Below are positions 1-64,000 of a DNA stretch of 64,000 bases, in pieces (the stretch's first letter is position 1; each line of letters opens with the position of its first letter). Origin of the DNA: Bryopsis sp. KO-2023 (taxonomy: Eukaryota; Chlorophyta; Ulvophyceae; Bryopsidales; Bryopsidaceae); the NCBI GenBank assembly GCA_030272585.1, contig BSYQ01000010.1, positions 4,154,001 to 4,218,000 of the forward strand, given 5' to 3'. The translations under genes were made by a program, and so were the position numbers. The notes below the pieces were generated by a model. The model made no database searches, had not been told where the DNA came from, and saw only the letters and a program-made list of their open reading frames with translations.

Positions 1-2552
1 GGTTAACGTGTTCTCGACGAACTTGCCTACCGGCCCCATGGAAACCCTTACAAGACGTGAAAACCTGATTCCAGACTCTTAAACATCGGACGCCCACTTC
101 CGGGCGCACTTTCTGCGCAAAGGATAAGTGAAAATCCTACCTTAAACACTTCATGTAGCGGAGATGAGCCTTCTACCCTGGGAACAAAAGTATTATAGAC
201 GTCAGGTCGTATGCAAGGTCGTAGATAGGGAGTTGCCCAGCAGTTGTGAAAGAAGAATCGGATGCCAATATGTGAAGCATTGTTTCGGCTTGCCGGTGGG
301 AGCACCACCAGAAAGTCGACAACAGGGGCCCGAGGGTTTCGTGGACTTAACATATCGAAGAGCGTCTCACGGAAAGAATCGTGCGTGTGGAACATTAAAC
401 GAAGGAAACGAAACAAAAAACTCTGCGGCTCAGGAAGGGGGATGCTCGCACAAGCTGCGAAGCAATGGTTTTATTCAATGAGGGCCCGAAAGACAGGCCG
501 CGGTTTGTCGCGAAATTTGAACCATGTCGTCAACGAACCTAGGCATTAGGAAGGGCAAGCCTGCGGCCGACGCAACAATCATTATTGACCAGTGGACCAA
601 GGCCGAAGGCCACTTAGTTTGTGCGTCCATCCGAGGCCCCAACATAACTGCATGTGCTAGTCTAGCAGAAAAACGTCGCTGAAAAAGAGGTCCGCGTTTG
701 AAGGAAAGTCCAAATTCCCCCCCCTCCCTGGATTTATACACTGTGGGCAGCCAAGACAGAAACACGTAAGCCGATGCGGGACATTCGGATTGAGTTTGAT
801 TCCCCAAAGACGAACAGCTGGCCAAGCAAAAAGGTCGACCGGTTCACTTTGCGGCATTTTCTGAGATGTCGATGCGATGGTGACTGGTCGTTTCTCAACT
901 TTTGGCCTTTTCTTAAGAAGACCGACACTCGGACATTACGCTACCGCTGATTCAGCGCGCTGGTGCCCACTCAGTGTTCGCTTTTGCACAGCAAGGCCTC
1001 TCTTTTATTTCATCATTCGCACCGCAAACGGCCTCTCCTCGTTTCCAGGGTGTGCGTGTTTCGCTGCGTCCCTTCTGCACCGTCGGTCGGTGTCTGGTCC
1101 TTCGCCGCTTCAATCTGTGGACAGGTGAGTCGAAACTCGCTGTTGCGAGCCATATCGTTGCGAATCAACGCGCGCGGGTTTAGTTCCAAGTGGCAGGCGC
1201 TCCTGCTCCATTTTTCTGTCACACCTACAGGGGGGGTAGATTGTGTGTCGGTGGAACGATTCCCGCTGAACTTCGCGTGGCGACTGTTCGAACGGTTGGG
1301 TTTCGACGCTGGGAGGGGTCTTGGGCTGTTGTCCAAGGGAGTGTCATTCTTCTTTTTTTTTCCGGTTTTGTCCAGCGCCCTGCCTTAGCGAAACTGTATC
1401 GCGTTCGAGTTGCACTTATCGTGTCTTTTCAGTGTCCCTTGAGGCATCGCCGAAGTGCATAAGGCAGTCTAGGATAGGCCGGTTTCAAGACCGCCAATGG
1501 TTCGTTCCAACTAGAGAACCGCTTGCATCTCGAACGGGCTTCCTCACTCTCTTCTCGTCACGCCTTCGAAAGGATTGCGAAATAGCGCACCCGTTTCCGC
1601 TGAGCAGCAAGTATGACCGCGGGACTTTTCGTGTAGTGTGGGGCGTAGTCCAAGGTCTTCCATTTTTCCTTTTTCCTGAGAGGTGGGGGGTGCTTTCACA
1701 GTAGAAAGTTGCGACATACCAATGATTACATAATATCGCGCGCGGAGTCGGTGTATTGCGATTGGGGGGGAAACGATCGCGTGTACGGATGTCTGACCCA
1801 CAGGAGTTCCACAGTAATTGGCTAACCGTTTCGCCGTTGTGCAAACGTAGCCGAGGAGCTCTGCGTGGTGTGTGTGTGAGGGGGTGCTCGTTTACGACCG
1901 TCGAGAAAAAGTGAAAAAAACTCGCCGGAGTTGCGAGCGTTGTGTTGTTTTTGTCCCGGAAGGTCGCTGAGACGGGTGTTTTGTTGTAAACAAGAAAGAA
2001 GAAGCTGTTGGAGGAGTCGCGCATCGTGAATCTGTCGGAGGTGAAAGGCGATCCACTTGCGTTGAGCCAAATTTAAACCAAAAAAAAAAAAAAAAAAAAG
2101 GGAGGGGGGGGCAAGAGTAGATAAAGGCTTCGTCAAGGAAAAGGAGGGAAAGCAAAGATAAGAGGCGAATTCACTTTGAACTTGAAGGTTAAAAAAAAAA
2201 GAAAGAAAGAAAAACCAAAGCAAGAATATTGTCAACAGAGGGTGTTTTACTCGATAAAAGACCGGGAAGGAGGAAGCAAATCCTGAGAACAAAAAAAAAA
2301 AGAAAAAAAAGGGGGGAGGGAAAAGGAAAGGAAAAGGCAGCAGTCCTCCTAGATTTTTCGAAACCGTTGGGGGGGTGGGGGTCGGTGTGTTTTTTTGCCA
2401 CAAGAAAAGAAAAAAACTGACCCACTCCTTTAGCAAGGTCTGCTGTTGTGAATTCTTCAAAGGGTAAACGAAGTTTGAAATCGGCTTGGAAACGTTGGAT
2501 CAGAATTATTTTTTTTTCGACCTTGTTTTTTTTCCCAAGGCGTTGTGGTCAT
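1..2552. other. Gene-free left flank and upstream region of the HARE-HTH gene
   Basis: No reading frame here shows recognisable protein features or a consistent exon chain. The first 1.7 kb is moderately GC-rich and CpG-containing. From about 2,080 onward the + strand becomes purine-rich, with a run of about 19 A at 2,081-2,099 followed by G-rich sequence, and further A/G tracts near 2,190 and 2,290-2,340. The 3' part probably contains the promoter and 5' UTR, possibly with a leader intron, of the gene that starts at 2,553. That last point is inference; no TATA box or initiator could be assigned. Confidence 0.5.
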
Positions 2553-5500
2553 ATGAGCGAAGGTGGTGGGGAAAGGGGAAAAGGACAGGAAACGTCTCTT
2601 TTGAAAAATCCTTTCGAGGACACTCAAAAGAAGGGGCAGGAGTTTAGTGTGAAGTATTGTGCGTGGGAGGTGTTGAAGGACTACGGGGATGGATTGAACG
2701 TTACTCAAATCGCAAAGGAAATTCAAGAAAGAGGCTTGAAAGACTTTTCGGAAAAAAAGAACGCTGCCGGACAGGTGCAGAAAGTGCTTTCGGGGGTGGG
2801 TGAACATTCGAGTCCAAGGATGGACTCCAACTTTTTTTTTTTTTTTTTAATTTTCTTTTTATGTGTCCATGTCTTCCTTCGTCAGTTGAGGAAATGCTTT
2901 GTTGTGGTGGCAGTATCAGAAACTTACGGTTGCCATATTCAATGTTTTTTTATGTTTTTATCCTGTCATGTGTTTTGCCTTGTTTTTTTTCGGAATCTCT
3001 TTCCTGTCATGTGTTTTTTTGTTTTTTTTCTGGTCATTTCTCCTCTGTTGCAAAAATGAAAGCAAGCTGTGTTGATGCCAATTTCGTTTTCTTAGCTTTC
3101 CTTTCAATTCTGGACCTCCCCACTTTTCCTATCATTGTGTAAACTGTTTGTGTGGTTTTCCACATCTTCTCTTCCCCCCCCCCGATTTTTCAACATCGCT
3201 TAATCGAAACCTCTGCATGAACACATGCATGCAAACATCAGGATCTCTGTATGTGTGCGGCCAGCCTTTAGGGAATGATTGAGTGCATATTCAGTCCAGT
3301 GCTGATATTTACCTCAATGAGTAATTGGACGTGGTCTACTGGTGTGCCAGGTGTCTGGAGATTTAGTGCGAGGTAAGGGTGTGTTTTGGCACGACCCTGA
3401 AAGGAAACTTTGGTGGATTCGCCCCCTGGCCCCTCTTCCTAAGGGAACAGGGGTTGAGTGCGACACCACCATAAATCACCCAACGACACCGCTGCCACCG
3501 GCAAAAATGAAAAAACATACGGGTCAGAGGAAGGGGAAACCTAAACCCCAAGGGAAAGCATTGGTGGGAGCGCGCGTGGCCGTTTGGTGGGTGTGCTGAA
3601 GTGCTTGGAAGTAACTTTGCGAGAAAAAGACGCAAACAAACTGTTCAGCATTGATCTCCACATTGCTTATTTGTTTTTCTAGGATAGGATGGTGGTCGTA
3701 ATTAGTTTCTTCATCAAGGAAAAAAACGAAATAAAAAAACGATGAAAAATAAATGAAAAGTAAAAGTTTAGGGTTATTAAACAGAACAGAACAACACAAG
3801 CAGCATGAGGAAGGGGACAAATTTGGGGTGCTTCAGTCTTTCAATTGTCGTAATACGTTTTTTCAAAATAAAAAACGGAACGAAAAATAAAGAAAACGTC
3901 ATGAGCTGGAATATGCCACGTTAGAGAAATCCCAAAAGGGGGGGGGCGGGGGGTCCAATACATCGAACCAACATTCAATTTTCGAAGCAGAAATGAGTAT
4001 TACATGTATCAAGCATGGAACGATAATCTGAATCGATCCTTGCAATCGTTTTGGGCAGGTGGGCAGGAGAGAACACGTTTTTTGAAGGTCGAATCGATGC
4101 TCACCATCCTGCCGTGGACAGATTCAGAGTAATATACGACGATGGAGATGCAGATGAGGCCATCCAGTTCAGGAAATATGACGTTACCAAAAAGCATGGC
4201 AGAGTCGAATTGGTGAAAGTTTTGGAACACAATTTGGACGATTCCGATCCCTCAGTCGGGGAAGCTCCGATTCCGAAACTACCGCCGAATCCAGGTTTGT
4301 GTGTATGTTACCGGCCATTTATCTAAATACTTGGAACCCTGTTTTTATTTCTGTTTTTTTTTTTTGGGGGGGGGGGCTTGATCAGAGCCCATTTGATGTA
4401 AAGGATTTCAAGGGGTTTATCCGCCTCTTTCCACATCTGGATGAGTAAGATTTTCTTCATGGCTTGTGCTAGAGCTGGAACTGGACCCCTGCAACAAGGA
4501 TCTTCAAAAATCAGGAGGAGAGGGGGTTTCTTCGATGGGGGGTGAGGCAGATATTAGCCAAGCTCCTTCACAGGAGAAAACACCAAAACACACAGAATCC
4601 AATCCGTCTCCACCAGAGGCCGACCACAAAGCCTCAGGTGTCATATCTCGGAAATCAGCTCGCACTCTTCGATCGTATATTTCTTTGCAGCATCTTTCGA
4701 TCGCAGCAAATGGGGTCACATCAAGTAAATAAATGTGAAGAAATGGGTGTTCATTCCACCCTGCTCCATTGCCTTTCGATCAAGCCCTCTGTTGTTTTCA
4801 GTTGATATTGCAGCACACCATGCCTTGAGTAATGAAATTCTCGTGTGTTGAAAAAAAATGCAGGTGATGGAATGAACGATTTGCCCCCCCCTCCACATCC
4901 AACCCCTGTGAGTATGACAGATGTTTTAACAGCATGCATACGCATCAAATTAACAGGATATCCCAAGTTATGGATTTCTTTGTTTCAAGCAAGGACCACC
5001 TAATTTTCCTGGGGTGAAGCTGTTGAAAGAGTGTTTTAATTCTTAGCTGGCACTGGAGGTCTGCACTGCTGCATTGATAATGAACACATTTTTTTGTGGG
5101 GAATCCAGGTATCAGACCCCCCGGCGATGGAATCTGACAAAGATAAAATGGATGTAGAGTCGACCAAAGATTTTGGAGCCACCTCAGCTGGAGGTAATTA
5201 TGCTCTTCGGAGCGAAATTAATTTAAAAGTAAAAAGTTGAATTACTAAAAAAAATCAAGGAAGGAAAGAAAGAAACAAAGAGAACAATAATTCAATAGTT
5301 TTTCATGAGGAGCCGATCAAGATTTTTTGCTTAATTCGTTTTGTGTTTGGGTGCTCCTCCAAGGTTCCAGCGCGAAAAAAAAGAAAAAAGAAACCAAAGG
5401 GTCGAAAGCAAAAAAACGCGTCAGACATCTGGCTTCCGAAGAACCTCGACTGAAGCGATTGAAGGGGGCAGAGAATGACAGGGTAACGCTCAAAATTTGC

Positions 5501-8500
5501 TCAACAATTTCTTAAAGGATTTCAACTTGGGAGCAACTGAATGTTTGCTGACTGGAGCTATTTATAGATTTGAATCTATGTCCTAGCATTGATGTTGAAC
5601 TCGAACTGGAACAAGTATGGTGGTGTGCTCTTTCTTTAGGCAAAGGGGGAAGTGGGGATGCAGGCGCAACTAGACACCGGTGAGTTACAAGGTTCAGCTT
5701 TCAATGCCATGCCGTTAAATACGTAAAAAAACCCCAGTGAAACAGTGAACCCTGAAAAAAACACTGAAACAGTAAACCCAAGTCTGAAACCACTTTTGGG
5801 CAACCCTAAAAATTTGAGCTTTCGGGATGAGCAATACCAAACACGTAAAAATCTGACTAGTAGTTGGAATCTCCGTTTTGTGAAACCAATTTCTTCAAGG
5901 TGTTTTATTGCATCCCAATTTCATCTCATGCAACAACACTTTTGACGTTCGGTTTTTTGAGCTGTGCATGCAGGGTCTTTGGATATCAAAGTCAGTACGA
6001 GGGCTGGTAGCAGTGGTGAATCAAATCTAGTGGATGAGGGCTCTATTCCTTGTGTCAAAGGCGAAGGTCAGCCCAAAAACTCTTTTTGCCGAGATATGGA
6101 AGCATGTTATCACTGGTCCAAGTTTTGACAGATGTTTTTAGAAACCGCTCCTCTGCGGTGTTGCTAGCACAGTAGAGCTCCTCTCTGTGTGTGAATGATG
6201 CCTGTTGTGAAATACGTAACACTAGTTGATTCACATTTCTCAAACTGCTAGGCTGCACCGTGCAATTCGAAACAATGACGTGAGTGCTGACTATTTTTAG
6301 ATTTCTTTTGACAGAAAAGGGTGAAGCGAAAGGAATGAGTACCGAGGGTGATTTGGAAATGCCAACTCAGCAATCTATTGCAGGGATGGCCACCTCCTCC
6401 GACAACGTAGGTAGAATTACAAAAAACAGAAAAGTCTCCTGCTCGGCTGGTAATCCTATGACTGACATTCAGTGGATAGCTTCCAAACAAATGAATGATT
6501 TGTCATTTTTTCCTTTCTTTTCCAGGTTTGTGATTTGAAGGAAGATGGGAGTGTTGCTGACGGGCGAAAATCCAAAAATGATACAAACGATGCGACGGAG
6601 GGGACGGTCAAAATAGAGGATGGCCTGTCCAATCTGAACATCGTCAGGAGGAAAAGATCAGTGATGAACCGCCGATGTCTACAGCCAGGGAGTTCCAGAG
6701 TGTGGGGCAGCGGCTCCCTCGATATTAGGACCAAGGATGCAGACCCTGGTCAGAAACTGGATGGCCTGGGGGTGAAAAATGCACTAAGGAAATCTCCGAA
6801 AAAAGGAGGGAGATGGGCAAAATCGTCCAAGTCCCCCCACAGATTGCCCCAGAGATCATCCAATGGTCAGACGCCGCCCACTGAGGCTGGAAAAGATTCG
6901 GCATCAGGGAAAGTAACGAGCCCCATGTTGACGGGGCTTGCCAAGGATTTGGGGAAAAACTTGGAGAGGGGTGCAAGCATCGACATGTTGGATTTGACCA
7001 AGGGACTGTTTTCGAAGCGATTTGTGATGGAGCCGCTGTTGGGGCAGCTGGGGGATGTTGGGGAACTGATGTCTTTGTCCCAGCTCAGCCAAGAACTGAA
7101 GTCGATGGATGAGGAGGAGGAAATAGACCCACAGAAGGATTCTGAGGTATGGAGCAGTTGTTTGTTTGAAATAAACATTGAAACTAAACCACCCAAATAT
7201 TCACCTGAAACTGCCAGGCTGATGGGTTGCTTGTTGGAAATAAACCCATTTCCAATGAGGGGATAGACAGTTCTACTGTGGCAGGTGTTGAAGAGGAGTG
7301 TGTTTGGTCGCATGTTCTAAAAATAGGTGTCTTCTGCCCCTCCGGACATGGGCAGTTCGGACTTGAACCCTGGGCAAAATCGAAATGCCCATCAAAACAG
7401 CAAGGACGTTGGAATCGCAAAGAAAGTGTGTCGACGCGAGGCCTCGCCAAAACTATCCATCGAAAAGCCAACGAGTGGGGACGATGAGGAGGGAGCTGGA
7501 CAGTCCCATGACAATGACCAGTCCAACGACTCTGCTAAGTCGAAAAGCATGGAAAATCCTCCTGGATCTCCTGTGGAGCCGGAGGTCGTGGAAATCGATT
7601 CTCCACGTAAAGATGGGTCTGTGGATGAGGCTGCCCCGGAGGGAAGCGGGGTCAGAGAACAGGGGGAGGTGGTGGATGTGGCGAAAGATGGGTCTGACAT
7701 GCATCAAGTTTCTCCTCCAGAGGTCACAGGCAATTTTTCAGGTGAACCCATTTAAGGTATTAGTTAAGACATGTACGTCTGTTTGAATCTTTTTTCTTTT
7801 TTTTCCCATTATCCGTAGTGTTCTAGATTAGAAGGGTGTATATTTTTTGTTGCAGCAAGTGGGACCTGCTACAGTTCTTTCCTGGCGATGTAGAGCAAAT
7901 TCTACTGAAGCTAATGTCATTTTTCGTTTTTGAAATTGTGAAACACACGGCCAAAAAGGCCGAGTGCAGCCTGTCCACGGAAATGTGTAAAAGTCTGACT
8001 CAGGAAGAAACCACCATATCATCACAATTTGTCCATATCTAGCTCTCTACCCCTCTAATGTGTCATTACAGTTGATCGTTGTACGTCAGGTGTGGAAGAG
8101 GGTGAAGTCGGGATGGTTTCGCGGGATGAAGGCCAGGGTGCGGGCAAAACACAGCCTTCCGAATCATTAAACGATCCTACAGGTAAGCATGTGACATGCA
8201 CTGTTTTCTCCTTGTCAAATTTCCCCCCTGTAACAAGACTATATGGGGGCAGCGATTTTTTAGGTGTGGGGTTCCGATTAACGAAGGATTGTTGGATGTG
8301 TACAGGGCAGACCCAGCAAAATGAAGGTCAAAACTTAGATTCTGCAGAGAGCACAGATGATTTGAATGGGTTACGCCATCCTCGATGGAGTTCTGGAAAG
8401 GGTGAGTGGAGGAAAGACTGTCAAATGTGTAGTTGAGTGTTTAGGCAGCACCCTGCATGGATCTGGATTTCTTAAGAGAAACATGGGGGGAGGGGGTTGT

Positions 8501-9409
8501 GGCATTGATTTTATGGGGTCAGTTGAATTGTGTGTTTTATAGGATTTAGTTAAATAGGAGTTAGTTGAATGGTGTTTTTGTTTGATGGGTTGAGTAGATG
8601 CCAGCCCGGGGGAAATCAGAGAGCAGCTGCTTGACAGCAACAGTGGGTGTTTGTTCAACGGCGATGTGGACAATGAATCTTCCCAAAGGTATCGATGCAG
8701 AGCAGCGTCTGACAATATCCCTATGACTTCCACAAGCAGTCTCAGATTTTGTCCTCTAAAAAAACTAACAAGAATAAAATTTCAGTTGTTCTTCCCAATC
8801 CTGCAGCATTTTGAAAATGCTGTAATGAGCAGAGAACCCCTTCTTTGGCACTTTTAAAAATCAGCGACCTGAATCTAGATTCTGTGGAGGACATAATGGA
8901 AATTTTTGTGCGTGATTTGAAAGCAGAACAGGGCTTCACACATATTCCAAGGTGGCTAAACCTCCGATGCCCATCGGTATTCTAAAATGGAGTTCTCCAG
9001 TTTTTCCCACGACAAGACTGCGACCTTCTTGTCCTGTTGAAGGTGAGATGCCCTCCGTGATAGGGGGAAAAAAAAAACAGCAATAAGATCGATCAACCCA
9101 TCTGGATTTCATGGAGGTGAACGAACGGGTTGCTTAAAAAATGAACCTCGCTGCATGGCCAACTTGGAAATTGGGTTGCATATTCGGGAAAAATTCTTTA
9201 TTATCCTTGGGGTATTGGTAACATAATTTGTTCTGGGAGTTTTCAATATGGTTATTCGCACTGGTTGGGTATGGTTGAGATTTTGCCTTTTTATTTGTGT
9301 GCAGAGCTGAAACAGCGATTTCGAGACTGGCCTTATCCATCATTTTTACCTCCGGACATTGTTGAAGAGAGGCAAAATTCTTCCGAAAAAAGAATCGAAA
9401 GGCAGTAAT
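2553..9409 (+). CDS. HARE-HTH and Tudor-like domain nuclear protein, multi-exon
   Basis: Exons inferred from GT-AG sites and phase: 2553-2795, 3351-3586, 4059-4294, 4473-4637, 4864-4907, 5109-5193, 5364-5482, 5640-5679, 5974-6066, 6315-6406, 6526-7146, 7327-7741, 8072-8182, 8306-8401, 8598-8688, then less certain exons from 8865 to a stop at 9,409. The first fifteen join in frame (about 896 codons). Residues about 30-110 resemble the HARE-HTH (HB1/ASXL) winged-helix family: a conserved YCAWEVLKDYG start, then a QIAKEIQERGLKDFS helix. Residues about 150-205 look like a Tudor-type barrel, with VGARVAVWWAGENTFFEGRI and a YDDGDADEA segment as in PDS5C-like proteins. The rest is acidic, Ser/Pro- and Lys-rich, with basic nuclear-localisation-like clusters (KKKKKETKGSKAKKRVR). 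A chromatin-associated adaptor is the likely role. The last two junctions near 8,950-9,305 do not resolve cleanly. Confidence 0.75.
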
Positions 9410-11492
9410 CGGAGAAACCCAAAAGAAAAAAAATTGCCTCTTTCAGCGGCGCTGGAGGAAAATTCAGTTTTATTATTCTCTGTTGTTTTTCGTGCGATGT
9501 GCATTATGAAATTTTTGTAAAAACAAAAGGGCGAGGCGAAGAAACAAAAAAAAAAGGTGGGGAGTATCCAAGCTAGTGTCTAAAAAAAACCATCAGCCAG
9601 GAAAAGAGGGGTAGGGGGGTTGGGGATGTTAAGGGGACATAGAGGAAATAAGGAGAGTAGAGGTTTTTTTCAAGGATTTTTTTTTTTCTTTTTTTCATGA
9701 TTTGTCTGTCTCGAATCAGGGATGTTTTTGGTTTCTGTTTCGTTTTTTTATTCCCAGAAGAATCCTGATTTGAAGGCTGGTTTTTAGGCCGGGAGGAGAT
9801 AGTGTAGATTACGACTCTTCATTGGAGCACGTGGCTTGTCCACGAGTGTTTGTTGTTTGGCCCATTGTGGCCCCCCCCCCAAAAAAAAATGTTGGGGCCA
9901 CAAAAGGGCAAACCGTGTTTTTTTCTTAGACAATTTTGAATGGACGAAAAACGCATCCAACAACACGATCACTGATTTCATATGACTCACAACCAACACT
10001 GCTTAGTGATTGTGTGATACAGTGTAGACTTCCCCAGTGTCAAGGGCTCATCAACCCTTTAACAAGCAAGTGAGCAAATGGAGGGGAAAGTAAAGATGGG
10101 GTGGATGGTTAGGGACTGGCTGCTGGCTTATGTTAACATCGTCCTTACGAGGGGATAAATCAATGTTGGTGTGTCCCATCCCCCTCTCCCATATTCTAGC
10201 TCAATTAATAAGGTTCCTTTTGTCAAAGAACAAAGCCAGTCGGTGAATGTCTTGACGGGGGATCTTGGCAGCTCTTTTTCTGTCGTTGGAACAAAATCAC
10301 ATCAAAAGAGCTTCCCAGATACTACTTCACTCGTTCGATTCACAAGCCTTACGTGTGCCATACGAGCGAAAAAGTTCATTTTCGACTCAAGCGCACGAGA
10401 GGATGGGTGAAAAAGGAGAGGGTGGGTTGCTAGAGGAGTCGAACCTCTTTGTCGTCCGACACGAGAGCCACCTCGTTTTTGTACGGGAGAAACTAACCTC
10501 GAAGGGAAGTGAAACAACCCGGATCCCCCGCCCTCTTTGGGAGGATCCGAAGACCCAACACGAGGCCGGATCATCGGGCTCCCTTCGGAGGGCCCAGCAT
10601 AAGGTAGTCCCCAAGCCGTGATCAGACTGATCCCAAGCATGCAATGCGGCGCGGGGAAAAGTCGTCACATCCATAGATACTTCTGTTTCGATGCATCGAA
10701 CCATCCAGACGCGCTCTTGGTCGTTCTAAACTCCTCCTTCGTGGTTTGGCCGATCCTCTCGACTGGATCCTTTCGAGCGGAGCTTTCGTGTAGGGAGGTG
10801 CCTGAACGGCGTCGTGCGTTGCTTGGCAGCGCCAAGGAGGTCCCAGGGTAGTCTCAAAGACCCGCCCTGGTTGACGACATCAACGAGTAGTCTTCCCAGC
10901 CTCGAAAAAGCCCCTGTGTTGCCTTCGCAATCGCCGTCGGCGGTTCGTCTGTCGACGCTCGTAAGTCCTTGCATCGCCCCCGTTGGCACTCGTTGTCTAC
11001 AACGGTCATTCTGGCCCCGTCGCTGAAATTCGTGGCGGCGCCTCCCACCCAAAGAACGCACATGTGGACGCGACCTCCTCTCGGTGCAGTGCATTGTTTT
11101 TCGATCTTGGCATCCAAGATCTCGCATACTCAAAGGGAAAGTTTGCGTGGCGGGGGAGGAGACCTTAACGCGGACATGGCTTTTTTTTTCAAGAGTTGAT
11201 GTGTAATGCTGATTTGATCATTTGGTCCATTCTCGACGAAGCTCAGCACCACCCAGAGGCAGAAACAGGACATTCTTCAATAGAAAATGGTGCGTCTTGC
11301 ATCAGGGTTTACCCGGCAGTCCTGGGCTACCTTTCACTGTTCACCCTGAAGCTGAAGATGCTAAACAGAAAGAAGCAAAACCCAAGAAACAATTCCTCCC
11401 TGGACAGATTTTTACCAACCTTTCGTAAACACTTTCTTTCCTAACGATTAACCCAAGATAATCGCTCTCTTTCCCAACAGATTTTTTTGCAG
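9410..11492. other. Intergenic region between convergent HARE-HTH and P450 genes
   Basis: This 2.1-kb spacer holds AT-rich 3' flank sequence to about 10,150, then a more GC- and CpG-rich block to about 11,170. The block includes a small hairpin around 10,573-10,592 (CTCC, CTTC loop, GGAG). Open frames occur on both strands in the GC-rich block, but none shows a domain, signal peptide or splice-supported continuation. A perfect T-arm-like stem-loop near 10,430-10,447 on the - strand matches a tRNA B box but lacks a foldable cloverleaf. Confidence 0.4.
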
Positions 11493-13475
11493 CTACTCCC
11501 TGGGACTCGCTTTGAGCCACAACCCCCCCTCACAAGAAAACACCAAAGTATCATAGCCACGATCCATCGCACCCTGGAAACCCCCCATTCGGGGGTCCAA
11601 GGTGAAACGAAACTTGGACAGCAGCACGACCAACATCATCTGCAGTTGCATCATGGCCAACCTCTGCCCCACACAGCTCCTTGCCCCAGATCCAAACGTC
11701 CAAATCTTCCTCTCCCCTTCAGTTGTTCCGCCATCTACTCCACGTGATTTCGACGCCCACCTGTCTGGGTTGTACTTATCAGCGTTTTCCCACACCCACG
11801 GACATGTGTTGAGAGTCCTGCGTTGCGCCATTATAGTTGTGCCTTTTGGAACTCGATAGCCAAGAACATCCAAGTCCGTTTGCGTGCTTCTCCCACTACC
11901 ACCAGGCCCCACGGGGATCAATCGCAGGCCTTCCTTCAACGCATGGTTTAGATACGTCAAATTGGTCAGGATGGAGTACTCGGGGTCCTTCCCGTCGACA
12001 CCGGCTAGGCCATGCTCCTTCAATTCGCTGTACACCCGGTCTTGCACATCCAAGTGGGTCGATAAACACACCAACACCCAGCAAAGCTGATGGCTTGTAG
12101 TGTCAACGCCTCCGATCAAGAAGGTGGCCATTTCGCAGTACGTCTCCTCCCTGGTCGCTCTCTTGTTATCGTTCAGCGGGTTCCTCAGCCGCATCAGTTG
12201 GGCTCGTATGGAGCGATCGTCCTCCGCTGGTGGAGGCCCAGACAAATCAATGGCATCCATGATTTTCTCATACTCACTGTACAGCAGCTCATGCATGCGT
12301 TTGGAGTGCTGGACGACAGCCGAGAAAGGTGCCAGTTTCTTGTAGAGCTTCCAGAATGGCTTGAGGGCACCTACTCTCGAATCAGCGGTGGTGCTGATAA
12401 TGGCTTCCAACAATGGGTGAGTCCCTTTCTTTGTTGCATCAAAATCCAGACCATATGCAAAATGGCCGATGCAATCGAAGGCACACTTAAGTGCAAGGTC
12501 TTGCATGTCAATGGAAGAGCCGTCGGCTGTTATCGATCCTATTTTCGATGTCAGTTGTTTGCTTTTTGCCAAGAGAGCAGGGTAGCCCCTTCTCAAGGCT
12601 TCTGTGCTGAAGGCGGATGCCAAAGTTTTTCGAAAAGATTTGTATTTCTCATCGGTTTTGGCCATGGTAAATATTCCACTCACATCGTATGGAGTAAAAA
12701 CCTACGTTGCAATTGCACACATGCGATTCAATATGGCACACATGTAGCAGAAAAATGTGAGAAAATGTGACTGTGAGGAAGTATGACATGCGAATGGATT
12801 AGTAATTCTGGCCAAGTATTGAACATCGATACGGAACGGGCTGACTCAAAGCAGTCTTCTTATGTATCCAAATCTAAGGTCTTTTTCCCAAACCAGTACA
12901 GGGGAGCCTGTGATCAGCTATGGCCTCGAAAAGCAATTTCACATTTTCATGCACAACACCCACACCAGGAAAAATACCTTGTTGAAGTTCTTACTGTAGG
13001 AGTCTATTTTTGGCAGGTCCTTTTGCCCAGGTCCATGGACGTGCTCTTGAACAAACTTTGGATCGCTGACTATGATCAAATCCTTGCTCATCATTTTCAG
13101 CTGACACATACAACCAACAATGCACAGCATTTCTTATCATGAAGATCATCGAAAGATGACTCAAACAAGAAAGAGCAAGGGTCAGGTGTTGGGTTGGCAA
13201 AGACAAACAGTGGGAACTAGCAAGTTAGGATTCACCCTGTAAACTTTGCCGTACTCCAGTGCCCAACGGTGCACTTGTGTGGTGAATCGCGGTTGATTTC
13301 CTCCCTCAATCAAATGGGCGTGGCCGATGACGGGCAAGCCTCTCGGCCCGGGCATCTTGTGTAGATCATACTTCACGCGCCGCCATAGCCACCTGAAAAC
13401 CCAGCGAAAAATCTCGAAGGCGATGACGGCCCACACCAGCTGCGAGATTGTCAGTGGAAAAGTTTCGGAAAACAT
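11493..13475 (-). CDS. Cytochrome P450 monooxygenase, three exons
   Basis: Exons 13475-13236, 13100-12978 and 12701-11493 join in phase 0 to give 523 residues, normal for a microsomal P450. Residues about 8-30 form a hydrophobic N-terminal anchor followed by an RRVKYDLHKMPGPRGLPVIG hinge, which predicts ER membrane attachment. Diagnostic motifs are present: the I-helix oxygen-binding segment FLIGGVDTT, the K-helix KEGLRL (ExxR), a YNPDRW PERF-like motif, and the haem loop FGSGARSCVGQRLA with the Cys thiolate. All catalytic positions look intact. It would use a P450 reductase and NADPH to hydroxylate a small hydrophobic substrate; the substrate cannot be read from sequence. It converges with the HARE-HTH gene and lies downstream of the KH gene on the same strand with a 2.3-kb gap. 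Confidence 0.93.
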
Positions 13476-15815
13476 GAATATCGGGTGTCAGAAAGTAAGA
13501 ATAACTCACAGGCTCTGTGTATGTGGAATGAGGCACGCTCAGTCATTGGATGTTGTCAAAAAGTTGCGCGTAATGACGCGAAATGGGAGGCGAAATCACA
13601 ATGAGCCTTTGAGATGTGGTTGCTAGGTTATATTTTCAACGTCATAAACCGTCAACCTTGGCCGTTTCTGAATCCAGGGATCTTCTCCCGATGGGAATGT
13701 CCCGCAGTTCATTGACAGGGTGTTAGTTGATGTCTCAGGATGCATTTGCCTCCCAAAATCATTTCAGTATGCAATTTTCTGAGACACAGAACTTGCTGCT
13801 TGATTGTATTTGTTTCGGAGTGAATAAAAGACCTCCGGATAGGCAACCAAACGATCACAAGCAAACAAAACTCATGAACAAGACGAACAATCACTGAAGG
13901 CTTTCATGTTCTGCTTCTGCTCCCAGAATCTTTTCTTGGCCCATTGAGAGACTATGGCATGACAATTCAACATCCACAACGACCACATATCCAAACTGAG
14001 GCTTTGACAGGTGATCTTGAAGAATGCATCTGGATTTCTTACAGAAATTTGAACTCAAAACACTGGTGCCGAGGCAATCACAGAACCCACCTCTAAACAT
14101 CTTGACATGAAATGAAGGCTCATCTCCATCCCCACGGCCCTGACTATTCCAATGCAAAACCCCAACCCCCCTTCCCCATAACACCATGAAAAAAAAAAAA
14201 ACGACAAGATCCTACTGACAGGACAACCCCAATCCACCATATGCTGGATTGCGCCAAAACCCCAAGACATCACACAAACTGTTGCTCTTTGCAATATAAT
14301 GTGAGTGACCCAGACGTCAGCACAACATATCAACCACATTGCATCAAAGGAAGATATCAACAGACATCTCACAAACTGAACCATCCACGGAGAGGCAAGA
14401 AAATTGAACATGTGAGTGATCGAGGGCAATAAATGCATACATTCACAAAACAGCACGCCACTTGAGGAAGGGATGCAGACACCACATGTAATCGAAGAAA
14501 GCTCACATTTTTCTCTTTTTTTTTTTTGGTCTCAGCGAGATACCTTCGGAGCTCTCAAGAGCCGACCAGCCAACGTTGAGCATACATTCGATTCGACCGA
14601 CCGACCGCCCCTCAATTCGTGCGGCTCGTGCAACATCCCTGCCCCAAATCACCAATACGATTACCAACAGGCACGCCAATTCATCATGACATTTTTCGCA
14701 ATCCACCACATCCAGTTGCAAGGGCATAGGGTCACCAAACAGATAACTTGGCAACACTCTCTCAGCACTGGCACACCCACAAAACCCCAAGGGTTTCATC
14801 CTGCCAATTCTAATAACCCCCCCAAAAAAAAGAAAAGGACAAAAAAACCCCACTAAACCACATCTAAGTTAACACCCAACCCAACCCACATCCCCTCACT
14901 CCCCCACAGATCCCCCTGAAGAGAGGAAAAAGGGACGTATTATGCCGATCATACCAACACCTCCTCTTGGATATCATAGAAGGAAGGAATTTGTACATAT
15001 CATCATGAGAAAGGATATAAAGATTCAACTGCCATGATGCCCCATATCGCAGTCCATAATGTTCACACACACACAACCCTCGAGAGAGGCAAGGAAAAAA
15101 CCACTAAACACACACACACACACTGCTCCACAAAAAAAGCCCAATTTGTAACAGAGAGAAAAAAGATAGGAAATAGGCATGAAACAACATGGATACATTT
15201 TCTTTTGGTGAACAAATGCAAGCACTTCACATCACATGACACATCTTTTTTTCTTTTTCTTCTATCTCTTTTTTTTTTCCTCTCTCTTTGCTGCTACCCT
15301 TTTTTCCCCCCACAAATTCTTTGCAAAAGGAGAAAACAGAAAATGCTCACAGACAAAACACACAAACAAGCAAAACATAAAAGAAAAACACCAAGTAAAA
15401 AGCCGAGCACCCGCCCAACTCCATGATCCATGCAAACATGCACCAGCTCAAAACACATTGCACAAGCAACGGTTCACTCACTGAACATTTTCTTTCTCTT
15501 TTTCCATGGTCTCGCCTGTCTGATCTCTCTCTCTCTCTCTCTTGCCAACCTTCCCATGGTCAGTTTTCCATCTTTCGTCCAATCAAGCTTCCTCCATTCC
15601 ACTTCTTTTTCGTCATAATTTTTTTTCACTCTCATTATCATCATCATCATCCCCCAAACCCCCCCTGTCCCCAAAGTCACTTTCTGAGCCATTCTTTGTT
15701 TTTTCCCCCTTTTCTCAACAAGTGCAACATTCTCTTTTTTGCTCCCCCTCCACAAGCTATCTTTGTTTTCTTCATACTGAGCAGCCCTCCCCCTTTGCCC
15801 CAGGAACAACTCTCC
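13476..15815. other. Spacer between P450 and KH-domain genes
   Basis: No coding exon is recognisable. Sequence from about 14,850 to 15,800 is strongly C/T-rich on the + strand, including a (CT)n run near 15,524-15,542 and (CA)n runs near 15,065 and 15,109. The proximal part (15,500-15,815) is probably the 3' UTR of the KH gene. The P450 promoter should lie just right of 13,475, but no element could be assigned. Confidence 0.4.
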
Positions 15816-18045
15816 TTACTGCAGTTCAGACGGTTTTTCCCACTGGCTGGCTCCAGTCTGGGTGTTGTAGTAATAAGGTCTCCCTTCAGCATCATGCAAC
15901 TCCGACCACACAGATCCAGCGGTGGCTTGAGATCCTTGGCCACCTTGGGCTCCAGCTTGCGCTCCAGATGCTGGGACTGCACCCCCAGCTTGCCCATAGC
16001 CTCCTTGACCATAGCCGCCGCTAGCATAAGGGTCTTGCCCACCGTACCCTGGATAACCACCATAGGAGCCTGGACCAGGTGCAGGGGCCTGAGCTTGAGG
16101 AGGGGCATAAGAGGGAGGAGCGTAGCCAGGACCGTAACCATAGCCGTAGTGAGACTGGGCAGCAGGAGGAGGATAGTTGCTGTAACCCCCATAATGCCCT
16201 GCTGGAGGTGGACTGTATTGTGATTGAAACTGAGGTGGAAATCCACTGCCCCTGGGTCCCCGGGGACCACCTGTGAAGCACAACCCTCACCAATTCAATA
16301 TCACTGTCGGTATGAGTAAATTGTGTCAGAACAAAGACTCCTCAAAGAGTTTGTGACTGCCCACCTGAGTCGCCATATTGGCTCAGGTGTAGAGGGTTAC
16401 CACCGCTGATAATATCTTGCACCATCGCGGCCGCCCTTTCCACAGCCTGGGGCAATCCAGAAATAGTGACCTTGCATGGGTCCCCCGTTTGCTCAATCTG
16501 GACAGTTGCACCTGTTTGCTTCTGCAAAGTCTTAATCGTTTCTCCACCTTTTCCAATCACCCTACCAACCATGGCCTTAGGGCAGTCGAGGGAGCGATTG
16601 GCACCATACTACAGAAATACACAAATGGGAAAAAGGTTCAGAAAATCCCCCAAGCTCCCTTGAAGCTGGGCCCATTCCTGGCTGTCTTCTGGGATGCACC
16701 CCTTATACTCACTTTTTGGATAACCACTTGGGCACTCCCCGGCTCTCCATTGATGAGATCCGTCACCATCTTTTTAGCCTTCTGGGTGGCTTCGGGTTTT
16801 CCAGAAATTTTCACCTTCCTGGGGACACCCTGAGGGAAATTCTGGTCCACAACGATTTTAGCTTCGCTGGCCGCTTGCAAGCCCTTGATAGTTTCACCAC
16901 CCCTTCCGATAATACGCCCCACGATGCCCGGTGGGCATTCGACCGTCTCGAAAGTATCCCCCGGACCCGACGACGGTCCTTCAGAATCCAGGACCTCCTT
17001 CATCATCAACTTCACTCGCTCTATGGCCTCCGAGCTTGGGCCCTGAATGCTAACCTTCTTCAAATCACCCGAAGCTTGGTGGTCGATCTGGATCTTGGTG
17101 CCCGTTTGCCCTTGCAGATACTTAATGGTTTCGCCACCTTTCCCGATCAAACGACCGACGAGAGCGGCGGGGCACGTCACAGCGTCGCTCAATCCACTTG
17201 CAGTGGGGGTGCTCGACCCGCCGGTTGGGGTGACGGGGGCTGGAACGGGGACCGACATCTGATGCACTGGCTGTGCACCCCCGTCGAGACCTGGCGCGAT
17301 TGACCCGTCGCCGCTGAGCAAACCGCTGCCGTTCGTCGGCACAGGTTCGGTAAAGACCTGCACAATCACCCGGGGCGGTTGGGAGGGTCTGGACGCTGGA
17401 CGGTCACTTACGAGAAAAAGAAAAGGGGGTGATACGAAAAAGGGGGGGTAGCCAAAAAAAAGAAAAACGCTGAAGAGTGGTGTTCTCGAATGGAGCAAAC
17501 GGGAAAAAAGAAGCGACAGGCGAAGGGATAAGCGCTAACCGTACAAGCTGGGAACGGAAAGGCGTTGTTGGTTGCCTAGAGCGCTGCGACAGGGAGGAGA
17601 AAACGCATCCACGCAACACCGGCGAAAAAAGAAACGGATGGTCACGGCGTTTTCAAAGGATGGAACGACAGGTTTCGGAGAGCACGGGCACCGCAGCTCG
17701 AACGACCTCGTGCCGACGCAAAAGGAAAAAAAATAAAACGGAACGAACACCACCCTTCGAAACCTAAACCGGACCGACTGTCCAGCTACTTACCGCCCCC
17801 GGATTCTCCTCTGGACCACTGTACACCTTCTTACGCACCGGCCCGTCGCCATTGTCTGCCCCATCCAACCCTCCATCGAATTTTCGTTTGTTCGAAGCAT
17901 CCTCCTCCCCCTCTTGATCCGAAGCGCCGCCAGGTATTTGATGAAACTGCTCTTGGACGATTCGGTCGGCTATCGCCTGAGCCTGGGCGGCACCGGCTGC
18001 GACCGCGTCCATCGCGGGCTGGGGGTTCACCTCGGTTTCAGCCAT
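15816..18045 (-). CDS. FUBP/KSRP-like RNA-binding protein with three KH domains and a WW domain
   Basis: Exons 18045-17794, 17357-16713, 16608-16365 and 16270-15816 join in frame to 531 residues. The second exon could also begin at 17,406, but only the 17,357 acceptor keeps phase with the strong GTAAGT donor. Three KH domains follow at about residues 140-205, 230-295 and 305-370, each with the nucleic-acid-gripping GxxG loop (LIGKGGETIK, IIGRGGETIK, VIGKGGETIK). A Gly/Tyr/Pro/Gln-rich low-complexity segment of about 120 residues comes next, then a WW domain with VWSELHDAEGRPYYYNTQTG and a final W. The N-terminus is acidic. The layout matches far-upstream-element-binding and KH splicing regulators: single-stranded DNA/RNA binding, with WW-mediated contact to proline-rich splicing or transcription partners. 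A KH-WW order with only three KH units differs from the animal four-KH form. Confidence 0.88.
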
Positions 18046-19027
18046 GCTTTCCGCTCGTGAGTGACAGGCAGCGAGCTCGTTCTACTCGAGCAAGAAACTA
18101 GCGACAACCCTGCCTCGAATATTTCAACCGAAATGCCTTCTACCACGCGGTTGGGGGCCGAAAAAAAAGTGGTGGGTTGGAGGGTCAGGTCACGACAAAA
18201 CTGGTCGATGGAAAACGTGCTCATTTCTAGTTGAATGGAAACAAATGAAGCCGTGGAATGAACCCTGAAATTCTCGTTCCCTGGTGAGGGAGGGGACGAG
18301 CAAGGGCTCACCACAAAGAGCTATTCCTCCAGGGGAAAAAAGGATGGATCGATTACCACCCCTCGTTTTAGCCTAATTCACGATTGGGTGGGGTGGGGTT
18401 GGAGTTATTCACCCAACCTGATGCTCGGCAGGGATTAAAAGAAGCTGAAGAACATTGCTTGCAAGCAACTGGGTGGGATCATCAACAATCAGCAATCAGT
18501 GCATCTTACAAGCTTGACATTGACATGTGGTTTCAACTCGAGTTTGTTTTGTTCTCTCTGGGTGGCAAGCCCAACGATGTGTCACCCCAATCTATTTCCA
18601 CCCCTACCCCCGCCCCCTCTTCATCCTCCCCCTCTCTTCCGACAAATGGTCATGTACAATTTGCCAAAGGCAAGTCGCTCAAAACTTCACAACAGTCCTA
18701 TTCACGATTTTTAATCCCCTCGCTCTCATATATAAAAAAAAAAAAACGAACTTTCCCAGAAAGGTACAAAAACAGAACGACCTTTTTTCCCCTCAGTATC
18801 TCTCAATTTTTCTTTTTTTTTATATATCTTTAACAGTGACCCGTCACGGTAACCCATCACAGTAGGATGGGGGCTTGGCTAAATATCGACACAGTGAAGG
18901 AATTTTCCACAAAGTCGCAACAAGCACGTCCATGTCAAAAAAAAAAATGTTGGAAAAAAAAATTGGTCAGCACAATAACAACAAAAAAAAAACCGAGGAA
19001 AATGGAATCATATTGTATTTTGGGTTA
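18046..19027. other. Spacer upstream of KH gene and downstream of kinase-like gene
   Basis: No gene was recognised. The sequence next to 18,045 should contain the KH-gene promoter. The interval 18,500-19,027 is probably the 3' UTR and flank of the - strand kinase-like gene, with A- and T-homopolymer runs at about 18,733, 18,938 and 18,984. Confidence 0.4.
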
Positions 19028-21729
19028 TCACAAAATCAGAAGCCTCTCCTTTGGGTCGACACCGACATCCGAAACGCATTGATATTTCAGAGGCAGCATC
19101 GATATGCCGTGCCGTTTGGCGCTCATCTGGCAACAGGGTTTATCAATCGCATAGCTTTGAGCATCAGAATTCTTGGGTTCCCCGTTTTTCAAGGTCCATT
19201 CGAATCCCTGCTCCAACATGTCGGTCGATCTTCTTTTTAAAGTCGCCGCCATGCTCAGGTCGGGTATGTCGAGGTACCTTTGCAGCTCCAACTTATCCAT
19301 TTGTGAGAACTTTTGAAGGCATTGGTTGACTTGGGGAGGATAGCTGCGTCCAATCTGACCTCCGTCTGCGTGACACCTGGAATCAGTGGCAAAGGGAGGC
19401 TTTCATGCCAAGCAGGATAAAAGCACCCAACAAGAGACAGTACATCTTTGCATATTCCAGAACCCAATCAAAAAGGTGGAGACGTGCAAAAAAAAACCCA
19501 AGGCGCAAGGACTTTTTCCTGGCAAAAATACCTGTAATCTAACATAATGTGGGGCAACGGATGCCACATTTTCAGGAATGGAAGACCAGTATCAAGAAAA
19601 GGTTTTCCGTAAGTCTTGTGGGCATATTGCGGCGTTCCAGGAATGAAAATGGAGCTCAAGGAAACGCCATTTTGGCAGTTTCCTCGATTTCCCAGCGCAT
19701 CTCCATTGTCGATCAGCGTAAGATTGCCAGCTTCGTCCATAAATATGTTATTAGTGTGGCGATCGCATTGGAGTGTCAGCAAATCAAATATAGCTGCCGA
19801 CACAACCTACAAAGAAAACATAAAACTGGAAAATAAAATAAAATCAGGCACATCAAAGATTATGTTTCGGCCCAAAGGCAGCCGAACCTACACCAAGATC
19901 CTCTTTCTTTCCTTTTCTTTCGGTCCATCCCAGAAAAGCACGTTGATAGTTCCAGATAAAATGGGAGGAAAACCCACCTGCTCACTGTTTATTCGACCGA
20001 AAGCCTTTTGTATGAGATGCGGGTCTGAGTTCCAATAAGCGATATTGTCCACTGCAATTCCTTTCGCTTCGGTCATCCACAAGGCATGCCAATCGATCGG
20101 ATACCCAGTCTCAGGCATGATTCCATGCAAACGATCAACCCACATCTACAAAACAAAACACCAACACACTCTTATCACTGAAAACTCTATTCCAGCTCAC
20201 AACAATTGATTTTTTAACCAGAAATTCATCTTCTTTGGTGCAAGGTCCGAACCATTAACCAAACATAGACCCCAGATGGTTTTATAGAAATAGATCGTAA
20301 GTGCTTTATGAGGATGATGCCCACCTCTGGCAGTAAGTGCGATAGACCACACTCTTGTGCAATTTTAGTTACGGACAGCCCAACATTAGCCTCATGCACA
20401 GCTTTATCCTCCTGTTCCTTGCATTCCTGATACTTAGGTCCAGCTTCCAGTGTATGTATTTTATTGTGATCTGTCGAACCCCACAGCTTCCTCCACATCT
20501 CCCACCAGGCACCCTGGGGCACTAATCGATGCTTGTAAGGCAAGCACCATACTTTAACCAGGGCATTCTTGCTTTCTGCCAAAAACAAAACAAGACATGA
20601 TCGGCAGTCAACTGACCGTTTCTTTTTCTTCCTCCATGGTTATTCCAATAAGGCGGAGAGATAGCATAAAAGGTTCCACAAACTGGAGGGTTCAGATTTG
20701 GTCCATTGTTTTTTAGGGACGGCCTATTTGATTGACATTTGATGGTCACAGGGAAATACCTGATTCAGCAGATTTTTCGTCGACATCACAAGTATCCAGG
20801 GGGACCCTGCAATGGACATAAACACATCCATTTACTCATAGCCTTTTATACAAGACACCTCACAACACACATGCTCCACAAATAAATCCTCCAAAGACAA
20901 TATTTATGGCGCATAATTGAGAGGTCAGGTTAAGTTGCACATCAGCTGTCTGATTGGCAGAAACCTCACCTGAACACCCATGCATCAGACCTTCCAATTC
21001 TATGGGTAAAGTTATTATCTAGGAACGACACAGACACATCCATATTGGATATGTCATGTTGGCAACCACGGCATATTTTGCACTGGGGCTTGCTCTCTCT
21101 GGCAGCGCTGGGCCCAACAAAATTCCAGTCCACAGCGCTGAGGTTTCTCGAAGCCGGAGTTTCGTAACGAAGTCCTTCAAAGAGCTTTATGTCTGCAAGC
21201 GTTACTTCAGCCCAGTCACTTCCAAAATAGAAAACATCGTTGCCACATTCCTGTACGCAATGATCACAAATGCTGCATTGATCGATATGGGGGATCATGT
21301 GGAAGTCGATCTTCCTTGAGGACAGGTCTGCTTTCAGTGAAATCGGTGCAAGTCGCGAGGAGGAATGCCCCTGTGCACACACAAACAAGTATTTCCCGAT
21401 GTTGTCACAAAAACCTGGATCCCATAAGAGAAAAGGTGGTTTTAAAAGTGGATGAGTTTTGATGTTTCACCAACCAATCAATCAGGCTTGGCGGGAAATA
21501 TAATGCACTCTGGATCATTTTGGTTGCCGACGGGATTTCGACAATGATGAACATCATTGGAACCTCGCACTGGAGCTCCGCATGTGCCAGTCGGATATGG
21601 CGGCGCCGAACTCACAGATAAAGTCGATGAAAAGGCGATCCATGTGGCCATACACGCCAACACGCCTCCATACAGATAGCATTGGCGTCGGGCACGCAAC
21701 TCGCCAGATCTTTTTCGAACCAATTGCAT
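19028..21729 (-). CDS. Secretory-pathway FAM20/phosphoinositide-kinase-like protein
   Basis: Likely exons: 21729-21564, 21414-20970, 20806-20760, 20723-20617, 20575-20335, 20145-19978, 19806-19532 and 19376-19028. A basic N-terminus precedes a hydrophobic segment (LYGGVLACMATWIAF), suggesting a signal anchor. The luminal part is Cys-rich (CSICDHCVQECGND, CKICRGCQHD). The kinase-like signature is an HRD-equivalent CDRHTNNIFMDEAG followed by a metal-binding IDNGDALG, an arrangement shared by FAM20/VLK-type secretory kinases and PI3/PI4-kinases. A possible beta-3 lysine lies in LVKVWCLP. The signal anchor and disulfide-rich region favour a FAM20-like Golgi/secreted kinase. The junction between the 47-bp and 107-bp exons does not keep the flanking frames, and the first donor (21,563) is weak, so those ends are tentative. 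Confidence 0.55.
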
Positions 21730-22652
21730 CCTTGCACGATCAGCGCCAAGGGGAGGCAGCCGCTGTGCAAAGGGCCACCTTCGATCCTACTGCTTCGCCG
21801 ATCCACCGTCACCCAGTCCTCTACCAGAGATCGACCTAGCGACCCTCGTAATGATTTTCGGTCCCGCCTCATGATTCGATCATCCAGAGACACACCGCAG
21901 TGATATGACTGCCTTCTTTGCCTGTCCAAGAACAGTGACAACGAGGAAATACTCAGCGCTGATTTTTCGACTGCGAAAGTCGTGTGTTTGTTGGGATCGT
22001 TTGAGCTGTGACCTTGGTGGAAGGATCTTTGTGAAAGTGGGACTATGATCGTGCCGTCACGTTGTTAAGTTTCAGACCTGTTTGTCGGCGAAAGTTTTTG
22101 CGTTTGGCAACAAAGCCCCCGTATCAATTTCCTAAGTATAATTTTATCCAGAGCCGAGAATCACTCAATTCTTGGTGGCGGCTTTTTGGCAACTTTGTCC
22201 AGAAAATTAGTACTTCTGCGGTTGCTGGCGTATTTTCGTTGATGGAAACATTCCCACAGACCATAAACCTGTCATGATTCACAATAAGCAAGCCCCAATC
22301 TCACAAAATTCAACATAGACATTACACCAGCACCCTGCCCTGTACTTTAAGTGACAAAATCACACCTTCCCTCCATCAATATCAAACCACACTCTGTCCC
22401 TCCTAACTCCTCAATTCCCTTTTGCCTGCACTTTCAACAAGGCAAATCAGTAATTTTTCGTTTAGAAACTTTGAAACTCTTGCTGAAAGTCCACTGATTG
22501 AACAAGGAGCATCTTCAATCGATCGATCAATCTTGCCCTTTTGTTATTCCCACAGTTAAATTAAAAAAAAAACATGCCACGGTGCAATAAAGAATGCACT
22601 CTTTTTGACACGGTGCAAATGAAGAATGCACTCGCTCTTCTTTTCCTGACCT
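21730..22652. other. Spacer between kinase-like and phytocyanin-like genes
   Basis: No protein or RNA gene was recognised. A short direct repeat stands out near 22,574-22,636, where a motif reading CACGGTGCAA-TAAAGAATGCACTC occurs twice in slightly different form. This lies just downstream of the phytocyanin-like stop codon and is probably 3' UTR. The side near 21,730 should include the kinase-gene promoter. Confidence 0.35.
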
Positions 22653-23368
22653 CTATGGTGCAACCTTCACAGAAAACAACATTCCCTCCTGGCAATTGTT
22701 CAGAGTACTGTCCGCGAAATGGAAGATGCCAGGCTCAGTAAGAGTATACTTAAATTCCATGAAAGTAGGGGGGTTGAATCCCAGGCTATTGTCACTTTCA
22801 GCCAATTCACTGTCGTCGTGATCATGCCCTCCAGCTGCAGCTTCAGAAGTGGAGGAAGCAACTTCATTGCCAGTCCCTTGCTGAAACACGCATTCCTTTT
22901 CGGACAGCTGCCACACGGTGTGGGATCCAATCCACTTGAATACCAAGCTGTCGCCAACCTGAGCATCATCAATATCTGCAGCATTCCACACCAACAGTTT
23001 TCAGACAACCGGGGAAGGAAATTCAGTGATGCACACTTGTCAGAATCACAGTCAAAGAAACCACAAAGAACAAGGAATTCCCCTTCAATCCACAGACATT
23101 TCTTCAGATTGATCGCAGCAGCAGCACCCCGTTCCCCACCTTCGTAGGGCTTAATGGTCCATCCACTAGCTCCACCGATGATGTACTCACGACCAGAAGG
23201 GCTATCTGGATCGGGCGTCAAGGCTGGCGGGTCAGCAGGGGTTGGCGGAGGGAACGTCCCCTTAGCAGACTTGTCCAACCCCTCCTCGAGATCGCTCTTT
23301 TGGCATTGCGCGAGAGCGCATCCCGCCAGCAGCACACACAGCACGATGGCGCACTTCATTCTGATCAC
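22653..23368 (-). CDS. Phytocyanin-like cupredoxin lacking copper ligands (ENODL-type)
   Basis: Two exons, 23368-23140 and 22975-22653, join in phase 1 to give 183 residues. The start is Met at 23,368 or 23,359; both lead into a signal peptide (MKCAIVLCVLLAGCALAQC). A Pro/Asp-rich linker follows, then a cupredoxin fold with GGASGWTIKPY, VGDSLVFKWIGSHTVWQL and PGIFHFADSTLNNCQEGMLF. The first loop keeps a His (GSHTVW). In the second loop the usual Cys-x4-His-Cys-x3-Gly-Met copper site has become NNCQEGM, so the copper Cys and His are replaced and only Met remains. An acidic, His-containing insert (about 20 residues around GGHDHDDSEL) sits between strands. Plant early-nodulin-like proteins show comparable loss. 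It is probably an extracellular carbohydrate- or matrix-associated protein rather than an electron carrier. Confidence 0.75.
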
Positions 23369-24471
23369 CTGGAACAGAGTGGTTCCCCATCATCCAGGTT
23401 AACCACGGAGCTGGCGGTTGAATTCCGCCGTCATACATCCCGTCGTTCCAGTGAGGGTTAAATTGAGCTTGTGAAACACGAAGGTTCAACAAGGTCCCGG
23501 GAATTTCGCAAAAACGTCGATCACAGGCGATACACCAACCTTCACGCACTGCGAGCCGCTTGTTTGCCTGGGATCTGCGATAAGCTTGGCAACGCGAAGA
23601 ACTTGCTAACAGTGGAGAAGGTTGTTTGCTTTCCGTCTGAATGATATCCACGGAGGTTTAAGAACTGGAAGGCCCGAGCGTGGGCGGGGGAATTTACTTT
23701 GCATGTCTCGTCGCCGTCACATCGGTTCGCGGAACGAAAAGGGGGCAATGCGAAGCATGTCAGAGTGCATCTGCTGCCAGTTTTCGAGCATACTTTCTTG
23801 CCTCAGTCGAGCTGGATAAAACTGGGTGGGTGGGGTGCATGCATGGATAATATTAATCCGTGTCCATGTACTGAAAAAAAGAGACAAACTGGGATCGCGG
23901 ACGTAGCCCTGAACGTTCTCCCCCAAAGGGGTTGCACCCTCGTGCGTTTTAGACGCGCGAGCACCCAATCGCTGTGGACACGTTCCTGTCTGTTCGAATT
24001 ACTGCGTGTGTTGGGTCACAATCACGAACTCAAGTTCCACAGTCCACTCAACAAAATCCAATTGTCCAACTCATTTGAGCGCCTCACCAAGATTCCTGTC
24101 CACCTGACCCCGTGACGCAGATTGCAGCACGATTTCGCGCGCATGTGGGGGGCTTGGAGCGCAAATCCTCGGTGAAACGCGCGGAAAATTGCCGTTGGCG
24201 TAGGAGGTCGAAGTTCTTCAATTCCTTCACATTGAGGGTTGAACAAGCGAAACCCTGATTTGGTCACGTTTTTTTCTGCAGACAAGCATCCCCATGTGAA
24301 AAGGGATGGTGTATTAGTCCAGGTTCACTAACTGACCATTAAGATGCACCCAGTGTAGATCTCACCCTCCTTGCCATGCCATTGTACAATGAGAACTCCC
24401 AACAGTTGGGCATTTTTTGGGAAGCGTCACGCGGGGTTGAGAAGAATGTGTGAAAGTTTGGATTGTTGTCG
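23369..24471. promoter_or_regulatory. Divergent intergenic region, phytocyanin-like and RFWD3-like genes
   Basis: This 1.1-kb gap separates two head-to-head genes, so both promoters must lie within it. The sequence has moderate GC content and is CpG-containing. No TATA box, initiator or repeated motif could be assigned with confidence, and short open frames on both strands have no domain features. Confidence 0.4.
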
Positions 24472-27222
24472 ATGGATGCAGAGCTGGGTACAATGGGCGA
24501 AGAAGTTTCCAACAATTGCATAGTGTGCTACGAGGACTTCACTGAAACTGGAGATCACAAACCTGTTGCCATTGCATGCGGTCATTTGTTCGGAGAGAAA
24601 TGCATCAGGCATTGGTGGACAATAAATAAAACATGCCCGATTTGCAAGAAAAGGTAGAAATCTGGGTGAGGAAGAGTGCCGGTCTCGATACTTGTGGGAA
24701 GCTGTATGTGACATTCACAGATGCGCTCTTCATTGGGGTTGATGCAAATTGAACAGGCCTGGATTCTAAATTTTCAAGTGAAGAAAGGAATTTTAGGCAA
24801 AAAAAAAAGGTCTTTTGTTGCCGTGATTAGTATATTATTTCCTTTTTCCGGGGGGAAAGAGGTGGGTCAGCCACTTGCGGATTAACATTTGTGTTTGGTG
24901 AGTGGTGTGTTTTCTCATGGTGGTGATATGATTGGCAGATTCAAGCGGACCTCTATCCGGCCTATTTATGCGCAGAAAGTGGTGGTGGCCGATGAGGAAG
25001 TGCGAAATCTAAAGGTATGTTCCAGCACTGCCTCTTTTTCTGTAGGGACGTTTAGTTTGCTTATCAATTTCCTGTTTTTTTTCGCCCATATCTTTTGCTT
25101 TGATTTAAAGTTGCTGTGCAACAACATTTCAGGGACAAATTGAATCCAAGAATGATGAAATTGAGCGCTGGAAAGAAGAAAATCGCAACATTCAAAGGGG
25201 CAAACGGCAAGCTGAGATGCTGAATCGAGAATTGACCGAGGAGAATAAACGACTCAGGATGTCACTAGCAAGCGTGGATTCAGAATGTAGGTGACCACCA
25301 GTCTTACCCTTTAAACAGATAAATTAGGATAACTTTATTTGTTTTCTAAGTAAGGAGTCAATCTGAAGATTGCATGTCAGACGCCCGTGTTCTTGAGATT
25401 TGAAAGGTGGAACGGGAATAATACACGAAGAGGAAGCACCTACCCGATCAAAGATCTCATGGAAATGGAAATTAATGAAAACAATGAATATTTGAAAATC
25501 AACTTTTGTAAAAGACTTTTGTGACCAGAAAAAAGGTCGTCTTCCCCAAGGAATATTTATCAAAATCAGTTGTGTCTGACTCCAGTGTCTCTACGAAGAA
25601 GCGCTGTCAGTGAACCTGGCGACATGTTTGTGAGAATGACAGAAGCAATTCCAGTGCAGGTATTTCCGATGATTATCTTGTCCTGTGTGTCCAAATTTCA
25701 ATATTGCCTGGGCATCACTGGGTTCACTGAATCAAAATTTTCATGTGTAATGCCATTCGATGCTGAGGTATTTTTTTTATCCACCTTTACCTGAGAAACA
25801 GAGGGTTTTCTTAAATTCATCTTGATCAGAAAAGCATTCAAAAGGTTTTTCAACTTCCATTTTTTTTTCTTTTTGATCTGGTTTTTTCTTGTGTTTCTTA
25901 GAATTCGACATGCTTCGCGATGACGAAAGGCCTAGTGTGTTTAATGGTGGAGCAGAACAGCCATCAACTACGGCAAGTAAGTGTGCTCATGATCTATACA
26001 AAAATATCGAAAAAAACGGTGATCTGACAAGAAAAGGCCCCTGCAGTTCCACAGCTTTTCTCATGGCACGCATCCATCCATTGCTTCCAGGTTATTTTCC
26101 TTGCTTTGTTCCAGATTTTTTCGATGATTTCTGGTGATTTCTGCATGTCCTTTTTTTATTAACAGGTACAAGTTCAAGGCAGGATTGTGAATGGCGCGAC
26201 TGATTTCAGAGATCAAGGGTCAGGGTGCGTGTGGGACATCAGCATTTCCAAAGACGACTCCAAAGCATCTGTGGCTGCCGGAAATCAACTGCACGTAGTT
26301 ACGAATCTTGATCAAATCGGAAAAGCTCAATTGCAGGGATGTCTCACGAACGATGGACAACAGATTCTGTCTTGCGCATGGGATGATGGAAATCAAAAGG
26401 TACAGGGGTGGCATGGCACGCCCTCCATTTCCTTGTGTCCATTTCAGAAGCCTCCTTCCAACTTTTTGTTTTGTTTTGTTTTGGTGTTTTGATAGGTATA
26501 TTGCGGTCTAGGGGATGGTCGAGTGCAGGTTTTCGACATCCGAAACAATGCTTGCGTCTCGGAGCTCAGTCATCCAACCAAGCATGGGATTTTTTCATTA
26601 GCTTCGAGTGGGGGAAGGATTTATGGATGCACACGGCGGGAAGTGCTGGTGTGGGATAATGATGTCAGTGAGATCCCTTGGTGTTTGCGTGAAGTGCCGG
26701 GATCGATCGAGGGCCTGGCGGTGGAGGAAGAGCTGCTGGCAGTGTCAGTCAGACCAAGGAACGAATTGGGGGTCGCCTTTCATGAAATTTATGATTCCGA
26801 TTCAATGGTAGGATAAAGACTCCCCTGACCGATATGCTTCATCCTCACGCCCGTTCAAAAGAACAGTAGACACCGCTTGATGAGACTGACTTGGGTGGCG
26901 GCTTTTGCTATACCTCAAGATGATGTTGATAAAAATGGGTTTCCTGTAGGTAGGTTCTTTGACAGGCCACAAAAGTTTTTCAACCAAAACAAAGGGCTCC
27001 TTCATCATCACCCCACACTCCCCAATGTTTGCTTCTGGAGACGAAATGAACAATTCTTGGTGCTGCTGGGACATCCATTCAGGGAACATGATCCAGAGGG
27101 GAATGGGGGCGTTCGGAAATCCCCGTCAAATTTGCAGCCAAAATGTCGATGCATCATCATTTGTTGGAGTTTTGGATTCGAATTCATTGTCAATGTTTAG
27201 GTACCGAGGGCTGCAGGAGTAG
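24472..27222 (+). CDS. RFWD3-like E3 ubiquitin ligase: RING, coiled coil, WD40
   Basis: Exons 24472-24653, 24939-25014, 25133-25286, 25586-25659, 25902-25976, 26166-26399, 26496-26807 and 26950-27222 join with consistent phases to 459 residues. Residues about 16-62 are a RING finger: CIVCYEDF, then CGHLF..KCIRHWW and CPICKK. After it comes a basic segment with RTSIRPIYAQKV, the position where RFWD3 family members carry an R-x-x-I-x-x-LYA motif. Residues about 87-145 form a coiled coil rich in Glu/Lys (NDEIERWKEENRNIQRGK). The C-terminal half has WD40-type blades, for example VYCGLGDGRVQVFDIR and LVWDNDVS. In animals RFWD3 ubiquitinates RPA and RAD51 during replication-stress repair. The same role is inferred from architecture. 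The protein is shorter than the animal form (about 770 residues) because the long N-terminal region is missing. Confidence 0.82.
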
Positions 27223-29806
27223 GAAGGGAGTTTTTCTTTTTTTTTTGAGGTTTTTCGTCAGGAATAGATGTCTCGCCAGGTCGTCTTTCTCTAGTTTTTT
27301 CTGGTGGAGCATTTCATCGACAGGGTAGATCTTAGTGTGTGCGTGTGTGTATAGTTTTCCCCCTCAAGAATTGTCAAAGCCTTTTTTTTGTTGGAATTTG
27401 AATGTCATTATTGGGTTTCCAATGAACAGATAAAAAGCCAATCATCACAAGATGATGCAAGATTTATCTTTTCCTTTTGGGTGTGGAGCAACATCAGAAA
27501 ATAACCAAATCCTACTTATCCTTTTTCCACCTCTCCACCATCAAACCACACCCTACACCCATTCATATGTGGGTCTTTTATTATTGTTACCACAGTGTTA
27601 AAGTGTACGCCACACTATTTTCTGTTTCCTACAATTTACAATTTTTTTTATTTTTTTATTTTTTTTCCACACTAGTTTCTCAGGAAAAGGATGTAGCTGA
27701 GGTCTTCGGAGCGGTGACCTGTTTTTAAAAGGTCTAACATTTCTTCTCAAACCATATAAAATGCACCTGGGGATCGGTTGGATGGATCTGTTTTTCTTTT
27801 TCATGGGGGCTGGAAGATCTTTTTAGAAAAAAACACCACCATTCCAATACACAGACTGGATGATGATGGTGCACTGGTGATTTCCTCCTCCCTCAATTTG
27901 ATACCATCTGCCTGAAATGCTCCTATTAAGATTTACTTCGAGGCAAGAAGCTGTTCCCCAAAATAAGCCTTGCCCTGCAATTGAAAGAGTTGAGACCTGA
28001 AACAGGGATTCCCTCTGTGCTGGATTCGAACCAGCCATTAATATCCAAGATGCAGAGCTGGATATTGTGGCCGAGACCCCAAAATAAGAGTTTGACTGGA
28101 GTGGAGAACAAAATAGCAGCCGCCAGAAATATCGAACCGTCGAAAACAAGTAGTGTGGTGCCCTTGAGACAGGTTGTGACACGGTGCGCAGCGTCGACAA
28201 CCGAAAGAAAGCACGCGTTACTCTGGCACCGTTTGCAAAACCCGAAAAGTCTCTGAAGAACGTTTTCAGGCGCTTTACGATGCGTGTGGGACGCTCCTTG
28301 CCCCAACTCAACAACAACAGACCGACGAAACGTGTGGTGAGACAAATGAACAAGATCCTTCCCTCTATCCATGTGCTCTGCCGTGTATGCACTTTGGAAA
28401 CGAACGCTGGACGACGGGCACGAAACAGCCGGAAAAACCTATAATCCCTGTCTTGAAATTTTGAATTCAAAGGGTAGAACTGTACGGCCACGACAATACG
28501 GCAGATCCCATGTGGATCCCTGTGGTTCGCCGCTTACTAAAATTAGAAATCGGAGAGATGGACTGGAATTTGCTGAACATCAGTTTCTATATGAAGCAGG
28601 CTATGATTGTTTTTGTTCGTTGGTTTTTTCTTCTGTGTGGGGAATTGAGGTGATTTTACTTCATTTTAGTTGAGATCATTCTTTTTCTTCTCTTTTGTAA
28701 AAAAATATAAGTAATCAAGGTGGTATGAGGATATCATCATGTACATATTTTAAGGTTGAAAGACAGCAATGGTAAAGATTGTTTTAAAAACCCAAAGCAG
28801 CTTTTAAAATTGATAGAGAGTGTAATTTTCAAACAAACAGCGAATCACAAGTAATTTTCAGCCAAGGGAGGATGAATACAGATGCACCTCATCATCAAGG
28901 TTAATTAAGCAGCCTCCATGTTTCAATTTGGAAACTTCAGTGAGTTGAGGTTGGGATTGAGAATGAATCAAAAAAATGGGCTAAAAATGAACCCAACAGC
29001 AGATTTCTACGTTTTCTCAAAAAACCTGAAAGCTCTAAAAAGCAGTGGCACTGAAAGGAAAATCACATCATCAAGCTTTGGGAGAAAATTGAAGAAATAT
29101 TTTAAATAGTGAAATATTTCAATTCTCTCCAGCACTGCAACTATCAACAATAGAATGGCTGCAACAAACTCGGCAAGAAAGGATTCGTACAAAGAACACA
29201 TAACATCATTACAAGGATTGAGCAGAGTTCTTAAAAAAACCCTGACAGGAGTCCCAACTGAATTTCCGTCCTACCAAATGGTGGTTTCTTTCCAGGTCGA
29301 TGAATTCCTTCACCCACCTCGAAAAAGAAAAAAAAAAGTTTATTCTGAAATCAGCTGTGGCATTTGGGTGGAGCTGACTCCAGATGTGTCCTTTCTTTCT
29401 GAAGGCATTCTGGAGGCAGCTCAGCCCAAAAACCGTAAGAACCCCAATAGAAATCTATCCCCCTAAAGAACCCATCAAGTGCAACATTTGCAATTGAATA
29501 CCTCCCTGATAAAAAAACACCCCGCTTCTTGCTGAGGCTATCAGGCGATACAACAGGCAGCCCTATTAGGCCACCAATGAATTTGGCAAGCAAAAAACTA
29601 AACCAATAACTATAGAAACTAGGAATACACTGTCCCTTTTAAGATACCATTGCGAGTTTGACTCGCACATGCATTGAATTCCCGAAAAATTACCCCCATC
29701 GACCCATTCCAAAAAAAGACTTTTTTTTGGCTTGATCATGAATTTACTTGAGAAAAGAATTTATATGCAGATCTTTGTGACCTCTTTTTGTTTTTTTCCC
29801 TTCCGC
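27223..29806. other. Spacer between RFWD3-like and CAP genes (convergent)
   Basis: No convincing gene. A - strand frame of 222 codons (28,491-27,823) and overlapping + strand frames at 27,981-28,444 are open, but none has a recognisable domain, and the frames compete with each other. A + strand frame at 29,155-29,466 is also unsupported. On the - strand near 28,005-28,030 a perfect 5-bp stem with a TTCGAAT loop matches a tRNA T-arm, but the rest of a cloverleaf is missing. Confidence 0.35.
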
Positions 29807-31461
29807 TCAGCATACGCATTTGTTATACTTGGTGCACCCAAAGGTCTGCGCCCAGTAGAGCCTTCCATTTCGAGTCAGCCCAGTCCCCATGGAATCGTGA
29901 TTGCAACTCATGATATTCTTCCTGTGCCCGTCAGAGCACATCCATGCAAATACAACGTCCCTGGCACTCGTCTGACCACCAGCAACATTCTCAGCAATTG
30001 GTGAACCAACGAAGCCAGCCCTCTCCCAGATTCGAAGCCCCATGGTGGAGCCATCAGAGCCCGAGTGAGTCACCAACTTGACGGTAGCCATATCTTGGGC
30101 ATGGGCAGCAGCTGCCTCCCCAAGGTGAGAGCTCGTCGCCAGTGGGGATCGAGGAGTGTACACCGGAATGTCGCAAGCCAGGAGCTTGGCATACTTGGAA
30201 GGGTTTTGTCTGACCGCATTCACACACCTCTCGACCTGGTGCACAAGACAATCGATTGTCAATAGCTGAGCATGCAAGTGTATGTATTCCATCAACACGT
30301 TCTGTTCTGTGGGCACATCCTTCTGTCATTGGTGTGGTAAACAGATCAGTTACTGCAAAAGTTTTTGGACGATTGCGTGCGTTACAGTGCTCAAGCGTTC
30401 CGCGTGGCGTTTTAAGCTGCGTTACGTAAACGAAATCTCACCGCTTCCGTCGTAGTTTCTGTGTCGGAGCAATCCTCGCCAGTCGCCCTCTCAACGGTAG
30501 CTGGGAAAGGTGCCACACTGGATCCAGAGACGACAGTGGCAGTCACCCCGTCTTTCGAGATCCTGGCTGCCTTGAAGTCCGAGGTAGGCCCAGACTTGGT
30601 TGATGCCCTTGTGTTCCCGCTCACCCCAATTCTGCCCGAAGCAGCGATACCCTTTTCATCTCCGTCACGGGTGGGCGTTACGAAAAGAGGAGCGGCCAGA
30701 GTTGGGACGCCCACAACATCCTTGCTTTGCTCTGTAGCAGCAGTCAAGGAGAAAGGTTCGTCGATCGTCTCCATCTCGATGGGAACAAGTGGATCCACGG
30801 CGACAGCCGATTGCTTGCTAGCACTCTTCTGGGTCTGGCTGGTCTTTTTGGTCACTTTCTTGCTGGTCTTTTTGCTCGCTTTCTTGGCACTTTTCTTCTT
30901 AGGCGCTGCTGGAGACGTCACCACCCCTGCGACACTCTTCTTGGCTCCATCGATCTTAGCGACAGCCTTCACTGGTGCTGGCGTTTCTGCTACACTCCCA
31001 AAGTCAAAACCTGGGAAGACCTTCTGGCCAATCAGTCCGGTGCCAGTGCCGGTGCCGGTGCCAGCGCCGGTGCCAGTGCCGACCGACTGATGAGCGGACT
31101 CAAAAGCTGACTGGAGCGACGCAAAATCGAGCTGAGATGGACGAAGATCTGGAGACGCAGTCGAGAGTCCGTCCAGCGAGCTGAACTGCGTCTGAGTCTT
31201 CACAGAGACGGCGCCGCCCGGTGTCCTGGTAACTGCGACAGTTTGTGTTTCGCCTGGGGAGTTCGAAAACGTGCGTGTCACGGTCTCACCCTCTCCGCCA
31301 GGGAACATATCGAGAGTCAGACCTTCAAGGCCGAGCCTGGAAAATATGTCTGAAGCGGATTTCGGCGCAGCGGGAACGCTGGAAGGGAGTCCTCGCGCTT
31401 CCGCGCCAACCGAAATGATCGTCAGCGCGATCGCCACCATCAATCGTCGAGCGATCGCCAT
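29807..31461 (-). CDS. Secreted CAP/SCP (PR-1-like) protein with long Lys-rich linker
   Basis: Two exons, 31461-30442 and 30235-29807, join in phase 0 (donor GCG|GTGAG, acceptor CACCAG) for 482 residues. Start at 31,461 is preferred over an in-frame upstream Met because it leads directly into a signal peptide (MAIARRLMVAIALTIISVGA). About 320 residues of low-complexity linker follow. It contains a Gly-Thr repeat encoded by a short minisatellite near 31,020-31,080 and a histone-H1-like Lys/Ala/Ser stretch (PKKKSAKKASKKTSKK). The C-terminal 140 residues form a CAP domain: AKLLACD, GEAAAAHAQDMA, THSGSDGS, AENVAGGQTSARDVVFAWMC, SDGHRKNIMS and YWAQTFG. The His/Glu cavity residues appear present (THS, AEN, GHR). 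Secreted CAP proteins bind sterols or act at cell walls; the job here is not known. Confidence 0.82.
31020..31085. repeat. Coding minisatellite (Gly-Thr repeat) in CAP gene linker
   Basis: Six-base units reading GCCGGT/GCCAGT are tandemly repeated and, on the - strand, encode alternating Gly-Thr with one Ala. It is in frame and probably length-polymorphic. It lies in the low-complexity linker, so variation would not disturb the CAP fold. Confidence 0.7.
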
Positions 31462-31878
31462 GTCTGTTGAATTCGTTTTTCGGTCACCTGCCACAGGAAG
31501 GAAAATCGTGAATACACATTCGCCTCAAATTGTGAAAAAACAGTGCCTACGCTGAAACTCCGACAAACAGCGCAGTCAAAACAAACCACACACACACACA
31601 CACACACACACACTGGCGGACCCAACGCAAAAGAACGTCCAAGGTAAAAGATAGACTGCCGCCACAAAGACACGCAAGACTTCCAAAACGCTCACAATAG
31701 CGGACACGTAGAGTTCGATATTGACGCCTTGTCGGTCCATAGATCCGATCCGCCGGTGATCTGCTCAAGATCCCCCTCAGAAACAAGCAACGGCAGCAGT
31801 TCTGACATGGCCTTAACCTCCCTACCTGTCAAGTATATCTTGTGGTGATACTGGGTCGAGGCAGTCGTCGGAAAAAAA
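31462..31878. promoter_or_regulatory. Divergent promoter region for CAP and TruB genes with (CA)n microsatellite
   Basis: About 420 bp separate the start of the CAP gene (-) from the first possible TruB start (+), so both promoters must share it. A (CA)n run occupies about 31,587-31,613. A TGATACTGGGTCGAG segment and CpG-containing sequence follow, but no core element is assignable. Confidence 0.45.
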
Positions 31879-33964
31879 ATGCTCTTCCCGACAAGTAGCG
31901 TCGAGCAAAATACTTCTAATTACACAGCTGGTGCAGGTTTTTTTGAGTTGAAGGAGGCTCGGAAGCGCAATAAATCCGTCACCGCCGCACAGCAGAGATC
32001 ACGTAATTTGCAGTGTCAGCCAGCGAAGATGACTCTCTGGATTCGTGCTACCTCCGAGATGCACATAAACCTCTTTCACCTGCAGTCAGAAATTCGGATT
32101 GAAACGCGCAGGAATCATTTTTTCGATCGAGGGGCATGCGCGCGAATGCGAATGGCAGGATTTTGCAGACTGAACCACCCACGACTGGTAGACGCTTTGT
32201 CACGTGGGCGCTATCCCACGGCTCGACCCCACGCACTCGTCTGCTGTTGGCGGAAAGCGTCCCCCGTTAACGAGACAAGCTTCATCAAACGATTCGGTTC
32301 CAACTTTGCTCAACTGTCGGGAGGCTCCCGGTTATTTTGTTCCGAACCCACGCCTATTGAGCGACCTACATACCGAGATCCGGCGAAACCCCGTGTGATT
32401 CTCCCTCCTTTCGCCCATCAGGGCTCCAAAGACTTGAACTATTCCACTTGGGACAACGTGGCGGTGTTGGTTGATAAGCCTACTGGTTGGACTTCGAATG
32501 ACGTCTGTGGGAAGCTAAAGTATGCCATAGGAAGGAAATGGAAAAGAGGCATGAAGAAAAAGCCTCATAAAGTTGGGCATGCTGGGACTTTGGATCCAAT
32601 GGCCACAGGTGGAAATCAAAATCTGGCAGTTGGTAAAAAAATGCTTTTCTCCCCCAGAAAAAAACTGGCATAGGATGCATAAGTAACTACATATCTGGAG
32701 TGGGTTCAAAAAACAATTCAAATTCATGCAACTCATTTCCATGTTGAACGGCGGGGCTTTCAGCCCAGATGCAAACTTGAGGAAAAGAAACGTTCAGAAG
32801 TGGTTGATTGCAATTGATTGGGTTTCTTTGTTTGTTTTTTGGACCCTGCTGCGCAGGGTTGCTTATTATATTCTTTGGAAAGGCAACAAAGACGGTCAGC
32901 TACTTCGTGGATCAATTCAAAGAATACACTGGCACTTTCAGATTGGGTGAAACCACCAGCACTTTGGATGCCGATTCACATGTGGAAGAAGTTCGAGAAT
33001 GGCAACATATAACCGGTAAATGCTCCATGGGGTGTTCCTCGGTTGGTCCATGACAGACTTTGGTTTCAACTTTTTTTTCCCCCCATTTTCTGACATTTAG
33101 TGCAGTTGTGAAAATTTAAGAATCGTGCATGTCTTCCTCGTGAAATTTCCCATTGCGTTGTTAATTCACGACCACAAAAGAAAAGGAGGCAAAGTTTGCA
33201 GATATGGACTTGTTGGTAACAAAGGTCGATATGGTTTCATTTCCATAATGCCCCTATTGGAAGCAATGTTTTGATCATATCAACAGTGTTTGGGTTTGTT
33301 GGGGATTAGCTGGTCGAATTCATAACTGAAACATCGCATTGGTCAGCAGACAGAAGTCTCATTCATTCCTTCTACTGTTGAAAGGGCCATTTTGCAGATG
33401 ATGATCTTGAGACTGCCAGGCATCAGTTCATTGGTGATCTGGAGCAAGTCCCCCCCATGTTTTCCGCTGTGAAAGTTGGAGGGCTCCGACTTTACAAACT
33501 TGCCAGAGCAGGCCAAGAAGTCAAAAGGTATGGAATCGACTGTCTGCAGGTTCAGCAGCGCATTCACAAAACTTACAAAAATCAACTGGAGAAGCTGTAT
33601 GTCAGACACCATCTGTCCATACCATCTGTACGTCTTCTCTTGAGGTTTTTTTTGAAATGATATGCACAGGGAACCCCGGAGCATCTCAGTGTATGAATTT
33701 GAACTGAAACGTGAGAGCGGTTCCCAAGATGTGGATTTTCGCCTTGCATGCAGCAAGGGTACGTATGTACGTACGATTGCCAGCGATCTAGGAGAAGTCC
33801 TGGGCTGTGGTGCACACATAGTCAAACTCCGCAGAACAGCCATCGGCGACAGAAGAGTGGAGGATGCTTGGACCGTGGACGCCTTGGTCGATGCGATCAA
33901 AGAAACAAGAGGTGTTGTGTCAGACAAAGATGGGAGTGGGAACGTGAGTGAAGAGGAGAAATGA
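31879..33964 (+). CDS. truB: TruB-family tRNA pseudouridine-55 synthase, probably organellar
   Basis: Exons 31879-32608, 32857-33015, 33398-33527 and 33670-33964 join in frame to 437 residues if the first Met is used. Later Mets at 32,029 or 32,141 are equally possible. The catalytic motif [14 protein letters not shown] contains the nucleophilic Asp and ends exon 1. The other family blocks are [63 protein letters not shown] and [12 protein letters not shown]. The enzyme isomerises U55 in the T-loop of tRNA. The N-terminal 180 residues are Arg- and Ser-rich with few acidic residues, consistent with a mitochondrial or plastid transit peptide, so an organellar enzyme is inferred rather than the cytosolic Cbf5/Pus4 form. 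A possible AATAAA poly(A) signal sits near 34,247. Confidence 0.9.
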
Positions 33965-36832
33965 AAGTCTATGGACTCGACAGATCCGAGGGATTTTTTT
34001 TGCCCAGAAGAACCATCGTCCTTTTGTTGCAGTGGGTTATTGTCTTGTGAGCTATTTTTTTTCGGCCACGCTTTAATTCTTTAGAGAAGCTGAATGCAGT
34101 GTTAACGATTGAGGGATCGAACTGCTCATCCTCTGTGTGCTAAGAAGCAACCCCGGCTTTCTATCGCTCCCCATTGTCAGTCCTTGAACAACTTCCCGTC
34201 GCATTTTGCTCATTCCTTTTTTTCTCCGTTATCAGAAGGAATGCAAATAAAATATGAAATTCAGACACAGCTTTTCCTCCACTGTTAAAAAAAACAAGAA
34301 AAGACGATTTGCACAGAAGCTGGCAAAATGTAGGCTACACAATTGAAATATAGTAGTTGGACTGGGATCAACCTCAGCCAATTGCAGACACTTCTCTTAT
34401 TATTTCTCAAAACTGTATGAAATCTGAGATTAATTTCAAATATTAAGCGCACCAAAAATATCGAATCGGTTTTGCTTTTCAAGAATTCGATAAATTATGC
34501 ATAGCAAACCCGCATATTTCCCACAGATTTACACTCCGCCAATAAACTGTCAAAAATAGCAGTTCAACGCTGAAATCCAGGTCTGTCACAATTATGTCAT
34601 GTCATGAATCTGGCCAAGATATCCCAGAACGATTCGAAAAAGAAAGCTCTTTAGAATTCAATCCTATATGGGAGATTCAAGTGGTGGAAAAATCGAAGGA
34701 AAGGAGATACCCATCCAGGTAGTCAGGTTTCTTGGCTTGTATTTTCCTACCCATCAAAGAAAATAGAAGAGTGCTAATTCACTTCATGGGCTCTAGGAAG
34801 CCTCTAAAAGCTCTTTTGTGAAACTCGGGAAAACAAAATTGGGAAGGGGGGGGGGGGTGAATGTACAGGGATTTCTTTTTTTTTACAAGTTTTTTTTTTA
34901 ATATTGTGGTGGTCTGTGTTTTTTGCTTTTTCACCATTAGGAAGAATTTTCAATTCACTTGAATGAATGAATGAAGGGGAAAACCGTTTGAACTTTTTTT
35001 TTCTTTGGAAGCAAAAGTGGGAAAGGAAGGTCTTAATCTTAATCAGTTTTTTTTTCAATTTCTGAACTGTGGAAAGGACTTATTCAGTTGGGTAGTTGCT
35101 ATGCAGTTTATACAGTTAGGACTCTGGCTTGTGGTATTTGAAGGGACTTTGGTTGGAAGTCCAACTTGGAACAGGGGTCGTACTTTGTTCTGTAAAAATA
35201 TTGTAGAAAAGGAGACTCTGGTGGTGGATTGTTGTAAGCATTTCAGAGGTGTTGGTTTTGGATCAGAGTTTCTCTTTGTACTTGGACGTAGTCAACTGTA
35301 TGAAAATGAATGGAAACGGCTGAAAACTTGACTGGGCGCCTATTGCCTTTCGCCCAACCACCGGCCAACTGGGTTTGACTTGTCTGCTTGGTTTCAGTTT
35401 TGGAATTCTCTTGCACAGCAAAGCACTGCTGGATAGGTTTTGTGATCAAAGAATATCACATTTTTGCATTTAATCGACCACTGAAAGTCCCACTTTGGCA
35501 CTGCGAAAAGTGCTTTCTGGCAACTATATGTTCAGATGAACCTCCCACAATTCTGTACTCCCAGTAAATCTATCTCAGAACCTCAAAACTCTCACCATAC
35601 TCTTATCAATAGAACCTCAATACATCATTCCAATTATTTAAAACGGGCACCCTCTCCACTCGGACAAGGCTCTGGTACATTCACTCCACTCGAAACTCAT
35701 TATCCACTCAGTTCGAATAAACTCCACCTGAACCCCCTCAATTATTATGGCTCGTTCTTTCCACTTCCACTCTTGGAACTTACTGTTTTTGATTCGAGAA
35801 AAAGAATGCATGCATGTCTTCCCCCAGAAAAAAACATGATCAATTGCAAGCAGGATTCAAGCAACAAAAAGAATATCCCGGACTGATTTTCTTTTTTTTT
35901 CTTTCTTTTTTTGCACATCTTTTGTTTAAAACATTGTTTATGATATGTCGATGAACAAGAAAAAAAAACTTGCCAAAGACATGTTTCACAAAAAAAAAAA
36001 TGTAAAAAACACACCCCAACTCCCTACCTTTTTAAAAAGACACACACACACACAAAATAAAACGACTCTCCCCCAGGCGTATTGCCCCACGAATAATCTG
36101 CAATAAAATCTGCACACTCTACAATAATATGGGCCACTTTTTCCCAAAAAAAACACCACCACAACCCCCTCTCCACCAGCAATTAAATCCTACAAGAAAA
36201 TTGCCTCATTTATACCTTTTCAAATCACGTTTTACAAAAACATGACTAGAATGTTCTTGTGAATCACCCAATAATCCTGTGTCTGCCTTTTTACCTCTCC
36301 ACATTTCCCTTTTTTTTAAAACCCTACCCATCAAGCATGATTTTTTTTCGGAAAACCCTTCCCCCCCCCCGGAAACTCCACACACCCCGATAAACTACCG
36401 AAATCACAGAAATTTGAACGATGCTGTTTTCTTGCAAACCAATTCGAAATTCTCTAAGTCCCTGATTCACTTGCCCTCACAATATCACCCCAAACCTGCA
36501 CAATGCAAAGTTAATTTAATGTACCCTCCCCCCCCAAATCATCTCCTCCGATATTCAAATGATGCCACCCCCACATTAACTTCCCTATTGGGGACCTCCA
36601 AAGCTAAAAAAAAAAAAAAGATAAACCCTCCACGAGTATTTGAACTTGATCCTCGAACCACTATGACAGACATGCAGACAGGTCAACAACAGAATCCTCT
36701 TGATGACAGCCGTCCGTTTCGAATTTCTTGGTGCTAGCAAGTGAAGGTTTTCGATGAAGGCCGATCACAGTAGGTTTGAAAAACAATGCAAAACTGTCAA
36801 GGGGAGCGTTTCTCTCCCCGGGTCGAACTTTT
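33965..36832. other. Spacer between convergent TruB and CotH genes
   Basis: AT-rich sequence with many homopolymer tracts (poly-G near 34,846, poly-T near 34,878 and 35,048, poly-A near 35,990 and 36,606, poly-C near 36,361) and a (CA)n run at about 36,041. No exon with domain features was found. A + strand frame at 35,005-35,331 and others at 35,536-36,737 are low-complexity and unsupported. The proximal ends are presumably the 3' UTRs of TruB and CotH. Confidence 0.4.
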
Positions 36833-39800
36833 TCAGGTTTGCGTAACTGTTTTTCCCTGGCTGGTCAACAGCGCCATCGAAGCTCCATTTACTGGTGTCG
36901 ATGGTCCGACAGAGAAAAGGCCTTCACCTCCCTTGGGACTCTTTTTCCTGTTTCGGAAAGCCACGATGTCCGGAACAACGAAAATGCTCGTCTTGGAAGG
37001 AACAACAGTACCTGCAAAAAAAGACATGCACTCATTCACACTCACTCGTTTGAAATTCAGCCCCCCCTTGATCATTTCCACCACATTTCCAAATGTCAGA
37101 ATCTATCACAGCACACAAGTTTCAAATGAAAAGTGTGCTGAATGAGCGAGCATCCGCCAGGTACCTGGTTCAAAGAAGAATTCGACATCCCCAGACAATT
37201 TCCAGCCAGAAATATCAGTGGCAAACTTGTTAGGATTTTCGATTTCGACGTAGTCTTCATCGATGGCCACAATTTTCATGCGGAATTTTGTCTTCTGAGC
37301 CTCTGGAACCAATCCAGCCCCTTCGGGACCATACTCTTCCAGCAGTTGCGCTTTGCGTTTGGGCAATTGTTCAGTGAGAAGCTGCCTAGTGAAGCATGAA
37401 CAGTTTAAAAAGATCGTCAGCAACTTTTTTTTAGGGAATCACCCAACACTTGAGCCATAAAAATCTTCAAATTCTGGGCACTGTTCATTCAAAACAAAAT
37501 AAAAGTACAGGAAGCCAAAGGGAACAAACAATGGGTGATGATCTTCATTAAAGGTGGAATGGAGCTTACTTGTAGCCCCTGTTTACATTTCCTTTGAGAA
37601 CGCCCCACTCTTTGTTGTCAATTGCAGCTTCGCCCTTGATCGTGTCCCACATCTCATCCATAATCTAGTCAACCAAAAAAAAGCACGTAAAAACCTCGTT
37701 TTCGTTTTCCAAGCCCTTCTTGGGGTTTATTTTCCCAAACACACTCTTTGAAACCAAGAAAACAGTTTGAGACTTTGAGACAACATACACAATACAAAAA
37801 AATAATAATTCTTCAAAATACAATTCTTTTCTTTTAATTGTCGTTTCAATCATTTTAATCTCACCTCAACCAGTCTTCCATTCAAATACGTATCAACCAG
37901 CGTTCTGAGGCGCCTCAGATACATTTCTCGGGTGGGACCCCAGCTCAAAATGGCGTCATCCAAATGATTGTAGGTTCCAGCGGGACCTATGGCACTTCCT
38001 GTCTTTGTTCTGTCTTCGTTGTAAACATCAGGATCAGGGAGCTGTAAAAAAAATAAAAATAAAAAATATTAATCAGCATTGATTGCCCAACACCACCGGA
38101 CCAAGAGTGCAGTTCAGCGATAAGAAGTTTTGGCAAGCTAAACATTATTGAGAATAACACAAGGTTGCCCAAAAACAAAACAAAATATATATTCGAGTGT
38201 ACTCCTCACCTCATAGGTGATTGGTCGCTGAGGCCTGCAGGCAAAAAAAGAGAAGAAAAAGAAATTAAAAAGAAATTGGTTAGAAATATTCTGAACAAGA
38301 CGGGGTTCTTGGCATTATTTTCTTTGTGAAAAGTGAACAGACCAATTTCCCAACATGGATCATATTCCACTTACAGCTGGCTCAGTCTGCGACCTGTCTG
38401 AATTTTCAATCCAAGCAAATCTTGGAGATCCTGCAGTTCAAACAAACAACGTTGACCTCTGAACACTGAAAAAAAAATTCTGATATACATATTTATTCGT
38501 AAAAATACGTATATCTTGTTCCTAGAAAACAAACGAAAGAATCTCTGTGAGCTGTCCACAAAATTGGTGACTACCTGTGGATGCTCAGCATCACAGTACA
38601 ATGGGCTGTTCCATTGTTCGCAAACAAGTATGCAATAATCCTTCGCTGGTTTTCCATTCAGTCCGTTACTGATTCCCATGGAAGCTTCCAAATCCCACGG
38701 GAAAACCGACCACCTCTGAGTGACAGGGTCCATGTACGTATAGAAATTCTTTGTGCATCGATCTTGGTTCAGCAGCAAAGAGCTGACCGCCATATAGTTG
38801 ATGATCTGAATTTTCAGAAACAAAAATTGCTGGAAGTCAGAATTTTCATCTTTTGGTTGGATTGTTCAACAATATTACTGGTCCATATTTTCCAAAGTAT
38901 TTTCAAAAACAGAACACAATACCACCAGGATTTTTGAAAACCTTCGGGAAGAAAACGAAAAAAGGAGACATTACATATAGAATTTCCATCTTTGAACTTG
39001 GCACTTTTATTTTGCTCCTTTTACCTCTGGCAGGTTCAGGTATTCATAAATGAAATCGGATCTGGACAGGGCTCCACCGCCACCCAAAGATTGGATGAGG
39101 TTGAACATCGCAGGCGAGTCATCGACACCTGGTCGGTTTGCCTTTCGATAGGCCCATTTCAGATCGCCCAGCTTCACATCCCAACGCAGATTACTGAGCT
39201 CTCCATGGGAAGACTTAAACAACGGTCCGCTGGGACTGAAACCATGTTTCTGTTGAACAATGAATATTCAGTAAGCAATGAATGCATGGCGCAGAATGGC
39301 GTAGACACAGAAACACGGAACTTGATATAAACAGAAGCTCAACTTTTATTCCCATGAATGTTCCAACTGGATATCTTTTTTTTCAGATCATAATCTGAGT
39401 GACTAGTGAAACTCGGGATATGAAAATGGACGATAACTGATTTTTTGGACCATCCATTACCGTCAGGAAGGTGTCATCCACTTGCTCAATAATAGCAAAA
39501 AGGCCATAATAATCGCCATTCATGTTCACACGGACATGGAATGCCTCGCTTCCGGGAACACCGGCTTCCCTCATAACCTACCAGTAAAACCATCAAAATT
39601 CTTCAGAAAAAAGTGACACTTTTTCTCAAATATTCAGCTTCATAATATACCAGCAAAATCACCAGAACCATTTGGTAAAAAGTTTTTTTGTTTCTCAAAT
39701 GTTCAGACCGGTACATATAGTCAGTGTACCTCGAAGGCAAGAGGCTCCCGCATGTAACTGTCTTCGCCGGGCTCGTCCCAGAAAGATTGAAGATTGAATT

Positions 39801-42799
39801 CTTCGACATCCTTCACTCCTTTTTTCATTTTAAACACCTGTTGATTGGGGAAAAACCCAACGATCGTTCAGTGTTCTTTGAAAGGTTTGAAGGGGGAAAC
39901 TGGAGTGGGGTCAGACATGGGACATGAAGTTTGTCTGACATACCGTTCCCTTGAAGTCGAACTTGATCTTAGGTTTGGGCCATGGGAGGGCAGTGATTCC
40001 TCTTCGTCTGGTGAACACATTATCATAGAAACGACCAAGATAAAACAAAGAACTTCGATAGCCCTTTTCGCTGGTGGATTTGTCTGGATGCTCCGAAAAC
40101 CTGGTCAATCAGACCCAATCAAGGAAATAAGTTGAGCATAAAATAGAAAAAACTGACAGCAATGGAGGAAATCCAGTGGGTGGATGAAAGAAGCACTCAC
40201 CAATACATCACAGGGACATCTTCGCTTTCCAGTTTTGGATTACGAACGACGGTCCCGTAGTATTGAGGCCACTCTTCTGCAACTACTGGAGGGTCTACTG
40301 TTTTCAAGCGCCTCCGATCTGTCGCCTAGAAGTACACAAAAATCATTAAATATTTCATAGAGAGACAAAAAACTCCAGTCCCTCCAGCACATTTACGATG
40401 TCACTGGGCCAAATGAAAAAGGGAAAAAAAACCAAAGGTCCTACACAAAGCATCACAAACTGTGGCGAAAAACAGGTCAACGAATCCATTCAAAATACAT
40501 GATGGAGGCCAGAACGTTTTCGCACCATGATAGACCATCTGATCATGTCACCCGCAGATAAGTCGGAGGCTGGAATGATGGCAGTGTAAACAACACCATC
40601 TAATCAACACAAAACACATACCCACGTCAATACACAATCCTCTCCTGAGACTTTATGCATTCAAAGTTAACCTCGTTTGAATTGGTTGTGGAAAAAAGGG
40701 GATGCTCAGCAGCTTTCATCCTTTAAATACTAAAATGAGCTACATTTTCTGACGACCCACCTTCCGATTTCATTATTGCTGTCTGCTCTTCTCCATACAT
40801 TATTCGGTATATCAAGGCAACGCTCTTAACGGCAAAAATATTTTTGGACACGACTGCACTAACAACAAGATCGACCCCTTCCGGAAGCAAACCACCCTCA
40901 AAGCTGTGGGTAACCCTGCATGACACACAGCACAAAAATTCACTCTATCAATTCTGCCCAGGTCTCAACGAGTAGACAGAATTTACGAACCCAATGGGGA
41001 GATGCAATTCTTACCCAGCAATGAAGGGTCCAGTTCTCCTCTTTTTGGCGTTTGGTTCGTTAGGGGTGGGCTCGTCGAGAAAGCTGTACGTCCAATCACT
41101 GACATCACCGGTTCCATCGTAGGCAATGAGTCCATAGGACACGTTGGGCACTTGCCTGAAGCACAATTTTAGAAAATTTAAGCTTCTGCACACTAAAAAA
41201 AAAAAATTAAACCTAAAGCTGGAACAATGAATCATCGCCAAACCACAAGGGATTGATGAGGTCTGCAAGAAACGAGTTGTTGATTAGCCCGTCTTTTGGG
41301 ATTAGCAGAGAACGCAATTTGTAGAAGTACCTTGGGTATTCTCCACTGATTGCAAACGAGATACTGCCATCTGGGCGGTAGATTCCAAGGTACTCTCCAC
41401 CGGAGCTCAACTTGAAATTGGTGTGGGCGGAAACGTCAGAAGTCTTGTCTTTTCCTGAATATCGGAAACCATCCCCAGACTTATCAAGTGTTGCGTTTCT
41501 TGCCGATGCCAAAAGGATCAGCGATGCGTAAGTAAACACTTTACATTCTGGTCACGAGAATATTACCTGAGGCCACAATGAGAAGAAATTCGCCAGCAGC
41601 AATTTCAATAGATGGAAGTCCCCACTTCTTTGGCTCGTCAGCATTATCCGTCAAAAACCATCCCTTAAAAACAAAAACAGAAGAAAAAAAAGTGTCATCA
41701 CTTACTCAAATCTATCAATCGAATACTAAACAGGGCACCGACTTCCCCTCGCCCAAAGTGCTGCTGAAGGTACGAATGAGATTTTTTCCCGCACTGCTGG
41801 CTGCTGTTTTGTCTGTACCTTGAGGTCAATATCCTCGTCCGTTGGATTGTGGAGCTCTATCCAATCTGCGCTCTCCCCATCCTCATCCACAACATTCGCA
41901 TCATCATTGATCACCATCACTTCCGAGATCACAACCGTTGGACCCTCCGATGTTACAATATCACGATCAGGAGATACTTCCCCAATTTTTTCAGAGACAT
42001 CTTCCTCGACCTACCATACCACACATCCCGAAAAGTCGACTTCTTTTATATTTTTTTCAGAGTACTATATTCTAGAGAAAGAAACAGCAAATTGGTGAAA
42101 GTGTGGAAGGCTGTTACATAGTCCATATCATTTTTTGCAATATCATTTTTTGCAGTATCCTTACGGGCAACTCAGGGCAGAGCTCTGAAGTTCCATCTTC
42201 TCGCGTGCACCTGTGCAGCAGAACTACATGATCAACACTTTTTTTATTCCAAACCCTGAATCACTGCAAGGGAACTCTCTCTTTCGATCAAAACTGCCAC
42301 GTGTCTCGGCACAATATCTGAGCACAATACTCCAGAGTATTTGATAGTTAATTCTAGTGAAATCCCTCCAATCCAAAAACCTCACCATGCTGCATCGGCG
42401 TACAGGGTACATCCAACGAAAAGCGATGGACCGACGCGAACGGGAAATTCCTGGCCAGACTCGCAATTGTCTCCGACCTCGCCCTCTGCACAAAACACCA
42501 GCCCATTTCAAATCTACTCAATAGTCGCGCACAAAAAACCAGCAAGCGTGTTTGCTGCACTTTCTGATATTTGTTCGATCAAGCTCCTGATCAATACGCG
42601 CCGCCGATCGCCGCCGAAAATCCCCCCTTTCCACAGAAACTCCAACCGAAACCGAAAAAGTGACCTACCATGGAACAAACGAAAAAAAAACCGATGAGGA
42701 CCCCAATCAAAACATGAAGGCTCGTGTTTACAACACACCGATCGTTGCTGCATTAGATCCGGTAAGAATGCATGCGAGGAGCAGCAGCCACGCGACCAT
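36833..42799 (-). CDS. Secreted CotH-kinase protein with N- and C-terminal lamin-tail domains
   Basis: About 20 exons run from Met at 42,799 to a stop at 36,833. The first three (42799-42739, 42485-42386, 42210-42165) were checked for phase. A signal peptide (MVAWLLLLACILTGSNA) opens the protein. A lamin-tail (LTD) Ig-like domain spans exons near 42,010-41,330: VISEVMVINDD, DWIELHNPTDEDIDLKGW, HTNFKLSSGGEYLGIYRPDG. The CotH atypical kinase region follows (about 40,110-37,860): LFYLGRFYDNVFTRRRG, KIKFDFKG, HVRVNMNGDYYGLFAIIEQVD, an INYMAVSSLLLNQDRCTKNFY core and WSVFPWDLEASMG with the metal-binding Asp. A second LTD (YVEIENPNKFATDISGWKLS) ends the protein near 37,300-36,833. CotH proteins phosphorylate other proteins in spore coats or the secretory path, and LTDs probably bind surface partners. 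A TATAAG sequence lies about 35 bp upstream of the start. Confidence 0.85.
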
Positions 42800-43510
42800 G
42801 GTGGCTACCCGAGCGTTCGTCGCTTTATGCCCCTTATAACAAAAGAATACGCGCCCGGGAAAAGAGGGAAAGAAAATAAATACCAGGTCCCAACGGTATT
42901 TGGGAAAAGCAGCGGCCGAACGAACGCCGCTCGAACGAAATTTCTATCTTTTTTTTCTTTCAAAGCGATTTTCGTTGGGTCGCTGCTCTGTGTGAATATT
43001 CTCTTCGGTTGGCGGGGTATTGAAGGGAAAAAAGCGCCAGTGCGACTGGGGATACCCCGGTCGGCTCAGATCCGTGCCCCAACCTGTCAGAATGGGTTCG
43101 TTTGGTTTGTTGTCCCATCGTGGTGGGGTCCAATTCAGCATAGGGTTCTCCAAGAAAAAATTGCGAATGTTCGGCTGCTGGGGGCACAGGCATCCTGTGT
43201 TTGGGTGATGCTCTTTTTTCCTTTCAAAGAGTTTCTTACACCACCCACCTCTCCGTCCAACTAACCTCACGGTCACGTGACCATTGCACCATTCGTCCGC
43301 AACCCCTTTTCATCCCAACCTACGCTTTTGCAAGCAGTTCAGTTTATGTGAATTCATGGGTTTTTACTATAGGATGTACTTCCTTCTGTTGAAAGTAGTG
43401 TGTGTGCTTTCAAATGCTATCTAAGTTGGATAGCAAGCAGCTGCTGGATATCTGCAGATAGTCACAGAAGTTCCTGATTAATTCAAAACCATTCCCCATC
43501 CGCTCCATAC
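42800..43510. other. Spacer between CotH gene and foldback transposon
   Basis: Promoter side of the CotH gene, followed by about 600 bp without recognisable coding content. The short frames on both strands at 42,827-43,276 overlap each other and lack features. It ends at the 9-bp target site of the foldback element. Confidence 0.4.
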
Positions 43511-43519
43511 CCATCTCAG
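43511..43519. repeat. Target-site duplication, left copy (9 bp)
   Basis: CCATCTCAG immediately precedes the left terminal inverted repeat and is repeated exactly at 47,993-48,001 just outside the right one. Confidence 0.9.
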
Positions 43520-43746
43520 AGTTATCTGGTGGTCCTAAAAAGGGGGGTAGCGTGCGCCCATCAGGGATGTCAAAAAACGGGGATGGCGGAGCACCGCGGT
43601 CCGCCCTACTCCCAGGTGCGACATTTGCGAATAGCTGACTCACTCGCGACCATTTTCATTGCGCGACGCAATCTCGCCACTGCTTTCTTTGCTGAAACGA
43701 ACGCGGGCGAGACTGAGGCCAGGTGGACTCCGTTAGAAAGAGCGAA

Positions 43747-43783
<37 letters not shown>

Positions 43784-44195
43784 TGCGAGTGCTGAAAGAA
43801 GTGAGTGCCTGTTTGTATGTCGTTCGGAAACAGAAGTGGTCGAAGGGAGGTTCGACTCCCCCTCTGTTCCAGATTTCGTCTCTTGCTTTCCGTCTTTCCC
43901 TCTCGTTCGATCGCCTGCGTACGCATGAGACGTACGCGCGCGCGTGCGTCGTGGTTCGCCCGTCGCCGACATCGTCGTCGCTCGTCTTTTCTATCGGTGC
44001 GCACTGCCCACGCGCCATCAGCGGAGACCCTCACACTCCTCCCCACGACAGGCGACGAGTTCCGAAGCACTCCTCCTCGCCAACCTGCTTTTCTCCCTGT
44101 GACGACCGGACGACCGGGAGAAACCAACGCTGGCGGTTTGGCAACTGTGAGGGAGCTTGGAGGTGGTGATATGAGGTAGGGCTGAGGGTTTGTTT
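43520..44195 (+). repeat. Left terminal inverted repeat of foldback element
   Basis: Pairs with 47,317-47,992 in inverted orientation, starting AGTTATCTGGTGG and ending in GGGTTTGTTT. It is CpG-rich and contains a trinucleotide GAC tract near 43,757-43,785, identical in length in both arms. Long open frames inside it (up to 173 codons on the - strand) are conserved only because the DNA is duplicated. Confidence 0.92.
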
Positions 44196-45500
44196 ATTTT
44201 GTACCAAGTACCTGTGGAGTGCCACTGGCAAATGTATCACACAGGCATTTATTTTAGGTTTCCTTTGTTTTATTAATTTTGTCCTTTTTCTTACTTTGGA
44301 GGGGTTTGTCAATTCACTACCTAAGGGAAACCGGACAAGAACCCTTACAAAATGGTGCACCTCTCCTCCAGGGGTCATGCAAATACAATTTGTTCTTTTT
44401 TTCAATCCAGATCTAACAAGGTCTGAAGGATGATAGGATAATCTGAATCATTCCATTCAGTAGCATGGATCTTGAGCGAGATTTCCTACTGATGCTGACA
44501 AAAAAAGGTAGAGTCAAGAAAACTCCTTGCTCCACTTCCAAGGAAGAAATTGCTTGGGTTTGTTGGTATGCTTTTTTCAGGAAGGGGATGTTAAATTCGG
44601 TGCAAAACATTGGTGTGAATTCATGAAAAGGGTTTTTTTTGAAGAGCTGCAGGCTCATATCATTAATGTGAGGAGTTGAGGGACGATCATTCTCGATGAG
44701 ATCTAATTTGAAACAAACCCCTGGTCAGGGGTTTCGACATTTCAACCTGTTGCTGAATTTTTGGCATTGCTTGTGGCTGGTTGAAGTTGAAAAGAAGAAA
44801 CCTTGCAGGTGATATCGTGTGTGTATCCAGGCAAAGAAGGGCGAGGTCCAGATCATGAACATTCTGCTACATGAATCTTTGCTTTATCAACGGATAGAAC
44901 AAACGCACCAACCAGTGTGTTGTGGTTTGGGAATTTCATTATAATATTCAAATTCAAGTGTCTCAGGGAGGGTTAGGTGGTGTTCAGAATGGAAGGGATG
45001 GGCTGAACAGGAAGAACATGGACACAATTTGAGTTACAGGAAATTCAGTGCATGGATGGAGGATTTTTTCTGGAAATGTGCGTTTCGCCCGACAAGGAGG
45101 GCTGTCTGGTTGAGAATCACTAGGTGGCGGTATTTTGTTTTTTTTCCTTCGGTGTGTTGGTGCAGGAACTGTGCATTGGCTTGTGTTCTGGAACCCTATC
45201 AAGTCTTTGTCCCCCTTTTGTTGGAATGGGGCAGAGAATTACTGCTGAATTGTTGAGAGTTGAGTTCGATATTGAAAGAAATCTGTAACAAAAACGTTTC
45301 AGATATCAGTTAGCAATCAGTTTGGCTGAATGATGGGCTAGGTCTTTCCCCTGTTTGGTCTCAATGCAACTAAATAAATCAGCACAAGTAAAAGAACACA
45401 GAGAAACCTCGTTCGTGATCCATGAAACATGAGAAAAAGAAAGAGAACAAGGGGAGAAACCCTAGAGACAATTGTCAAACCACAATAGGAGAAGGGGAAT

Positions 45501-46160
45501 CAAACTCTTCTGTGCCCCACCCTCTCCGTGAGCCACTATCCCCACCCTGAAGAAACTCGTCGTGAATGGAAATTTCCAGAACAATAGAACACATGTCATA
45601 TCATTCGATAGAGACGTACAACGTTCACCCATCGAGCACTCGACTAAATTTGGAAGACTCGAAAGATATGTACCTATATGATTTCGGATGAACATAAAAA
45701 TTTGCATACATAAACTCTTACATTATTAAATCATTCTCACGAAATTTCAGCTCCATCTGAAAACATCATCACAGTGAGGTGAGGTCCGTTCAACTTAGAA
45801 AATCAAGTTTTCTTTTAAGCGAGTCTTTAGCTCTTTCGGTCCAAACAAACCTCACCTCACTGTGATGATGTTTTCAGATGGAGCTGAAATTTTGTGAGAA
45901 TGATTTAATAATGTAAGAGTTTATGTATGCAAATTTTTATGTCCATCCGAAATCATTTAGGTACATATCTTTCGAGTCTTCCAAATTTAGTCGAGTGCTC
46001 GATGGGTGAACGTTGTACGTCTCTATCGAATGATATGACATGTGTTCTATTGTTCTGGAAATTTCGTTATTTTTTTATTCATTGTCGAGTTTCTTCAGGG
46101 TGGGGAATCCCCACTGGGGATGGTGGCTCATGGAGAGGGTGGGGAACAAAAGAGTTCAAC
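45501..46160. repeat. Nested large palindrome inside the foldback element
   Basis: Left arm about 45,501-45,785 and right arm about 45,849-46,160 are inverted copies around a 63-nt loop (45,786-45,848). They differ by a few substitutions and by insertions of about 30 bp in the right arm. The innermost arm sequence is GTGAGGTGAGGT / ACCTCACCTCAC. A small frame is mirrored in both arms, but its differences are not synonymous-biased. It lies almost exactly at the element centre, so the whole element would fold into a double hairpin. It could be an independent inserted hairpin, but no flanking duplication was found. Confidence 0.85.
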
Positions 46161-46814
46161 CCAAAACGAAAATGACATTTCTGGACTCGTGATGCAGTCC
46201 GACGAATGAGTGGTGCCTGATGGGAGAAATATGGGAATGAACAGCATCGATATATCAAGACTCTTGAACACACCAATTTGAGTTTTTACACACAATCCAC
46301 CAGTCTATGTTTCCTGACTTTACAGCACCGTCGATGATGAAGCCCCATGTCTTTCAGAAATGGAATCACTCAGCCCAGGACAAAGCAGTGAAAATTTTCC
46401 AACTATTTCTTTTCCCCAAAACTCTGTGCACTCGATCATTCCTGAATTTCATCCCCTTGGACCTGAATCGTCAAGTTTCAAGGCTGAACCAGAAAATTTC
46501 TGAGAAACTCCCAAGACCAATGAGCCTGTTTCCAGGCATAGATTGGTACACTATTGATGGACATCCTTGTCACCATGCCATTCAGTGAAACAACGATCCG
46601 CTCTGATTTCTTGGACACCGTCCCACCAGCTGCATAGTAAACTTGCTCAGGGTCCATGCTGCATGGAACGATTCTAGGTATCCTTCAGACCGGGGTAAAA
46701 ACAAAACAAAAAAGCATGTAGGGAAAAAAACAGGGACATGGTGTATGCAGAATCAAGGCAGCAATCGAGGTACTCAGCAAACAAATCACTTATTTTCAAA
46801 AAAATAGCACTCAC

Positions 46815-46928
46815 CCCACATTGGGTCAATGTGTATCCGTTTGTTCTGGAATCTTTCAAAAGAAGTTCAGTGAAAGACATATGGTTTCCGACAGCAGCGG
46901 CAGCCCGATGTAATGCCGCTAATCCATC
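46815..46928 (-). pseudogene. Ankyrin-repeat-like exon captured in foldback element
   Basis: A 114-bp segment bounded by a TTTTCAAG acceptor and a GTGAGTGC donor encodes 38 residues beginning DGLAALHRAAAAVGN and continuing TELLLKD. This resembles an ankyrin repeat (DGxTxLHxAAxxGN....LLL). Flanking sequence does not give a long continuing frame, so a captured gene fragment, as in Pack-MULEs, is likelier than a functional gene. The assignment rests on one repeat and is tentative. Confidence 0.4.
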
Positions 46929-47316
46929 CTTGAAAACAGAAAGGCACTCCCCTCGACAAACAAAGAGATGAAATCATCTAACTGCTGCGTTGCTGTGAAT
47001 GTCTTCTCCCATCCCTTCTTTCCCATAGCCTGCACACAACAAATTCACAGTTCTTTTCTGTCTTCCCCGATACTCAAATATATCTAATGTTGGCCTCCCC
47101 CAACACCCCTTCAAAAAATATGAAGAAACTATTGAAAAAAAAGGAATAAATATATGTTCCAATAAGAAAAATTCCTCTCAAGCAATTTCGGCATCAGAGC
47201 TTTGGCAGGTTCACTCTTGAGACACTGGTTGCTCAATCATTTGCATCTATTCCTGATTCATTTTGTTGAGGCCCGTAATGTATTCATCAGAAGAAGAGAG
47301 ACTTCTTAAAAAATAA

Positions 47317-47728
47317 AAACAAACCCTCAGCCCTACCTCATATCACCACCTCCAAGCTCCCTCACAGTTGCCAAACCGCCAGCGTTGGTTTCTCCCGGTC
47401 GTCCGGTCGTCACAGGGAGAAAAGCAGGTTGGCGAGGAGGAGTGCTTCGGAACTCGTCGCCTGTCGTGGGGAGGAGTGTGAGGGTCTCCGCTGATGGCGC
47501 GTGGGCAGTGCGCACCGATAGAAAAGACGAGCGACGACGATGTCGGCGACGGGCGAACCACGACGCACGCGCGCGCGTACGTCTCATGCGTACGCAGGCG
47601 ATCGAACGAGAGGGAAAGACGGAAAGCAAGAGACGAAATCTGGAACAGAGGGGGAGTCGAACCTCCCTTCGACCACTTCTGTTTCCGAACGACATACAAA
47701 CAGGCACTCACTTCTTTCAGCACTCGCA

Positions 47729-47765
<37 letters not shown>

Positions 47766-47992
47766 TTCGCTCTTTCTAACGGAGTCCACCTGGCCTCAGT
47801 CTCGCCCGCGTTCGTTTCAGCAAAGAAAGCAGTGGCGAGATTGCGTCGCGCAATGAAAATGGTCGCGAGTGAGTCAGCTATTCGCAAATGTCGCACCTGG
47901 GAGTAGGGCGGACCGCGGTGCTCCGCCATCCCCGTTTTTTGACATCCCTGATGGGCGCACGCTACCCCCCTTTTTAGGACCACCAGATAACT
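47317..47992 (-). repeat. Right terminal inverted repeat of foldback element
   Basis: Inverted copy of 43,520-44,195. Frames of 173, 148, 124, 120 and 79 codons translate identically in both arms, which shows near-perfect nucleotide identity over most of the repeat. Confidence 0.92.
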
Positions 47993-48001
47993 CCATCTCA
48001 G
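47993..48001. repeat. Target-site duplication, right copy (9 bp)
   Basis: CCATCTCAG, identical to 43,511-43,519, directly follows the right terminal inverted repeat. Confidence 0.9.
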
Positions 48002-48044
48002 GGTCACTCTTATCACCGCTCTCATCTGTAAAAATTCTCGGCGT

Positions 48045-48610
48045 TAAAGCGACGTGAAACACCGTGAAACTGACGCTGACGTTTCGCGCACGCACTGATT
48101 TCTTGCCACCGTGAGTTCACGTGAACTCACAGCCGTGCGTTGACGTTTAATTAACGTCACAATACTTAACGTTAACATACGCTTGCGTTAACTAACGCTA
48201 AATCGACGACCAGGAAACTGACGTGAGTTTGCACGCATGACTTTCACGCAAAACACCGTTAACCTGACGCTGACGTTTGGCGGACGCACTGATATCATGC
48301 CGACGTGAGTTCACGTGAACTCACGGCCGTGCGTTGACGTTAACATACGCTCGCATCAACTGACGTTCAACCAATGACCAGGAAACTGACGTGAGTTTGC
48401 ACGCATGACTTTCACGCAAAACACCGTTAACCTGACGCTGACGTTTGGCAAACGCACTGATTTCATGCCGACGTGAGTTGACGTGAACTCACGGCCGTGA
48501 GCTGATGCGATATGGACGTGTGTGTAGGTTGGCGTTAACAAACGACGATGTCAATTAACGTGAAACAATTGGCCATGAAGTTGGCGTGGATTTCACGTTG
48601 GTTTGGTGAA
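48045..48610. repeat. Short tandem satellite built on a 20-bp CACGTG palindrome
   Basis: About three diverged units are spaced 194 and 168 bp apart (unit starts near 48,059, 48,253 and 48,421, each with ACACCGT..A(C)CTGACGCTGACG). Each holds the palindrome GTGAGTTCACGTGAACTCAC at 48,111-48,130 and 48,305-48,324, with one mismatch at 48,473-48,492. TGACGT and GTTAACG motifs recur throughout. A degenerate relative lies at about 60,800-60,960. No coding potential is seen. Function is unknown; a satellite or transposon-end origin is possible. Confidence 0.75.
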
Positions 48611-48650
48611 TGAGCCAATCACACAATTTACATTTTAAACAATTTTGTGG

Positions 48651-48724
48651 ATCCTGGGAGTCGAACCCAAGCAACATCCAATGAACCATCCAAAACTCCA
48701 CACAAGATGCCACAATAATCCTAT
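48651..48724 (-). other. tRNA-like sequence with perfect B box (pseudo-tRNA or SINE head)
   Basis: On the - strand GGTTCGACTCC matches the RNA polymerase III B-box consensus and sits in a T-arm-like stem (TTGGG loop CCCAG). About 45 nt upstream, TTGTGG can pair with CCACAA just after the T-arm, giving a total of about 72 nt, tRNA-sized. The D-arm and anticodon arm do not fold convincingly and the A box is weak, so a decayed tRNA or a SINE is likelier than a working tRNA. Confidence 0.3.
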
Positions 48725-48729
48725 CCATC

Positions 48730-50231
<1,502 letters not shown>

Positions 50232-50942
50232 CTAAGAAAACACATGCAGTATTGGCTTGAAAAAGAAAAAAAAAACATGTGAAGGCTCAAGAAAAAATTC
50301 ACATGTTTTTATTCACAGTCAGCTTCAAGAAAATCAAGTGGGAAAATGTAACAAGTGTTCTTTGGGGGATGCGCTCCTGTGACACCTTCACAGCCTGATC
50401 AAGGTGAGGAAATAGAAGTCAGCCAGAAGTGACACTCCACAGAGTTTTTGCACACAAGCTTAATAATGCAAAACCAATATCTCGAAATGTCGTATCAGGT
50501 ACTCCCGTCTCTTGTAGCGATGGCCCGATACCAATGGTCGACGTTCTGCTGCGCTTGCACAACCGGAGTTGGGGCAGCAGCAGTTCTCTTTTCTGTGGGA
50601 GTTAGAGGGAAGATCTACCCTGGAAAGAAGAGTAACAGAGGGGAGGAAAAAAGTGGAAAACGACGAGCTCCTCACCGTGGGCCACGGCCATAGTTGCCCA
50701 CCAGAACATCTTTTTGCTTGCGCAGAGACGAACGGAGAGAGGCGCGCTTACACAGCAAACGAGCGTGCCGCCGTGTTTTCACTCAGAATCCCAGAAGAAA
50801 CATCCCGCAAAAAATTGCCTGTCACTTGATCTTTCATAATCAGGGATCATCATTGAATTATAACGAAAAAAAGAAATCCACGCGCGGAGGGGTGGCAGCG
50901 AGGACTCTCGTGGTGCCTCGCGCACCACGGGAGGCGATAATC
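50232..50942. other. Junction region between CysRS remnant and Plavaka-like gene
   Basis: A - strand segment at about 50,617-50,500 is open with Pro/Ala/Gln-rich sequence followed by VDHWYRAIATRDG, but it was not matched to CysRS. The right half is CpG-rich and is probably the upstream region of the transposase gene starting at 50,943. No terminal inverted repeat for that element was identified. Confidence 0.3.
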
Positions 50943-52361
50943 ATGTTCGAGTGCCCCGCATGCAAGGTCAGGTTTAGGACGGAGAGAGGGCTCAAAATGC
51001 ATCAGCTCCAAGTTCCGTTTCCTACTTGTGGAACAGAGCGTGCACGAGATGTGCCACCTATCCCAACGAAAGGGGGGGGTCAAGAAGGTGGAACAAGTGA
51101 CTGTCAGCCAAAGAAGAGGAGGAGGGAAGATGAGGCTGTTCAAGGACGAGAGCTTGACAAAGGAGGCTATGATGAAGAAATCTTCAGTTCCATGTAAACA
51201 CTTCTTGTGCTCGAGGGATCCCAGAGTTGAACAAAAAATCGGAATAAAAAGTTGTGAAGTCTGGTTGGACAGAATTAAACTCCTTTATTCAATGTTCATG
51301 TGGACTGGGCGCTCTTGCATATTGGTTTTTCATTTTCTCTTCTATTCTCATAGGCTACGGATTAATTGAATGGTGACCACAAGCTAGTCCAAGTATTTCT
51401 CAAACCTCCATCAATTTTGATTCTTACACTTTTCTACAGGGATGATGAGGTTGTCCGGGGATTAAGCGGAGATGAAGGAGAAAGCTCTCGCCCTATTCTC
51501 TCGCCCAATGCCTCAGTTGAGGGAGGATATGGACGGGCTGAAGAAGACAACCCAGATTTTGTGAACAATAAGGACAAAGAAGCTGAAATCAAGAATTTTG
51601 ACAGTATTGCACAAATTGCGGTCTTCTGCACACAAGAAACCACAGAAGCAGGGGCGACGAAGCTTTTGCAGATCCTCAACCATCCAGATTTTGACCTCGA
51701 AATGGTTCGGCAGAACTTAAAATCGAGTCGGGATGTGAATAAATATGTGGATTCACAAGGATTCATTGGCGAGGTGAGTTTGTTCTCACATTGATAAATA
51801 TTTAAAGGAATAAGAGAGAATGAGTGAAGGCTCGGTCTTCAACATCTCCCAGGATAAAACAAATGAAAACTTGGCATAACTCTCTCCACCTCTGGTTATT
51901 TTTGGACTAATTGACCTTTAGCCCAAGATGGGAGTTTACTCGCTAACCCTGCCGAATATGAATATTATTATACTCAAGAAAATGATTAAAGTACATTTGT
52001 TCATTGTGATAGGGATTCCGGGAACACGATTGTTCCCAGCCTTCAGACCACCAAAAGGTTACCCTCTTGTACCGGGACCCTTTAGATGCATTGCGTCATC
52101 TGGTCAAAACAATGCCATCAGAAAGCTACAAGAAAGGAAAGGTTCTAATAAAAGACGACAAGCGGGTGTACAGTGGTCTAAACACGGGCGATTGGTGGTT
52201 GGAAAGACAAAAACGTCTCCCATATGGTAGCATTATTCTGCCATTGATATTCTATTCGGATTCCACCGATCTAGATGAGACGAGGAAGTTGACATCAAGA
52301 CCATTGATTATGACATTGGGAAATTTCTTGCCACATCATCAAAGATCTAAGAATGGACACG
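50943..52361 (+). pseudogene. Plavaka/KDZ-type transposase gene, 3'-truncated by LTR element
   Basis: Exons 50943-51193, 51440-51773 and 52013-52361 join in frame. The protein opens with a C2H2-like finger (MFECPACKVRFRTERGLKMH), the usual N-terminus of Plavaka transposases. An acidic linker follows, then a block typical of the family: TLLYRDPLDALRHLVKT, KRVYSGLNTGDWWLERQKRL and SIILPLIFYSDSTDLD, ending in PLIMTLGNFLPHHQRS. The reading frame runs straight into the left LTR at 52,362, where the first in-frame stop occurs. The rest of the transposase is not found on the far side of the retrotransposon. It is therefore a broken cut-and-paste element in the CACTA-related KDZ superfamily. The intact exons suggest it was lost recently. 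Confidence 0.75.
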
Positions 52362-52634
52362 TGTTATAAACCTCCCTCTGCTAGGAAAATAACCTCCCAG
52401 CGCCCTTCCTTGAAGTCCCTTTAACCCATCAAACCCCCACTCCTTGATGGGACCCTTGAGATGACAGGGATCACCTCAGGGCGAGACACCTGGGCTTGCT
52501 ATGAGTCATCCTTTCAGCACACGTGCTATAATGATCTCATGGACCTTAAGCATATGACTAGAGCCATGTTAGTGCCCACGACTAACCCTTGAGCTCTAGT
52601 AGTGCATAGACATACTCGGCGTACACTTATAACA
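52362..52634 (-). repeat. 3' LTR of chromovirus
   Basis: 273 bp, beginning TGTTATAAAC and ending TATAACA. It differs from the other LTR by about two bases. Just inside (52,635-52,650) the - strand reads AGGGAGGGGGCAC, a polypurine tract for plus-strand priming. Confidence 0.92.
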
Positions 52635-52783
52635 GTGCCCCCTCCCTAATGTGAAGCCGCCCTCGGCTTTACTAGGGAATCAAATGCTGATTGGCATCAA
52701 GCAAAAGATAGCTGTCTTTTGACATTTGCACTTTCAGAGAAAGAAGATCATCATCATCCAGTGGCCTACTGTGATATGATGTC

Positions 52784-55700
52784 TCAAACCTTCGCTTTTG
52801 ATCTTCTATGGATCGTGCGAGGTACTACAGTCGACTGTTCTTGCGATTGGTGAAATGCATCAACCAATTCCTTTGCATGCAAGACATTTTCTTCGGGTTC
52901 CCAAGAGTTATGTTCATGGCCATAACCAAGCCACTTCACAAGGTATTCTGTATGGCATTTCTTCCCTCTGCGTCGCTCTCTGCGATCAAGAATGCGCTCA
53001 ACCTCCCACTCCAGATCTCCCTCGATTTCAACAGGTGGTGGTGGTTGTACAGTTCCTTTAGCCCAATATGGCTTTAACAGTGAAGCATGGAACACCGGAT
53101 GTATGGGCAAAGTTGCAGGAAGCTTCAGCTTGAATGCAACCTCATTTATTTCACGCTCAATTGGGAAAGGTCCTACCCATTTTGGCGTTAATTTACGTGA
53201 ACCTGGGTGCTTGAGTCGAAGATTTCTTGCATCTAATAATACAAGGTCTCCTACTTTGACTTGCACTGGTACACGATGGCGATCAGCTTGCGCTTTAAAG
53301 CGTTGCTGTGCGGCTTGAAGGCGTTTCTTTGCCTCAACAATCCCTTCCCGAATTTCATTCGTCATTTTCTGAACTTCTGGTACAGCCACTTGCTTCGACC
53401 CTTTTCTAGGGATCTGAGCAGTCAATGCTGTCCATGGATCTCTTCCATAATTCAGAAAGAAGGGTGTTTCACCAGTTGCTTCGGATTTAGAGTTATTTAT
53501 TGCAAACTCTACAACCGGTAACAAATCCGCCCAATTCTTTTGGGATGGCCCGACAAAGTGGCGAAGTGTATCCTCCATGACTTTGTTCATAGCTTCGGTT
53601 TGCCCATCTGTTTGTGGGTGATAAGCCGAAGACAAGGCCTGTGAGATTTCCCATGTATAACACAACTCCCTGAAGAAGTGCGATACAAATCTCGGGTCTC
53701 TATCTGTGACCAACTTCTTTGGCATACCATGTGCTTTGAATACATGGTTCACAAAGAGTTTTGCTGCATCTACGGCTGAGCACTCTGTACTTGTTGCCGC
53801 CAAATGAACCATTTTGGTCAACATATCCACGAATACGAGGATTGCATCATGACCTTCTCCTCTGGATGGTGGGAGATTAGTGACAAAATCCATCGAAACA
53901 TTTTCCCATTGTGCCTTCGGGATAGGCAAGGGTTTCAGAGGGCCTTGTGGCTTTGTTCGCCTCCCTTTATGCCTTTGACATGAGTCACATCCTCGCACAT
54001 AGGATTTAATTTGGTCCTCCATTTGAGGCCACCAGAAATGTTTCTTGATTTGCCGACTTGTCTTAGCCACTCCAAAGTGACCCGAATAGACAGTGCTATG
54101 GCAATCTTGGATTATTTCTTGTCTCAATGATCCATCATTTGGTACTGATATCACATTTCCATTCCACCAAATTCCATCTTGGTTCTGTAACATCTGGGCA
54201 GCTTCCAGAGTTTGATACCAAGGATCTTTGGTGTACCCTTCAACCAGCCTTGACTCCAACTGGGTATGATAACCCCGAGGCAGAGATGGGACCTCAGGAT
54301 CCCGCGGTCTAGAAACCAAGCCACTCGATCTCACGGTCTCGCATAATACTCCAATTGAAGAAGGAGAAGACGGTATACGTGACAAGGGATCAGCCACATT
54401 TACTCGCCCTGGTCTATACTCCCATTCAAATTGGAAATCATGGAGCAATTCTAGCCAGCGGACCTGCCGTCGATTCAAGGTCGATCGGGAATGAAAGAAT
54501 GTGTTTGGACTATGGTCGGTAATCACTCGGAATTTTCTGCCTTGCAAGTAGCATCTCCATAATTGAAGTGCATACACAGTAGCATACATTTCCTGATCAC
54601 TCGTCGACCAATTGAGTTGTGGACCTTGCAGCTTTTTGCTTTCATAAGCTATTGGGTGTCCTTCTTGCAGGAGAACTGCTCCAATTGCCTTTGTAGAAGC
54701 ATCAGTGATTACTTCGAAAGGTTTAGAGAAGTCCGGCAAAACCAAACACGGTGCTTCCGTGAGTGCCGTTTTCACCCCTTCAAAAGCTGTCTCACACTCA
54801 TGAGTCCATTCCCATGTCTTCTTCTTTTTGAGAAGATCAGTCATTGGAGAAGCCAAGGCTGAATACCCCTGTACGAACTTGCGAAAGTAATTGGCGAGTC
54901 CGAGGAACGACCTTAAGTCATCCACCCCACTAGGACGAGGCCAATTTTTCACTTTAGCCGTTTTACTCGGGTCAACTGAGATACCATTGCGGCCCACCAC
55001 GAACCCTAAATAGCGCAACTCAGTTTTGTTGAAGTCACATTTGGACTTCTTCAAGAACAATTTATGTTCTCGCAACCTTTGTAATACTTCTCGAAGATGT
55101 ATCAAATGTTCCTTTGGTGTCTTTGAAAAGACTAAAATGTCATCCAAGTAGATCAAGACATATTTGCCTATCATACCATGGAAGACTGAGTTCATCAGTG
55201 TCTGAAACACTGCCGGTGCATTGGATAATCCCATCGGGAGCACCCGGTACTCAAATAAACCAAAGGGTGTTTTGAAGGCTGTTTTGGGGATGTCATCTTC
55301 CTTGACTCTGACCTGCCAGTATCCGGCTCTCAGGTCAAGAGAAGTAAAACATCTCGAGCCTTGTAACTCATCCAAGAGATCGTCGATCCGTGGAATCGGG
55401 AACTGATTCCGGATAGTTACTTTATTAAGACCCCTGTAGTCTATGCACATCCTAAAGCCTCCATCCTTTTTCGGTACGAAAAGAACCGGAGCACCCCAAG
55501 GGCTAGAACTAGGTCTTATGAGCTTTTTGGCTAAGAGTTCGGACAATTGTTCCTGAATCTCTTGCCGCTCTGCGGGTGAATACCGAAAAAGTGGCCGGTT
55601 TACGGGACGTGTACCTTCTTCTAAAGGAATGTCCACTTCTACGGCTCTTTCCGGGGGATATTCCGCCAAACCAGTTACAAACAAATCATCAAATTCCTCC

Positions 55701-57181
55701 AAGAGAGATTCCATCTCCTTCTCAGGGACTTGATCTGATTCACCGGTTTCCTCCGCTACACTTACATGTGCGGGTACGTCCTGTACTTCACGAATTACCA
55801 CCAGAAATGGTTGAAGAGAGGAATCCTTGAGTTTTCTCTTCACCTGTGGAATAGTGAGTAAGGAACCAACATTTCTGTGGGGAATTCTTTGTTCTCCACC
55901 AGTGGCCTTGGGCAAAAGACCCTGGCGTATCAAGATCCGTTGATTTGCGGAATTCGTCACGGCACACTTCTTCTCAAAGAAGTCCAAGACTGCCTTGCGA
56001 TTTCGCAACCACGTATCACCCAAAATGATATCAAATTTCTCCATCAGATCAATCACCAAACAATTCAACTTCTCGCGGAAGCCTTGAATTTTCAGAGAGA
56101 TCTTTGTTTCACCTAAGATATCAATATAACTCCCATTGGCCAATTCGGCTTGCGAACTTGTGGTTACCTTGAAGGAAATCCCATTTTGTTCACAAAATCT
56201 CTTGGAAAGGAATGCTAATCCCTTAGCTCCTGAGTCCAAAAGACAATGGGCAGGAATGCCACTAAGAGTTCCCTCAAAGTGCATTGACATCCTGTCTTGG
56301 GTAAGTAAATCTTGAGTATCCTTTGGTACCAAGGGGACAGGTGGGTCATAGTATACATTCACTGGCCAAGGAAGACCTGGAAGTCTTTTCCGGCGCTTTC
56401 CTTTCATAGCGGTGAACAAAACCATGCCCTTCTTGTATTGTGCAATTAGTCTCATAGAGGCCAAGGCCGGATGCGGCTCTTTATTCCACTGTGGAACCAG
56501 AATGCAACAAGAAGTATTGTGTGGAGACTTATTCTTTTCTCTCACATAGTGATCAATGTATTTGTGAAGCTCCTTGAATGGAGGATTCAGCCATACATGC
56601 TCACCCGAAAGAGTAGTCTCAAAAAACCCCTCACCAATACAAAACTTTGCACACAAGGCATTGGTTTGGTCTGAGTTAGCACACCCGTCCAAGCTAAACG
56701 CTTGTCCCGTGAGTGACTCGAGACGCTGAAACTCTGCCTTGAGTATTGTTTTGTCTGATTGGATATTAGATCTTTCATTCACATCCTCTGGAGGGACAGA
56801 AGTTTGTGCTTCTTCCTGTTTCTCCTTTCTCTTTTGACCACGAGTCACGATAGGCGCTAAATGTGCACTATCCACTTCCATTGGGTCACAATTAGGATGA
56901 GAATTCAAATCTTGCCTCAGAAATTTCCAGTCATGGGGCTTGGACCTCTGAGAAACATGTGTAACAACCTCTTTGGGTTTTCCACATTTATGTCCTCGTG
57001 TCCAAGTCTCTCCACAAAACCAGCACAATCCCAACTGTTTGCGAGCTTTCAACTCTGCTTTGGTCAGTTGGCTGACTGATTTTCTCTTGGAAACTTGAGG
57101 TTTAGAGGAATGCTCAGTAGCATTTTTCCTCTCATCAAAAGAATCACTTTGCCCCGTGTTCTTTTGGGTGGATTTCTGCAT
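52784..57181 (-). CDS. Chromovirus polyprotein: zinc knuckle, Dam-like MTase, PR, RT, RNase H, IN, chromodomain
   Basis: A single 1,465-residue frame. In order: a Gag-type zinc knuckle (residues 53-66, CWFCGETWTRGHKC); a phage-Dam-like adenine methyltransferase domain (about 145-285, with FSLDGCAN and catalytic-type WLNPPF, then CCILVPQW and PGLPWPVNVYYDPP); aspartic protease (LLDSGAKG, about 314-321); reverse transcriptase (about 550-720, YLDD at 678-681); RNase H (FEVITDAST); integrase with an HHCC zinc site (HSGHFG..H..CDSCQRHKG region), a DDE core (SMDFVTNL, VTDRDPRF, SSAYHPQTDGQTE); and a C-terminal chromodomain (WEVERILDRRERRRGKK..EYLVKWLGY..NSWEP). The chromodomain should direct integration to marked chromatin. 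The frame is open upstream to about 57,360 without ATG. A capsid (Gag CA) region of normal length is not recognisable, so Gag may be supplied elsewhere or be very divergent. Confidence 0.93.
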   Translation of the reverse strand: MQKSTQKNTGQSDSFDERKNATEHSSKPQVSKRKSVSQLTKAELKARKQLGLCWFCGETWTRGHKCGKPKEVVTHVSQRSKPHDWKFLRQDLNSHPNCDPMEVDSAHLAPIVTRGQKRKEKQEEAQTSVPPEDVNERSNIQSDKTILKAEFQRLESLTGQAFSLDGCANSDQTNALCAKFCIGEGFFETTLSGEHVWLNPPFKELHKYIDHYVREKNKSPHNTSCCILVPQWNKEPHPALASMRLIAQYKKGMVLFTAMKGKRRKRLPGLPWPVNVYYDPPVPLVPKDTQDLLTQDRMSMHFEGTLSGIPAHCLLDSGAKGLAFLSKRFCEQNGISFKVTTSSQAELANGSYIDILGETKISLKIQGFREKLNCLVIDLMEKFDIILGDTWLRNRKAVLDFFEKKCAVTNSANQRILIRQGLLPKATGGEQRIPHRNVGSLLTIPQVKRKLKDSSLQPFLVVIREVQDVPAHVSVAEETGESDQVPEKEMESLLEEFDDLFVTGLAEYPPERAVEVDIPLEEGTRPVNRPLFRYSPAERQEIQEQLSELLAKKLIRPSSSPWGAPVLFVPKKDGGFRMCIDYRGLNKVTIRNQFPIPRIDDLLDELQGSRCFTSLDLRAGYWQVRVKEDDIPKTAFKTPFGLFEYRVLPMGLSNAPAVFQTLMNSVFHGMIGKYVLIYLDDILVFSKTPKEHLIHLREVLQRLREHKLFLKKSKCDFNKTELRYLGFVVGRNGISVDPSKTAKVKNWPRPSGVDDLRSFLGLANYFRKFVQGYSALASPMTDLLKKKKTWEWTHECETAFEGVKTALTEAPCLVLPDFSKPFEVITDASTKAIGAVLLQEGHPIAYESKKLQGPQLNWSTSDQEMYATVYALQLWRCYLQGRKFRVITDHSPNTFFHSRSTLNRRQVRWLELLHDFQFEWEYRPGRVNVADPLSRIPSSPSSIGVLCETVRSSGLVSRPRDPEVPSLPRGYHTQLESRLVEGYTKDPWYQTLEAAQMLQNQDGIWWNGNVISVPNDGSLRQEIIQDCHSTVYSGHFGVAKTSRQIKKHFWWPQMEDQIKSYVRGCDSCQRHKGRRTKPQGPLKPLPIPKAQWENVSMDFVTNLPPSRGEGHDAILVFVDMLTKMVHLAATSTECSAVDAAKLFVNHVFKAHGMPKKLVTDRDPRFVSHFFRELCYTWEISQALSSAYHPQTDGQTEAMNKVMEDTLRHFVGPSQKNWADLLPVVEFAINNSKSEATGETPFFLNYGRDPWTALTAQIPRKGSKQVAVPEVQKMTNEIREGIVEAKKRLQAAQQRFKAQADRHRVPVQVKVGDLVLLDARNLRLKHPGSRKLTPKWVGPFPIEREINEVAFKLKLPATLPIHPVFHASLLKPYWAKGTVQPPPPVEIEGDLEWEVERILDRRERRRGKKCHTEYLVKWLGYGHEHNSWEPEENVLHAKELVDAFHQSQEQSTVVPRTIHRRSKAKV

Positions 57182-57734
57182 TTTCTTGCAGTATCCCTCT
57201 ACTTCAAGCCCGCGGCGAAGAAGTGAGTATGAGAGTTATTTTTAGACCAACACTTGTGTTGGGGGAAACCTCTGTGGATATTCCCTTTGTCCTTTAGACA
57301 AATCTGTAACCACCTCTTTGTGTGGATAACTCTTCTTTTCGTGGTGTTTTCTTGTAAACTGCTTTAATTTAATTTTTCTTTGGACACAACAAGCACCTCT
57401 AGGGTCTGCTTGAAAAATCTCCAAAAATCTCAAAATATCGTCCAATCCTGACGAAAAATATTAAGGACCTCTTGGGTCTCCTTAAAATAGACGAAGGACC
57501 TCTTGGGTCTCCTTCGCAACTCGAAAAACCACTCTGCAGAAAGTCTGAAGCAATACCCTAACTTTGACAGAGCATAACTTCCCGCACACAGCTCGGAATA
57601 AACCCCAACTGGACTCAAACGAAGCGGATTTTTCTTAGCTTACTTTTCGACACCTTATTTGTCCAATTCGGACCTTAGACGCCGAAGTTATCGCCGTTTC
57701 CGTGACGGACTCTTCACCTGCTCCGAAACCAAAC
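57182..57734 (-). other. Chromovirus 5' leader and primer-binding site
   Basis: About 550 bp between the 5' LTR and the polyprotein start. It begins after the LTR with GTTTGGTTTCGGAGCAGG, in which TGGTTTCGGAGC is a plausible tRNA primer-binding site ending in the obligatory TGG complement of CCA. Which tRNA is used was not determined. No Gag capsid motif was found in any frame. Short - strand frames of 67 and 62 codons (57,445-57,242 and 57,618-57,430) have no recognisable domain. Confidence 0.55.
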
Positions 57735-58007
57735 TGTTATAAACCTCTCTCTCCTAGGAAAATAACCTCCCAGCGCCCTTCCTTGAAGTCCCTTTAACCC
57801 ATCAAACCCCCACTCCTTGATGGGACCCTTGAGATGACAGGGATCACCTCAGGGCGAGACACCTGGGCTTGCTATGAGTCATCCTTTCAGCACACGTGCT
57901 ATAATGATCTCATGGACCTTAAGCATATGACTAGAGCCATGTTAGTGCCCACGACTAACCCTTGAGCTCTAGTAGTGCATAGACATACTCGGCGTACACT
58001 TATAACA
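57735..58007 (-). repeat. 5' LTR of chromovirus
   Basis: 273 bp, near-identical to 52,362-52,634. Differences are confined to the first 30 bp (CCTCTCTCTCC versus CCTCCCTCTGC). It contains the transcription start for the - strand element; a TATAATGATC segment at about 57,899-57,908 is a possible core element but is unproven. Confidence 0.92.
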
Positions 58008-58214
58008 TCTAGCATCAACAACCCAACAGTGAGAGCCCTGCAATTTCCCTCCCTAAATATATAAGAATCAACCCCCACCCCCCCCACCTCCGTTTTCACA
58101 TCGACATTAACACGCCCCACAGGAAATCTCTAGAAGGCAAAGATGTATTGACTAATTGATGTGTCTGCATATTTGTATGGCACTTGGCGAGAGGCACTTG
58201 GAATTTTTCTGATA

Positions 58215-59145
58215 TCAGCCTTCTTTACTGTTTTTGGCAGTTCTCACGTTTTTCTTGTCCTGAATCTCCTTCTTCTTTCGAAGCTCCTCTGCTTTTTCGT
58301 CGAGAATTTGCTGTGGAATCCCACTTGCTGTTGTTGATGCACTGGCTAGCATCGCCCAGAGCTCCTGTGTAGCAAATCATTGATTTAAAATTGTGGCGAA
58401 ACCTTTCCGTGAACACTCTTAATCATTCCATGTCAGACACTCCACACCAGAGCGAGTTTTTGCTTTTGAACGATCTGGAAATGAAAGAGGCCCCAGGGTA
58501 CCTTCATGAACAAGCTGGTATTTTTTCCAGAAAAGGGACGAGATCGATGTGGAGCTCTCTTGCATCAGCGACCTGGCCAAATGTAGAAACACACAGAATC
58601 TTCATTGAAAGATCTTGCTTTCCTGGGTCTTGTTCACACCGACTTGTTTTTTTTGTTTTTTTTGGGGCAGGAGGGGCATCTCCACACACTTCCAATGAAA
58701 TGTTCACAACAACGATCTCTGCAACGTATTTTTCCCATCTCTTCTCAACAGAAACCATTGCTTCCGTAGGCTATTCAGGAGGCTCGTTTGGATGGTTGGC
58801 AATCCAAAAAAGAAATCCCCACACAACATTCCATAACATTTTTTTTTTTTTGGGGGGGGGGTCATTTTTTTTAAATCCATGCTGGTGAATTTTTTTGGTA
58901 TGAGTTCTTAAGTCGGGATTCAAATTCAGAGAGACTCATGCAAAGAAACAGGAGGGCAGGTTACTTTCTGGGCTTGGAGCTTGTTGTGGATGAAATGAAT
59001 CAACACTTCGTCTTCGACGCCGAGCAACTCCGTCACCCTCTTCGCCACCCACTCGAACATGACGACCCAGTTCACCTTCGACGGTTCCACTTTGAGGTCG
59101 AGCTCCTTGGGAAACTTCATGCTTTTCATGAGCTTCTTTTGCTTG
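58215..59145 (-). pseudogene. SRRM1-like PWI-domain splicing factor, fragment with 1-nt deletion
   Basis: Exon-like pieces 59145-58965, 58572-58502 and 58364-58215 encode most of a PWI domain. They hold KQKKLMKSMKFPKEL, KVNWVVMFEWVAKRVTELLG, EDEVLIHFIHNKLQ, then RELHIDLVPFLEK, then ELWAMLASASTTASGIPQQI and a Lys/Glu-rich tail ending at a stop. SRRM1 (SRm160) uses this N-terminal domain for nucleic-acid binding during splicing. The middle exon is 71 bp where 72 would keep frame: a run of six A at 58,530-58,535 should be seven to read LEKNTSLFMK-ELW. The expected first exon (the FFRGT..EQD..F segment) was not found upstream, and no RS-rich tail is present. It is either a decayed copy or a real short gene with a homopolymer assembly error. 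Confidence 0.7.
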
Positions 59146-61807
59146 CTACGGCGAAAAAAATAACACATCCCTCATATCAGATAGCACCTGTTTCACAACA
59201 AACAAAAATTTATTCATGGCACACTGTGGAGAAAGACCCACAGCGCTCTGTGCTTGGAAAAAAACAAACAATTGTCACTTTTTCTTTAATCGGGGGGGGG
59301 GGAGGCATGCCATTTGTTTAACAGCTTCTCACTTTCTTTTCATATTCTGTTGAAAATATAGTCGAAGGTGTTTGGATTGTTCCCTTGTGATCGGGTGCAT
59401 CGTCTCTACCTTCTGATATGTGCAATTTCCCCGTCCAGGTTTGACCTATATATGCAATGCAAATCTTGTCCCTGAATTGAAAAAAACCAAGCAAAACCAC
59501 AGTTTCAGTTTCAGTTCCAGCTTCCAACAAAGAAAGACTAACTTCATTAATTTCAGTTTCCTTTTTGGGGGGCCAAATTATGCCTAATCCCATATCACCG
59601 AGGGCCTTCTTCATATAAATAGAAAATGTCATGGTGCCATCCAGACATGCAGCACAGACTATGTTTCAAACTATCCAGAAAACCCAAGCTGCAGAAATGA
59701 GACCATATATTTGGTCAGATTTGCGTTGGTCGATTGCTTGTTTCTTAAAAGAAGGCATCCATTTTACCTAGAGGGACTGAGTATCCTCAAAGGTCTGGCC
59801 TGACACCAGACTTGCCTGTGAAGACCAAGTTCCGGTTGCAGATTTCAGCTTTTCGCTGAACACATCCAAAAGCGACCCCCTCCCAGCATCCCCAGCAATT
59901 TCAATATCGTCTATGAATACGCGCGCCGTCTAAAGAAATATGCACAAACAGAAAAAAAATCAGCCAAAAGAAACATCATCTGCATTCCATTAAAATAAAT
60001 CAAATCACAATAGGAAAACATCCATTTACATTGCTGGGCAAGACGGTGATGAGTTTTCTGCGTATCTCTTTTATTTCAGACAGACGTGTTTACTCCTTTA
60101 TTAATTCTTTTCAGTACCCGACCTCCTGGTTTTCATTTTTCTTCTCTCCATGGCAAACATGAGTTTTCCAAAATTGTGCATCCAGGCTGCCTGCTTGCGA
60201 AATCCAGGCAGGGTTTTCAGGCGTCTACTGAAAACCCAGAGCATCCAGTCGCTGTATGGCATCGTTAGGCAACAGCTCCCTTCTCAAAAGCTCCCTTTGC
60301 AACTGAACCCACGTTGCTAGTTGACCGACAGCCCCCCTGCTTTATCCTGAAGTTTGAAGGCAGTATTAGAGAAAGCAAATCCATGAGATGTCAAAATGGT
60401 ACAACTCTACCAAGGTCCTTGAGATATCACCTTCAACTTGAAGGTGATAACCCAACCCAAAGTTTGGATGGGGGGCTGTTCTGCTTTTTGTTCCTGCAAC
60501 ACAAAGTGGCACGCAACTCGACGACCATCTCCCCCCCCCTCACTTTTTTGTGCACTCTTCTACGACAAGAACGCAACTTCTGTTCTGAAAACAGGCGACA
60601 AAGTTGCGAATCACCGTGATTGCTGTGACTTTAGGTTCTTCATGGCTCAACCCTGTTTGCGAAAGCCTTTGCTCTCCCTTGTAACTCGCAATAAAAAACA
60701 TCCGATGTCGAGGCTGCGTTTGGTTAAGGCGCAAAGAAAACGTGAAATCGATGGCAGCGCGAACTGTGACCTCTTCACGCTACCATTGGTTCACGTTTTC
60801 TTCGCGTGAGCAATTACATGCGCAAATCCACGTCCCCGTATGCACACGTGAACTTGTGTCAGTAATGGCTTCACGTCAGCTCACGGGCGTGATTTGACGT
60901 GAAGTTCTTGGACAATCCACGCGCACGTTAAAATCACGTTATGACTTTTTACAGATGCTAAGAATGAAACTGAAAGTTAAAAATTAATTTCTTTTTACTT
61001 TTAAAAGTGAGCATTGTTACTTTTCTACAAGTGGAAACTTTGAAGACCAGAGCCCTGGGGCAATGTAGATTAAAGTAGAGTTGTAGGAGGAAATCCACTT
61101 CCCATTTTGATACATCCTGCATCCTGGTGTCTAGTTGTGTTGAGGATCATCTCATTGCATTGACCCCAAATCGTAGCTTCTTTTCAGAATAATGGTATGT
61201 TAATTGATGAGAATGTTCAGTGGGGGGTCTTTATTGGTGGCCTGCACAACTGGCATCATGATCACTGGTCACAAATGCCATTGTTTCAAGTGTTCAAAAT
61301 TTTTTACCAGAGCAGCTCCAGAAGCATGTCCAAGTTTTTCTTACAGTTACAGTGGAAATACATTAGCCACCACATGCCAAGAAATTAAAGTTATTTATTT
61401 CCTTGGGAAATAAGAAGCCCCTACAGAGAGGAAAAACACCCTACGATCAAAAAGTCAAATAATCCAAAGCAATAGCCAGGAAGCAAAAAAAGCTATTAAA
61501 AAAAAAGAACTCTCCTCAATATCCATTTGACCAATCCATCGACCCCTATGAAGACCCCCCCTCTGCCCAATATCAATGTCACAGAAAAACAATAAGCCTA
61601 TGTAACAATTGCTTGCCCATAGAACATTCCAAAAGCATGTGGGTATACATTTTATGCAGGGGTTCCAACAAATAAGAAATATTTCAAATATCTTTTTCCA
61701 ACGCAGTTTGGGACCTAGGTATTATCAAGCAGCCATTTATTAAGAAATATAAACAACCAGACCAAAAAAATCAAAGCAACCACAGGGATAATTTGTAATA
61801 TCTCGAT
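59146..61807. other. Spacer with possible unrecognised exons and a diverged satellite copy
   Basis: A - strand frame at 59,632-59,318 (104 codons) and another at about 59,931-59,769 (starting TARVFIDDIEIAGDAG) are open and compositionally protein-like, but no family was recognised and they could not be joined. From about 60,800 to 60,960 the sequence resembles the CACGTG satellite at 48,045-48,610. The remainder, to 61,807, is AT-rich without features apart from long G runs at about 59,292. Confidence 0.35.
60800..60960. repeat. Diverged relative of the CACGTG satellite
   Basis: Contains CACACGTGAAC, TTCACGTCAGCTCACGGGCGTGA, TTTGACGTGAAG and CACGTTAAAATCACGTT. These parallel the CGTGAACTCACGGCCGTGCGTTGACGTTAA core of the units at 48,045-48,610. 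It is a single degenerate copy and not tandem. Confidence 0.5.
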
Positions 61808-62817
61808 CTAAGCCTGGCAAGTGCTAGCATCCGGAGTAACACCGCACTCAGTGCCGCTGTGATGGAGAGTTCCACAATCATTCGCCTTTTGAAGAACTGC
61901 AAAAAAAGTACAAATGCAACAAATGGAGAGGTTTTTCATATGATGTATATATGCTTCTCTTTTTGTTAAAAAACATAAAAAACCTTCCTACGAAATTCCT
62001 TTATTACGTTATGCACTCAGTGATGTCAGGTATTGCCAAAAAACAAAAACAATCAAACAAAGAGCATCGGTTGCGTTCAGGATTGGGGCGAGGCGTACGT
62101 TGCTGGAAGAGCGTCTCGCCTCCAACAAAATCGCGCAAAATTCCAATAAAATCACTGTTGCAGCCGCAAGAATCCTCGCCTTCAACTACCTGCAGCAACA
62201 CAACAGTTAACTGTGCAATCAAGTTTACAAAGTAACTGCTTCTTTCTTCAAGTTCAAGAGTCGGCATACCGTGTTGCTCACGGCGCAAATAGCCTTGCAG
62301 CACCTGTAACACCAAAACCATCAGCCGCGGTCGAAAAACACAAGCTGTGTAAGAACACATAAAAAAAAAAACCCACAACTTTGTGGCTGCTTACGAAGAA
62401 CCAGGTGTTGCATCGATGTTGGCAAGCGCCGCCGCCACTTTGTCGGAGGGGATCGCTTGAATATCTTCGTTAGTTGCAGGCAGAGTGATGCCGACTTCCG
62501 CAGCGAAAGATTCTCCCTCAGCAGTGCATGCGGTAACGATGGCTGACAGAACGGGACCGCAGGTGGTTTTCGCTGCTTCGCTGGGCTCGCCAGCAACGCA
62601 CACTGCACACACGAATCAACGCAAGTCACAATCGTCCTTCGAAACACACGGGTTCCACTTATCGATTTTGGGGGATGTATTATCGCCCTATTTCCACTCT
62701 GACGACACGGGTGCATCTGGAATTTCTTCACGAAAGACAAGGGTCGAGAATTCCCGACTTACCCAACAGAAGAGACGCGCAGGCGGCGGCGGCGATCATG
62801 GCTTTGTTGAAGCTCAT
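61808..62817 (-). CDS. Small secreted Cys-rich protein, five exons
   Basis: Exons 62817-62763, 62602-62395, 62303-62270, 62189-62099 and 61896-61808 join with fully consistent phases (477 bp, 158 residues). A signal peptide (MSFNKAMIAAAACASLLL) opens it. The mature part has about eleven Cys, several in pairs or close spacing (SSCCKAIC, DSCGCN, NDCG, TECG, STCQA), implying disulfides, plus a predicted helical middle segment (SDKVAAALANID). The pattern recalls small extracellular plant-like helical Cys-rich proteins, but no named family was recognised. The clean splice structure and signal peptide make it a real gene. Its function is unknown. Confidence 0.75.
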
Positions 62818-63671
62818 CTTGTTGCAACGAATAAAGGTGCTGCTGCAAACCGGAGCGGGCTGGAGTTGGTCAGCGACAGCGGATTGGCGAGTGTTACACA
62901 GGTTAACTTGGACACAGGGTTCAATTGTGACGCTTCACAGTCGCCTTTTAAGGAAGAGAATGAGAGCGACTGAAAGACAAGTTGCCTCATCCCTCCACGC
63001 CTCTCATGAAGCTATTCCACGACGGCAATCTTGTCAAACTCCGAAAGAAGCAACTGCTGGTGACACGTGCCGACAGGCTCCAAAGAAGACTGGAAAGACA
63101 ATAAAAGGCAGGGTTTTGGGGTTTTGTTTTTTCTTTTCCTTGAAATTCAGGAAGCTCTCTGGGTGTCTCCTTTACATAAGGGTTGCATTTGTAAATATCA
63201 AACCCTGCAGTATCCAGGCCTCTTCTTGCAAAAAACTACAGTGCCTTAGTGCAACTCTCTTCGTTTTCAACGTTCTGGGTAAAGTGCCACTGTTCTTTCT
63301 GCCTTGTTGTTGTAATACTTATTGGGCCGAACTTTGGGGGTTCGAGGCCAATTTTTTCGCAAGCTTTTCAAAGCCATCCCGTTTGGCTTGTTTCAAAAAA
63401 AACATGTTCTTGGCACGCGCACACACACACACAGATAACCACGAGAATGAAATGTGGACGCTTGCCCTCTTTGACATTAAATTTCCCTGATAACTCATCC
63501 CTGCGATGTAGATATTCCCTGCCTAACATGACCACAACGTTCAAAAAACACAAAAAGCAAGAGGAGCTCTCGCTGATATGAGGCCCGGTAACCATCGATC
63601 TTCTCCCCTCGCTGCCTCTTCCCCTATCCTCACTCTTTTTCCAAATCAAAGAAAACCAAAAATGCCATGAA
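62818..63671. other. Upstream region of Cys-rich gene and spacer
   Basis: Contains the promoter of the Cys-rich secreted-protein gene. A (CA)n run lies at about 63,419-63,433. Long + strand frames overlapping 62,675-63,490 have no domains and run antisense through exons of the Cys-rich gene. No other feature seen. Confidence 0.4.
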
Positions 63672-63889
63672 TCATAGTCCAAACAACTTGAAAATGTTCC
63701 CATCGACATAATTGTTGTCTACGACGCTGACGAGATACCATGTGTCCCTAATTTCTTGTAGAATCTTTCTGGACTTGGAGCCTTCATCGTAGAGGGCACC
63801 CCATTCGTACACCCAAAGATCGAAAGCCTCATCTTTCCAGATGGCGAAACTCTTTGGGTCCACGACTGTCGGTTGAATCACCTCTTTAC
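63672..63889 (-). CDS. Last exon of an unrecognised gene, cut by window edge
   Basis: An exon beginning after a GATGTCCAG acceptor encodes about 72 residues (starting [20 protein letters not shown], with [20 protein letters not shown] near the end) and stops at 63,672. It is aromatic-rich and looks like a folded domain C-terminus, but the family was not recognised. Upstream exons should lie beyond 64,000. Confidence 0.5.
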
Positions 63890-64000
63890 CTGGACATCGT
63901 TTACATCAAACTTTAATTTTCATACCACATACACTCAACAGAACACTCAGAAAGCTTCAGAATCATGAAAAGGGCAGGCACAGGGATGTGAGGGCCCAAC

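Follow-up and report, generated by a model that had tools for sequence, protein, structure and literature searches.

Organization of the element

The window (the whole stretch of 64,000 nucleotides that was analysed, from Bryopsis sp. KO-2023, contig BSYQ01000010.1, positions 4,154,001 to 4,218,000) carries a Ty3/gypsy element on its minus strand, with a single open frame at 52784-57235 which encodes 1483 amino acids in the ORF translation of the window. The parts of the element are as follows:

57735..58007, minus strand: 5' LTR, 273 nt, with 2 mismatches to the 3' LTR and ends TGTTATAA...TTATAACA
52362..52634, minus strand: 3' LTR, from comparison of the LTR pair
52784..57181, minus strand: Pol-type polyprotein ORF from its first ATG, from the ORF and Pfam domains
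56984..57025, minus strand: zinc knuckle CWFCGETWTRGHKC, of the form CX2CX7HXC, read by eye in the translation and matched by no Pfam model
56327..56776, minus strand: Dam-like methyltransferase-fold domain, residues 154-303, from profiles and predicted structure
56681..56698, minus strand: FSLDGC, motif I-like, counterpart of the phage FTLD block in alignment with 7 phage enzymes
56576..56587, minus strand: NPPF, which aligns with motif IV of the 7 phage enzymes and is present in 22 of 22 family A loci
55946..56263, minus strand: aspartic protease RVP_2, residues 325-430 (Pfam E 8.5e-8)
54998..55477, minus strand: reverse transcriptase RVT_1 (Pfam E 1.3e-40)
54434..54733, minus strand: RNase H (Pfam E 5.9e-32)
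53615..54136, minus strand: integrase, H2C2 zinc domain and rve core (Pfam E 4.8e-22 and 2.2e-9)
52847..53008, minus strand: chromodomain PF00385 (Pfam E 4.9e-19)

Paired LTRs and the order protease, reverse transcriptase (RT), RNase H and integrase, by which Ty3/gypsy elements are recognized, were both found in the window element, with Pfam placing the chromodomain last. A C-terminal chromodomain on the integrase, the mark of a chromovirus, was present in the family to which the element belongs (A, E 4.9e-19) and in its four sister families in the same genome (B to E, E 5e-18 to 9e-18). This chromodomain is the single character by which the element may be assigned to the chromoviruses, and chromodomain Gypsy lineages outside that group are described in PMC12477816. 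The fully open frame and the near-identical LTRs (2 of 273 positions differ) reported in a first-pass annotation of this DNA were both borne out. No target-site duplication was present around the window copy (flanks 52356-52361 and 58008-58013), for which recombination between copies is one explanation.

The methyltransferase-like stretch which that annotation had placed between the knuckle and the aspartic protease is real; it comprises about 150 residues, with the knuckle before it and the protease after, and FSLDGC, NPPF and the C-terminal end PWPVNVYYDPP were all located in the open frame.

Homology and predicted fold

Homology to phage-type Dam enzymes, proposed from motifs alone, is supported by several profiles. 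The window domain matched Dam PF05869 at E 1.7e-4 and 21.8 bits on a 187-residue piece (cut-off 28.1) and at E 0.0036 on the whole frame, TIGR01712 at E 3.3e-4 and PHROG_111 at E 7.2e-9, whilst profile-profile comparison with the 7 phage enzymes gave a probability of 98.4%. Most family B stretches from the genome search scored 28 to 29.8 bits against PF05869, and a 655-aa piece 26.7 bits. Families C, D and E were not reported by the Pfam Dam model at E values up to 0.01, and it is their homology to A and B, together with profiles, that places them among Dam-like domains; a profile built from 8 rows with a non-canonical motif IV, and from these only, still matched the phage enzymes (97.6%).

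The structure predicted for the window domain (pLDDT 88.3, pTM 0.83) is that of a Rossmann methyltransferase fold, named phage N6A enzymes matching it at E 1.4e-6 and weaker, one with a TM of 0.74. The family E domain, which lacks NPPF, was modelled as the same fold (pLDDT 82.5), its top viral match having an E value of 2.8e-5 and the next, a named phage enzyme, 1.1e-3. The missing 'FxGxG' AdoMet motif, noted at first, is not an objection because the 7 phage enzymes carry FTLD (five of them), YDLD or LVLD at the same place.

Searches further afield were less productive. Alignment A3, run against IMG/VR, picked out 49 pattern stretches but no close viral relative that could be confirmed, and profile A3 found no match in the PDB at E values up to 10; the single window sequence matched PCIF1 there at E 3.5e-4. 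MT-A70 PF05063 gave no row in the window frame at E values up to 10, in a search where HMMER filters drop most rows above 0.1.

Families in the host genome

The host genome (91 Mb, 28 contigs) has 107 exon-wise chlorophyll a/b-binding matches, the mark of an alga or another photosynthetic eukaryote. In this genome the window domain gave 150 scored matches of 181 candidates, as did the family E domain when used as the query. By identity to the window domain these fall into five families: A at 96% or above (30 of the 150), B at about 64%, C and D at 40-45% and E at 38-40%, with a few fragments intermediate. Representatives of B to E carry integrase and chromodomain according to Pfam; in seven sampled B-E copies the two LTRs are 99.6-100% identical to each other, and 5-bp target duplications, the flanks being read by eye, were seen in five sampled copies (two B, three E).

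NPPF is kept in every one of the 22 family A loci, window included, of which 20 are the best matches to the window domain, and likewise in 23 of 23 family B loci, 20 of which were chosen by the Dam profile itself. The motif IV counterpart reads DPGR or DSGR in C and D and NPGK in E, so that three of the five host families (C, D, E) are non-canonical at this site.

The families also differ upstream of the knuckle. An N-terminal region common to B, C and E, whose queries match each other at E values of 9e-58 or lower, matched no A locus (best E 0.2), the family A stretches compared being window 57236-57735 and loci L001-L020, L033 and L034. From its position before the knuckle we take this region to be the capsid; no Pfam Gag model matched it in the B-E pieces at E values up to 0.01. 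Of the Gag-type setting that had been described for the domain, the knuckle stands, as read by eye, but family A does not have the Gag-like region found in its sister families. As A is without this region, and its LTR and untranslated parts are 68-75% like those of B, family A may depend on the Gag of family B.

Distribution among relatives

Domain searches beyond the host yielded 5 polyproteins and 15 shorter proteins, several of which continue into the protease; canonical motif IV was found in 10 of these 20, a sample biased towards A. In a search by RT and integrase, 7847 of 7979 scored candidates passed; the best 120 were used, 119 of them new. A profile of 14 domains identified the domain in 50 of these 119 best RT relatives (of 7847), rising to 57 after one enrichment round, where some of the rows counted hold a partial domain (P0109 has 43 residues). 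Among the 62 best-listed relatives without the domain, 33 start too near the RT to contain it. The Pfam Dam model flags 6 of the best 120.

The RT tree comprised 94 rows, five from the host, and left out 33 of 140 labelled rows, in which the frame starts within 420 residues of the RT, together with two short-RT non-carriers; near-copies were removed before the trees and the residue table were made, and host loci were cut to one per family for the RT tree and residue table. One branch, supported at 100/98, takes in 75 rows, of which 67 carry the domain, and none of the 19 rows outside it does so, in a sample confined to those relatives whose RT is nearest to that of the window element. Of the eight clade rows without the domain, five come from Haematococcus gene models and may reflect faulty prediction. 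The domain tree, which omits partial rows P0006, P0011, P0017, P0018 and P0020 and five near-copies, has long, poorly placed branches and was not relied on. A single capture near the base of the clade would be the simplest history, and the domain is not confined to the window element but clade-wide and old.

Catalytic and conserved residues

Canonical NPP[FY] was present in 8 of the 57 RT-sampled domains, 48 being non-canonical and 1 a gap. The canonical label changes 8 times on the RT tree, at least 5 of the changes being forced by well-supported branches; since the phage enzymes have the motif, we read these changes as losses. The survey of NPPF proposed at the outset as a check found the motif in all 22 family A loci and a non-canonical motif in most RT-sampled relatives.

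The N-terminal WxTP motif, which may define the phage family as far as 7 phage sequences can be read (it is present in 6 of them), is absent from all 63 assessable retroelement rows, A and B included; this count contains near-copies, sets aside 30 rows as not assessable and has three rows with a looser [ST]P pattern. The residue table covers 82 non-redundant rows, of which 20 are canonical, 61 are non-canonical and 1 has a gap. The motif I Asp is retained in 18 of 18 canonical rows as against 23 of 49 others, and the canonical rows also retain several further residues; however, the non-canonical rows are more divergent overall and, because related rows are not independent, the P values of the residue table are descriptive only.

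A second set of residues is kept alike in canonical and non-canonical rows, namely Y82, K86, P90, P100, D149 and P151 of the domain alignment. Retention in canonical versus non-canonical rows was 19/20 versus 52/61 for the Lys, 20/20 versus 56/61 for the Pro and 17/19 versus 49/58 for the Asp of YYDPP, and ten positions stand at 80% or above even in the non-canonical rows.

Selection on the domain

Between families the domain is under purifying selection, with or without the catalytic motif. Comparison of A with B by the Nei-Gojobori method gave dN/dS values of 0.12 for the domain, 0.08 for the protease and 0.56 for the spacer before the domain, with synonymous sites near saturation (dS 1.7); by the same method C versus D, neither of which has NPPF, gave 0.17, 0.175 and 0.62, respectively. 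Within families the values are mixed and the changes too few for use: the distinct changes in family A are 14 nonsynonymous and 3 synonymous, where 3.65:1 would be expected, the domain dN/dS is 1.3 for D27-D28 and 1.1 for E29-E31 on 5-6 changes, and it is 0.07 for C24-C25 and 0.13 for C25-C26. Absent constraint among recent copies may perhaps be expected after insertion.

Discussion

Relation to known systems

The retroelement domain shares with phage-type N6-adenine methyltransferases a collinear series of FTLD, NPP[FY], an ILVP strand, KG..F and a PFP/PWP strand, as well as the same predicted fold. It differs from them in being fused into Pol, in lacking WxTP in all assessable rows, with QDW not seen in the aligned rows, in its mostly non-canonical motif IV and in its near-fixed Y, K, P, TSAC and YYDPP. 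From PCIF1, the cap-adjacent adenosine N6-methyltransferase, the window domain is set apart by its score of 15.4 bits against PF12237 (cut-off 31.1). The one host PCIF1 homologue found, L065 (G000:C1:2009993-2010475), matches PF12237 at E 7e-47. It reads AGPPY where human PCIF1 has NPPF, and the host enzyme may therefore be inactive or altered. For capture from this gene, a phmmer search with it found 0 of 36 retroelement and 0 of 7 phage domains, a test too weak to exclude such an origin.

Among mobile elements, the DIRS retrotransposons are described as having a Dam-like MT domain (PF05869) inside Pol (PMC3783388, PMC5890265) and a tyrosine recombinase, without aspartic protease and DDE integrase (PMC3783388). 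The window element resembles them in carrying a Dam-like domain within a retroelement Pol (PMC3783388), and differs in having a protease and an rve integrase and no recombinase match in Pfam. KnitGypsy-Dnmt3 and the Symbiodinium DNMT retrotransposons likewise hold a captured DNA methyltransferase in Pol, one of them in a Gypsy; however, theirs are C5-cytosine enzymes, called structurally unrelated to Dam-like adenine enzymes (PMC5890265). The Ectocarpus Sola element has a prokaryote-type amino-methyltransferase (ParB and N4C/N6A) in an algal mobile element, but there it is an accessory gene of a DNA transposon and not a retroelement Pol domain (PMC12477816). The orchid Ty3/Gypsy with an AlkB m6A demethylase also brings an adenine-modification domain into a Gypsy element, although this is an eraser, lies in an additional ORF and occurred only in Phalaenopsis in that screen (PMC9289625). 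One account assigns DAM domains to DIRS and DCM domains to Ty3/Gypsy and DIRS (PMC6338049). That a Dam-like domain is no standard part of Ty3/gypsy, as the first-pass annotation had held, agrees with the literature searched, in which no description of one there was found; Repbase and most subscription papers lay outside that search, and an earlier mention is possible (Iyer, Zhang and Aravind 2016).

Origin and role of the domain

We consider it reasonably probable that a chromodomain Ty3/gypsy ancestor captured a phage-type methyltransferase which is now, for the most part, a non-catalytic pseudo-methyltransferase module. The ancestor of the clade would have captured, probably once, a phage-type N6-adenine methyltransferase gene, which would have become fused in frame on the N-terminal side of the aspartic protease; the fold has since passed down with Pol under purifying selection, whilst catalytic motif IV would have decayed in most of the sampled descendants. 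A second residue set has stayed nearly fixed, made up of Y, K and P residues that lie in the helix behind motif IV or follow it, of the TSAC block and of the C-terminal YYDPP strand. The role selected across the clade would be non-catalytic, with the domain serving Gag-Pol in binding or structure, perhaps by holding on to RNA or cDNA or by anchoring the protease within the particle. A putative binding or scaffold role would fit the site beside the protease and the fixed non-catalytic residues. With motif IV non-canonical in most relatives and C versus D still constrained, it is improbable that catalysis accounts for the retention of the domain across most of the clade as sampled. Family A belongs to a minority which keeps both NPPF and the motif I Asp, and as the active-site residues are still together in A and B, these families may still methylate RNA or cDNA as an added activity.

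Some results pull the other way. The motif I Asp of all 18 canonical rows, kept along with several other residues, is as expected of lineages that still use an active site; the unconstrained recent copies, the A-B dS of 1.7, the failure of the Pfam Dam model to report C, D or E and the eight clade rows without the domain also count against this reading.

The first of these leads to an explanation that we think doubtful but which deserves the most attention of the alternatives, in which the domain of the NPPF lineages is a working N6-adenine methyltransferase that marks element cDNA or RNA in the particle, the motif-less families being later losses. The intact NPPF of the A and B loci (with the Dam-profile choice of 20 B loci in mind), the retained motif I Asp, the A versus B dN/dS of 0.12 and a predicted fold near both the m6Am cap enzyme PCIF1 and phage Dam enzymes are all consistent with it; in addition, MT-A70 genes are present in the host, with 10 exon-wise matches at four places, so that adenine methylation is plausible in the cell. 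It has to accommodate, however, the loss of phage WxTP from every assessable row, A and B among them, a motif IV that is non-canonical in most sampled relatives and a Pfam Dam score for A under the cut-off. The specific proposition that the NPPF lineages, family A included, mark their own cDNA or RNA with a working enzyme whilst the sister families are non-enzymatic seems to us unlikely. The observation made in the first-pass annotation is confirmed and its interpretation partly supported; as a general statement, that the domain writes 6mA is not supported, given the three host families and 48 of 57 RT-sampled relatives in which motif IV is non-canonical and the rest of the domain is kept.

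That the domain spread through recombination with DIRS-like elements in the same genomes, with no separate capture, is very unlikely. Such a frame, with RT, RNase H and then a Dam match (E 3.9e-5), does exist in the host, but its domain lies after RNase H, another place in Pol, retains the phage QDW block and is no closer in sequence; its bit score is 15.3 with the local phage profile and -0.8 with its chromoviral counterpart, which, for this one sequence, argues for separate captures. The frame (L057, G000:C1:9559000-9561500) reads HPP for NPP in its Dam match and is the one read of five Dam-profile rows of the genome search with 690-aa frames; a putative tyrosine recombinase was seen there by eye from a motif only, in a frame for which Pfam reports nothing.

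It is likewise very unlikely that the domain is a decaying, functionless remnant kept since its deletion would break the polyprotein, for although the youngest copies show no visible constraint and eight clade rows are without it, the domain is between families about as constrained as the protease (dN/dS 0.12-0.17), which the spacer before it is not, and ten positions persist at 80% or above even among non-canonical rows.

Significance

Captured cytosine methyltransferases in Gypsy, DIRS and LINE elements (PMC5890265) and Dam-like domains in DIRS were known before; here a Dam-like fold marks a whole chromodomain Ty3/gypsy clade, and its repeated change to a likely pseudo-enzyme is the most unusual part. 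Should the NPPF lineages prove active, one retroelement would both write adenine methylation and read chromatin through its chromodomain. The clade offers a natural experiment, since in one genome families that are related and have recently amplified lie side by side, some with the catalytic motif and some lacking it, and it is thus directly testable whether such elements use adenine methylation or have recycled the fold for another job.
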